From the NCBI GenBank assembly GCA_008508345.1, contig QNGE01000885.1, forward strand, positions 103,550-167,549: 64,000 nt of DNA, read 5' to 3'. The position numbers were made by a program, and so were the translations under genes. Below the pieces are notes generated by a model. It was not told the origin of the DNA. It worked only from the letters and a program-made list of their open reading frames with translations, and searched no databases. Positions 1 to 64,000 of the stretch are shown here, in pieces; position 1 is the stretch's first letter, and each line of letters starts with the position of its first letter. This DNA is from Paragonimus westermani (taxonomy: Eukaryota; Platyhelminthes; Trematoda; Plagiorchiida; Troglotrematidae).

Positions 1-170
1 GCTGAGATACTGCCAGGACGCCCAGACCTAGACAGGAGAACGATTAGGGTTCTCAACCAAAGCCTTTGGCTCAAAAGCCTATACAGCAAGGCAGCGGGTG
101 GGTGGCGGTGTACCAGGACTGGTCCATTTTTCAGGAAGAGATGCCAACCATCTTCCAACCCCCAACCTGG

Positions 171-310
171 AGGACCAGGAGACTGTGGTTCGTCAGACCT
201 CTACCTGTTGGCTTGCCTGGTATGAGTAACTCTGTGCTGTTTAGCCCAAAAGGTCATCGAGATGCGCAAGCCGTCACAGCACGACAAAGTCCAGTCTCAC
301 CGTGACGGCA
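171..310 (+). repeat. Interspersed repeat C, copy 1
   Basis: This stretch is closely similar to 23760-23921 on the same strand, from the shared ggaccaggagactgtggt to the shared ccgtgac near the end. Copy 1 lacks about 22 bases in the middle that copy 2 has. The flanks differ, so this is a dispersed repeat and not a large segmental duplication. It is probably a fragment of a retroelement, but I could not identify a protein domain in it. Confidence 0.8.
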
Positions 311-814
311 GGTTTAGTATCGGAGTTTGGTGTTGCTGTCGGCCTGAGGAGGCATCTCCGCTCCAACCTTACGAGTTGTCGGTACAAACCAAAGTAAGCC
401 CTTCCGATCGGCAACGAAGCGCATGACAAGTCGCTTCTGATAATGATGCCGATTTTTCCCAGTAAACGAGGTTCATCAAACACAAATGGGTGTGCACCAT
501 CCAGTCTTGCTTTAGTCCAGATAACCGGTATCTCGTCCATGCGCGTCCTTTTTATTATTATTTCTAACATTCAACATGGTGGCTTGTTGCACTTCAAGGC
601 CACCAGTGGTGTAAATTCATTAACTGCTACATAGAGGGCGGCAGTGACCTTCGTACACAGCTCATCGACAGAGTGCGGGAAACTGCAGTTATGCCATATT
701 TGTGGGGCAACATGGGGGCGCATCTGGTCAATACTCATTGTGAGAGACTTTCTACGGCTCTGTGACTGCGCTGACAGAATTGGTATTGTGGAAGGAATCA
801 AACAACAATTGCAA

Positions 815-1103
815 GATCGCTTAAGCCTAGTGGCACAATTACTTTGAGATTGTCGACCACTAAGCCCTCCTGAGCAAAAACGTAGTTTCAACTGGAAGGC
901 TTCTGTCCTTCTCATCAACGCTTGAAGCCTGATATACGTTCGGCAAGACCCGATGTATCAGCGTCATTGATGGGGCCTGCTGCCATGGGGTCCACAGGCA
1001 ATATGTACGAAAAGGCTGGAAGATTTATTTCCGGAACATTAAAGTCGCCTGTCAAGGCGATATGAAAAAGGCCTACGGAGTTCACAATCTCAGTCTCACT
1101 CAC
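815..1103 (-). mobile_element. Non-LTR retrotransposon endonuclease fragment (decayed)
   Basis: Read on the minus strand, the segment begins with LTGDFNVPEIN, the GDFN motif of the apurinic-type endonuclease of LINE-like elements. After a frame change and stop codons it continues with GLVVDNLKVIVPLGLSDLA, which matches the PLGxSDH end of the same domain (the His is lost). These domains nick target DNA to prime reverse transcription. Stop codons and the frame change show that this copy is dead. The surrounding 300-800 bases may hold more of it, but I cannot align them. Confidence 0.65.
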
Positions 1104-3370
1104 TAGTCATTCGTCTTTAGTTTGAATTGAAGATGGCGACGGTAAATAACACCCACTAACCAATGGTCCGAATGAGTTGAGCGAACTGAGCACCAGACTA
1201 CATCTGGATTAGAGTTACTTACTGGATTACCATACCGGTAGACATAATGAAGCATGAACCTAAACAGTCACCCTCTGCTTTACTCTCTCTCCTATCTGCG
1301 GGGAAAAACAGCACGTGTTCAGTGTCTGATTCAGTGTTGAGGTAAGAGCTAGTGAACCAGGTTCTGGTGACTGCAACCATTAGGGGCTGTACACAGAAAC
1401 GAAGTTCGGCTGGCTGGTTACGTTAGTGTGAATGCACTTAACAGTGGTTATTGTGAATTAATGGGTATTAGCTTCGCATGGCAAAATGTTGTTCCTTCAT
1501 GGAACTATCAAGGAAGCTGAAACCGACTCCACTGGAGCCGGCTGCGACGAGTTTTTGAAACATAAAATCCTTTAAAGTTACCACGAAGCGACCAAAACAG
1601 ATACAATGATCCAAATTCAGCTTCAATTTCTCTTTGAAACAGTAAGGATGAAACAGTGGCCTGCCTTGATTAGGACGGCGTCCGTGGTGAAATCGCTGCA
1701 GGATTTGTAGTCCCATTTCTTTCGAGTTGATAAACATAAAAGACCTTCGGATGTGCCTCGTCAAGTACGGGATTGGAGCGGTGGGTACGATAAATCTGAA
1801 CATCAGTCAGTTCAAGTGCAAAAGCAAGAAATCCCCACTGTTCCCTGCCGTACTTTCAAAGACATTTTTTATGAGTCCGAGACACCTTAACTGATGGTAT
1901 CTCTTGTTCTATCTACCGCCAAGGGTTCCTTCATTATCGGATTTGCTGCTCAGTATGCGTTCTTCGTATCAGAAGCCCATGTGAGCCTTATCCGTACCAG
2001 TTGAGATTTATCGGCATGTGATGGATCTGACTTTTTAGTCGAACACGTGACAGAAACCGGAGTGCGAGGCGTAGTGCACACGTTGTTACGGAAATAACTT
2101 CGGGGTCCCCGATCGTGCTCATTCCAGAGCCCCAATCAGCTTTCAGGACATGAGGTTCTGTTCAGTGACTGCAGCAGAGTTCGCCTTTTGAGGAGCAACG
2201 GTGGGTATGCTTCTAGAGCGTCTAGACTAAGTTTCAATCAACATCACAGAGACGGATGGCTTTTTTACGGGTATTCTTTGGTTCAGTATGTCTCCTAACT
2301 ACTACGGACACAGGAGGTTGATCAGATGGTTTTACTGCCAAATTAAGGCTCAGTTTTGTGTGGATAACGGTAGATATGCCTCTGGGTTGTTGTGGTGCTG
2401 TTCAATCAGACATTGAAAGTTTACGTCCCATTAACAGCTTTCCAAATTATTGGGACCCCTGAGCGCTGCACGGACCGCAGATTGGTTGATTGGCATCATC
2501 ACAACTTCTAAAGGAATTATGTCAAGATATTCCTACTCTGACGTCCAGACCTACAGCGGTCACAGACAAATTGAATGAGGTCCAATTTGAATGATATTGG
2601 TGATTTCTACTGTCCACCTGTTAAACTCATAATGTATCGGACCGTGCATCATAAATGAAAGATTGATATAGTCCCTCACAGACATTCTTTGGATAGGACC
2701 TACAGTTGGAAATTTTAATCACCGTTTCTCACAACTGGCCGTTTCTAGTTTGAGTTGACCACACAGGTCGTAACATCATTGAAGTATGTTTTCCTTTGTT
2801 CCTGAGAGAAAGGTTTCATTTTCACACTAGCCTACCTTCTGGCTAACCAGCGTTGCTCTTTTGAACTACAAAGGCTTCCAACTACTTGCCTCGATATTCT
2901 TTTTTCAAGTTTACATTAGGTACGACTATGTAAGTAGAATTCCAACTGGTGCGATGCAAGCCACCTGTAGTGGCGTTTTGGGCGCACACATCTTTCGGCG
3001 TCAGTCATTCCCATAGACTGGTGCTAAAACGCATGCTACCGACGACTTTATGAATTTTTCACTTCTTAATCGACCGTTGGCATCGTTGTCACTACTCGCT
3101 GATACAGCTGAAGGCTGAAAATGTACGTATTTATAACATCCACGGTTTACTATTATTTACCACCAGTCTTGAATTATTTGGCGTACAGTCGGAGTGATGA
3201 CGCAGGGACCTAAGACGACCAACGTGTTTTGTTATGCGAAAATGACAACGAAATCCACATCAATTTGAAATGTTACTGCCATTTCTGTCTTGTATATGGT
3301 AACCGTTGTTTTTTTGAAATTCCAGATCTGCGTTCTTCATCAAAAACCCTCCAATCGAACGGACCCTTAC
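1104..3370. other. No supportable gene
   Basis: Only short open frames without recognisable domains occur here, including a 111-codon minus-strand frame at 1468-1803 that I could not assign. It is the upstream flank of the RNASEH2C gene, so the promoter should lie near its 3' end, but I see no distinctive core promoter. Confidence 0.5.
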
Positions 3371-3788
3371 ATGTCTCGCTCTCAGTCGGTTACCGCCCAC
3401 TGGTTACCTTGTCGGATCGATGCTGACGGGCTAGAAGCAGATGTTCAGTCCAGATTTATTCAAAGGTTCGTTGATACGTTGCATCATTCTACTTTTTAGT
3501 CCCACCGATTCCATTAGCTTCACGGGTCATCCGATTCTGAAAGCAAACCTACGTGGTCGGCCTTTGTTGGGCACGAAACTCTCTCTACCAGCCCCCTATA
3601 CGGCTGTTGTTGTACATTCGGATGGTCATCAACTTGAAGACGATGAGCCGGCCCGTATTTCCGCAGGATCTAAAATCGAGGAGATAGTGTTGTGGAACTT
3701 GTCAGTTGAACCAAAGGCGTCTGACCGCATTCCTTCCGCACTTCTTTGGCTTCAATTGGCCAACCTGGTTCACTCGGATAATGGTTAA
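3371..3788 (+). CDS. RNASEH2C: Ribonuclease H2 subunit C
   Basis: Non-catalytic subunit of the nuclear RNase H2 complex, which removes ribonucleotides and RNA-DNA hybrids; it supports the catalytic A subunit together with subunit B. The gene reads as two exons, 3371-3465 and 3500-3788, splitting a codon 2+1 and giving 127 residues (human RNASEH2C has 164). Residues 12-20 are LPCRIDADG, like the family's N-terminal LPC...DGPA motif. Residues 49-56 LRGRPLLG followed by a proline-tyrosine loop match the FRGRPLxG core. IEEIVLWNLSVEP (91-103) and ALLWLQLANLVH (112-123) match the conserved C-terminal strand and helix. The ATG gives a start just before the first conserved motif. The intron has GT and TTTTTAG ends. 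What I see are the motifs; the family assignment is from memory of the family. The order and spacing of four motifs make chance unlikely. Confidence 0.8.
3466..3499 (+). other. 34-nt micro-intron of RNASEH2C
   Basis: It begins GTTCGT after CAAAG and ends in CTACTTTTTAG. Removing it joins two frames whose products match the N-terminal and C-terminal parts of RNase H2 subunit C in the correct order. Introns this small near the 5' end of genes are a known feature of schistosome genomes. Confidence 0.75.
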
Positions 3789-3901
3789 TCTACTTTGTAC
3801 TTTTGGAAACCTAATTTGGTTTTTACTAACTTTTTTCGCAGACTGCGTACACACTTTTAGGTCTATCCTGAATGTTTTGAATTTGTCAGACTGTTGATAA
3901 A

Positions 3902-3907
3902 ATTAAA
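3902..3907 (+). promoter_or_regulatory. Possible poly(A) signal of RNASEH2C (ATTAAA)
   Basis: ATTAAA lies about 114 bases after the stop codon. It is the commonest variant of AATAAA. The region is AT-rich, so this may be coincidence. Confidence 0.35.
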
Positions 3908-5084
3908 AACCATGTAAAGCTTGATGTTTACACGTAAAATACGAAGCCCCTTTGGATAAAATGTGAAATCAAAGCGTCACATGTGTATCTTTTTGATTTG
4001 CTCATTTTGCTTGATGCTTACTGGTCATCTCTAATTATTCGGGCTTCCAGTCACCACAGTTGTCTTTGACGTTTGTAGCACCACATCAATGCGTGGTACG
4101 GATACTTAGTTGCCATGTAAATATAGGGAAAAATTAGACAAACTCATTTCATGGACAACAAAAAGGGAATTGTAGCTTGCTTCACGGAAGCTCCTGTGCC
4201 TAGGTTCAGACATGTTCTAGACAGGCCGAATGGTGTAATGTTGGCAAGACCTAAACATAATGACTGTTACGCTGGTTCTGGGCGAGGAAGGTCCCATGAC
4301 CCGGTGGATACAACGCACTATTGAGATGGAGCAAAGCGTTACAACCGGGAACTCCCGAAAGGTTTTCTGTCTCATCCGTGCAACAGATAGCAGGGATCCG
4401 GGTGTGAGTGAGGTAATCTGTGAAGCCAATGGCTTACAATGATACCTAGGACGTTGGGTTGGACATTTCTAATAGTAGTTCAACTGGCAACTCGCGCAAT
4501 TGGCGAAGCCTTCAAGCCCTGTCTGTGCTGATTAGTATGTTGACATTTCTGTACTCTCGGGACAGGATTCTCAAGTGAGATCAGTTTGCTGGAACGTCAC
4601 AGGGCACCCGGCCCATACAAACTCCTCCCTGCCCTTTTTGTAGATGGAGGTCTAGCCTTGCTTCCACCTACATCCAGTTTGTTTGTTTGCAAGGTGTGAA
4701 TACCTTGATACCGAGTGGTTGAACAATGACTTAGCTGTTTTTGGTAGTTAAATCCCTTTCTCTCCCCTTCTTTCTTCTCCTTATGGAGTCCCTCTTTTTC
4801 TTCATGGTTGTGGCATTTAAGCGTTAGTGAGAAACATTGATGTATTGCTGTCTATGCTAATGATGATGATGGTTCAGTCTTAGTGAAACAGCTGACGGCT
4901 TTGCTCCAAAAACTGGATCAGTGAAGTCTTTCAAATGACCAACGTTTGGCTGAAATCATCCTTTTCAAAATGGGCTCAGGCACTTCCTGTAGAAATCATA
5001 AATAGATTAATCAGATTCTTATTGCATCAAAGTTGCTTGCAGTCATTGTACTTCGTGAATTAGGCGAAACTCGCGAACGGCATA
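3908..5084. other. No supportable gene
   Basis: Intergenic sequence after RNASEH2C. A pyrimidine-rich run lies near 4750-4805. The YANDDD reading near 4855 resembles a reverse transcriptase active site but lies upstream of the RT domains found at 5.1 kb, so I do not annotate it. Confidence 0.5.
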
Positions 5085-5480
5085 TCTGCAGGGAGTAAGT
5101 TGGGTTTCGTTCTAATCGTGGCTGTGCTGGTCACCACTTCACTCTTCGTCAGATGCTTGGCCTTCCCATTCACATAGAAGACCAACAGTTGTTCTTTTTG
5201 ACATCAATGTGACCTCTAATTCACTTGATAGAGCTACGCTTTGAGAATGTCTTTCGCGGAAGGATATGCTCTAGAAGTACTTGAGCGTAATGAAAGCGAT
5301 TCACTTTGCGACCTCATGCTGGGCTAAGACTATGTCAGAGTGTTGCTGACCCTTAGCATCTCAAGTTGAGTGCATTATATTTGTCCAGCTTATCATTTCC
5401 TATTCAGCTTTGCAGTAGACCAGCTCCTAGTGTTTGCGAATGTGATGATGTGGAAGTGCTCTCACGTGTTCGGCTTCAAT
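5085..5480 (+). mobile_element. RTE-like non-LTR reverse transcriptase fragment (decayed)
   Basis: The plus strand gives VGFRSNRGC then FTLRQM near 5100-5160, matching the QAGFRPGRGC...FTLRQ block of LINE reverse transcriptases. A neighbouring frame gives VVLFDIN and LDRATL, matching the FLDxxxAFDSVDR block that carries the first catalytic aspartate. Near 5390-5430, FLFSFAVDQLL matches the SPFLFNFxxDxLL block, and VEVLSRVR follows it. The order and spacing are those of an RTE-type enzyme such as schistosome SR2. Internal stops and frame changes show it is inactive. Less certain remnants may continue to about 5800. Confidence 0.7.
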
Positions 5481-6342
5481 ATAAAGTATGCTTGCGACAG
5501 CTCTAGTCTGTGACTGTTCACAGGGAGACTAGAACCTCTTAGACAGACTAATGGCCTCAAGTTAGTATGACTTTTGCACATACTAAGTTCAACATGCTAT
5601 CCCAAGGCTGGTAACAGTTTGCGCCCGCTTTCAGGTCGCTCATAGGTGGATAGAGAAAAATCGCTTGGACCCTTCTGCTGGTTTCTGCTTTGGCATGCAT
5701 TTGTCCCAGCCATCTTTATACTCGGTTCCTATGAGGTCGAATGTTTGACCACTGTGGACTACCCGGTGGTTTTGTGCAGAATTACTTAGGTCTGCTATAT
5801 CATTTTACTTGTATGACCGATGATTTTTTGCGGTTTACACGCTAACAAGAGTCTAATTAACATGTTCTCATTTTAGTTATTCTTGTTTACTGCACTTAAC
5901 ATGAAAGCACTACACGAAATGGCAAACGTCACGATTTGTGTAGCTCGTTTGCGTTAGTTACACACTAGAATTATCCATCCAGCTCTGAAACCGTATGGTT
6001 TCATCAAAGCACTACAATGAAGTGATTCGCAAATTATGATCATGTTATCACCGGATTTGTTGGTTTATCATCACTCGGACCAAATTGTAATTTGACGGAA
6101 TGAATGCATCCTGCTCACTGTTGCCGGTGTATTACTGATTAACATTTGAGTCATGTGCGAAACAGACCTGTCATTTGCGTTGAATAAACAAAGTGGTAAC
6201 ACGGTGGACGTGCTTGGCTTGTCTAATACCACCAGGACGCTACTACAATCGTTTTCTCCGATCCCGTAAAGGCCTATCCACAATCCGATTGGCGCCCAGT
6301 GGCTTGAAAGAGGATAGGTTTGCATCAGATAGGTTGCTCGAC
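5481..6342. other. No supportable gene; possible LINE tail
   Basis: The sequence between the reverse transcriptase remnant and the repeated-domain exon has no domain I can name. Part of it near 5730-5800 may be the decayed 3' end of the LINE. The open frame of the next exon runs on to a stop at 6071, but its homology ends near 6343. Confidence 0.35.
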
Positions 6343-7184
6343 CAAATTGAATAAAGTTGTAGGTGCTCAGTGTTTGTACTGACCATGGCCAAGAGGCCCT
6401 TAAGCGTATCGGAGTGAACCAGTTATCTGCGTGAGCTCCTCGTGTGTCAAATACCAGGTGACCCACCAGTTTTCCTTGATTGTCAGACAATAAAACACGC
6501 ATTCGTTTGAAGCCTGTGAGTATGGTTGTTCCTGGAAACCATGTCGGTGTATGGGATGGACGATGCCAATTCTCGATCGCTCTACTTCGATACCAACAGG
6601 TACAAGGTGGGACCACAAGTTCGAGCGAACCTTTTCTGACATTCAAGTGTAACGGTTGGTAAGATGGTGGGCTGCAAATGTTTTGGTTCCAAAGACGACT
6701 AAATGATATTCCCAACGATTTGTCCAGAGCGAAGAGCAAAGTGTACGCCCGAATAGTCGTCTGATTTTGTCGCGAGACGATCAAACTATAGGGAATTGTG
6801 TAGATACGTAGCTCATCAGCTCTGTGAATGCCGATGTAATCAGCGAATTTCGGCGAAGAATGTTCGAACTCCGTGTGTTTACTGTTCCATAAGACAGAAG
6901 GTAAACCGTAAAGAAAGATTGGAAATGCGGCTGAGTTGTTGAACTTTTGTTTACCATCGACTGGTTGTTTTGTGTTTATCCATGGGCAAGCCGAAGCCGG
7001 CGATTCGCTGTCAACGATCAGTAGGTAACCCTGCAGTCTGGGACACGTTGGGGTTTCGCTTGTGTTGTTTGATTGATTAGTGTTTTCTGGTATGCGCACA
7101 ATCGAAAATGGTTCGTTCCTGAGGGTTATATAAAAATAATTAGTGATATTGTGTAAACGGTGGGTACCTTCGTACATCTGACGA
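6343..7184 (-). CDS. Repeated-domain protein, downstream exon (partial gene)
   Basis: I do not recognise the family by name. The first half contains NYFYITL, then CPRLQGYLLIVDSES and ACPW, then a hydrophobic PIFLYGL. The second half contains TWFPGTT, RMRVLL, LVGHLVFDTRGAHADNWF and LRASWPW. The second half aligns with the exon at 15653-16225 (GWF, RRVQLELW, VVRLTFNG, TWF, MEAYPW), so the exon holds the C-terminal half of one domain unit and the N-terminal half of the next. A likely acceptor is AACGAG|T at 7184 in the phase left by the 15.65-kb donor; CGTCAG|ATG at 7177 is an alternative. The frame stays open to 6071, but the last 90 codons look intronic and the donor is unclear. Tandem tryptophan-rich units suggest a secreted or surface protein (inference). 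Confidence 0.55.
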
Positions 7185-10100
7185 CTCGTTATCAAAAATC
7201 AAGCACTTTCTGGGAAATCTATTGTCAAGATATTACTTCTCTAAGGGTTAAACTATATACATTACTTAGAACCTTTCGGAAGCAATCAACTCGATCCTAT
7301 CCACTGATAGGATAGTTTTGCAAATCTGCCCGTGTTAACTTAGTATGAGTGGGACGTGTGTTCGTTGGATAAGCGGAGAGTGGGTCACAAAAGTCCAATG
7401 GTTTAAATGGACATCATGACGTAACCGAAGGACGATCGCTGCAGCTGTCGCTATGTTTCGACGTTGCATTGACTTTGGCTGTTTTCTGGGCGCTATGAAG
7501 ACGACTCGGAAAGACCCACAGAAGTTTGGGTTTTGGTCATTGTCTGCCAGATGTTCCAGATTGGCACTGGTTACCGGTTTTCCGATTCTACTTCTAAACT
7601 GTTTTTGGGTGATGTACCCTTACTCGCTTTCTTTGTTGTGCATCTGGTATACTCCACTACACAGTAACAGGGAAGAGTAAATACTGACATCCTGGGCCGT
7701 CGACTGCCATCTTGTCTTTCACGTTAAAAAATAGCATGCGCGTATCCTTGACCTGGGATCTCAATGTTGTTGCCGGGACGGTTCATTTAAGCACTTGATC
7801 TCCCGCCTGTCTGCGAACATATCCCACTCATACTGAGTTCACTTCTGCCCAAGCCATCTAGTTGATTGCCTTCCCAGTGCCCGACAACAAGCGTTATTCT
7901 AGCGTTTTAATCAATATCGATTAAGTAACCAGTGAGAATATATACTGACTTGAGGATTTTCTGAAGAGTCTGTGGATTGACTTGTTTTCATTGTAAACGA
8001 TTCCAAAAGGTTTTTTGAGCTGATTTGGTATAAAATGCTTGACAGCTAAAAACGTTGATCGCTGCAACAGAGCCCAACTTAATTTCGGTGCTGATATGTT
8101 TTTGGTCAGTGGAAGTCAAGGAAATTAGGTTTTGAATTCAGCCGTTTTTGATATAATCCAACGAGAGGAATGTTCGGTGCCGTTAACCGTGATTGACGAC
8201 TGTTTGATGTTATGATATTGCAAGTTAATAGAAGTGCCGGTCACTAGATTCGTTGAGGAATATAAACGTTAGTGTCTGACAGCTGAATGCAGAAGTAACC
8301 AGTCAAAAAGTGTTAACTTGTTAAACGTGTAATCTTGTTAATAGCTAGCGATAAGATTGTTTTCCTCACATGCTTGTCTTAATGCGGTGAAGCCTGCGAA
8401 AATTCAAACGACTTGTTTTCAATTTTCCCTTGTGAATCCTGTACACTGTTGTTGCATTCACAGGTGATCAGTATGTCCATCCTTCTTCCCTACGATTTTA
8501 CGTGTAAGACTGGTTGTTTCTATATGGAGTTTGTGTGCGTTTGTTCCCATGCTAACACTGCCGTAATTGGTTTAGTGTTGTTTTGGTTCGTCAGGCAGTG
8601 ATAGCCAGAATAGAAGACGAGCTGGTAATCTTTACGGGTTTGATAGTGACGGTCATAAAACAATTTGTAGCCCTTGTGGTCATGGCAAATGTATGGTTGG
8701 CCTTTAACAAGTTGCGTCTGGTCAACATGCCGACATGCTTGCCAAATCTTTGTAGTGAACATTCATCTGGTGAAGGTATGCACGTCTACTAAAGATGAAA
8801 TTGATGTAGCGCGTTTGACAGTAAGCGGAGCAAAAGATGTTTCACTCATTTTACCTATACGAGCAGTCGGTTAACTCGTGAATTTGCTAACGGATTACTG
8901 TAGTTGGAGTGATACATTGGCTCGCCAGAGTTGTGTTCACAATTGAATTCATACAGGAACCGCACTGAATACAAACGATTGGTTGTTGAAGTGTTTGTCT
9001 GTAACTCATTTACATCTTAGTTTAGAGCAGTTATCTTCAAAATGTTCCCAAAAGGCAACCAAGTAGTGTGCCATTTTGTGTAGAGCCGACATTGCTAACC
9101 AAACTGACTTAGTAGCCCTGGTGGGAGGCTTTCCGCAAGTCACTAGACATAAAATCGAAATCTAACACTCGGGGATAAGGCGTGTGGTCTATAACCGTAA
9201 ACGGAACATTGGGCCGAAGCACCTACCTGCTCATCGCACAGTCCCTTTGTTGTAACAACATCGGTATCCAGTGATCGTCTGGCCCATTATTCGCGTTCCC
9301 CGACAAGCCGAGTCCTGGTATTGGTAACCATCACATTCTGCGCTGTCCTTCTAGTCAGAGTTAATTTGCTCAAACAGTCGATTTGTTTGTTGCTATCTAC
9401 GTTTTTCTATGACTGTTTTGTCAGTTCAGGCCAGCTATTAAGTTGTGGCGATCGGGGAGATCCAAAAGATAAATATGTTAGATACTGAGAGTGGACAAAA
9501 AATGCAATCCAATCGTGTATCAACGGTCTGGTGACATTAGATTACACACGAGCTTCCGGAACTTGCTACCAACGAAATGTAGTCATTAGAAAGGACGAAT
9601 GCTCCTAAAGACATCTGCGTACTTCCGGATCGACGCTGAACAGTGGAGTAGTTTCCAGCTTCCGTATACCATGACAGCACTCATACAACAGCTTTCAGAT
9701 TGATCTTTTTGTTCAGCTCGACCTCCATTCCACTAGGTCCCCATAACAACTTCAATTTAGCTGTGATTGAGCATCAGCTGTCGAAGATGCTGACAGTCAA
9801 CTTCCTCATCTTCTCTGCTCAAGTCTCATCACGTGACTGGTTATTACCCAGTGGTACTGTAATCTGGCCCGAGAACGGGACTACTGGATCACATGGCCAG
9901 TGCGTGCTATGGGCAGTAGGACTGCGAGACGCAAGGCAGGCGTCTGGATGCAATCTTTCGCTCTTGAAATTGTGCCGTTCTTATCATTGGATTCTGTTTA
10001 TTTTTGGATTAGTTTTAACCCCATTTGTGTGTGGTGGCGAATTTTGAGTACAGTTCATGCAGACGTTTTGCCAGGAGCATCCTTCATTCAGAGAGTTATT

Positions 10101-13100
10101 GGTATGGTTTGGGTCTTGTGACAATATATATGTATATATATTGGAGTTTGACTCATTCTTCTGTATTGTTTGGTATGCTAACCCTGGGCGTTCTTTCACG
10201 CGTACTATCAGTAGAGATGAATCGCTTTCAGCTATCGGGTGGGTGACCACTTGAAGTCAGTTGTGTACTGCTCCCCCGTGTTTTGTAAGGAAATCGAGAG
10301 ACCTGTTGTTGATTCTTGGAACCCGTTCATTCATTTGGCTTTCGGTGTCAGTGTCGTATTCGTGGACTAAGCGGAGAAAATGGCCAAAGTTTGTCAACAG
10401 GTGATAGCCAAGCGGGATCTTTTAATGTGGATAACCTTACCACCCGACTTTAAGAGTTTACTGGCCAGTGTGCGCGCGCGTCTGTTTGGTTTCCTCACTG
10501 GTGTTATTCTTCATCTTCAGATCGACTGTATTCACAAAATCAGAATGTGTTGTGTCGGTTACACTTATTAGATGGCATCGGCTAACAAACAGACAGGAAG
10601 TTAGGAGGATGGCTTTCGGTTTTGGGGATCGACGATGTTTACTCTTCGTAACTTGGTAAATGGAAATAACCACCAGTACAAAGTCAGAAGATGTAGGCTG
10701 TGTTCATCACTCGGGCTACAGTCCTCGTCATCTATCTGACCTGCTCAAAACACTGGGATATGGTTGCTGATAGATTCCATTATCGTGCGTGCTGTTTGAC
10801 TAGGCTGCACTGGGCGTTACAGTAACTAAGTAAGTGAGGTAATGGAAGTCGAAAGAAGAGTTTGCCTTGTAGATCCCGTCTTACTCCCATTCGCAACCCG
10901 ATTTTCTGCTTGGTTGCAAGGTGTAGGCACTGTTGTGTCGCGTATTCTTTCTTGCACATGAATTATGTTCCACCTCTCCCTTCCCGAAACTATGCCCCCT
11001 CGTGATACTACAGCGGTCAGTGTAAGTTACAGGTGCTTCGGTGTTGTGATCACACCGTGTGCTTACCTGTGGTCACTAAACCCACTTTTGCACGGTCTGA
11101 TGACATGGGGTGGAGAACATTTTTCTTTGGGCTCTGCTCAGGAATGATGTTTTTCTGCTCTGTTCACTCAGGTGGATCCTACTTTTGTCGGATTGGATTG
11201 CTGTCTCGAGGGGGAATGCGAAAGGTCGCGAATTTTGAGTGGTATAAACTGATTGGCATTCAGCAACGATCGTGGCTGAACTTTCAGATGTGACAGTTTG
11301 ATCGTGTCCAATGTGAAACGAATGTTTGACTAGAAAATGAGCCGAATTGCAACTCCTTGTCGCAATTCTCATGAGTACTAGCAAAAGCAAAACTGGTCTC
11401 GTAATTGATCGGCCAAAGCCTATCCGAATGCAAAAGTTACAGTCCAACTTTGATATGGTTCAGTTTATAGCAATGGGCATCTTTGAACTTCTTTGCTTAT
11501 TGTAAACCATTATCAACCGTCAACTCACACAGTTATCGGTAATATAGCGGTCCCTGCTCACTGTGACCCTCACCATAGTAGATGGCTTCGTGCAACAGTC
11601 ACTTTGCGTTCCTAACCTGCTCACAAATGGAGGTGCCCGTTAATGCTTCCTCACAGTGAACATTTGGTTTATCTTCCCCTTCGCAATCGCAAACCTCCTC
11701 AACCACCAACCGCCTTAGGAAACGTGGGTTCGACCTGGTGTGCTAGCGATCAGCACTTGAAAACCACACAACTCTGGCGTTTAAGGCCATTCTTGCCGCC
11801 AGTTTTCATCGCGTCTGTCTGTCCATTATACCAGGGGTCCTACACTGTTCGTGTCACTATCACATTGCACTACTTACCGCACTGATGACTGCTGTGCCCC
11901 CATTTGCTTGTGTCTACTTCGGTGACTTCAGTTTATCGTAATTGTCGCGTACGTATCGTAGCCGCCTATGCGTCCCACACTCGTGCCAAAGCTCAGCTGC
12001 GTCCTGATTGGTCGCGGCTTCAACGTCCAACGCCTCATTTGCCGCTTGTAAATGGGACAGCATAGCATGCACCTCTGTCGAGTCCCGTGTTCTCTTTACC
12101 GTTGTTATCGCCTGTAAGGCTTACTGTTGACTGAACTCGAACAGAGATACAACAGTAATTATACTGCCATTCTCGCCATCAAAATTGGAATGGAGACACT
12201 GTGCTGGAGCAAATGGTCCAGATTAAACAGTAAAATGTAAACCGACAATCAGTGTGATCAGCCGAAAAGTCGACACTAAGAAACGTATCACAGGTAGGAC
12301 CCAAGATGAATGCGATAAAAGACTGGTGTCTGATAGGAACTGGTATAGTGTGATAGATGCTACATTCAGGAAGAATTGCCTACCCATAATTTGTCGGAGG
12401 ACGATTGATTTCTTTCTGTTCGAGTTCTAACTATTTCCCTTTTCCACAGAAAACTGTTAGCTTAAGCTGCGGGGTTTGCGAAGACGTTTGGAGCGCGCTT
12501 TTTCGAAATCACTAAAGAGTGACTACATTTTGCTTACAACTGATGTATGCCGGGAGTTTTATTATTTGCATTGTCGTTAGGCTTATCCACTGGATTTCAC
12601 TGCATTCCCTATGAACCATCTCAACACACGGATGGCTCTGTCCAACGAACTATCCAATTAGGTTACTGGTGAGTGCAGTTATCTCAGGCTGCTTACTAGC
12701 AGTGAGTAGCGAGATTCTCAGTGTTCTTAAGTGGTTATTTTGCTACCAGATAAACAGTCCACTTTTTACACAAAAGCCGAAAAACGATTTCAGCCAATTG
12801 ACAGGTCATGCACCAGATCTTAGCGACGCTAATGGATGGGGGGCACGCCTATCCTTACTCGTTATTGAAGGGATAGCAACTAAACACCATGTTTGGCTCA
12901 ACCAACTTTCGGTGGTATGGGTGTTCGTTTTCTGGTCAACTGTTTCTAACCCAACACTGCTCTTTCTCAGATTACCCACCCCAAAAAACCATAGTGTTCT
13001 GTTCAGGAAGAAACAGCCTAAGAGGAAACAATCGTATCCATGAAACACTTCTGCGAGGTGGGCGACTGTTTTCAATCATACCTCTACAGAACACAAACCC

Positions 13101-15652
13101 TTAATAATCATACGAAAACAATCTTAGATTTGAGCTGGCCTTGCTTTCCACAGGACTAAATGATGTGACAGACAACGGTTTAAATTTCATCTTATTCAAC
13201 AAACTCAAGGTGGATGGCTGGAACGCGTCGATCTACTTGTAAGCGACTTTCACACGTCGCTCTGGCAAGTTAGAATCATATTTACACGTGCCAGAGACTT
13301 GTTCTCAGCAGGTGCTTTGTGTTCTGAACCAAATTAGACCAGTCCCCACCACATGACGTATGAACGAGAGCTCTCAGATATGACCGGCGAAAAAAAGTGA
13401 ACAGAGGACGTCAGATGTTTCATTTTAGGATCTGCACACTTGAAACTCGATTCAAGTCATGCAGATATGTTGTGGGGTGATGGCCCTTTAACTAGATAGA
13501 AAAGATTTCCAAACACGACTAATTTTGGGAGTCCCTTAATCCAGTGAACTGCCTGAACGGCGCCCCCTAAAATACAGTCAACTTCCTCGTCTCCTCTCTT
13601 TTCAATTTAGTCACCAACTCCAATAAATTAGCAGTTACATTGTTGCTCTACTGATAGAGAGTTGCTGTATACAAACAGTCATTATGTGCCACTTCTCTGG
13701 ACAGGAAGTCCGACAGAATTCAGACAGCTGTAGGGCAGCAAATGGTTAACTGTGTAACGTGGATTAGTTGCCATCCTTTTATCTAGTCGGAATCGCACGT
13801 AGATTACACTATTCATCAGTTCAAAGTATGTCCCTTCATCGGTGTGTTATGGTTGTGCAATCGTCATAACAAACTACTAACAAGGGTGTCTCAATGGTTT
13901 GTCCTTTAGCAATTCAAAATATCGAAGATTTTCAGCAAGATCCCAGTATTACGCATGAGTGCTTGGATATTGGGGAATCTGTTAAAATTAAATACTTTGT
14001 TCATCGTATCGCATTCGCATTATTAGGTTTTTATGCAATTAGAACGACTTCCTCCCCAAAAAGAAACCTCCACAGAGAATACTTTGCTCTTCTATGGGCG
14101 TATTGTATTGTATTGCCATTATAAGTCTGACCTATGCAATTGCAACCAGTAAAACTTTTACGATGTTGATTCGATTTACACAACAAATGGAGTGTCCTCA
14201 AGACAACTAAACCCCCTGTTACATATTAGTACACAACTTTTACAACGAAGCTCCCAAATGCGTACTTATCTGGTACAGAAATGGAGGTGACGTGAGGTGG
14301 AATTAGAACGACTCTACCTTGCCACTAATGTTCCCGGGTTTTCTTTTATGGCTCAGTCACATTTGCACCATTTAAACTGTTCAGTCAGCGGCTGATCTCT
14401 ACGACACTTGTACGGTGCCTTCCCGAGTCGCTTCTTTTTCATACTAACCACGTCACTGTAGTGGCCATCGTTTGTGGGAAACGACACAAAATCTGGAAGA
14501 ATCCGTACTGAAATGCTATCTTCGGAACCCAAAAACGATCGCTTTTCAAATACACGACTCCCGTTGTAATAATTTCTCAGATTCACCATCATACTTCATA
14601 AAACCAGAGAATCGCAACCTCAACAGAGTTATTTGTGAGCAAAATGGTAGGCAATTAGTACATGATGTGTGCCAGCACTCTGTATCAGGAAGTCCACTAT
14701 TGTCATCTTGCTTCTACTTGGTTTTGGTATGCCTTATGTTGTCAGTCTTCAACTGATGACCTTACATCAATGCTGAACTGTTTCACCCTATGTAACATGT
14801 GAAGTGGGAGGAACCAACGGAGGCGTGAACTTTCTGTTCGGAGTTGTGACTATATCATTCTGGTAGATGTCAGGGTTTCTAACATAATCCATTCCTATTG
14901 GTCCATATTATTTCATACTTGTCTTGCTATGTAAGGTTGAGTTAGCCTGACATGCTAAACGGTAAAATAAAAACCGACCGCTTGGGTGTGAATAGAAAAA
15001 CAGTTATGCTTACAGCCAGTGAAACACGAGTATCTAACAGAAAACACAGGCTGAATACCAATGGATTGGTGGCGTTCGGAGAGGAAAAGTTTTACACACA
15101 TGCCAGGGTTTATGCAAGAGCTCTACCGACCTGGCATCTCAGAGATTTCTCAAGGCACGCGATAGAGACCGCCGTTATGCGATTTGGTGGCTTCACTAAA
15201 CGAACAAGCCAAGATTATTTTCTCGGAGCACAGATATTAGTTTGCTACTATATATTACCAATAAAGGTAAAAGATGTATATCGCGAAATGTTAGAATTTC
15301 ATAGATTAGTCAGCTTGAGCATGATTTGGTCGCATTCTCCATGGAGGTGTTCGTCGAGCGACAGACACTTGTGGGCTATGACGGAACAGTAAACTGGTGA
15401 AGCACTACCCCCACTAAACACCAATCGTTGTTTTGTTGATATATCGCTGTAAAACCAACCACTCTATCAAAGTGTAGATAATATTTCGGCGGCCTCTCTT
15501 CATACTATCAAACTCCTCTCGAAGATGGCCAACTTTGTGTTGCTTACGAGTACACGGTATTAGTGTAGTTTACGAATCCTAAACTTTATTACAAAGGAAT
15601 GAAAAAAGGATGTAATCATTTACTTGAGTATGATTCAACAGTACTAGCTTAC
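7185..15652. other. Probable 8.5-kb intron of the repeated-domain gene
   Basis: The exons on either side join in the same phase and together rebuild a whole domain unit, so this stretch reads as one intron. It holds many short frames, among them minus-strand 14353-14592 (79 codons) and plus-strand 14952-15392 (146 codons), without domains I can support. I found no recognisable transposon domain, tRNA or other RNA gene in it. Confidence 0.4.
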
Positions 15653-16225
15653 CTGCTTCTAAGGAACATGGTCTGATGCAACAGTTCTCTTTCATTCCAC
15701 GGATATGCTTCCATAAGTAGCGATTTTTGGAACCATGTATACCGATCTGCATGCTCCCCATTGAAGGTCAGACGAACCACCGGTTGCTCGGCCTTCCAAA
15801 GTTCCAGTTGAACACGTCGATACAACCCGATGGTCCACCTATCAAAGTCTGCATGCTTGAACCAGCCGTGAGATTCAGACACTACAGGTTTGTTTGAACC
15901 GGAGTACAACTCAGCCAGATGGTAGTTTGAGTGTGCGCGCATGGCAAACATAAGAATTGCGCCTTCGTGCAGCGCAGCATCTTGCCACACGGATGACAGC
16001 TGACGGTTGATTACATTCACTGTGTCTTGTTCGCCCTCTTTTCGATTCACTTCGCGGGAGGTGAGCAGAGGGTTCTCTTTCCTGGCGTTTGCATACTCTT
16101 TTAGGCTTGTCAAGATGCTTTCCAAAAGCGATATCGTCAGTGTGTGTTCTGTTTTATTTTGTACCTGACGGACGTCCGCATGTTTCTGGTGTTTATGGTA
16201 CAATACGGATAGATCTGGGTCATCA
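15653..16225 (-). CDS. Repeated-domain protein, upstream exon (partial gene)
   Basis: A 573-base exon of 191 codons. The 3' end is a strong donor, GAAGCAG|GTAAGC, and the 5' end a good acceptor, TGTATTTGCTAG|T; both cut in phase 2. The first part (about 100 residues) is polar, with a helical stretch and charged runs. The last 90 residues hold AMRAHSNYHLAEL, GWFKHADF, RRVQLELWK, VVRLTFNG, TWF and AYPW, and align with the second half of the exon at 6343-7184. Joining the two exons would complete one unit, since the next exon starts with the missing C-terminal half. There is no signal peptide in this exon, and the N-terminus must lie upstream. The family is unnamed to me; I recall similar repeats only from uncharacterised invertebrate secreted proteins. 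Confidence 0.65.
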
Positions 16226-19200
16226 CTAGCAAATACACTTAGTCATTGTATACTGCATAAGAACACTACTAATTTTTGACCGTGGAGATATGGTTAAGGA
16301 ATTGCATTGCCCAAGTCAATCACTTTACACTTTATGTCATTCACATAACCGAAAAAAGCGCCGATTCAGATTTGAAGATAGAATCAACCTCTCAAACATG
16401 ATGATTCTTTTGAATCTGTAAACTACATACGCTCCTCAGAGGTCTCAGTTTCAGTCGTGCTTAAACGTGTGTTCTTAAAGCCATCTTTCATTTGTCATCA
16501 GGGTATAATCCACCCACTTATAGTTCATGATACATCCTGCAAACTCACCAGAGCACAGCGTGTTTGGTGCAGTTACGACGTTTTACATTGTTGTTATCCC
16601 TTATAATGTCTACAATCCGAAATATATTGGACAAAAGCTGTTAGGATGAGTACTTTGTCTGGTAGAGAAATGTACATTTTCTGGTTCTGAAAAGCTTGAT
16701 AACTACCCCACCGTTCTCATCCATTTGAACTGGTATTCAACGGAGGATAGCGATGAGCGATCTTTTCTCATATTCTCTTATGACATCCAGGTCGTACTTC
16801 ATGTTGAACGTGAAGCAGAAATCATAGTGAACTGTAAGTCATAATACAACTTGGTTCTAGTGACTAGGGATTTGTAAGCTTTCAGACTTGGTGCTCTAGA
16901 CAATACCTGTCGATATGGACTGGAAAAACATTGTTTGTTGCTCAGACAGAGAGCAATTCAGTAGGGCTCCACGCAGTTGGAAGCAATCACAGGGCGATTG
17001 GGTGATGACGTAGCTGTGGGCTGTGAAATACTTGACCACATAGTAGAGTGAGGCTGATAGGTGTGGTCTGTCAGATTGGGGAGTATACGAACCTCCTCAT
17101 AGCTGAATAAGAGAGTTTTCAGATATATCATCGTGTCACCATCGTTGATGATCAGGGGTGTACCAGGATTCTCCACTGTTTCCTACGAAGTCCCATATTA
17201 ATCTTCAGGCTACCATAACCTCCGCATTTCATGGGTTACCTCAAGCATCAATTACAGCCGAGGCCAAGTTACCCACGAACGCTTATGTGGTTTTATCGCT
17301 GATTCCTAGTCAGCTAAAGACTAGTGTGTCCTCTTGAACAACCGTGTTACGTACAACATGTTAATAGACAGCTAAGGTTAACGGATGTACTTGTTTGAGC
17401 TTGGGCCATCCTCTTCTGGTTGCTTTCAGTGGAAATTGATAGGTGAATTCTCAAGGGTGTGCTGAAAACATGTTCCATCCAAGCATAGGGTTACGTTCGT
17501 GATTGACCGAAAATACATTGTACATATATGAGCAGGAACCCTTGTAAGAACTAGTTTCCACATCAGTACTAGAACAGTTGAGTGGTAGATTCGACCACAT
17601 TCCGCCATGCATATGGTAAACCTGGTGAAAGCTTCGCATTCACCTAAATTTTTTCTAAAGATGCGGTCTAATCGTGCAATAGAAGTTTGATTCAACGAGC
17701 TGCAACTCGACAGGTGAAAGCTTGGCTCTCTTGAAAAATGAAAGTGGAAAAACTAACCATGTTCTCTTATTGAGTTTACACAAGGGAAACACTAATTCAG
17801 GTTTTGTATGTTCGGAGATAGGTGAGACCTTTTGCAGTCTTGATATAAGCGTCTTAGTCGGTGTTGAAGCAGAAAGTAAAAGGGCGAGCGAAATGACAGG
17901 ACAGTGTGAGTTCTGCTGTACTTAGTTTATGACTCACATATAGTGCACGCTCAAGTGACCGGATGGTACAGAAGAGAAAAATCTACTAATAAAGTGATAT
18001 GTTTATTGTCTAGTTTGTACTGACATTCTGTTCGTCTTCTAACCTTAATTTTAGCTCAGGAACAGGAGAATGAGCACCAATAAGCACTAGACCTTCAAGA
18101 TGAAGGTGTACAACTGGCTTACAGGCCTGAAGATGACATCGCCGCGTCATAATTTCCGATGAAATCTCCGGGCATATCTGAACAGTTGAACTAGTGTTGT
18201 TTGCGTCTCCATCCGTTTCGTCTAGTTTGGCTTGCGTCGTTTTGTGCCCACCGCATGTTATTTTCTAGAAATTTCATCAGTGCTAGTCGTCGTACAATCT
18301 GGGATACACATATATTGCGGTGTGATCACCGTAAGCAGCACTTTCACGATATCTTGTAACATCAAAGTAATTAACTCAGAGCCTGTTACCCAACACTTGG
18401 TAAATTGACTTATGTGCCCTATTAAGCTTCTGCTCACTGATATACTTAGAAACAGGCCGTAATGAAGATAAGAAATATTTTTCAAATAATACCGCTTTAA
18501 AGTTTGCGTCTTTCTCACCACTGCCGTTCACAAAAGCATCAAACAGTGGATGATGGTTCCTGTCCAAATCGGTCAAAGGTTAACATGCTATTGTGAACCG
18601 ATTTTGTAAAGCTGTGTGTATATAGGTGAGAGATAAAGTTTTAAGTAATACAACACGTAATATAATAGTGAAGTTCGTCTGAGCTCAAACGAAGAAGATA
18701 AGTGTTAATGAAATAGAGGTTTAAAACATTTTTAGCCAAGGTACGGGCAGGAAAATTCATTCCAATGAAAGATTTTGTGGCATTCATACATGTGAATACT
18801 TTTTGAGAGCAAACATTTTGAGATGTAAATGTACTTCTCATTCTCAACAGTAGCGCAGCAAATAAGAAAACGTGCAACATCTTAGTACCTGCTAAAATCG
18901 CAACAACCTGAGTATCACTGTGAAGGGCTTTTATACAATGTTTTAGTGAACGTTTAAAAATCGTCAGTTTCCGTAAACTGGGTCACGACTATTTTTCTTA
19001 CGCCCAATTACAATGAGCAGTTTTCACATTCACGCAGTGATCAGCCTTCAATATATAGTTTTGGTAATCGATGAGAACTCCTCACGAAAACGCTTGCTGA
19101 ATCGTACGACAGACTTGTCACTAACACTTCCGGAATAGTCCATCAATTCTTCGTTGCACCAACCTGTCAGTTCTGTCTGTGCACTCTTGTCTGCATTAGC

Positions 19201-21540
19201 AGATAAAACTATAAATTATGAACAAAAGTCATTGGAATGCATCCATTTGTTGATGGTAGCGGTAACTTTCAAATCACAGTCAATGAACTCCAGTCTACAA
19301 TGTCATGCATATCAATTAGTAAAGTAAAGATAGCTTTTGGTTGGTATGAACTGAACATCACTCACAATTGTTTGTAGCTTTCGCATTTTCATGGACTAGA
19401 TTTCTGCTCAAAGGCGAAAATCGAGTCTGTTGCCCCTTTTAGAAATGGACTGATTAGAAAACTATGGAAATACGACAGCTGCAAATAGTCGAGGATGGTG
19501 TTCAGTGTATGCTAGTCAACATTCCCTACCAGTTAGCAACAGAAAATATCACTCAACAAGATCAATGGCCTTGTTGACTACAACTTGTAGAAAATTGCTA
19601 GTCGTGAGGTCATCGAATGGAGTAAACCGGGCAGCTGCCCTGTCTCCTATCGAGATAATCACACAATCCGAGTTTACTCACGGGTTAATGTGGCTGAGCC
19701 TTTATATATGATAATTTAATTGTGCCTAACATGCAGTCAATGGTGCCATGGTCAGTATGTTTCTACCATGAAAGCTTGGCCGGAGTTCCAGCCCGCATCA
19801 TACCCGGAATATACAACACTGATGGGCTCCAGCAAGAGCCAACCAAGAGTGTATTGCTTTATTATTGATAGAAGATGACTAAGAAAACGAATAGAAAAGC
19901 AACGGCTTTGTTCCATTGAGTGTGATCTTCAGCTTGTATTAACCAAAAGATCTGAACTACCCTGCAGTGGACGCAAAGCTTGAAAGAGACTCCGCTGCGT
20001 GTTCAGTTATGTCCGCACACTGTGGCCACATACGTGTGTCTGCACTTTGCGCGAGACTTATCAATGCACCTGTAGCTTTGTATCTGTCTACGTCTGGTTA
20101 GATTGGGCCATCTAACCTTCATAACTGACCTGTTGAGCCTTAGACTGTTCATCTTCGTGGGCTGGTTCTGCACGGTCTATAGTAGGATCGTAAAGCTGTT
20201 ACTGTGTCCACTGTTTCTCCAGTGATTTTGCTCTCCTAGCCAAGAAATGTTCATATTGGACCGTTCCTGGCTTCTACATTAACAGCACAACGGGACGTTG
20301 ATTATCCGCTATCGAGCAATCCGCCTGAGGTTCATGTACTATCTGTTTTCGGCAAAGCGAACATCTAATGTTTCCTATGGCTACAGGTATGGGTAGGGTG
20401 TTCAAAAAGGGTAACCTTTTACCTTCCTCTAGCTCGCACTTTAGTAACAACCTGGAGTGAAGGGCAATCCGTACGTGCCATACTTATCGATTTTGTGGGT
20501 CGATATATAACTTATAGTACTTCCGTTTGCTAGGATGGCCTCTACCGTTTGCTCGCTCTGACAAAACAATCATTCCCCATCTCGAATACCGTGCGTTTGT
20601 ATGAGGCCTTTCGTGAATACATTCTACACTTTATACGCAAAATTATGTTAGATGTTTTACAAATTGGGTTGTCACGAGAATACAGGCCACAGATATACGA
20701 ATGTGTAAGTACGTGTCTACTACTTCATATTAGGGCGTGTTGATGACTAAGTGCAGAATATCAAGGGATAAAATCTTGTAACTCCAAATATTTATTTGTT
20801 GTTTTGGTACGATATAGAACGTTGTACAAAAGGTTCAGTGCAGGATATCGACACACCATTAGGCAGGTTAATGATACTGTGGACCAGACATACAAGTTGC
20901 TGAACTTGTGTGCTTTTGGAAAGCCGTAGAATGTGGAAACTTCAATGTTGGTTGGTCCCAGTTTGTAATATTCCCTTTACTATTATTGTAGTTGTTTATC
21001 AGTTGTGTGTTGTCTGAAGGATCATCCAGCTTAGAAGTTAATAGATCGAAAAATACCACATTCGTTTTTGCAACACCATCGCTTCTGTCTACTGTGCACG
21101 CAAAAAACACCGTCAAGTTTTTTTGCGATCACAGTATTCTGTTTATTTTTATACATTAAGACTACAATTAATTCATCAATAAGTGTTGCATGTAGTAATT
21201 CTGTCTTCAAGTCTACTCCAGGGAGGTTGAGTATTCCACTATTCTCAGTTCTCATCTAGGTTGTTTCTTAGGTCACAACTGAGCTTCTTGTCTGATTTGT
21301 AGGTAGATCACTTTCCCACTGTTCCAGTGTCAAATATGGTGCCTCTTTAGGAAGTGTATTGCTGACCGAGATATCTCGACTCATTTTCAACTTCCTTAGT
21401 AACTTAACATTTCGGGCGAATTAACTCTGCAAACTATGTGTTCGCCATATTCAGGTTACATTGTGCCAAGTGTTATCAACAGGTGCTGCTCCACTTCTTA
21501 ATACATGACATCTTGTTCCTATTCAAACAAAATAACGACT
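16226..21540. other. No firmly supportable gene
   Basis: A possible minus-strand exon lies near 18380-18560: a TTTGGACAG acceptor is followed by about 58 open codons beginning NHHPLFDAFVNGSG and ending at a GGGTAACA donor. The composition looks coding, but I know no matching family and the phase does not fit the exon at 16225. The remainder is AT-rich with no recognisable repeat domain. Confidence 0.35.
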
Positions 21541-21546
21541 TTTATT
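21541..21546 (-). promoter_or_regulatory. Poly(A) signal AATAAA
   Basis: TTTATT on the plus strand reads as AATAAA on the minus strand, 107 bases past the stop codon of the proline-rich reading frame at 21653-22426. The position fits a 3' end signal for that gene. Confidence 0.5.
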
Positions 21547-21652
21547 GTGGTTTTTGTGTAGCACAGTTTTAGAACGTAAAAAATATGAAAATAAAAAAGG
21601 ATAACACATTCATACATGTTCTCTAGAATCTGTAGCACCTATGTACTTGTAC

Positions 21653-22426
21653 TTAACTCACTGTGTTCTTCGTTCGGTTGTTCATCGGATTTCTCGGGTT
21701 GACAAAACCACTTTGTGAAGTCGGAGGTTGTATATTCATAAGTCCTTCGGATGACTGATTTAGAGGCAACATTAACAAAAGCATTGAATTTTCTTCAACC
21801 TTATGTGTGTTTGAAGAACTATCACCCCTGGGTGCTGCTGATGTTACCGTCCACTTTCCATTGTCGGTTTCAGTGGAGTTTCTCTGGAGCACACTTGTGT
21901 TTTGTTCGCCTTTACGTCGTATGGAGAACAACTCCCATGGTTTCCATGACAGTCTGATACTCCTTAGCATTGGAATGTATGGAGTGTTTGTAACAACGGA
22001 TGGTTGTGAGAAAGTGCGCGCTTGTGGAAGTTGTTGAAATATATTCTGAGGTACTATAATAACTGGAATAAATTGCCCAGCATCCTTCATCTTTCCGTTA
22101 ACTGCATATAGGTCGTCGTCTTCTTTTTGTGGGTGTATAAGTTTGTTTAGTAGCCTTTCTACCCGCCTGCGCAGCAGTAAACGTTGTTCTTCCTCTTCAT
22201 CTCGATAAATGGAACCTGCCAAATTTAGAAAAGGCTCTCGGGGGGGTTGCGGAGGATCCATAGGAAAGAATCCAGGAAAAAGTGAGTTGTACGGTAACGG
22301 TGACCCATACCAAAAAGTTGGTTTAATGGCATTGGTGGCCGTCGAAGGTAGATTCACCTGGGATTTTCCACTTTTCTTGCAACGATCAGAAACTGTCGCG
22401 AATTGAAGCGGTATTATAGAAACCAT
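21653..22426 (-). CDS. Proline-rich hypothetical protein (terminal exon or single exon)
   Basis: A 257-codon open frame with a stop codon and a poly(A) signal after it. I do not recognise the family. Its N-terminal third is rich in proline, phenylalanine and leucine (LPYNSLFPGFFPMDPPQPP). A charged helix follows (RDEEEEQRLLLRRRVERLLNKL), then IPVIIVPQNIFQQLPQA, then a serine, threonine and asparagine-rich tail. A stop codon directly precedes the ATG, so it may start there. Alternatively it starts at the acceptor CGCGACAG|TTTCTGATCG a few codons in and is the last exon of a longer minus-strand gene, possibly the VWA gene upstream. No signal peptide is evident at the ATG. Confidence 0.5.
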   Translation of the reverse strand: MVSIIPLQFATVSDRCKKSGKSQVNLPSTATNAIKPTFWYGSPLPYNSLFPGFFPMDPPQPPREPFLNLAGSIYRDEEEEQRLLLRRRVERLLNKLIHPQKEDDDLYAVNGKMKDAGQFIPVIIVPQNIFQQLPQARTFSQPSVVTNTPYIPMLRSIRLSWKPWELFSIRRKGEQNTSVLQRNSTETDNGKWTVTSAAPRGDSSSNTHKVEENSMLLLMLPLNQSSEGLMNIQPPTSQSGFVNPRNPMNNRTKNTVS

Positions 22427-22639
22427 TTAACTTTCATACACGTTAGATGACTTGACATTTTTAACATTCATAATGAAAATTAAGGCTTTATGGAATTCAT
22501 TTACATTGAAGCCAAGAGGCTTTCACGGCAAATGAACCAACACACTGAGTTCCGTTTAACCGTTTTATCAGAACGTAAAACAAAAAAACACGTTCAGTAA
22601 AGCACAACCTTTAATGTCCAACTCGCTGGTTGCCATGCT

Positions 22640-22850
22640 ACGGGCGCGCTCGCGCATGTGTTCGGAATTCCGGCAACAACACCCAGTTTTCCGCACACTT
22701 CGGCCCGGTTTGTGTGTGTGGGTGATGTCTTATCTCGGGAGGGGGGTTTCGCCTTCCATTTATTGTCCGTTGGTCCGATCTCGTAGGACGATGGCTCCTC
22801 CGGTCGCCCATGCCGTCCCCGATCCACTCGATGTGGGCTTTTGAACATAC
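22640..22850 (+). repeat. Interspersed repeat B, copy 1
   Basis: Similar to 42180-42380 on the same strand. Shared blocks include cttttgg-like ttcggcccggtttg, tgtccgttgg, and cgatggctc. The minus-strand translations of both copies share the pattern EPSxxEIxPTDxxWxA, so the unit may derive from a coding part of a mobile element. I could not identify the element. Confidence 0.7.
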
Positions 22851-23294
22851 CTACTCGTTGAGTTGACGTTTTCCGTCGAGAGTTGGAGTACACGCACTTC
22901 CGGTTTGATAATCCACCACAATACGTTGTTATGTTAAAAATGCGCTTACTTTAATCACTCGCAAAATTAACACATACAGGTCTTAGATACGTAACACTGG
23001 TTGCGTTTTCAGGTGTTTTCAGTCACTGTAGTTACCTATTAGTCTGACGTATATGAAATGCATTTTGTGTATTTGTGGGTGCTGAATGCAAACGAAATTT
23101 TAACATACAACAATACGTCTTTCCTCTGTCATAATTGTCCAAAAGTTATTTTTGGAAGTGGACGTTTATTCTAACAATGCACTCACACGAAGTGATCTTT
23201 CGGCTAACCGTATTTTAGACGTAGGTGCGTTTTAAACTTGCGGATTGGTTAGCATGACCAACTACTCAAGGATAGTGCTGGGATTTGGAAGCAT

Positions 23295-23345
23295 CATCAT
23301 CATAAACAGCAAAACACTAGTGTTTCACACTAGTGCTTACCCGCC
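23295..23345 (+). repeat. Interspersed repeat A, copy 1
   Basis: Matches 41960-42012: catcatca(t)a(a/g)acagc, then a palindrome-containing segment, then cactagtgcttac and gccac. The copy here contains cactagtg twice with five bases between, so it can fold on itself. Confidence 0.65.
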
Positions 23346-23759
23346 ACACAAGCATGAAGAAAAAGCTAACCCTATATAGGAAGAGAGAAGGAAAAAAAAG
23401 GGGACGGGAAGGGACCTAACTACTGAAGATAATTATATCTATATTCAAAACTTCAACATCAATGTACCTACACCTTACAAACAAACAACCGAGCTGCAAG
23501 TGAGAGCAAGGTGTCATCAGCGAAACAACTTCCTTACGGCTTTCACTGCCCCGCTACATTAAGTGCACTCACTCCACAGACAACTCGGCCAAACAACGAC
23601 AACATTCACGCCACTGAGCAGCTCGATCAGCCGCCATCTCACCTAAAGTCTCCAACCACCGACTCTGTTAGTCAAGAGCGCCCCAGCCCGGGAGACGAAC
23701 TCGATCTACAGTGGCCAACCCCTTGGTGAACGACTTCATTTCCCTACGCCAGGTCATTN

Positions 23760-23921
23760 AGGACCAGGAGACTGTGGTTTGTCAGACATCTACCTGTTGG
23801 CTTGCCTGGTATGAGTAACTCTGTTGGTGTGATCGGCACACCGTCCAGTTTAGCCCACCAGGTCATCGAGATGCGCAAGCTGTCACACCACGTCAAGCTC
23901 CAGTCTTACCGTGACAGGGCA
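23760..23921 (+). repeat. Interspersed repeat C, copy 2
   Basis: Second copy of the repeat at 171-310, the longer of the two. It starts one base after the undetermined base at 23759, so the junction on its left side may be an assembly join and not a biological boundary. Confidence 0.8.
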
Positions 23922-26504
23922 TTTGGAAGCCGGCTTGGTAAACTGTGCTTATAATAAAGAAAGTTGATCCTAGATGATCTGTACCGGGATTTCGGCTCTT
24001 ACTATACAACTAAGTTGTCTAGTCCAATTAACCACTTCATCGGCTTCATTACTAACGAAGTCCTTGTAAAGTCCAGCGAGTGAACAAGAGGATTAAAACT
24101 CTGATGAGCACACTGTCTGTAATTTTTATGAATCTCACTTTTATTTTTCTGCGGTTTATAAATACGGTTTGTTGGGACTTACAAGGGATAACCTATGAGG
24201 CCAGCAGTGAAAAAACTTCTTCAGTCGACAAAAATTTTATAACGCCACACTGTCGAGATATCCAACATTATGTGCTAACATGTGGTGCCTCTAGAAAGAA
24301 TAGTGGAGCTATTTTCCTTAAATCCGGTCAGTCCGACAATCGTGTGATGTAATTAGTTTTGGAAACCTAAAAACAGTTTTTGGTTTCGTAGTACAATCTA
24401 CCACCAAGTAAGCTCCAGTCAAACGGTAGACGGAGTTTTCGGAATATTTTTATGGATTTTGACCAACTTTTCTTAATAAAACTACAAGAACGTCTTGTTA
24501 AAAAAACGGGCTTGAATTGTGTAGTGTTTTATTGAAATCAAGTTTATCTGTTACACCCACTTTATTAATTAACGCCTAGTAATGACACAACCTATGGGAC
24601 TGTCTTCCATGTGTCTGATAGAACAGAAGGTTACACAAACACTAAACAAGTGTTTTAAGGATTCTCATGTGACCGTTGACTTTAATAGCTTGTGTGACAA
24701 TCAGTCATAATTTTAGTTAATCTACTCTAACGTAGTCATGTAGTTAAGCTCCCACATTTAGAATAATGTCACACCCGACTGAATCCCTTACCTCCGGAAA
24801 ACTTTTATCGACTCAGTTCGAACCGATGAGGATAACAGTGAGTAGAACATATTGATAGACAACGAGGTTTACTCCAGCCCTTTGTTATCTCAGTCGCCAA
24901 TACTGATTACCACCTCACTAATCTCACAATGAGGTGGATGAAACAATCACAAGTTATACATTCGTAAGGATACGCCAACCTGGATAGTGAGTAAGGTGGA
25001 AAAATTAAGAGTCTGTCCTGAAGGTTAGGATCACATTGACGACCGCGTACGCCGTCCATTTTATTTCTGTTTGGCTTGAGATACGATGCCATGCATAGGA
25101 ATCGATGCTTGAAACAATTTGAGTAGGTAAGACAATGGTGGTGACAAGAGGGTCAATTTGTTGAACACATGACCGACCTTAGTATGAAATGACCAAACTT
25201 GGTTGTACAATGTTCAACCAGAAATCCCAAGAAACGTCACCTCTTTTGTTCAGTTTATCTTTCCATACGTACTTGTGACCATCGCACCATCCAGTAGTGC
25301 ATTAGCGCGAGCCCTCGGTGTATTATTGTCCTTGCGATGACTCTTGGTCCTATTGAGGAGGATGATGATGGCGAGGCTGTCTGCAAGCCAGACGCTCAGC
25401 ATTCTGTCACTGACCAAATGTCAAATCGATTTGACGAACAGCGTGAACAGATCAACTCACTTGCCATCATCACTCATTGCGCCCAACGGTGTCATGCTTC
25501 AGCTTCCATATTTGAACCCGTATGACACGCTAAACAAAACGACCAGACGACAAATGGAAATACCTGACCTAAGGATAAAACGCACACTGTTCCTCTCTTA
25601 AGATTGTCGCCCGACTAGTATCGAAAATTTACTATACTCCGCAGTTTTCAAATGTGTCCAGATAATATTTGACTCACAACATTTGTGCCTACGATTCATC
25701 AAGTATAATAAATTAAAATAGCCTCATTTGGTCATATGTTTTCATCCCATCATGATAACCGAGGTGGACTTATACTCAGCAAACAGTCACTCACACATTT
25801 CTGTCACCACCGCCCAGAGATTTCTGGGATCCCGTGTGTGTATTTGTAGGAATTTCAAAAATATGATCAGTTATCGCAAAGAAGATGAGGAAAAGGAGGA
25901 CTATTTATAGTTGGAGTGCACGTGGAAATACAGAACCACTATGAACACAACTTCCACGTCGTTCAGTTACACGAAACAGTCTCCAGGGACCATACATAGT
26001 GATCAAATGTTGAACAACCCTTCCGTGACACAACTATCCAAACATAGTTTTGTAAGATAACGCTCTACACTTGTACATTTCGTGGTAGACATTGATTTGA
26101 AACAGGTTATGCAGTAAACAATAAGGTGAATTATCACATAAATCCCATTGACACTAGTCTCACACAAACAGTGCACGTCGTTGCCGGAGACCACAGTGTG
26201 CTTGTGCCTTACCACGAACACGATCAAAAACATACATACAGCTAAAACGAAGAGCTTAGTGCAACAGGAGTGCATATATTTATATGCCACTTTCACGGAT
26301 ATATCTCCACCCTCACTCTGGGCCCGATGGTCCAAATTACAACGGTTAAAACCTGACAGGTTAAGAGTGTCGTTGTGTTGTGCGCGCTTACTGGTAAATA
26401 GCTAGTGTTATTATAATCTGAATGGAAAGTGATTCACGGCTTTGTTTTTGGCCGCAGTCATCAGTCTGTTCTATTCTCACCGAAGTGTTTTCTGGTAAAC
26501 TCAC

Positions 26505-27093
26505 CTGGAATAGGGCAAATCACTTTTGTCGGATCCATTGCGCTCACAGTGAGTGTCTCATAGCCTCGAGACGGGTCAAGCAACAGTACTTGCTTGGGCT
26601 TTGTGCACAGTGCTCTGACTCCTGGTGCATATGCACCTTTCAACCCAATACTGAAAACGTAGTCTACTTGGGTTCTCAGCTTTCGCCCCAATTCTTCAAG
26701 CCTCGCAACGGCAGGCTCATTCAAATTGTTTGATGTCCTACCCGCAGAAGACGGTTGTATGAACGATTCATAAATCGTCCCAGTAGTCCTCGTCGTTGGC
26801 TGTATGTTCGTTCCGACGTGTATTGCACTCAATCCGCCCGAAGTGAGAAGGATAACGACGCGTGTTGTGTTTCCGTTGGCGGTTTCAGTCCTGGGAGGAA
26901 AAGCTCCGATCAGTATTGCTGCAATTGCTTGCTCCATATAGACCTGGGAACTAAATCCACCCAGGTGTGGCAGATTGCGAATAGCCATTAGTAGGTCAGG
27001 TAGATTACGTGTCGTTTCAGGTTTAATAGCGAGAAACAACCGGTCCGAATAGAGCACAACGGAGACAAGCACATGATCATCGCCAATCGGAAA
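26505..27093 (-). CDS. VWA-domain protein, exon with most of a VWA fold
   Basis: A 589-base exon with 196 whole codons. It ends at an excellent donor, CCAG|GTGAGT, and probably starts after AACATATAG. It holds FPIGDDHVLVSVVLYSD (second strand of the domain), LPDLLMAIRNLPHLGG then SSQVYMEQAI, RVVILLTSGGLS, and after an insertion LEELGRKLR with VDYVFSIGLKGAYAPGVRAL, ending VICPIPG. This is the order of a von Willebrand factor A domain, usually an extracellular adhesion module. The residues that normally bind metal are changed: GGxTxT reads GGFSSQ and LTDG reads LTSG. The insertion before the last helix, rich in Thr, Ser and Asn, is unusual. The N-terminal strand of the domain must be on an upstream exon. 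Confidence 0.75.
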
Positions 27094-28839
27094 CTATATG
27101 TTCAAATAGGGTGGAAGACTTAGTGGCTTGTATAACTTTCGTCAGCGTAGGCAATAGATGAACGAAAAGTGCAAAAAAACTTGACAGGATAACAAAAAGT
27201 GCCTACGAATGTTGAATAATCGTCCGCGTGCCATCATAATCCGGGAAAGAAAAACGAAGTCCGGTTGGTGGATACTTTATGGAACCGCACAATTTCATTA
27301 TTAATGACTGTTTCCATCTCAAATTTTATTTCATCGTGAGCTTCACAATGGGAAACTCTAAAGTTTTATTTACTCCAGGCTTCCGACTCGTTTCAGTTTA
27401 CTCAAAAAGCTATGGGGCTGTTGGTCACAACATGTTGGCTAGTCACACCCGCTTTTGCAACGGTAATTGATTTTCACTGGCCAAACAGCACAGCCTATGG
27501 GTATCGATGAGTAGTATTTAAACCAGTCAGTTAACCCCTAAGTTTTCATCCCTCGGTAGATTTCATCCACAAGCTCAGAAGCTTATCACCATAATCTGGA
27601 ATGTGGAGATGGTTGTTCGCAACATGTTCAGGGGGTGTGGGTGATGTTGTTAGAGGGTAGATGAAACACAAAACACCAACACTAATGCCATGTAACTTAG
27701 CTGAAGCCTGCCAACTTCTAATTGGACAAGTCCACTAAGAATCTCAGTGTTATTACATGATCTCCTCCGAATAGTTTTCTTCATGATTTCCTCGACTTAT
27801 CCATAAAAATGCCAAACATACTGTTTCTACCGTTTCTTTGGACGGAATATCCCAAGCAATGGCAACCTAATGTAAATAGTTCTGCTCAGTCGATCTGAAA
27901 CGCTTTGGTTCCTCATTGGCTGTGGCTGGTCCGTGAAGTTAGTCCCATTGTGCAGTGGGAAATATGTTCTCTACAGCCTCTCAATAAGAACCCCACAGAA
28001 TTATGCGAGGATATTCAGTAAGCTTCTGCATCTCATGATTTGAAGGTTAAAGTGGTTCGACCTCTCTTGAAATGTTAAACTTACCATGCCACTGGGTCAG
28101 TTTTTCGCTAAATTCTTTCTAGCTTTTGACAGTTTTGTTCAAGGTTTTCACACTTAAGGTTTGTAACATAAGCCCAGACTTTCAGCTGTCACATTTTCAT
28201 TCTTACAAGTACCTTCCCGAGTAAGGGTTTCATGTGGGTTTTATTCTTTACATGCCGTTTTTGACCTAAATTACTTCCACCTTGAGGTTGCCAAAATATA
28301 ACTACCTAACGATTTTAGCAAACATGATCAACTGTGACATCCCCTCCGTAAGTGTTGTGGACTGGACGTTCACAGGAGCCTCACTGGATTAATTAGAGTA
28401 ACTCACGCATCTGTACACTGAATTTTCAATGCGGTATTCGTCAGGATGTCTCATCATCCTAATCACAGACATTAGGCCACATATGCGTACAGATCTGCAA
28501 ATTGTGCCGAGAAATCCTCTATAAAATTCATAGACTAGAAGGGAAAAATTGGTGCTGAATGTAACCAACCGACTATCGAAATTTTTTTCAAGTTTCAGTC
28601 CGATTGGCATAGTGAAACCACTATGCACGCATACAATGACTCGCACCTCACGCGGCCACACACTGCCATACCTGCAGAATTTGTTTTCGAGATTTTTAAA
28701 AATCTTGATACCTTTTGAACTGGGTTTTGTGACGAAGTTACAAACCACAGCCAACTTTGGCAGACCGCTAGGATGTGATATGTAGTAAAACATCAGAAAG
28801 TGTATTCAGTAATACTGATAAACAGTCTTGGAACTATAA

Positions 28840-28950
28840 GCAAGGAAGGTATTTATGAATAACAAGTTGTGCAAAGCACAGCAGTTTTCAACATCTTCCT
28901 ACAAAACCGCCAAGAGGGTAGGTTGTTTTTCCCCGAGGATAAAAACGGGC
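28840..28950. repeat. Interspersed repeat D, copy 1
   Basis: Shares gcaaggaaggtatttatgaa, cagcacagcagtt, and gaggataaaaac with 31119-31230 on the same strand. Read on the minus strand, both copies end in similar codons (TAVLC followed by T/ETxYS and a stop), so the unit may be the 3' end of an element's reading frame. Confidence 0.75.
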
Positions 28951-31118
28951 TCATTCCACTCTTACACATATCATGGAGTTTATTCATCTGAACAGATGAA
29001 TCGAGACCCACTTCATGTTCTGTGTTGAATAAGCCATTTAATGTGTGCATAGTGGGCTAAACATACCAATCTGACTTAACTTTAAGAGTGGTCTTAGCGA
29101 TCGATCATTTGCGTTCCACATTTGCGATTCCTGATTGGCACTCAGATTTCGGTGACGGTGTTGGTTTGAACTTGTGTGTACAACCTACCTGAACCTGGTT
29201 CAATAGCCAGGGAACACAACGCAATCTCACTAAGAGGTCTTTAGGATGATCAAATAGTTCTTACAGTCGCTGCCTTTGTGAACTCAATTTACGGGTGAGA
29301 ATAATACTATATCAATTCATGTTAGACTAATCCTTCAAATCGGAATGACTTTTCCCAATGCATATGTATATTCTACAGTTTAACATGTTGGGTATTGTCG
29401 TTACAGCTGTGGTAGAAAAGGGTCATGGAAACCAAGAAGGGCAAATGGAATGCTGAGTGCTTAATGAATTGTGAATAAGATAAGTGGGAAACGCAGCGAT
29501 TATCAGATTATCAGAATGTTATTGGCTACCATTTTCAACAATGTCCGAATGCCCTAGTTATCAAATATAATCTTTGTCCTGTGAACCCAAGCCGAACCGC
29601 TGGAATACCCTAACAAGTTAGGGTTTGAATTCTAAAGACTCATTTCGCGGAACACTTGTGGTGTACTAGCTACTGGGTAGTCATATTTGAAATAAACCAC
29701 CATACACGGAGCAAGAAGTATCAGACAATGTGTTGGAATATTAAAGACGTATCAGACTCAAGGACGTTTGTGGAGCGAGATTTTTACTCCGACTGGGTTT
29801 TCTAGTTCTGAAACCACGTCGACAATCCTAAGATGATGTCTCAACCATGTGCAGTTAATATTCTGGATGAACCGGTGAAGAGGGGATATTCGGTTAAGGT
29901 GCTGGCAAACTGTTTTAACTTCATAGGCTGACTTCTTGTGCTGTCATTTTGTGCGCTAGACCACTCAGAGAAAGAGAGAGATCATGCCAGCGCTGAAGAT
30001 AGCCTGATTTTGCAACCAATATCCTGAATTCCGTTATAGCATACATGATCTCGTCGGAGGTTACAGCAGCCTTAACATAACTTGTAGGGTGAATAACCAT
30101 ATCGGCCCCAGCAGTAGTCTGCAGCAGACTATATGGAGTGTAAGTGATTGATAACTACTTTTTAAAAGAAAAATCAGCCAAAAATGACCGTCCAGTAAGC
30201 AACGATGACATCGGACGTTTAGGTGAGCACACTGAATGCCTTACCATCGATTGCAAAACACACTGGCTGACTACTACTGATAGTAAATATCATGATGTCA
30301 GAACAATGACACGATATTTCGTATTCAAACTGGCTTGCACCCGATTTAACATGATTGTGCACTGTTCGATGAGTTGTCAAGTTTCACCTTACCAACTCAA
30401 ATAGAATGAGCAGTGTTACATCCGATGGGCAGATTTCCCGTTGTATATGAGCATCCGTTGTCCCGGAAACGTGCTATCGCATGCAGGACACAAAAATGTA
30501 TTCAAAGTGAAAAAGACCGGACTTGTTAGCTTTCATAGTTAATAGTTTTTCAAGGTTATTGGCAATGACCTCTTCGCTGCAAACTAGCGGAAGAAGCCAA
30601 GGAAAACCCACGATCTGCGCATAGATCGGAAACCGTAAAGAGAGAGGCATACAGTAACTGATAAAACGCTAGACTATGTTTAGGTGCACGCATAAATAAC
30701 TTATGAAACAGTGGACTGTGGAAACATTGCACTAATGTGGATGAACTAACTTATATCAAACGAGGTGAAAGGCTACTAATATTCTTGACAAGTTTGCAAC
30801 CAAATCGCCAATTTAACCGCTTACGAATTCCTTCGCAGTTTGATATAATCTCGTTTTATTTTAAAATTCGTAGGGGAAAATTCGCTCAGTATGCCGTAGA
30901 CAGTTTTGTGAACAAGTTGATCATATGGTTTATGACTTTGGTGGTAAAATTCACGCCAAGACTCTACACGAAAGACTAACGGAAATCACAAATACTGACA
31001 ATAAAAGATTCACTTGGTGACTGATTGCAAAAGTAAACTTCAGCTTGAACTTTAGACTGGAAATTGTGTTCTATGTGAGGCTGAAGTATAAAAACGTTAC
31101 TGCTTAGTCGTGCTCCAC

Positions 31119-31230
31119 GCAAGGAAGGTATTTATGAATAACTAGTTTCGCAGAGCACAGCAGTTCTGAACATCTTACTAAAAAAAACCACCAGGAGGGA
31201 AGGCGGTTGTTCTCCGAGGATAAAAACCAG
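31119..31230. repeat. Interspersed repeat D, copy 2
   Basis: Second copy of the repeat at 28840-28950, direct orientation, about 2.3 kb away. The two differ by scattered substitutions and small indels, which points to old insertions and not a recent duplication. Confidence 0.75.
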
Positions 31231-33869
31231 TCCTCTCACGACCACACCATTTTGCAGGTATCTCGTTTGAAGATCGAAAATGATCTCCATTTGCCATTCA
31301 CGTATATCCTGTTTATTCTACGTAAGTGTTGGTTGTGAACCATCACTCAAACTTTATTCTCCACTGTTGAGCTTCTGGCGGGACATTCTTTTTTTCATTC
31401 TTCTCCACTTCTATAGGCAGCCGTCTCTCCTGGTTGGCAGTTATTTCTCACTCCCGTGTGATTTCTTTCCACTGATTCACCTGTTTTCAGTGACGACTCT
31501 TCAGGCAGGGTTCAGTAGACGCGTATCTCGTGAACAATATTTTAAACATCTGTTTTTAAAGGAACTTCTGTTAGCAGAACACCCACATCTCCTTACATCG
31601 CAGACAGTATTTACAATGAAAATGAACTGTTGGTCTGCAACTAACCTCAAACAATTCTTCATTTTTTCTGTAATAGTGTCGTATTAAGATACGCCAATTG
31701 TGTTGCTACTGCATGCTTACTGTGAATAACCACTGTGTGTGCTGACTGAATATTCACCCATCTAGAATAACCAAATGGATTTTTTACACACGTCTATTGT
31801 TCACTGATGAATGGATATCTTATATAAAGTCCGGACACTATAAGAAAGATAAATTAAGAAATAGCTTTGGTGAAAATCACGTGTAACATAAATAAGTAAG
31901 TTGTGTTATTGCCCCCCAAGACACGTTATTTACGTTGTTAGTGGAATGAGAACAACCCAAAACAACGTTATGAACATACTCCAAAAGAATAGTTTAACCC
32001 GATACAGGCGGTTCTCGAAAGTATGGAAGAAGTATATGAAGTTGGAGAGCGCCATGAAGTAAACGGAATGCGATAACGTGTGACACATTTAAGTCCCATA
32101 TCAGAAAAACTATTATCACGTAGGTACTATTAATAGTAACAATGATGCTGATCATAGTGTTAATAAATACTACTGTCATCATTATGATCGACAGCAGTAC
32201 CTTCATCCTCATTGTTGGAACTGTTTACATTTCTCTGGTACGTTTGATGGCCCATGTTTGATAGGACATCAAATTTTGAATTAATTGAATCGTGCTTGGT
32301 TTGTTTTTAGAAAATCGGTCCTCGGTTTATTGCGTACAGTGTAAAAGTATGATAAATCTATGTTTAATTGTCCACAAAGAATGTTTCGTAGATTTCTCTT
32401 TCTTTCTGTCTATCACCGTGTGTTCAATAAAGCCATCTTGTTTCGTTTTGTTTTGTTTGACATACAGTCACCTTCATTTATGCGTGTATGCTTTAATGAG
32501 CTCAGTTTATAATGAATGGTGATCACTTTGCAAAACCTCGTTCTGGCTGCTCCATTTTGAACTTTTATTCGGTCAGATAATTCAAATATTTGGTTATTTT
32601 GCATTCAGGATGAGAGAGCATTCTATCGTATTTTTGACAGTGATGCTGTATAAATTCCAATCATCTGGATTATCTATTCGAACGTTCGTTGAAGAAAATC
32701 CTCTTAATCAATCTGAATAACCAACGTTTCTGGAAATGTTGATTACGTGTCACTGGGCGGATTGTCTTAAGTCGCTAGGACCGAGCTAGCAGTCACAAGC
32801 ACAACCATCAGCAGCAACATCAAATTCATCCTAATTATCTTCACAATCATAATCACTATCTCCACTTTTGTCATTAATATTATTAATGACGTTATTGTTG
32901 ATAGCATGATGGTGATGATGATAATCGTCACCACCTGAGTCCAGTTTCACCCTGAGTTTCTCATGTGGTTAGGTTTGTCACACGAACGCTTTAAGTTCAC
33001 TGGGAACAACCCAGGTTCTAGTTGAGTTTATTATCGAGATAGTCAAGAACCACAGCTGTTTGACGATTTGCAAACCATCTTCTTTCATCCTTGTATCGAG
33101 GCATGAAAATATTGACTAAAAATTTAGTGTATTCTGTACATATATGGTCCGTTTGCTTCATATCTATGCCCGTGTGCATAGGTGTAGCTGCAGTGGTGGT
33201 ATTTTTCATCCTAATAATCAGTTGTGACCAATGCACCGAAGTCACTTAAAGTAGTCGGTCTTATCTGGAGTTGCTAAACTTCGCCAACATGCTGCTTTTC
33301 CGGTTGGGAGTGCACGGTGCCTTAAACCCAATAGCTTCATTAGCCGCAAAATATCCAGGTTTGAAGGTGTTACGTATCTACCGTCAAACCACAATAAGGA
33401 GCACATTTCATTTTTTCTTATAGAGGAAGCCACGGAACTTAGTTTATTAAACCCTTACGTGGGTGTGTTTACGCCAAGCAGTGAAACGACCTGATTGTCC
33501 TTGAGTATACGGCAGCATCTGCAAGACAGTTTCCTTCAGTCTGAGTGCGGTTGATTAACACAATACTTTTGTTATAGCTAACAGTTGACATGCTTACCTG
33601 AATTTCCATCCCCTTGCTATCTTAGCGATACTGAGCGTGAAATGGTCGGGTAAATATTTATATATAATTTCCGTTCTCTGTTAAATTCCACAATATTAGA
33701 TAGAGTCATGTTATGCTACCAGGCATGTCGGTGTATTACTAAGCCATTGTTGGGTTCACACTGCAAATATTTTTTTAAGAATGTTAAGGGGTGCCCAAAA
33801 CTGTTCTTCGGACTTTAAACAAATTATAATACTAGCATATTCCAGATCAGTTCCGCCTGAATTTTAAGC

Positions 33870-33933
33870 AAGGAGCTATCCAGGTGGCTCTTAACGTTGT
33901 TATTCTCAATCTGTTTATCAAGGAGCTATCCAA
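33870..33933. repeat. 36-base insert between 14-bp direct repeats
   Basis: Exact 14-base repeats caaggagctatcca lie at 33870-33883 and 33920-33933. The 36 bases between include aacgttgttattctcaat and ctgtttat. The insert resembles 50284-50316, immediately beside the long hairpin at 50216-50286. This looks like a short non-autonomous element with a target-site duplication, or the remainder of one. Confidence 0.5.
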
Positions 33934-34778
33934 ATACTGAGCAACAGATACTGCTTTATTCAAACTTTGAGCTAGCCATTTTCTTAGTTAATTGCTCAGG
34001 CAATGTGTTCTCTGTAGAGCAACCTGAAAGAAAAATTCAATGAAACCGTTTGAAATGATTTCCGCGACTAATAAACAGAGAGATTGTAGCGCTGCGCTTG
34101 ACCCTCATGAACCGACTAACTACAATGGGCGTAATCTTCATCATCAGCATCATCAACGTGGTTGCCGTTTTTATCATCATCGACATATGGATGACTCGCA
34201 CTGATAGCCCCGGAACGGCCAGAAGAAGATTATGCTCTAATTAAAAAGTGCGAAAGTGAGAAGGGTAGGCAAAAACAAGTAACCAACCAATCGGCGTCAT
34301 ATTATCTCATATTTGTGGCTGTATCGCAGCATATTCCGAACTGTGCAATAGTCTGGCGTCATTCCAACTAGACATATTCTCCAGCTCAGAGACCAGGGAA
34401 TGGTTGCAACCACTGCTGCATTACTTCAGACGTCATGCCTAACCATTCACCATACTCAATAGGTCATTTTTAGAAGAAAATATCAGCGCGGTTCTCCCAG
34501 AATGCCCCGGACACACTTGGCGGAAAGTGTGAAGTAAGCCAACTCCACTGGAAATCCGGGACACAGTTTAGCGGTCGGGCGTCTCTGGGACGTTCGTCTT
34601 AAGTCGAAAGTCTAGCTGGTTTCCAAAGCGCCGCAGAATATCCAGGTGCGCCGTAAGTTTATGTTCCCGAAGTTATTTAACAGACATAACAAGGAATCCT
34701 CCGTCACTGATGGTGTATTCTGTTCATCTAAGTTCAGCTAGCGTCTTCCTTGCTTTCTCTTGTACGGGTTTGCCATAC

Positions 34779-34960
34779 ATGAACAGATCTGACCGATGGG
34801 CTGAGCGAAATCAGTAGTACTGAGGTCGGTTGAAGTCAGAATACTCAAGACTTCTGCATGAATCAAATTTTGCACAAAAATTATACAAACACCATCAGTT
34901 CCACCTTCCCACTGTAGTAATCTCCAAACCTGGCAGCCACTCGCCCTGGTCGCAAGAGTA
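34779..34960 (-). CDS. VWA-domain protein, exon with C-terminal part of a VWA fold
   Basis: The minus-strand frame reads VWRLLQWEGGTDGVCIIFVQNLIHAEVLS... followed by an ILTSTDL and QPIGQICSC end. This matches the last third of a VWA domain: a helix, the strand that usually reads VxIFxxGVG, an AELLxI helix and a closing IC. The open frame extends from 34738 to 35007; the ends given use the acceptor CCGCTATAG|T and donor TTCAT|GTATGG, both uncertain. The exon lies 0.8 kb downstream of the VWA N-terminal exon at 35.8 kb, but its phase does not join to it directly, so a middle exon is probably missing from my reading. Confidence 0.5.
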
Positions 34961-35748
34961 CTATAGCGGACAGATTCACTACTGATGCCCATTTGAAGAA
35001 CCTTCACTTTACCATTTTGAGAAAGGGGTCAGTCTAGTTATGGTGTCATGTTGCACACTGCAAAACACACACAGGATGGCATCGCTCAAAATAACGGTCT
35101 TACGCACTTTAATTGTTAACCATGTGGTCGACGTTTAAATAGAGTTCGATCTGACAGCGTTATCGTCACGTTTTCAAGCAGAGGAATTGGGCTCACTATT
35201 GGTCACGAAAACATTTTTAAATGTTTGCTTCATCGAAAGAGGTATATAGTGGAAAAGTATTCCTCATCCAGTAAAAATGTTTCTGGTGAGGAGTTCTTTC
35301 TGTAGAGACTTCTTTCATGGGGGAAAACTGTAGTTACTTCATGACATTTCCATCTTCGTTCCTAGATTATTTGTCTCAGGTATGACTGGACAATCTAACA
35401 TTAGTTACTATTTATATCAACTCTGTGGTTGTTTAAAAGAATAGGGAGTAAATGAACGAGTGAGGTTACGCATTGTCGTTGATTGTTTTCAAATTGATTA
35501 ATCTGATATTACCGTTCTGAGTAACGCTATATGGACTGGTAGTCTAGCTGGCAGGAGTTTCAGGTCGTAATTTGACTATTCCTGGTCTGATTCTCTGTAC
35601 ACCTATCTCTCTGGTAGGTCACAGTAAACGAAGGAACAGAAAATTGCAAAACTGTTGTGTGATCATTGAAACATATGAGAACAAAACCAGTTTGCTTTTT
35701 TGCGTGCATGAACTGCAAAGAAATCATGACATCAAAAGTTACTTAAAC
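34961..35748. other. Probable intron; middle VWA exon not found
   Basis: I searched the minus strand for the second strand and the GGxT segment of a VWA domain and did not find them. The plus-strand frame at 35572-35877 overlaps the real minus-strand exon and is a shadow. Confidence 0.35.
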
Positions 35749-35868
35749 CTGCCTTTTTCACAACGTCATTCAAATAATCCTTCACATAGAATTCGTATGA
35801 AAACAAATCCACAAAATTCGACGCGTCCACAAGAAATACCACATCAGCACGTAGACGCCGAACGCAAT
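35749..35868 (-). CDS. VWA-domain protein, exon with N-terminal strand of a VWA fold
   Basis: A 120-base exon between the acceptor TTCCATCTACCTCAG and the donor GGCAG|GTTTAAG, phase 1 at both ends. It reads CVRRLRADVVFLVDAS followed by an amphipathic helix ending LNDVVKKAG. ADVVFLVDAS is the first strand and the start of the metal-binding motif; DxSxS is here D-A-S-N-F, so the second serine is missing. The helix would run naturally into the FPIGDDHV start of the exon at 27093, but that exon as I placed it starts in phase 0, so a direct join needs a different splice site or another exon. Confidence 0.65.
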
Positions 35869-36689
35869 CTGAGGTAGATGGAATCATATGGTATGAGAGG
35901 ACAGATAGACGGGTATCATCCGGTATGGAAGCTTTTACTAAAAACATTTGGTAGGTCTGGGGTGTGGTGTTCAACTCATATTCGTGCTCAAATTGCGAAC
36001 GTTCTTAAGTTATATACTTGACAAATACACTTTCAGAAAAGGGACAACTGCTTTATTTGTTCATAGTATCAAAGTATGGAGCAGTAAGTCATGAACAGCC
36101 GCAAACAGTGTTGGTTGATGCAAAAGTTTCTTATCAGTCACTTAACTACCTACCGCTGTTTCTGATTAACTGCATGGAACATTCCAGAGTAGTGGCTTAC
36201 TTTGTAGAGCTATACAGGAAAAATCAAAATTTTCTAATTGATCTGAAAACTTCGTACTAATTCCTTACACATCTTTTCATGTGGACTCACATTTAGCTAC
36301 CTGCCGCTGATCAACTTAGTGATACGTGTTAACAATTGTGGTGAGGGTAGGAAATGAGTCTACCGCACTGAGGTGTTTTTGACTGCATTTTACAATCCTC
36401 CAAGTTACATCAAGTAAAACGGAATTAAAATGATCAAACATTCAGTCAGTACAGTCATAAAAGTGGCAAGTAGAAATTTATTGACGATTATAAGTCAGTC
36501 GTGAGCAGACTGAGAAATCTACAAATAAGAGGTTAACATATATTCGTGTATATAAAATTGGAATTAACGTAACAGTTACTAGGTCACCTCATAAAGCGAC
36601 TGGGCAATCTGAGTACTTCTGTCAGGTGAATATTGTTGGGCAGTTCCATAGGATCATCCAGTCGTGCCTAATGGGAGGTAAGCCGTAGA
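35869..36689. other. No supportable gene
   Basis: An 80-codon plus-strand frame at 36018-36260 has no recognisable domain. The upstream exons of the VWA gene were not found here. Confidence 0.4.
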
Positions 36690-36845
36690 GTGATCAACTT
36701 TGTGAGTAAGTGGCCAGAGATATAGTCCCGGCCGTGACAAGGATGTGCACCACTGACGAGCTTGATTTTCATGTCGAAAGAAGTTGATTAAAAAGTCCCT
36801 GGGAATATGGAAGTTGCGATCAGTCTTAAGTGACATTCTATTCAA
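36690..36845 (+). repeat. tRNA-derived SINE with decayed hammerhead, copy 1
   Basis: Aligns with the SINE at 43097-43321 in opposite orientation. It keeps cccggccgtgacaaggatgtgcacc, the hammerhead core CTGACGA at 36753-36759 and the GAAA at 36776-36779. Helix II no longer pairs, the GTC cleavage triplet is gone, and the B box is degenerate, so both promoter and ribozyme are dead in this copy. The end reads ttgcgatca...agtgac, matching the SINE body. Confidence 0.7.
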
Positions 36846-37789
36846 AGATATAAATGAGTCTTTGAAAAATGTAGAAGGTCGGTAGAAAACAACCTAAGCT
36901 GAGACTAACCTGTATGATAGGCATACCAAAAGCGAAGACGGAAGAGGTCTCGTTAAGCCTCCTTCTTCCTTTGGGTAATTTAGTGCATCAGAAGTCCGAC
37001 AGGTAGTCTGTTGATAAGCTTAGCCTTGGTTGTGGCACTTTAAGTTCATATTGTGCAAAGAACCCTTTTGAATCGACAAACACTCCGGAAGGCATTTTAG
37101 TGAATTCATAAGACGTACTCTGCCGATATGGACTCAGTGATTACGAATATAACTGTTTTTGAGAGGGTGGATATTTTTACTCTAATATCTTTCTCCGCAA
37201 ACATACTGCGGTTCTTGTTCGCTTGTGCAGAGAAGCATTCGAGTTAAAGTTGAAGGATGCGTTTACTAGTAAACCGACGACATAGTGAAAGGGTTCTTTG
37301 AGTCGGGCATTGGAGAACACCCTTCCACGTATGATTGAAGGCCAAATTATTCTGACATTAGCGGCCTCTGCGTATGTAATATATATACATTCCGAACTTT
37401 ACCAATGACGGTCACATTAAAGTCTCATAAGCTGCATTAAAGCCATCCGGAAAAGAAAGTAAGTGATAATTATGCTCTCTTAGACATCGTGCTCAGCAGC
37501 CATCTCGATCGCATGATACGTCGCCCTGTTCACCACAAGCTGACCAGAAGTTTCCAAACCTTACAGTTTCTTTATCTGAACCCTCTACGTATAAACCATA
37601 TTCAATCTGAAAGTTGCACCATAAGGTCCGATACATGCATATAGCCGCAGGCTGCAGCGTAGTAAACTATTGCAGGGAACACCTTTCGAATAATGTCTAT
37701 CATGAAAAAAGTCAGCGTTATGTGTAACAACCAGGGGTCAGTTGCAAATCCACTTCAGAATGTTTCGAGAAAACAGACACACGCTAATC
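36846..37789. other. No supportable gene
   Basis: Sequence between the SINE and the GIY-YIG-like fragment. The latter may begin within it, around 37.2 kb, but I cannot align this part. Confidence 0.35.
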
Positions 37790-38330
37790 CGGATTTCAAG
37801 GCTTACCCAGTAACGAAGGATGTAGACCAAAACTTGAAATTTGCTCTGAAGCGCCATCATCCTATAGCTGAATTGCGCACCCTATTCTCCATTCGTAGAA
37901 TTGTTCCACATGTCTGTGACCTTAGCTTACCCGCTCAGTTTATTACTCACTTAATCTGTCAGTTCATTTGCAGTTGAGGTGGTACATACATCAAAAAAAC
38001 GATGGGAATCATATTGCGGCGGACCGTTGAGAGTCCCTGAAAATCGTCACCGATAAAAAGTGTGCAACATACGTTGGCAACTGGACGCCTCAGCAACAGC
38101 CTAGCGTTGTCAACGCGAGACAGCTTAAAGAACGGATGACCAGATTTCTTCTTTCAGTGTTGCTAATTGGTATAAACCATAAATTATTAACGTTTTGCAG
38201 TAAATGCTGATCAAGGAACTTTGTTCGGTTCTTTGTGTTGCCGGGGCTAATGATAACGTCCACCCCGCCAAGTTCTTGACATATGGATTACATTGTCGTT
38301 GCTTTTTGCAGTAGGGTGATTCCATTTAAG
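37790..38330 (+). mobile_element. Retroelement fragment with GIY-YIG-like end (decayed)
   Basis: The plus strand reads LFSIRRIVPHVCDLSLPAQF then LICQFICSC, followed in another frame by GGTYIKKT. This resembles the CSCGxxYIGRT block where a GIY-YIG nuclease starts in Penelope-like and related retroelements. A later frame has NARQLKERMTRFLLSVLLI, like the xxRQxKxRxLRFxEALxI end of such domains. Stops and frame changes show it is inactive. Each match is short, so I rate this as probable only. Confidence 0.4.
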
Positions 38331-38667
38331 CTGACTAGTTCATGTGTCCAACCGACTAGCGTTAACTAAATGTCACCTTCCCACGGTACGTCCTTATATG
38401 TCACATCACGAATTTAGATACCGGACGGTTATCACTTCAGAGATAGTAGTGATCTTTTAGAGTATGAACACTTTTTGCTCAGTTTCTGGACAAAATTTCA
38501 TGTCTACCTGCGCACTGTTTCAAGCGCTGCTATAAGAAGTCAGCTTTTTTGTTAAAAAAAAGCTCACTGACTATGTGATCCAATATGTTGATACACACCA
38601 ATGCCCTTTAATTCGCATGCAATACATGATTATAAAAGTGAACTTTGGAACATTACAGGGCTAATCA

Positions 38668-39029
38668 NNNNNNNNNNNNNNNNNNNNNNNNNNNNNNNNN
38701 NNNNNNNNNNNNNNNNNNNNNNNNNNNNNNNNNNNNNNNNNNNNNNNNNNNNNNNNNNNNNNNNNNNNNNNNNNNNNNNNNNNNNNNNNNNNNNNNNNNN
38801 NNNNNNNNNNNNNNNNNNNNNNNNNNNNNNNNNNNNNNNNNNNNNNNNNNNNNNNNNNNNNNNNNNNNNNNNNNNNNNNNNNNNNNNNNNNNNNNNNNNN
38901 NNNNNNNNNNNNNNNNNNNNNNNNNNNNNNNNNNNNNNNNNNNNNNNNNNNNNNNNNNNNNNNNNNNNNNNNNNNNNNNNNNNNNNNNNNNNNNNNNNNN
39001 NNNNNNNNNNNNNNNNNNNNNNNNNNNNN
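38668..39029. other. Assembly gap (362 N)
   Basis: A run of undetermined bases. The sequence resumes inside a SINE, a few bases upstream of its hammerhead, so the missing part should contain the tRNA-like head of that SINE. Translated frames across the gap are meaningless. Confidence 0.99.
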
Positions 39030-39170
39030 GCAAGGATATGCACTACTGACGAGCTCTAATGAGAGCGAAACTCGAGTCTAGTGCTTCTTTTCGAAAGAGG
39101 CTGGCTGCAAAGTCTATCTGAATGCGAACGCTGCGATCAAATGTGAGTGACGGTCAACTTGAAAATAAAA
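39030..39170 (+). repeat. tRNA-derived SINE with intact hammerhead, copy 2 (5' end in gap)
   Basis: About 90% similar by eye to the reverse complement of 43111-43244. It runs from gcaaggatatgcac through the hammerhead, a ctttTCGaaag hairpin, the shared ctggctg, tctatctgaatgcgaacgc and gatcaaatgtgagtgacgg, to an A-rich end, cttgaaaataaaacc. The head with the A and B boxes falls in the gap. The A-rich end is the sort of 3' tail used for retroposition. Confidence 0.85.
39040..39084 (+). ncRNA. Hammerhead ribozyme (type I layout, short helix III)
   Basis: All parts of the self-cleaving hammerhead are present. Helix I pairs GCACTA (39040-39045) with TAGTGC (39079-39084), six of six. The core CTGACGA is at 39046-39052, with C at the freely variable position 7. 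Helix II pairs GCTC with GAGC around the loop TAATGA. GAA at 39067-39069 completes the core. Helix III pairs ACT with AGT around a two-base CG loop, ending in the cleavage triplet GTC at 39076-39078. Very short helix III is known from newt and other animal hammerheads, which work best as dimers. Family knowledge: such ribozymes in schistosome SINEs process the element RNA. Confidence 0.85.
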
Positions 39171-41959
39171 CCAAATCCCCGACGACTCATCAGTGATGAA
39201 CAGTTATATACTTTGTTTTAGCATAGTGTGTGATTTTCATGATTGTGTTTCCACAACTAAATTGGTGGTAGTAGAACGTAGTCTGTTATGGTGTGTAGTC
39301 TGCCAGCTACCATATCTCACGGTGATGTTTCCTCATAGATTATCTGGCCATGGAGAGAGCGACCTCGTCCGATTTCAATCAGTTTACGGTTGAATTCCCC
39401 GTAAGTACAACATTTTCAGTAAGAGAATGATTAATCACTAGTGATTCTACGGTTCATGTGCATGTTTTTAGAAAAATTTCATACTGACAGTTAATCCTAA
39501 GTTAACGGAGAGATGTCTGCCCTCAAGCCACCTGCGTTGTTCCAGTGAGTTTGCGTGCTGTTATTCTTACGTTCTGGCATGAAGAGTTGTTCCTCTAGTT
39601 CAGAACATGACAGAACCACTAAATAGTGGTAACTGACCTTTTTGCTTACGTCCATACTTTTCACTCAGTCATTGGAAATAAGCGCAGCGAACACCCAAAG
39701 CTAGCTCTGGTCTTCAATCCAGCTATTCGGTCAAACGGCTATTCTTGTAGAGATTGTCAGGTAAAATAGACGGGGTGGAAGTAGTCTGACGGTCGGCTTC
39801 CTAGGTTGGGATATTCATTCGAGCTTATTTACAACCGTGCCGCTCAAGGTGGGGGAGATTTCTATATGTGGTCCTATCACAAAGATGTCACCGTCTCTGT
39901 GGGATAATGGAAGGGAATAGAGATGAAAAGATGCTTGGTGAAGTTGTTACAGTTTTTTATTTCGGTACGTTCCACAGTACAGTATTTTAGCGTGACACAT
40001 GTTTCAGCTAGTGAATGTGCCAACACAGAATCAATGTACTCTAATCGCAGGCTAACATCAATTGCCTAGAAGTTGCGGAGGAAACCAACAACGACGAGCT
40101 TGCGAACGTGACTGATGGCGCCAAAGTGACGAAAAATTACCCGGTTCATTCCACTACACTGACTAGCAATCAGTAAGTTCGAAGGTTTGCATTAATTATC
40201 TTTGGATAATCGTGTTGGCACTAGGATCGATCCAGAATGTTACAGAAAACTAACAGCAATATCGGCATTCCACCTGAATAAACTATGTCTATAAGACTCC
40301 TGTGACTGCTAAAAGTTGACTCGTGTAGTATCCCAAAAACCTGTTACAAAAATTTCGAAAGAAAACGTAATTTTTGTTATTTCGATGTTTTGCCACATAA
40401 AACTTATTTCCCACAATTAGACGCACTTAGTACATAAAAAGGAAATAACTATCCCTAACGTGTAGTTAGACAACAAAACAAGAGTGATAGGGATGCTTAT
40501 AAACTAATTCAACAGTGGATATCACTTAACCATTTAATCCGAATCATTACAAAACTAATCAGACATGGTAAAGATGCTATCACGCCAAATAATACTTACC
40601 TTCATGCTGTTTCGAAAATTGGCTGTTAACTCCCTGTAAGAAAAGAACATTAAAATTTAGAAACGTCCATGTAACAAGTGCGAGTAACAATCGTGGCACG
40701 AGGGAATCCATAACAAATCTGCATTCATACGCTAAAGTACACTAGAGCTGAGCAAAAATGTAATTGATTTTTTTAGCCATTTCAGTACTGATTGATCAAC
40801 ACGCATAGCAAACAGATTAGGGGTGAACACATGTCATAGAGACGAAGATCGAAGCCCACATTTAGTTTCGAAAGATTTATGACTTTGTCTAAAATTGACT
40901 ACATTGATGATTGCGTGAATGGTTGCTGTGCCTTGTTGGTGTAACGCTATCAAGGTCACCAGATATTTATGTCTTTTATCTGTTCGAGGTTGAAACCATT
41001 GTACCCCGAGCGCTGTTAGTTGTCGCATGCATGTTCACTTCTGAACAGTAGGAGTATCAGGATTCATGCAGTGAGCACGAGAGACAATAGTTAGATTCAC
41101 ACAAGTTACTTACAGACATCTCTACAGTTAGAAAAAGTGAAATTTCTCCTTTTCATATGCGACTTTTTAAAGTTTGCCTGTGATCGTCGCCTTCAATTAC
41201 TCAGTTATACGGAAGACCAGATCATCTTCAAAAATGCGACTGATCATGCTGGCATGGAATTCTCGAAGGAACTGAAATCCCAACTGTCAGCTTCCAATTC
41301 AACAATTGAATATTACGGATTAGCGGCGACGATTTTGTGCGGTAGGTGGTGATCGTGGACGCACTTACAAGCACTACTTTTGACAGCCAGTTATTTTCAA
41401 GGACACGACTGCCATATTATCGACTGAAAATAACGCTTGCCATCTACTTACGTTTTTGGGATAGGGTGAATGATTGGACGAGGAAAACTATGGGTGTACA
41501 AGAACGTGGGAATCATCTCAGTACACAGGAAACGGAATCGTATAACGTTCTTCCCAAAAGCTGTCCTCCAAATAGTATCCTGGATTTCAGCAGGACCGCG
41601 TGTAATTCCGAATTGGATGAAAATAAGAAAGGCATTTAATTCCAACCTACTGTTAGACCAGTGTGTAAATGAAACGGACAGGCAAAAATATAGATAATCT
41701 CCTATCATACACCCTTAAAAAGCCGAAATGAATTCTAGGAAGGAAGTCTCCTCCATTTCGAACAAGACTCTCCTGACTCTACAAGCAGACAGATGAATAA
41801 AATTCTGCATACAGAAATTTATATACCACTTTACGCAAAGCATTCCACGCATGAATGGAATGGCAACTATTTAGAATCGACACCCCCCCTTGCAAAATGT
41901 GTGTAAACAATACTGACAGTCAGCAGAACTTTAAAAAATTATTCTTTTCAGGCGTCTTA
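39171..41959. other. No supportable gene
   Basis: No named domain. An open frame near 41160-41340 (+), with an acceptor-like TTTTTAAAG and donor-like GCG|GTAGGT, could be an exon but matches nothing I know. Confidence 0.4.
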
Positions 41960-42012
41960 TTATCATCATAGACAGCAATACATCAGTGGTTAACACTAGT
42001 GCTTAACTGCCA
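41960..42012 (+). repeat. Interspersed repeat A, copy 2
   Basis: Second copy of 23295-23345. Here it lies before repeat B, whereas in the first pair it lies after it, both in the same orientation. Confidence 0.65.
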
Positions 42013-42179
42013 CAAGGCGTCTTATCAACAGCGAAGGTGTTCCAGTCAAACTGAATTAACGACACAAATGACCGCGAAGTGTCAGAAATTCTCGTTGCCT
42101 TGGAAGACCAATCCACTCATTTTCACCATCTTTCTCCACTGCTCCTAGTGTAGCGGAAAAGCTTAATAATTCCGGCTCA

Positions 42180-42380
42180 CAACATCCCAGGTTTCCGCTC
42201 ACACATTGTGTGCACTTTGGCCCGGTTTGCGTGTGTCTGACGTCTTCCGTCAGGGCGTTTTCCGCCTGCCATTCCCCGTCCGTTGGGACAATCTCGTTGG
42301 GCGATGGCTCGTCTGGTTGATCATGCTGCCAGCAATCCGTCCACTGTGGTCTCCGGCTGTGTTTTACGACCATGCCGTGA
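42180..42380 (+). repeat. Interspersed repeat B, copy 2
   Basis: Second copy of 22640-22850; see that entry. The minus-strand frame across it is open for 105 codons (42056-42373) with no named domain. Confidence 0.7.
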
Positions 42381-43096
42381 TATTCCTCCGGATGTTAGAA
42401 TACTCATTACCCCTCTTCAATCAAAGATAACTGATAGATGTTGGCATTTTCGACGTCTGCACTTTCTAACAACTAGGTCAGCAAGCTAGTCTAGTGATTT
42501 CTTTCCTCGGTCTGGAATTGCTTGTATGTTGTGTCTCCGAGACCATGCATTTACGATCGTATCATTGTCCTTCTTTTGAATTCGTCTCCTAACAGTGTTG
42601 TGGATCAGCTGTCTTTTCTCAGGGACTTTAATGAAGAGGAAGCCGAAACTTGTGGTCAAACTGGATTTGCGGTTGCACTGAGATCTAAGGCTCCCGGTGA
42701 ATGGTCGCTTGTATACCATCACACGTCGAATTGTGACCAAAGTCTACCGGTACAAACCAAGAAGACGTTGCTTATGTGTCCAATATATAAATTTCATATG
42801 GGACAATATTCCAGATGCAGTCAAGAACGCCTTCTCTGATGCCTCATTGGTTTTGAAGGACGAATTAAGCACCCAGACAGTTGTGTGCTGGTGATCTGGA
42901 TTTACAAGTCGGTTGTCTTACTCCAGAGAAGTGGCTAAGTGGTATGTTCACCGTTCGTGCTCGACGCACTGTAAGTGACAGTCAGCTGTTATAATTATGA
43001 CTAGCTCACGGACTTCACACATGACGTAGTGCATTTCAGCGCAAACGACCACAATGCGTCACGTGAACTCCGAACAAATGTGGACCACCTCACATT
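42381..43096. other. Unassigned, possibly decayed coding sequence
   Basis: Plus-strand frames at 42522-42839 and 42697-42894 are open together and have mixed, protein-like composition (RDFNEEEAET, NGRLYT, then IWDNIPDAV in the other frame). They could be a frameshifted transposase, but I cannot name a family. Confidence 0.25.
43087..43096. repeat. Target-site duplication, left copy (10 bp)
   Basis: acctcacatt is repeated exactly at 43312-43321, on the two sides of the SINE. Ten bases fits retroposition by a LINE enzyme. The right copy overlaps the start of the tRNA-like head slightly, so the exact boundary is uncertain. Confidence 0.6.
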
Positions 43097-43321
43097 GACA
43101 GATGTGTTACTTTCAAGTTGACCGTCACTCACATTTGATCGCAGCGTTCGCATTCAGATAGACTTTCCAGCCAGCCTCTTTCGAAAAGAAGCACCAGACT
43201 CGAGTTTCGCTCTCATTAGAGCTCGTCAGTTGTGCATATCCTTGCCACGGCCGGGATTTGAACTCCGGCCATTCCAATCATGAGGCACCCGTGTTACCCA
43301 CTGCGCCATTGACCTCACATT
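43097..43321 (-). repeat. tRNA-derived SINE with hammerhead, fullest copy (copy 3)
   Basis: Read on the minus strand it starts with a tRNA-like head. The A box TGGCGCAGTGG is at 43298-43308 and the B box GTTCAAATC at 43255-43263. Both fit the RNA polymerase III consensus, and they are about 34 bases apart as in tRNAs. The B box sits in a T-arm-like hairpin (CCGG...CCGG). The hammerhead follows directly, then a body shared with the copies at 39.0 and 36.7 kb and a short tail. Exact 10-bp direct repeats flank it. The consensus promoter and clear ends suggest that this copy is younger than its neighbours. Confidence 0.85.
43191..43235 (-). ncRNA. Hammerhead ribozyme, one helix I mismatch
   Basis: On the minus strand: GCACAA, core CTGACGA, helix II GCTC/GAGC with loop TAATGA, GAA, helix III ACT/AGT, cleavage triplet GTC, then TGGTGC. 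Helix I has one A-G mismatch at its second pair; the copy at 36.7 kb has GCACCA here, which would pair fully with TGGTGC. All conserved core bases are intact. Confidence 0.8.
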
Positions 43322-45659
43322 AGGCACTACCGAATTATCATGTTATTATGTTACTCGCAAGCGTTCACTTCAGTGTCTTGTTCCAGTAGATGTTCCCACC
43401 AAGGTGGTTGAAAATTCTCACTATTATCATAAAACAACGTTTAAACAACCGGAACTGTCTTCTATAGATTCTCATCTCAGGACGGCGGAATTAAATCAAC
43501 TTTAGTGACCAGTGGGAAGTTATCATTTTAAGACAATCGTGGATGGAGTAAGTGAGTGAAAGACAATGACGACTCCGTTGTGACTGGAACCACAAATAAG
43601 GTTAACTTTGGAGAGCCTGTGTTAATCTGGTCGGGGATCAGACTATTAGGTCCGGTGACCGGATTGTGAAGACTCGAACGGTGCATCATGCCTAAAGCCG
43701 AAACGGCAGCCATTTGATTACGTCACCGGAGTTTGATCTGTCACATTCTGAGACTGCTGTGACCGCCTGATATACCCCCAACACGAATGGCAATTTATTG
43801 CTGTCACTCCTGTCAAACTCAGTTAATCCCATTTATTTAAAATTGACCTCGTCAGTGGTTTCAACTTAGACGAAGTAGTGTTCGTGGTTTGTCTAACTAT
43901 CAAGCCTTCTGTTTTTATGTTAGTTAATAACTTCCTGGTTGTTACTTATTGCTTACCTAATTGTACCAGTCAAGGTCGTGAAATTATATAAAAAAACGGT
44001 ACTGTTCGCTGGGGCTGTGTTCCCATGAGTTCCTGGATAAATTCCGTTTATTTCATATAACTGTAACCTACACTAAGCGAATAACTTCAAATGTGTCTAC
44101 CATTACATTCGACAAGAATATGGGAGGGAAATTCGCAATTATTCTACGTCTTCCACTCCAAACTCAAGTGAACCCCATATTACATTACTTGTTAAATACT
44201 GTATTCGCTATCGCTTCATCGAATGTGAAGCATTTACCCGTAGGTTTCAAAGCCGTCTTTCCAGTAATTTCAGTGTATACTCACGAAATACTAACGTCTC
44301 AATGACAATACAGATAGCTGAGAGACATATGTGGCGCGCACACTGAAGGACTGTTCACACAGGCGCTCATAAAGCCTGACTCACTGAATTGAAAGTACCG
44401 ATTCTCAGCTAAAATGATTAGTGTCAACGCTTACTATCTGTGTTTCTGATGGATGGAGTTAGAGAATCAACGCTAATCATGCAGGAAGTATACTACACAA
44501 ATGCACGAAATTGTTATCTCACATTAATTTCCTCAATGTTAGCCAGAACAATGAGTGGTTAGTAGAAAAAATCAAAGGTTGGTTGTTCCGGTTATTGAAC
44601 AGAAGAAGTGAACTGAATTACCTAGACTTATCAGATCCTAGCTTTCGAGAATCCCTCATGGAGTTTAAACGGTGACATCCGGAAGAAAATTACGCTTATC
44701 GTTGATTCAGGTGACGAATAATTTTATCAAGACAGCCTCTGTGAAAATAATGAATAGAAAACACCACTCGCAGAACTTTCTCCGTGAAAACCCTCGAGAG
44801 TAACGTTGGTTCCATTATTAACGGGAACCGTCAGACTTCAAAAGTCGAATTATCCAAAAAAATTGACGTCCGGTTGACGATCGTTTCAGGGGGCGATGAA
44901 ATGCTCTGGCTTTCATCCACTTAAACTTTCTAACCGAGTTGCCTTACGAAGAACTGGTTGGTGGAAAAATGTAGCGTGCAGTTCGTAGTATTGTAGTGTA
45001 CTTGTCCAGAGGAGGAACGAGAGTTCACTAAGAATCAGTTGTCAAGTACATACAACACAATTACAGGAGTAAGGAAGAATTGAAAAATAGTGAAGGGGTA
45101 TTACGATGCGCCTCATTCAGCTAGCTTATCGTCTATTCGGTCCTCTTCTTCTGGGACTGTGCTGACTGCCAACTGACTCGCGTTATTTCGCTTAACATCA
45201 CCGCGTTCTAATTAATGCAACATCCCGGATCTTAACCAACTTTTGGTAGAACCTCGAATTCTGACTCTACCTATGTAACATCATCCGCATCTCCACCTTT
45301 GTGGCTGCTGACATTATCCACAAACTGACTAGTCGGGGACACAGGGTATTTTATCAAGCAGGTGGAGTCACACGACCCTTTTTATTTTCTATGTGATTTC
45401 GTGAAAGCACTTTCAGGCACCGCTTCCTGATGTACTCAAATTTCACTTTCGGATTCCAAAGCGGTCCAAAACACTCTTTTATCATGGTACACATTTTTCT
45501 AGAACCAACTTAGCCATTGGTCGCTAAATAGTTTCACATTTTCTCTTGCAGCGCTTTCTCTCGACCTCCATACTTGTGAAATTACTACCTCCGTCACACC
45601 GTCTCTCGTACATGAGAGACGTTCCGAGTCACACGCCTGGGCTATCTGTTACCGTCTAA
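43322..45659. other. No supportable gene; possible Gypsy integrase remains
   Basis: The Gypsy pol fragment ends near 45.66 kb on the minus strand, and an integrase would follow at lower coordinates. I could not find the zinc-binding or DDE motifs there. The frames at 43528-43713 (-) and 44093-44305 (+) are unassigned. Confidence 0.35.
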
Positions 45660-47015
45660 AATCCGCGTACTGTAGATTGATTGATGCTTAGTGTAGCACG
45701 TTGCAACTTGAGCAGTCTTTGTGACCACATAACGTATCAGCATAGGTGTTTCCTGCCGGTTTGATGTTCGCACTCGAAGTGATAACCTCGTAGAATTTCT
45801 TGCACTGTCCACTTTGGCTTTCTAACTACCTGAACTTCTAAAGCCAATGGAGAAACTGATGATCGGTACGAACTGTAAACCGCCAACTCAAAAAGTAATG
45901 TCGGTACTGTTTTACGAGGAGAACCAGAACTTTTATGGTTGCAGAATAATTTCGTTCTCGTTTTCTAAATAACCGATTCCCGCAAGTAATCACTCGCTCA
46001 TTTCCATCGGCATCTTTTTGTGACGATACAGTCGCAAGGGTACAGTCGTCGACGGCAATCTCCAGGATGTATCCACCGTTTTAGGGCGATGAACCTGACA
46101 ACTCTAAAGTGGGTGCGGAACACGAAGAATGCCGTAATGTCTTGAATATTGCTTCGTACCCATTGGGCTGTTCAACCTTCCGATTCTCCTCCATGGCTTG
46201 CGACGGGCTAGCGATACGTCCAAACCCCGTCATATATCTCCCGTAGTATGAGGCGGAGGTCCAGGAAATTATGCATCTTCTCCGGGTTTTGTGGAGTAAA
46301 CCAGGACACAACTTGCTCAACTGTCTTTGGATTAGAAACCACATGCCCCAGATGTCATTTACTTCCTCCTCAGTTAACACCTAACAAGGTTAATTATCAG
46401 ATCCACCTGTGCTAACCTATCAAAGACGCTAGGCAGATTCTTTAGAGGCTGCTTGTTCGTCTTCCCGTGCAGGATGACGACATCCAAGTAGATGAGGCAT
46501 CGAGGCCGAATGTGATCACTCGGCACATCAAATGCTGAAAATTGGCGAGGAGATTTGACAACCCAGTAGTATCACGAACGCTGTTTTAGCTCTATGACCC
46601 CTAATTTTTTACTTACCAATAGCTGGAGGCTGAATCCAACGTGCTAAAACAGACAGAACTCTCCAGAGCTTAAAAGAGATACTCGATGTGAGATAGTAGG
46701 AACGCGTCTTTAACGGTGACTTTGTTCAACACTCTATAGTCAACACATTTACTTTCTTTCAGCAGCCTATGGGAGCTTGAGGATTTGATCACATTTTTCG
46801 AAAGCATTTGTTCGATCATTTTAGCCGCCTGTCATCGTCAGACTAAGAATGTCTTCCAGCGCGGTATTTTTCCGCAAGGGAGGAGGGTTCCACGTGTCTA
46901 TTTTGTGTTTCAGCACGTTCGTTTGCCCAAGCTCATTTTTATCCCAGACAGACGCACTACTGTAATCAAGAATTATTTGCCTCAATTCAGCTTTGTTTTG
47001 GTGCCGTTGTAGCAC
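45660..47015 (-). mobile_element. Ty3/Gypsy LTR retrotransposon pol fragment (decayed)
   Basis: Reading down from 47015 on the minus strand, domains come in the normal pol order. They are a linker (TNVLKHKID), a reverse transcriptase start (MIEQMLSKNVIKSSSS), CVDYRVLNKVTVKDA, FSTLDSASSYW, CLIYLDVVIL (YxDD lost), ASYYGRYMTGFGRIASP, and RNase H (SQKDADGNERV, RERNYSAT, RFTVRTDH). Last is the TYADTLCG segment, where elements usually have NADALSR. Several stops and frame changes disrupt it, and no LTRs were seen. It cannot make an enzyme. It lies just downstream of the MED1-like last exon on the same strand. Confidence 0.85.
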
Positions 47016-47043
47016 CGAGATGCCTTAGGCAACTCTTCGACCT

Positions 47044-47085
47044 CCTGCGATCAAATGTGAGTGATGGTCAACCTGAAAATAACAT
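47044..47085 (+). repeat. SINE 3' tail fragment (copy 4)
   Basis: The segment reads tgcgatcaaatgtgagtgatgg then tcaacctgaaaataac, which matches the last 40 bases of the SINE copies at 39.1 and 43.1 kb. The head and hammerhead are absent, so this is a 5'-truncated insertion, as expected when reverse transcription stops early. Confidence 0.75.
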
Positions 47086-47679
47086 TCCACTGTTACCGGT
47101 TTTGTCCTTGTTTTCACTTGACCAGTAAAAATTGTCAAACGGAAATTCTGATGCCTAACTTTGATGTTACGATCTCTTAACAATAAAAAAGATGCCAAAT
47201 GTCCATTCAATCAGTCATCAGCGACCACAATTGACCATATTAAGGTTCGATCGGAATGTTTCGATGCCTACTGGCACATCAACATCTGCAGTCACAACAA
47301 CCGAATTACTCATCCTTTATCGTATTGATTCCTTAGTTGACACTGATCGATGCAAGCATGAGAACCTTTAAACGCAAGGTACGTGTGGCGCAGAAATATA
47401 CAAACGAACTGAACTGAACCGGACGATACACGCTTTCCAATTTTTCTGTATATATAAGCAACGGTTACTTTGCTCTGTTCGGGTTCCATTTGGACAAACA
47501 AAAGTGAAATGGCAACAAGTTAATTAATTTGTTTGAAAAATATCCCGCGTTAAAGGAAGGGGAAAACGGAGGGGAGCGAGTCGAAGAAAATATGTACAAA
47601 TCATTAGTTACACAGAGGAAAGAGCTAAGTCAACCTCGGCCAGCTCCAATAGAATAGGCGGATACGTGATTTTGGCCGC
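47086..47679. other. 3' flank of the MED1-like gene
   Basis: Expected 3' untranslated region of the minus-strand gene, but I found no clear AATAAA. Upstream parts of the Gypsy element may reach into 47025-47210, where a minus-strand frame is open. Confidence 0.35.
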
Positions 47680-48015
47680 TCACATTGGTCCACCATACAT
47701 ATTGTTTCCACCGGGACCGAATGAGCCTAGGGGCGGACGCATCGGTCGTTTGGGTGCCCCAGTATGGAAAGGGTGATGAGGTGGTAAGGGCCCGTGAGGA
47801 ATAGGAAACGGGGGCATTGCAGAGCCAGCAGTGTGAGGTGGTGGTCCACCACTTTGGGACATGATCCACGGACCCATTGGGGAAGCGTTGTTTGGATCAT
47901 TTGGCCCACCGACACCAGCCACTGCAGTTGAATTCACAGCTCCCATCCCTCCGAACTCAATTGCGGCTGAGGACCAACTAGAAGAACCCTTGAAACTGGC
48001 AGTTTTAGGCCGATG
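47680..48015 (-). CDS. MED1: Mediator subunit 1-like, last coding exon
   Basis: A 336-base exon of 111 residues and a stop. It begins after a strong acceptor, GCTTTTTTCCTCAG, in phase 0. The protein starts HRPKTASFKG, passes a Ser/Ala segment, and becomes very rich in Gly, Pro, His and Met (PPFPIPHGPLPPHHP), ending GGNNMYGGPM. The frame is chosen because it fits the phase of the previous exon when the donor GGTTG|GTATGA is used, and because its composition is strongly biased. The tail is not conserved in vertebrate MED1 as far as I know, so the exon belongs to the gene by splice-phase reasoning. Confidence 0.55.
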   Translation of the reverse strand, partial: HRPKTASFKGSSSWSSAAIEFGGMGAVNSTAVAGVGGPNDPNNASPMGPWIMSQSGGPPPHTAGSAMPPFPIPHGPLPPHHPFHTGAPKRPMRPPLGSFGPGGNNMYGGPM

Positions 48016-50215
48016 CTGAGGAAAAAAGCATAAAAAAAGCAGCGGCCATCAATTTGACTTAGACAACCGATATGTGTCTGTGAAGCTTTGGCTCTGTAAG
48101 CACTGCTGGGATTGATTACAAAACTGCTGGATGCTAATGGCTCAGGTCCACATTCGAAACAAAACTCTAACAAATCATACAGGGGTTATTGTGAAAAAAG
48201 TAATAAATCCGATAGTAAATAAGAATGGTTAAGTGGAAAGGCTGTTGAGTTGTTGTCAGTTATGATCAAACAATTCAAATACTGTGGCACAATGCGTCAC
48301 ACGTAGCTTGTTAGGTCGGCGCAGAAATATTAAATATACCGTCGATGGGGACTGTTTGTTGTCACACCCTCAACTTTGCAATCCCAACCCTCAGGCACAG
48401 TTTAGTGATCACCTTACTAATCGTCCTCAGTGTGCACACTTCAATGGTCAAAAATGTGCGCTGATAACGTACGTGTTTTGCAAAGTGTCTTTCATTTCCC
48501 ATTTATGTTTGAATTTTACACCAGGATTTGTTCAGTGGTGGACTGCTTACAAACCCATTAAAAGCCACGCTGCAATCCATAAACTGGCCTATTCAGTGGA
48601 TTTTATCACAAAACTTGGTACATGATTATGGTAAACTACGGTTGCTGAATCCACTGTGAACTCTCTTATCGTTCACTACATAGAGTCCAAATGACCGGTT
48701 GTGATGACGTAGAGTATTCAGATATCACTTTTTGGAGTGAGCTACTACGAAGTGAACATATATTTTCTGTATTTAACACAATAAAACGCTCGAGGCTTTA
48801 CAGAAGGCGACTGAGATCATTCACAAGACTTTAGAAGTTTGTGATGAAGTTTCTAAACACATGTATCACTCTACACAAGTTCACTTGCTCCCTTCGCAGG
48901 CTTTTTTGTAGAGGAGTGTATGTTTACAGAGATTCATGTGCTTTCTTTTTTAGTTTCAGCGAAAACGTACTACTAGAGCACTTAGACAAACGTCAATAAC
49001 TTTCAAAATGCTTTCAAACGCAGTTATTCACTGGTACTTAGATTTAAGGCAACGTGCAGCAAATTCACTTGTCAGATATGTTCAGTTCACTTCACTGTGG
49101 AATGTCACTGTACACAGCTTCACATGGGAAAGATTAAAATTCTTACTGAAATGTCTCGTTATTTTAGCAATTGAATTATTCACAATTCGCACAAAAATTA
49201 CTCTAGACGAGTGTTGCATTTATTAACAATTATGAAGTTGGTATACATCCTGATAAAGTGATATCACCAAGTTTTTATGGTTTCACGGAATGGGACAACA
49301 AGTGCAAATGGAACGTGTGAGATGCTACTCGGAGAGATCTGAGGCCTGAGTAACAACTTCAATCCCAGTGACAAGATCTCGTTAACATCCGTCCGGTCAA
49401 ACGTTAACGACATGATTTATCCATAAATGTGGAAGGTATGGAAAAGCGAGTGGAGATATCCATTAGACAATGTCCAAGAAAACGTGTCAATGCAAACCCA
49501 CAACAATGCTCGGGTCTACTTAGGCGAGCAAACAATGCAGACGAAGGTGAATCGCTCGAATCGCTTCAGCATGGATGAAAATCCGGCTAGACTTACGAGG
49601 CTGTGCTGGAAGGCGCGGGCAGGGCGCCCGACACGGAGGTGACCACCTGTGACAGAGCGCATGTAGCTACATTCGGATCGTAAACGGAGATAGAAAGAAA
49701 ACAAAGTGAGACGGTCACATAAAAGCGAGCTGTGAGTTACGACAGGTGGACACGATTCATACTACTCGGATTACGCAGACCATTGAAGCGAACTGATACA
49801 AGTTTTTATCGCCAAGCGTACCCGATTAAAACAGCCCTCACATTAAGACATACCAATCACGGATGATGGATACTCTCACATACCATCAATAATGATCGAA
49901 TAACGGCACTGTTGGTACAAAGTTAACAGTTACCCTCTATCAAGCGAGGAAGCTGACTCGAAAGTAATCAAGCCAGCAGGTCATGTTGAAGAATCCGATC
50001 GACAAGATACCTTTCTAATTTAACAACGTAATAGCGCGGAGAAAAGTTAACCAAATGTGCCAAAATTCAAAATTATTGGTGCCAGCAGTAATGCGTATCT
50101 AACTCGGATTGGCAGAGAACTTTAGTAGTCAAAAGTTCACATGCAACCACAGATTGCCTGTTTAAGGCCAATGAGCCCAAAAAGGAATGAGGATAATTCA
50201 AACACAGCTGTCGAT

Positions 50216-50286
50216 CGAGCAAGCTGTAGTACTCTACGTTTCAACCACCTCGAGTGGTTGAAACGTAGAGTACTACAGCTTGCTCG
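50216..50286. repeat. Perfect inverted repeat, 33-bp arms, 5-base loop
   Basis: The left arm starts cgagcaagctgtagtactct and ends caaccac; the right arm is its exact reverse complement, with ctcga between. A transcript from either strand would form a near-perfect 33-bp hairpin. Sequence just to the right (ctcgtaacgtt...cccaatctgtttatcaa) recurs at 33.9 kb. Perfect arms in an otherwise decayed region imply recent origin or conversion between arms. Confidence 0.95.
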
Positions 50287-51353
50287 TAACGTTGTGTTAT
50301 TCCCAATCTGTTTATCAATACGCCAAACTGTTATCAGCATAAATGCTTTTGTCTGACTGTTAATTTATCGTTTGCTTATTTGTGTTCGGGGAGAAAAACA
50401 AGCGCTCCCGGAAGTCGCGGATTCAGAAGTAACGCATCGTCCAAGCTTGACGCTACCACAGACAGATTGAAAGACTGGGAGTAATCGATCAGAGGAGGGT
50501 GGAAACCTTGGAACCCGCTACCTAACAGTTAAGATAAATAAGATATTGATGATGAGAGAAAATCAATCGATTATTCTCACAATTAGTCCACGAAACCACC
50601 ATACCATGTAAAAGATGGAAACAAAGGTGATAGCTCTGCGCTGGTTATGTAACACCACCCGGAGGTCTGTTTAAACGGTTGGTGAAAAGTGATTTCAGTC
50701 TTTCACATGTAGTAAACGACGTTAACACTGAAGAATATGTACGTACTGCTGTCTTTAAAGCAAAACGCCGGTATTCTCTAGTTCTAGTCAATCTTAACCC
50801 TGAGTAACTTTAAGGTAATTAGGGTTTTCGATCACTTGGACTAGATTAGGCCACCTCATGGGTTTTTAATCCACCGATCGAATTGTCTTGAGAGACTGTA
50901 AATCCACGAGCTAGCCATAAGGTTGGGAATCTAAACGGTCACAAACTGGAGTATCGAAACACTGGACTAGTCTGTGATAAAAAGCACCAAGTTCTCAGAG
51001 TAAACCACAATTGCTGAGTTGATCAAACAAAAAACTGAACCATCTTTCTCACGTAACGGAGGTTGTAATTCTCGAAATAAATGGACATTACAACTAACTT
51101 AAATAGTCTATTGTATCGATTTCATGTCCTCATATATACATGACCCATTCCAAATGAACCAGTAAACCGGATATGGTCTTGACCCCACCTCTGCACTCCT
51201 GATCCATGATGTGTTCTCCCGATGAATGTACTCGAGCAAGTAGTGAGTATTACAAAATTTATAGTCCAGTAAAGCTGATTATGAAACGAAATCAGAGCAA
51301 CAACAAAGAGAAATACCACGTAATTAAAAAATGGAAGCAAATTTCAGCTGTGT

Positions 51354-52680
51354 ATGGCAAAGGACAGGCTGTGCCCTAAAAATATCGCGAATCTGTGGCT
51401 TTATGGAGTTCCAAAAAATCATAGCGCGCGCATGCATGGCACACGCATTGCAGACGAAACTGACTCCTCATCACATGGGATTGGCAGGATATTAAGAGAA
51501 AGCTCATGGCGTACTATTAAAAATTCAAGGTTTTCTATCGAGAATCGGATCGACCTCTATCGAGCATGATAAAGTCGTCACCAACTTTGATATCACAATA
51601 CTGTTTGCTGAGATACCTCATGGAGCAGCATTAGAAACCGTCTAACAACCAGTCTAGTAATCAAGGCTTTCCAAGAAGGAAAAACGAGAGTGACTAGTGA
51701 TAAGAAGGCAGCTAGGATAACTGTGTTACGAAGTGATCTAATTTGTTCACAGTTTAAAAGTATATTTTTAAGAACAGTGACCACCCATGAGATCTCCAAT
51801 ATTCACAAAAATATCACATTTATTTAGAACAGCTGAAAACCACCAGTATAATGGGATCATGAGACAAGATCGAGGAAACAGGTTTTTTCAATACCTCAGT
51901 GGAATCGATGTCATATTCAGACTGACAATGTAACTAGAATCTGGTAATGGCGGCCGACCTTTTTTGGTCTGTGTGGCCCGAAAGTGCAGCCCCTTATGAC
52001 TAGTAATCACAACAAAACCACAAATTTACAGAATATTCTTAAATACAAGTCTGGTCACTCTAAGCAAGTTTGTGCAGGCATTGTAATCTCCATGTTTTAC
52101 AAGATCGGACAATGATGCAAAGATGTGGGAAATCGGGAAATAGCCAGGAGAAAAAAGTTATGGTTAAGTTAATGACTCTAAACGTTTACTTAAAAAGCAT
52201 TAAAAAGGACATTCAGTGAAATACCAAAGATACTAAGGGAATGGAAAACAGCGCCGTGATTCCATTTGAGGAGCGCACCCCACAGGACATTTAGCTAAGT
52301 AGGCATGGGGGTTGTTTTCTAGGAGGGAAGACATTGCATGCTGACAGAACTAATAACTGCATACACAGAATAGCATGCTGGGCTGGTCACAGGCTCATAT
52401 CGGACAGTTCGCATGAGAGCTCGAAACCAACGTAATGGAACATCGTAGAAACACAAGGGAGAAACTTCAAAATCATCTGGAATACTGGATTCCGCAATCG
52501 TCAATAACGCAGGTCGCGAATTTGATTGGGAAAATGCCAAGTTAATTAAGCGAGAATTTATAAATGCACAGGGACATTCAGTCGCGGAGGCTATGGAAGT
52601 TACGAAGGTTAAGTGGGCTGTAGATAAAAATGAAGGCGACAGATCCTGACACCTGCCCACCGGCCAAGAATCGATCAATG
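51354..52680 (+). mobile_element. Penelope-like element fragment: RT plus GIY-YIG (decayed)
   Basis: Near 51380 the plus strand reads NLWLYGVPKNHSA, matching the LYGLPKxHKP start of Penelope-type reverse transcriptases. Near 51570-51640 another frame reads HDKVVTNFDITILFAEIPHG, matching the xSFDVxSLFTxIP block with the first catalytic Asp. About 0.85 kb further on, GREFDWENAKLIKRE and SVAEAMEV match the HxxDWxxAKIxxxE...REAxxI part of the GIY-YIG nuclease that ends these elements. The order and strand are right; stops and frame changes make it inactive. It lies antisense in the last intron of the MED1-like gene. Schistosomes have such elements, which supports the flatworm placement. Confidence 0.65.
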
Positions 52681-53096
52681 TAACCCCTGTACTTTTGGCT
52701 GGAAAAAACGGATGCCTCCAGTGGATCTAGACTGTTTCATAATGTAACATCCCATAAAATCGAATAACTCACTCTTCTGCTATCCCATCCGATTGGTTGT
52801 ATTGATTTCATTTTTGTCTCATTCACGTGCCCTCGACCTATTGCGATTAGCAAATCGAGCCCAACAATGACTCCTGTTAACGTAAAACTGAGCAGTCTTA
52901 TTAACGTCCCAAAACATTTAGATCGCCAGGTCTAGCACCCCTTAGGTACCAACAAACTTTTAACTGATTCAGCCGGTCTGACAAAGCTTTAGAAGCGGCA
53001 CGTTACCACTAAACAAAGTTTAAAATTGCTCACAAGTGGTTCTAAAATTATGTCAGACATTAGCAAAAAAAGGGCTTTAGCAAGCATCTTTCATAC

Positions 53097-53366
53097 CAAC
53101 CTGTCTACGCCATGAGGCATCGGACCAGAATTGCCCAAGGGCGGTCTGGGAAACCGAGTAACAGATCCCGGATTTTTCCGGGAAATGAACGAGTTCGGAT
53201 TGTTATGACGAATACCTGCCTTCGAAAGTGGAAGCGAAGAGTTCAATCGCTTGGCACTTGTTGGTGAAATAGGGATGATTTTGCTAGCAGAACTAGTCGC
53301 CATTGAAGTGGTTGAAGTACCCGATTCTGTAGGTGAAGCAGGCGTATCAGTCTGAGCTTTGATAAC
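53097..53366 (-). CDS. MED1: Mediator subunit 1-like, third exon in window
   Basis: A 270-base exon of 90 codons in phase 0 at both ends. The acceptor TTACTTGTCTTTGCAG is strong. Two donors overlap: ACAG|GTTGGT, giving phase 2, and GGTTG|GTATGA, giving phase 0; only the second leads into the Gly/Pro-rich last exon. The product begins VIKAQTDTPASPTESG and contains SASKIIPISPTSAKRLNSSL, then a basic, proline-rich end with PRPPLGNSGPMPHG. Low-complexity serine-threonine composition matches the flanking exons. Confidence 0.65.
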
Positions 53367-53595
53367 CTGCAAAGACAAGTAAAATGATCAGTTCACAAAA
53401 TCATACAGAAAAGCAGGCCAACAACACAGTGTCAGGTGAGCAGTAGCAACATTATCAAACAGGTTAGAGGGAGTAAGGGTGAATCACCATAGACAATATG
53501 CCAACCTAACAGATAAGTTTTGTTTTCCAGACCAAAACGAACAACACACGTTACTGAATTATTAAGAGGATTTCTAGTGCTAACCAGAAACTCAC
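53367..53595. other. Intron of the MED1-like gene
   Basis: A 229-base intron between GAT|GTGAGTTT and TTTGCAG|GTT on the minus strand. Both ends are phase 0. Confidence 0.65.
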
Positions 53596-53863
53596 ATCAT
53601 ACTGTACCGATTGACCCGTTGACTCTTCTCCGTCTAATGTACTATCATTCCGCTCTATCGTCTGATCAGCCGGGTCGGATGTAATCACCGTTTCGTCTGG
53701 GATTGCGATCACATTCCTTTGCTTGGTCGTGCAGGGATCTGTGGTAGGGCTACCACAGAGAGTAGACTGGCTGGTTGTTGATGCAGTTGTGGTTGACTGG
53801 ACTGGTGTGTTTGTGCTAGTCCCTGTCCGACCGACCTCGTTCTGACTGGTTGACGTAGGCGTT
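53596..53863 (-). CDS. MED1: Mediator subunit 1-like, second exon in window
   Basis: A 268-base exon after the acceptor CCTGTTTTCGCAG, ending at the donor TATGAT|GTGAGT. It starts in phase 2, as required by the upstream exon, and ends in phase 0, as required by the downstream one. The product is Thr/Ser-rich at first (TPTSTSQNEVGRTGTSTNTP) and then acidic (AIPDETVITSDPADQTIERN), ending GQSVQYD. No folded domain is visible. It fits the long disordered C-terminal region of MED1. Confidence 0.7.
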
Positions 53864-55384
53864 CTGCGAAAACAGGAACGAGTGCAATCACAGAACAACG
53901 AGTACACACAGTGTCATAAAATGCGGCTAAACAAAACGCATCACGTTCGGCTCATAACACAGATAATCATGGGACCGAATGTAAATCAATAACTTTTTCA
54001 TATACCCCGTCATAGCCGAATAAACTCACTGTTAACGACAACCGTTAAAGAGTTAAGCAGCTCTGGTCATCTTGAATGTCCTTCTACAGAAGTCGGAAAT
54101 GCCAAAATAAATGAGATTAAAAACCGCATTCACAACTTCAAATTGGTAACAGCAATGTGTGAATGTGCTTCATATCGAAGCAAGCTGGAACGAATGATGT
54201 AGCGTGTGAATCCGTCGGCAACAATGGGCCTAGTGGTTACACTAGAACCGAGTAAAACACACCAACGGTGAAAATTCGAAGTAGAGAGCAGACTTTCACT
54301 CCTGTTCCATATTTCGGAGCATAGTCTAACATTTAATATTCAATCTATTATCCCCCGAGACGTTGCAGCTGTGAACAACTAAAACCCGTTTAACGATTGG
54401 TAATGAGATGGTTAAGCCATCACAACACGACATGTTGACGTGGCACCTTAAAAACACATCCGCTTGTGACTGGAATTCAAAGATGACTATACTGTTTCCA
54501 CGAAGATACCAGGTAGGTTTGCTGTTGAGCTAATGTATAAAGCAGCCGAGTCGTGAGACCACCACGACCTCTGATTCAATCTGAAAAGATCCAACAGTTT
54601 TAGTCGGTACTTCATGCCTTAAACATGAATCATCATGTCCAGGTGGAATTTCGTACCCAGCAATTGCGTCGTCGACCATATAGCATTTCCACGAATCAGG
54701 AAACAGCAATTTAACAAACTGCTCCCTTTTGCTTTCCAAACAAGACACGCACTGTGCTCGGCTGAAACCTTAGCGATATGGGGCTCGGTAACAGATGGTA
54801 GCCAATTTAGTACCGTTGAGGTAATAATAACACTCCAAAGAAATGCATCTCGTTCCCCTTTACCAATTAGCCACCTACCTTTCTAATAGTTTTTACGTAA
54901 CAAATGTAATGACCTTTCAATTCGGTTAGGTTTCGTAGTCACCTATTCATCCAACGCGCTAATCTATGAGTCCCAACTAGATATGGTATGGTAAGCTGAT
55001 TTTATTGGCTGATGGCTGATAGATTTCACAGTTTTTGACCGGCGTCATCCATTGCCCGTAGCTTTCACTTCCACGTAATAAAACTGGAGAGGACAGTCAA
55101 AAACTACCCTCGCACGACACGCTTGACACGTATGAAAAACAGTTTACTGTAAAATAAATGGGGAACAAACAGTTCGGCGAGAGTTTGATCGAATGTGGAC
55201 TGCGCTGTGGGGCAACTCAACAGAGTATAAACGAACAAGTTGACTTCTACCTTTCCAAAAAACAACGAGCTCTACCGTCGTTGTTGAGACAACCTGTAAA
55301 CAACGGGTTGTCATCAAATGTGCGTAGAGAACACAACATTCAGTAACAACTGAAAACTGCACACAGCGCAACCATAAGACTTAC
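53864..55384. other. Intron of the MED1-like gene (1.5 kb)
   Basis: Bounded by GG|GTAAGT and TTCGCAG|A on the minus strand, both phase 2. I found no repeat or other gene in it. The small frames at 54530-54886 on both strands are unassigned. Confidence 0.6.
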
Positions 55385-58049
55385 CCGGTATAAAACTTTT
55401 CGAAAATGTTATCTCCACGAGGATCCTGCACAGAATCACGATCTCCAGGAGCTGCGATGAAGGAGACATCCTGGAAGTTGGCCTTATCATCGACTTCTGA
55501 ACGAATCTGAGAATCCTGAAAGGCCTGCAAATTATTCGCAGAGGAAGACTGAGTTGCAGAGGGTTGGCTAGCGGTTGAACTGGAGGATTTTGCGCGCAAC
55601 TTATCCACAATATCAATGATGCTTTTCATCGACTGTCTTCGAGGCAGTTGTTGCAGCTGTGACGCACCAGACTGTGATGCGACCACGGGGGCAGTGGTGA
55701 CGACGGATGATTGTGGCGGATTTAATTCTGATTTGGTGTAATTCGGTCCATGTGGAAACTGAGTACTGCATACAGTTGAGGTGGTAGAATGGGTGGAGAA
55801 CGAAGTGGATAGTGAAGGACTGACAGGAGCGAAGTCAGACAGTGAATAGGGATCAGGGACACTCAGATCGGCGGTCTTGCTAACGGCAGACTTGCTCGGA
55901 CTGACTGTTTCAGACGATACAGTGTACACGGAAGCTTGTCTTTCTTCAGTCAGACTAGCTTTCAAAACTGCTGAATTAGTACCTGAAGCCTTCTTCTTTG
56001 GTATCTTGTAGCCCTTAATCAATCCGCCTGAAGTACTGTTTGTGGCAGTCAGTGTAGACGTGACAGATGATGTAAATGGAGTACTCATATGGGACTTTTT
56101 TGTTGGCCCTACAATCCCTTGGGATCCCGAACGGACCAATGAATGTAGGGATGATCGGGATACCTTCAAGTTCGAGGTTGTAGCTTGAGAATTGTCTGCA
56201 ACCACGAACTGGACATTGTTTACATCCTCCAACTCGTACTGCGTATTGCTGCCAAAATTATTCGCTAATGGGATCGACGAGGCGGACTGTTTAGACGATT
56301 CAGAATGCTTTTTACGCCTCACTTCCGCAGTTTGCGCAGAAGAACAAACCAAGGAGCCGTATGATCGTTTGTTAACGTTGTCCTCAACTGTACCTGTAGA
56401 TGACGGGGTGAGGAAATGTTTTTTCTTTATTGAGCCAGACGGAACTTGATGACTTTTCCCGGGGGTAACGGGAGAGGTTGCATGAATAGAGAAAGGAATT
56501 TTTTCATGCACTGCGCTGTCGCCCGAATCTTCACGTGACAAACGTTCAAATTTACTCGGTTTGCTTGATTCAGTGTCATGACCAATGTGGCCACTTGAAA
56601 CCGTTGCGAACATCTGACTAGAGGCGGAAGCATGAGCCGCTTTTTCGGATGCATGAGTGGCCCGTCGTTTGCGTTCTTTTTTAACAATAAGAGAAGCATG
56701 ACTCAAAGTTGTCACAGACTTGGCTGATTTGATCGATCCAGGTGTAGGTTGCAAAACACCGCCAACGGTGTGTGTTGGGGCTGTGGCGTGTTGTAGCATC
56801 TGTAGCATATAAGATGACGGTTTGCCCTCGATTGAGCGCCGTTTACGTTTCTTTATCGATTGCCCAGTAGGTGCCCCTTTTATCTTACCTTCAGTCATTG
56901 TAACGAGTCTGGAGCCGGGTGACTTCAACGGATCCTGTTTTCCCACACTTAATTTGGAGGTAGGTGTGGTAGTCTGAGGGGGTAAAGTTTTGATGGTCAT
57001 TTTCAGACTTGATTTTCGATCCACAGTACATTCGGCAATCGTAGGAGTTGTAACCACTCCAGAACCCGAGACCTGAAGGATAGCGGATCCAGTGCCCGAC
57101 GATCCCAGCAGTGACGATCCAGATGCTGAATAGCTAGCACCAGAAGAGGAAAGTTTCGAGGTAGGCGTACCACTAGGGCCGGAAAAAGAAGAAATCGAAC
57201 TAGTGCTAGTCATTTCGAACAATGAGCTCGGCGTGTCATCGAAATCGTAGACAGATTTCCCACTACCAGCTACAGCGGCGGGGCCACCGGAAGAACCTGG
57301 TGTCGGAGATGTTAAGGCTGGGTTGGCCAACAGACAACCATAACCAGGCGCGGTAATGAATGAATTGCGATGATGGGCGATCTCGCCGACATGCAACCGT
57401 TGATGCTTTGATACATGCACACTAGACTGGGGTGTGGAGCTGACTAGTGAAGTGGGCTTCGTTTGTGGACCAATTCCGAAAGTGTCTGAGATGCCACGGC
57501 GTCGTTTTCGGGGCTTCTTCGAAGTCGTTGTCACCGTGGTCACTGTCGGGCCAGCTGATGGACCGGAGACAAGACCGGTCGACTTCGTTTTTGACATCCC
57601 AGTCCCAGTGCCATGAGCAATGGCTACAGGCATGGAACGGGCAGACTGCGTGCTGGCAGCCTGTTTTGATAAAGGCGGCGGAGTAGACACCGGCGGGTTA
57701 GAAGTAGATAAACTGGAAGCACTCCCAGAAGACATTCGCCCGAGCCCTAGCGATGACGGTGAGACTCCAACACCGATTGCAGGTGGTGAGATTATTGAGG
57801 TGACGGTAGGAATTCGATTTGGTGTGCCCACGTTTGAGGTGCCAAAGTTATCGCGAGGAGCATCAAACGTGCTCCCTATCATTAAGGGTTCCGAATGGCT
57901 TGATGAAAGATTCAGGCGTTGTGTATGGGGTAGCTGTGGCAGCAGCGAGCTAGTTGGCGGAGGCAAAGGATCTTCGTTCAACAGATTGATCAGCATAGAC
58001 CCACTACCAGACGAGCAGGATTTGCCGTTATTTTGGCCGGAAGGACCAC
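55385..58049 (-). CDS. MED1: Mediator complex subunit 1-like, large exon (gene partial)
   Basis: MED1 is the Mediator subunit that bridges nuclear receptors and other activators to RNA polymerase II in the nucleus. This 2,665-base exon encodes about 888 residues. It starts after GCTGTCCACTTAATAG (phase 1) and ends at the perfect donor CCGG|GTAAGT (phase 2). Near its start is SMLINLLNEDPLP, an LxxLL motif resembling the vertebrate receptor box MLMNLLKDNP. At 55600-55640 is SMKSIIDIVDKLRAKSSSS, resembling SLTAVIDKLKHG near the vertebrate C-terminus. Between lie hundreds of Ser, Thr, Gly and Pro residues with basic clusters (KKPRKRRR, KKRKRRS, KKERKRR) that could be nuclear import signals. The folded N-terminal domain of MED1 is not in this exon. 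Two motifs in the right order, with the right composition, support the call, but another long disordered nuclear protein remains possible. Confidence 0.65.
57979..57993 (-). other. LxxLL nuclear-receptor box codons
   Basis: Codons for L-I-N-L-L, within SMLINLLNEDP, 20 residues after the acceptor of the large exon. In MED1 this motif class docks into the groove of ligand-bound nuclear receptors. Here it is the clearest link to the MED1 family. Confidence 0.7.
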
Positions 58050-61000
58050 CTATTAAGTGGACAGCAAACGAAAACGATACAAAGGATGAGCCTAAAACAA
58101 GTGAATTCATGTCATAAGCGCAGGTAAACCGGTTGTTACACGACCCTCAAGAGGTCAATTGGGGGCTGCTGAAGTAAACGCATAACTGACGGGCAATATG
58201 ACTAAATTTGAATTATCCTGAAGTGTATCCAACAATAGTAAAAATGGAAAGGTCTGTTTAGAAGCGGCAGACATATTTGAGGGATGACATTACATCACGT
58301 GAGCACGAGTCAGGTAAAAACGTGACAGCTAACAAACCGAAAAAAGCAACAACTGAATTGAGTAGTGAGATCACGGAACACTGTATATCGGAGCTGTAGA
58401 CGAGGTATGTGTCATCATGTGGAACTGCTAGACCAACAATACTAATCTAGCCAGTTTCCTGGTGCATGTCGTTTCAGCTGGCTCAAAAGTGACCACCACG
58501 GTACCTCGAAATTAAGATCCTGCTTACACCACTACTAGTCTTTGAAACTAAACTAATACCTTCCCAATCATCCCCTCATAAATCGCTGGTTACATTCATT
58601 TGATCGGTTATGCAACTTGAGTGGATCATCGTACTTAGCTGGAACGTGAGGCCTGTTCTATTAAGAGTTTTATATCCGAATCGATACTGCCTCCAACGAA
58701 GCAAATGCAGTTCAAGTGAACATACAATTTATCACATAACAAGCACAAGATTACTCCCGAACGGCATGAAATCTGACGAAAACAAAGGGAATCTGAGTGT
58801 GGAACGGATTGCGGATTTTAAGCGACTCATTTCATATGGTAGAAGTAGCATGTCTTCCAAACGGATGAGGTGCTCCAACCATACCGATAAATAATAGTTG
58901 AGAATTTGTGCAAATTCGCAACTACATGCCAACTGGCAACACAATAATTTTTCTGGAAGTGACCATTTAAATGCTAGGGCTAGCGTGTTATGAAGGTGAG
59001 AAAGATCACATTAAGAAAAGAGCAACAGAATGGTTGTTCTAACACGCTCCAGAAGTCTATCACCGAGAGAGATTGCGTCTGAGGCTACTGGAAAACAGAA
59101 GTGATCAACTTGGCCACCCAGTGTACAAAGACACAATCTCAGAATGTGCTTCATAGCTTCAAAGTAGATTTGCAACACTTGCGATTACGAAGATTTAATG
59201 GTGGAGGATGAAGTTACGGAGACAATGGACTAGTGTGTGTACGGAGTAACGGCGGCGGTATAAAAGATTAAACAGACGCTGGTATATTCAAAACGAAGAC
59301 GGTTGTCGCTAACTAAAGTCAGCTTCGACGACGGAGAGGCATCTTGCCGATGCACAAAAGAACGTAGATCAGGCAACCAACAGTGACAACAATAAGACAG
59401 AACGGATGTGAAACGTAGTCTCTCAGGGTAGGGAACCCATACCGCCTTCAAACAGTCGACTGTCGGTGGCTGCGGTGCCGACGTCACAGCCGGTTCCTGT
59501 AAGTTGTGAAATGAACAAATGATAAATTGGAGAAGAAAACTAAGGGCATAGTTCTGTAACTTGTGAATCCCCAGTTAGTGTGAATGTGGGTTCCTTACAA
59601 ACGGTCAGTTTGTGTATCGACAACGAAGTGCGGGATGTGAACAAGCTACACAAAAGTATGTTAGTCGCCTTCGTCACAGGTGCTGTTCACAGAGCCGGTG
59701 CACTAGTAAGTAACAGATTTGACCTGTAACATGAAGGTTCGATGGTTCGTGAACAACTAAATCTAGCCCTATCTGACAGGCTCAAACAGAAATCGAACGG
59801 GCTATTCGAGAGAGAGAGAACATCAGAAAATACTAAAAGAAACGAAGACAACACCGACACATCCAGTGTAGAGCATGTGAGCCCTAATGCTGTTAAAGAT
59901 AAAACATGAGTTATTAAGATGTCGGGCATCATGAAAAGGCATGCTATCCACCTTGACATTGGTCGTATAAAATTAGCATACGGATCCGTGCAACATCGTA
60001 CCCGGTAGGATTTTTTCTCAAACATCGACGGTAAGGGGAAGAATTAAAGAGTTGCTTTTTTATGTTCGTTACTCATAGTAAGGCTGATAATTTTTATCAC
60101 ACACTTCGTACCATGTGTTGGAAAGTGAAAGTATGTCAATGCCACCAAAACATATGAGGCGACTTTCAAAAACAACGACGCTGTAATTCACTGAAGAACA
60201 GTTGCACCCTTTCCAGAGTAACTGGCAATCTAGAGAGGTGGTTAACTGTTCAACTTGTTAACTTGTGTTAACGTTTATTGCATGGGATCTGCAAAACAAT
60301 CAGCGTAGAGAATGTTGACAAGATTATTCCTCAGACGACAAAGAAAACGATGCTGAACAATTTTGAGTTATTAGGTTTTGACATTTCCTATTTTGAAATT
60401 CAGAGGAAATTCAAAAGCGATTGCAGCCAAGTTTCTATCTAACAGTTGCAAAATGCCAAATGTTCAACCTGCAATATTTAAATGGATGTGGTGAGGCAAG
60501 TAAGAATTACGAAAAAAATCGGCCGGAAAAGTCCTTGGCTTCGAAACGTTAAATGGTGTATTAAGATAAAGTTTCGCAATAATTCCGACATAAATTTATC
60601 TCTGACTATCTCAGTGAATTCGTTACTGCTCACGGTATTTCTGATCACGCACCATCTAACAGGTCATCAAGGGTAAATCACCACGACCTGGGAGTAACTG
60701 CTCTGGTTTTCCACCATCAGTTCAGGACCCCCGTCGGAAAAGTGATACTTAGGGTCTCACAGCTAATGGGTCGATCTCTAACAAACGCAGCTGATCGTCT
60801 CATCCACAAGGTCAGCCGTCTGCTGAAGTCAAACCAAAAGACCATTAGTCTCCAAAGTGAAGTTGTCTTTCTTCACCTTGGATGTCATCATAGGTTGAGT
60901 CGTGCACTTTTTGTTTCAATTTACAAGCCTGTTATCAAGATGGGGAAAGCGATACCATCGTATATTTCATAGAGGCTGCGTCACAGCTGGTCCTAGAGTG

Positions 61001-64000
61001 ACGGAACATTTGCTACACTGGTGTAGAAGTCTGTATTAGTGAAGAACAGCAATGTCGTTGAAACACGTGAACAACCAATGTCCGCATCCTGGTCACTAGT
61101 CACGTTGTCGGTCCAGCTTGCATATTTAGAATCCTATTACGTCATTCCAATTCAATATTTCTACCGTTCGTTGAGTTAGTCGCGATCAATCGTTTGAAGC
61201 TGGCCTCGTATGTTAAGAAGCAATTGCTCGTAAACTTGCACCTGGCCTGGACTTAGTGAAGTTACCTAATCTACCGACTGATGAGCCTTCACAACCCCCA
61301 AGTGTTCGATATAAAAAAACGATTACCATTATTGTAAGTCTGGTACTGATGAGGCAATACGAAAAGATTGTATCTACCACTATCCGTATCCCAAATGGTT
61401 TGCTATAGCTTTAGAAGGGAATGAACTGTTTTAAAACTGGAGGCTTCAGGAATAAAACCAATCGACATTTTCTACACTAGAAATCCGATAGATCGTAAAC
61501 CACCAAAATTGACAAGCTGTGGGGAACAGAAAGTAGATAGAAGCTCCAGAGAAACGCACTGGGCATCAAGTTTTCTTTCAATAAAATAGACAGTGATATC
61601 CGAAAGAATCACGGCTGAACTATACTTAAATTACTCTTTTTCCTATCGAGTTTTGGAATACTGGAGGGGTGATTCTTCTTACACTATAGCAACCGTGATA
61701 GGAACAGCAAAGGCAGAAAAAACAGCGGAAGTAACGGTTCAGAGACACACAACGCGACTCATGATAGCACGAACAAATATGCTTGACGTAGGTTAGCTAT
61801 CATAATATGCTTCCGTATTCAAGGCAAAAGCCTTCATGACTCATAGATGTTGGCTGGAAATGTTCGAAGAATTTGCGATTAGTCGGGTTTGGTGGCGTGA
61901 ATAATACCCCATCGAATTTTCTGTTAGATAATAATAAGTAATGAGACCAGGTAGTAGCACCCTCAACTAATCCACGTATCGCATAGTCTGTCTATCCGAA
62001 TACAATATGGGTTGTAGATTTCTTGGTTGGACGTAAACGACACTAGACATTTATGAATTAAATCTCCTTTCTAAGCAAAGCCACTATCCTATTCCTCTGA
62101 TACGTGCTATGGCGGAATAGTGCCAAGTTTAATTGCTAATGTGTTATTGATTATAATGAAAATGATGATGACCACAATGCTGATGGTGGTGGTACATCGG
62201 CTAAATGCAGCCAACCCTGATGTAATAGTTCGATAAGAATAGCAAGATACGGAGACGTTTGAACAATAAAAAGCGCAAACAACAGATGAAATTTAGGTCA
62301 AAACTTAACCATTAAACATGAGAGCAGTTAAAGATGAACTAACGAGAACAAACGGTTAATAAAGTTGTAATCGAAAAAGTGCACATGGTTGACATATGAT
62401 GTAATGTGGATATAAGCTGAGCTGTGAAACAAACATTCGTATCGGTTAATAGCAGTGTACTTTCTGAATGTCACCCAGCAGAAGGAGTGGTCAGGACAGA
62501 ACAGAGCTTTTGATTTAAAAAAAGATTCGCCTTAAAAGAAAGTACAGTCGCTCATGGTAAAAATCAAGGTTGTTAAACTAGGTTATATTGGCAGCCTGTA
62601 CGTCTTCGTCGAGAAGGATGTCTCGTGGCCGCACTATCTCTCAAGATCGACAATTTCACTCAGCCTCATTTGGGATCGGTGTCGGCGTGTTCAGGTCATC
62701 CTACAGATACGTATGATCGAACTGATATGTCCGGACCAATGTTCAGAAAGGTTTGTACTATTTTGGTTCAATAAACATTTCGGTGTCTGTTGGGAAAAGT
62801 CTAGTTTCCCCAAAGAACGGTTTAATTTTTGAGATATCCTTGAAAATTAATTTGTAAATTTGAATTTCATTTTTTCGCGCCATAACGTGCTAAAACTTAA
62901 ATCCGGCGCACGTTTTCCCTTCCGTCTTTGATTGGTCCATTCCACTTTTAATGGGCTAGTTCCAGTAGGGTTGTCCAAGGTTGTTCAAAAACTATATATA
63001 CGCGAACGCTGGTTTGTCAAGTTACCTTTGGTTTGAGAGCAAATACATTCTCGGCTAAAGGTCACGGTCTTCTGTGTTCTTCTGGGTTTCCGGGTATCGT
63101 TAAGCGCTGTATTACGTGTTCGTGATTCGTATATTCCTGCGCTGTCAATTCTCGTTATTATTGACCACCGGGTCATAAGAGTTCCAAGGTCAGATGTTGA
63201 TTTCTTAATCGTATACGTTCGGTGACGGCAGGTTAAACTGCTGTATCCCAACTGGGAATACATCACCTATGATTGTAAACAGTAGCAGGGTATACGAGAG
63301 AGGACATGCGTTTGCGGTGATCACAAAAACGGACAATGTATCTAACGTTGTTAGAAATCCGACTGCCGTAGGTGAATATTATATGCTCCAGTAAAAATAT
63401 GATCCATAGGTTGGAACTGCTTAGCTTTCTAACAAGGTAGCTTAACGGTTTAGGGATGTGGAGGATAACACGGTCGTTTTTTTCATATTTCACAGAGTCA
63501 TCATAAGCGCCACTGTAGCAACTCCCATCGAGAAGTACCGAAATCGTAACGTCAGCCGAACAGTAGTGTCTCAAAGGAGCCACAGACGTCCGTCGCCCGG
63601 GTTGTGCAGTTCAAACAGTCGAGGTGAAACTGTGCGATCTGAAACACAGCTGGATGAATTCTAACAAAAAGCACTCGGAAAGGGTTGTACAATGTCATGC
63701 AGTCTGTGCAACAGTTTACAACATGTTTACACGTGTTACGCTAAACGGAGACTGCGCGAAACAGAAGTAAGAAAAGAGCACGCAGAGAAAAAACTCTCAG
63801 CTTTATAACTCGGAACATGTCAGGTATTAGACATACGAATGCAGCTACGTTCAACTATGACAAGTTGGACACGAGTTGAAACACTGCACTAGGAGTCAGT
63901 AGGTAGACACTGCATGAAGTAGCCAGACGGTGATCTCACATTGAGTGACAGCTGAATGAGAAAAACCGACGAAATCAATTGCATGAAACAGTTCAAGGTG
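58050..64000. other. Upstream of the MED1-like large exon; no firm exon
   Basis: The N-terminal MED1 exons must lie at higher coordinates on the minus strand, possibly beyond the window. A minus-strand frame at 59230-59500, after the acceptor-like TTTCACAACTTACAG near 59497, is open for about 90 codons but does not resemble the MED1 core to me. The frames at 60482-60972 (+), 59687-60025 (-) and 63263-63583 (-) are unassigned. An imperfect GAT/GGT trinucleotide block lies near 62155-62200. Confidence 0.4.

Follow-up and report, generated by a model that had tools for sequence, protein, structure and literature searches.

Within the window, by which we mean the whole 64-kb stretch of DNA that was analysed, there is a single gathering-level Rfam match, a Hammerhead_1 ribozyme (RF00163) at 39040-39084 of the plus strand that scores 34.7 bits against a gathering cut-off of 34 (E 6.2e-5). 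A sequence-only reading had claimed a complete hammerhead at this place, and the claim holds. Helix I can be formed with six pairs and helix II with four, the blocks CTGACGA, GAA and GTC are in place, and the features of a type I hammerhead (CUGANGA, GAA and NUH, three helices, helix I open) are found together. A second, inverted copy with A and B boxes upstream had also been described, and it is indeed there on the minus strand at 43191-43235, with 43 of its 45 bases the same as in the first hammerhead and 2 of 45 different; across 142 nt, the two surrounding copies, here called a and b, are 96% identical. The traces of the element in the window are given below, where unit positions refer to the 431-nt repeat discussed in the next paragraphs, and the first and second 3' sites are the two places at which most of its copies end.

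39030..39197, plus strand: copy a of the element, unit 257-423, ending at the second 3' site
39040..39084, plus strand: type I hammerhead of copy a, RF00163 34.7 bits, predicted cleavage between 39078 and 39079
39088..39091, plus strand: TTTT directly 3' of the hammerhead, a possible Pol III stop
43107..43340, minus strand: copy b of the element, unit 162-395, 5'-truncated, ending at the first 3' site
43191..43235, minus strand: hammerhead of copy b, RF02275 31.7 bits (below the cut-off of 52), predicted cleavage between 43197 and 43196
43298..43308, minus strand: A-box-like motif TGGCGCAGTGG of copy b, a motif match only
43254..43264, minus strand: B-box-like motif AGTTCAAATCC of copy b, a motif match only
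36557..36762, plus strand: old, incomplete copy matching unit 69-282 at 68.5% identity, with the 3' half of the hammerhead gone
19598..19752, plus strand: old, incomplete copy matching unit 51-205 at 68% identity, confined to the upstream part
47045..47082, plus strand: 3' end fragment only, unit 358-395, ending at the first 3' site

The 5' part of copy a is hidden because 38668-39029 is filled with N; in copy b, TGGCGCAGTGG and AGTTCAAATCC lie upstream of the hammerhead and 44 nt apart. Helix I is not the same in every copy, with one A.G mismatch in copy b where copy a has U-A, and a C, in the fragment at 36738-36762, at the first of the helix I places that are U-A in copy a. What, then, does helix III look like? 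It had been drawn as three pairs closed by a two-base loop, a form that the energy model refuses; a workable helix III would consist of two pairs and a UCGA tetraloop, or else two molecules would pair through the 8-base palindrome ACTCGAGT.

The element had further been called a tRNA-derived SINE, and this description survives in part. Pol III-like A and B boxes are present; these boxes are what speaks for a tRNA origin, and no tRNA model was matched at E 1 in the window, at E 5 in 43060-43400 or at E 0.5 in eight loci (Rfam), nor did ARAGORN find a tRNA in the window or in 15 loci. A plain SINE of 235 nt, as our first query (window 43104-43341) would have had it, is rejected, for the query proved to be only part of a unit of 431 nt with a GC content of 0.473 (47.3%), in which the A box lies at 194, the B box at 238, the hammerhead at 267 and the predicted cleavage site at 305/306. 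Locus L012 is an example: the sequence of 909-1303 comes again, shifted by 431, at 1340-1734.

To describe how the copies lie in the genome, we used 66 insertions that are at least 85% identical to the unit and whose flanks can be read; hits below 85%, the duplicate loci L009, L062, L067, L068 and L076, and, out of 73 insertions, the 7 that lie beside N or reach the edge of a locus were left out, and the loci are the best-scoring or first-listed of the genome searches rather than a random sample. A direct stretch of more than 431 nt occurs in 12 of the 66, the longest being 938 nt. By our own count, 12 of 20 stretches that span a unit junction are identical over 23 nt (AATCTAAAATA joined to TCGCCTTGCAGG), 7 carry substitutions or small indels, and 1 (L020) is unlike the others. 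What had been called a SINE is part of this repeated unit, which carries Pol III-like boxes. The TTTT that follows the ribozyme could stop Pol III ahead of the full unit, which counts against a model in which the full unit is transcribed.

The family is large. In a genome of 823,446,929 bases (823 Mb) in 9,701 contigs, exact matches on both strands to the core pattern CTGAYGAG...CGAAAC...GTC number 6,492 (3205 + 3287), a few sites being doubly counted (3 second readings among the places listed), as against 45 (22 + 23) for the same pattern reversed, a difference that rules out chance matching. A covariance-model search of the genome, which the sequence-only reading had proposed together with a count of intact cores, bears the ribozyme out as well: with 74 of 136,546 candidates scored, there were at least 42 Rfam matches, 35 of the 42 listed being over the cut-off and the best reaching 47.5 bits. 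At least two other hammerhead families occur in the genome besides that of the 431-nt unit, and the best Rfam scores belong to the second of them to be numbered here, family 2 (L001-L006, L008 and others), whose copies share 67-78% identity over longer stretches (a range read from the longer alignment rows) and have box-like motifs immediately upstream; sequence comparison found no similarity between family 2 and the 431-nt unit. A third form (L051 and L082) shows 81% identity over 107 nt. It has a GGTTYRATCC-like motif immediately upstream (L051:1582, L082:1501) and a very short helix III, and it reads as another box-plus-hammerhead element, of low copy number among the places listed. Scans of viral and prokaryote contigs gave no hammerhead match.

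Is the ribozyme being maintained? The refuting condition named in the sequence-only reading, core bases as free to vary as the rest of the SINE, gives a mixed outcome. Among 54 close copies that cover the ribozyme, the core is intact (position 7 omitted) in 44, and in 32 all 13 pairs are kept too. With position 7 again omitted, core columns vary by 0.0176 compared with 0.0295 for matched random sets, a difference that is not significant because 17% of random column sets are equally low; with position 7 included, the core value is 0.027, as against 0.026 in the head, 0.030 in the 5' part and 0.033 in the 3' part. Of the core columns, position 7 varies most, with T in 8 of 55 rows, a count that takes in copy b twice (as L009 and as the window). 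In young copies, in other words, the core shows no clear excess of conservation over the rest of the element, and this counts against the explanation favoured below. The helices, on the other side of this comparison, do covary between families. Over 50 distinct hammerheads of two families, a sample picked in part by a model that favours paired bases, pairing is seen in 91.8% of cells, and covariation scores 0.375 compared with 0.173 for shuffled alignments (0 of 500 as high) and at most 0.146 for slid structures; two of five covariation measures are not above the shuffles (both-side-changed pairs, 7 vs 7.6; pair types, 19 vs 18.7). One member, L054 1407-1451, is grouped with the family of the 431-nt unit (family 1) by a letter rule though its helix III is of the family 2 type. 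Energy calculations by themselves do not favour the hammerhead: the 73-nt region (z -0.46) reaches its energy minimum in another fold, and z is -1.64 for the 45-nt core.

What is newer about this element is how its copies end, namely at two sites past the cut, with inverted pieces at their starts. Of the 66 insertions, 39 have their 3' end at unit 388-402, 22 have it at 411-431 and 5 end elsewhere; the two sites, about 90 and about 117 nt past the predicted cleavage point, are 27 nt apart, and 20 of the 27 nt between them are A or C. Both are represented in the window, where copy b ends at unit 395 and copy a at 423. None of the 66 has its 3' end at unit 302-309, around the cleavage site, and none of 52 simple insertions has its 5' end at unit 302-310, the 5' ends of those 52 being scattered from unit 2 to 429. 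Retroposition of a linear, hammerhead-cut monomer is rejected because of this lack of ends at the cut, which means that the templates had an intact or a rejoined site.

An inverted piece stands at the start of 14 of the 66 insertions, and its outer end lies at unit 390-437 in 10 of the 14, the others being at 351, 333, 175 and 216; the opposite arrangement does not occur among the composite insertions. When neighbouring hammerheads less than 1 kb apart are taken, independently, from 97 places on the core-pattern list, 9 pairs are divergent, 1 is convergent and 2 are on the same strand, spaced 431 and 432. Family 1 is not alone in this arrangement, head-to-head inverted copies being seen in family 2 too (L008:1356-1545 and L004:1068-1698). 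Flanking direct repeats of at least 8 bp accompany 14 of the 66 insertions, compared with 0.6% of cross-paired controls, and repeats of at least 10 bp accompany 10, compared with 0.04%; the remaining 52 have no flanking repeat of 8 bp or more. Over-length insertions are among those with repeats (L012, 12 bp; L043, 11 bp; L039, 9 bp), and in L012 and L042 the repeats start with GTAA of the element's own end.

To what known elements can this one be compared? The likeness to the schistosome Sm-alpha elements that had been noted, a hammerhead within a repeated element with Pol III-like boxes, is upheld as one of general kind. Sm-alpha and Sj-alpha are described, in the parts of the literature used here, as SINE-like, tRNA-related, hammerhead-bearing elements with very many copies and tandem forms (PMC2770079, PMC4918200, PMC8490949), and our element shares with these accounts the type I hammerhead, a short helix III, a small size with a tRNA-like part and a very high copy number. 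On those partial accounts, Sm-alpha is its nearest named relative; the likeness is one of description, and as a point of difference the hammerhead has 12 of 31 bases outside the 14 core positions in common with the RF00163 consensus. Two traits, C as the base at core position 7 and a helix III of minimal length, had been put forward as marks of a new lineage, and these diagnostic differences fail because the RF00163 consensus carries the same C and a short palindromic helix III. Nor does a short helix III imply cleavage as a dimer, as had been suggested: in the part of the account consulted, invertebrate retrozymes usually have a short helix III with a tetraloop and cleave as monomers (PMC7229834).

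Over the extended region the best-scoring model is Hammerhead_HH9 (RF02275), which at a permissive threshold gives 35.2 bits at 39028-39101 and 31.7 bits at 43247-43174 (minus strand). The internal loop in helix I is a likeness to HH9; unlike HH9, an intronic ribozyme conserved in amniotes, the element scores below the gathering cut-off of 52.

The animal non-LTR retrozymes are a further comparison. As characterized in the portion of that paper drawn on here, they have a type I hammerhead, short tandem units (150-450 bp), a GC content below 50% and target repeats longer than 4 bp (PMC7229834); the 431-nt unit, its GC of 0.473 and the 12 of 66 insertions longer than one unit all fall within this description, and target repeats of more than 4 bp and multi-unit insertions are shared (Cervera and de la Peña 2020). 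Unlike the retrozymes of that description, the element carries A and B boxes, its copies are mostly dispersed and single, and its ends and inversions are Penelope-like. Our best explanation, which taken as a whole we consider probable, is that this retroelement is non-autonomous, has a Pol III-like internal promoter and belongs with the animal non-LTR retrozymes, a known kind of element.

With the ribozyme, the unit, the over-length copies, the end sites, the inverted pieces and the target repeats as observed features, how might such copies arise? Genomic copies holding two ribozymes would be transcribed, perhaps by Pol III; within each unit the hammerhead would cleave the bond joining C305 to U306; and the unit would be circularised by a ligase of the host. 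With broken target DNA as its primer, a reverse transcriptase would start at one of the two places about 90 or about 117 nt past the cleavage point, read round the unit, sometimes more than once, and stop anywhere, leaving copies that are truncated at the 5' end, over-length, or inverted head to head. The enzyme of Penelope-like elements would come closest to this behaviour. In the Penelope-like element PAc of Anolis, reverse transcription begins from two adjacent internal sites, 111-118 nt into the ORF, and the hammerhead cuts at 26, which places the starts 85-92 nt past the cut; there is an optional tail of 30-40 bp between the sites, and both target strands are cleaved and extended (PMC11167929). 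Our element resembles PAc in its two adjacent internal starts past the hammerhead, in the extension of both strands, in an AC-rich start region and in partial tandems, and its spacings of 90 and 117 nt stand beside the 85-92 nt plus 30-40 bp tail of PAc; unlike PAc, it is without a reverse transcriptase or endonuclease, and its hammerhead has a helix III. The pattern of a Penelope-like mover, two internal start sites with both strands extended, is found in the 39 and 22 of 66 3' ends and the 14 of 66 inverted starts. We take these end sites and inverted pieces as the best pointer to a Penelope-like enzyme as the mover, which may be what mobilises the element. Against it stands family 2, whose copies end about 145-167 or about 38 nt past their cut, so that the 90-nt spacing does not hold throughout.

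PAc also provides an argument for a different template. Hammerhead mutants left its insertion in vitro unchanged, and the main substrate was unprocessed RNA, so circles need not be the template (PMC11167929). The same kind of element might accordingly have as its template a multi-unit RNA, linear and uncut, that is transcribed from tandem copies, with a hammerhead that acts elsewhere or hardly at all; the lack of ends at the cleavage site (0 of 66 3' ends, 0 of 52 5' ends) fits this too. We regard it as unlikely: a circle accounts no less well for a junction that hardly varies (12 of 20 identical), and published animal retrozymes, in the part of the account used here, occur as circular RNAs (PMC7229834).

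Less likely still is that the element is a SINE moved by an ordinary LINE, with the inverted 5' pieces due to twin priming and the hammerhead a passenger. Truncation at the 5' end, flanking repeats of 8-15 bp and 5' inversions are also seen with LINEs, and the core that is not clearly more conserved in young copies would suit a passenger; however, the inverted piece of twin priming starts inside the RNA, whereas here 10 of 14 start at the RNA 3' end zones, and over-length copies with one junction and covarying helices argue against this origin as well. That the tandem copies are satellite-like products of DNA recombination rather than of RNA we consider very improbable: same-strand neighbours spaced 431 and 432 would fit, as would the first observation of schistosome and newt elements as satellite DNA, on the part of the source consulted (PMC6155905), but dispersed over-length insertions have repeats of their own (L012, L043 and L039) and share their 3' ends.

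Returning to the retrozyme-like element and its candidate Penelope-type enzyme, we offer a wider proposal tentatively, giving it somewhat less than an even chance: the hammerhead and the approximately 115 nt after it may form a Penelope-type start module taken up by several unrelated Pol III-promoter elements in this genome. If this is true, such elements would be to Penelope-like elements what SINEs are to LINEs, and the enzyme that moves animal retrozymes would have a name; a 2020 review, in the part used here, holds that it is not deducible from sequence, no conserved motif pointing to a retrozyme partner enzyme (PMC7761336), and Penelope-like elements are a strong candidate mover in the part of the account of Cervera and de la Peña drawn on here (PMC7229834). 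A Pfam GIY-YIG search, with 150 of 281 candidates scored and a model that may miss diverged Penelope endonucleases, gave one match, read as the host gene SLX1 and not as a Penelope element, a point against such a mover; inspection recognised no Penelope protein in the ORFs beside the third-form hammerheads (L051, L082). Animal retrozymes and the hammerhead elements of schistosomes have long been known; a young, abundant family with sharp ends and double-ended insertions makes the question of the mover testable by sequence comparison and reporter assay.

On these matters the genes of the window have no bearing; what counts is the family across the whole genome. At 3435-3788 (plus strand) there is an RNase_H2_suC match of 26.8 bits against a cut-off of 20.8, likely an exon, and at 26461-27093 (minus strand) a weak von Willebrand A match of 22.1 bits, a little short of the cut-off of 23.8. 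The stretch at 46600-47000 (minus strand) resembles, by eye, a decayed Gypsy-type reverse transcriptase. A near-perfect 69-base hairpin at 50217-50285 scores 45.5 bits against the mir-2041 cut-off of 70 and is probably a palindromic repeat rather than a mir-2041 microRNA. An open frame of 921 aa at 55381-58146 (minus strand), with no Pfam match, has two relatives at 33% and 29% identity; it is reminiscent of Mediator subunit 1. Elsewhere in the assembly, a COX1 of digenean appearance lies on contig C9701 (511 aa, open under the echinoderm and flatworm mitochondrial code), and another COX1-like frame, very unlike the first and containing 7 in-frame TGA codons, lies at L090 (G000:C7067), which we would read as a contaminant or foreign mitochondrion.
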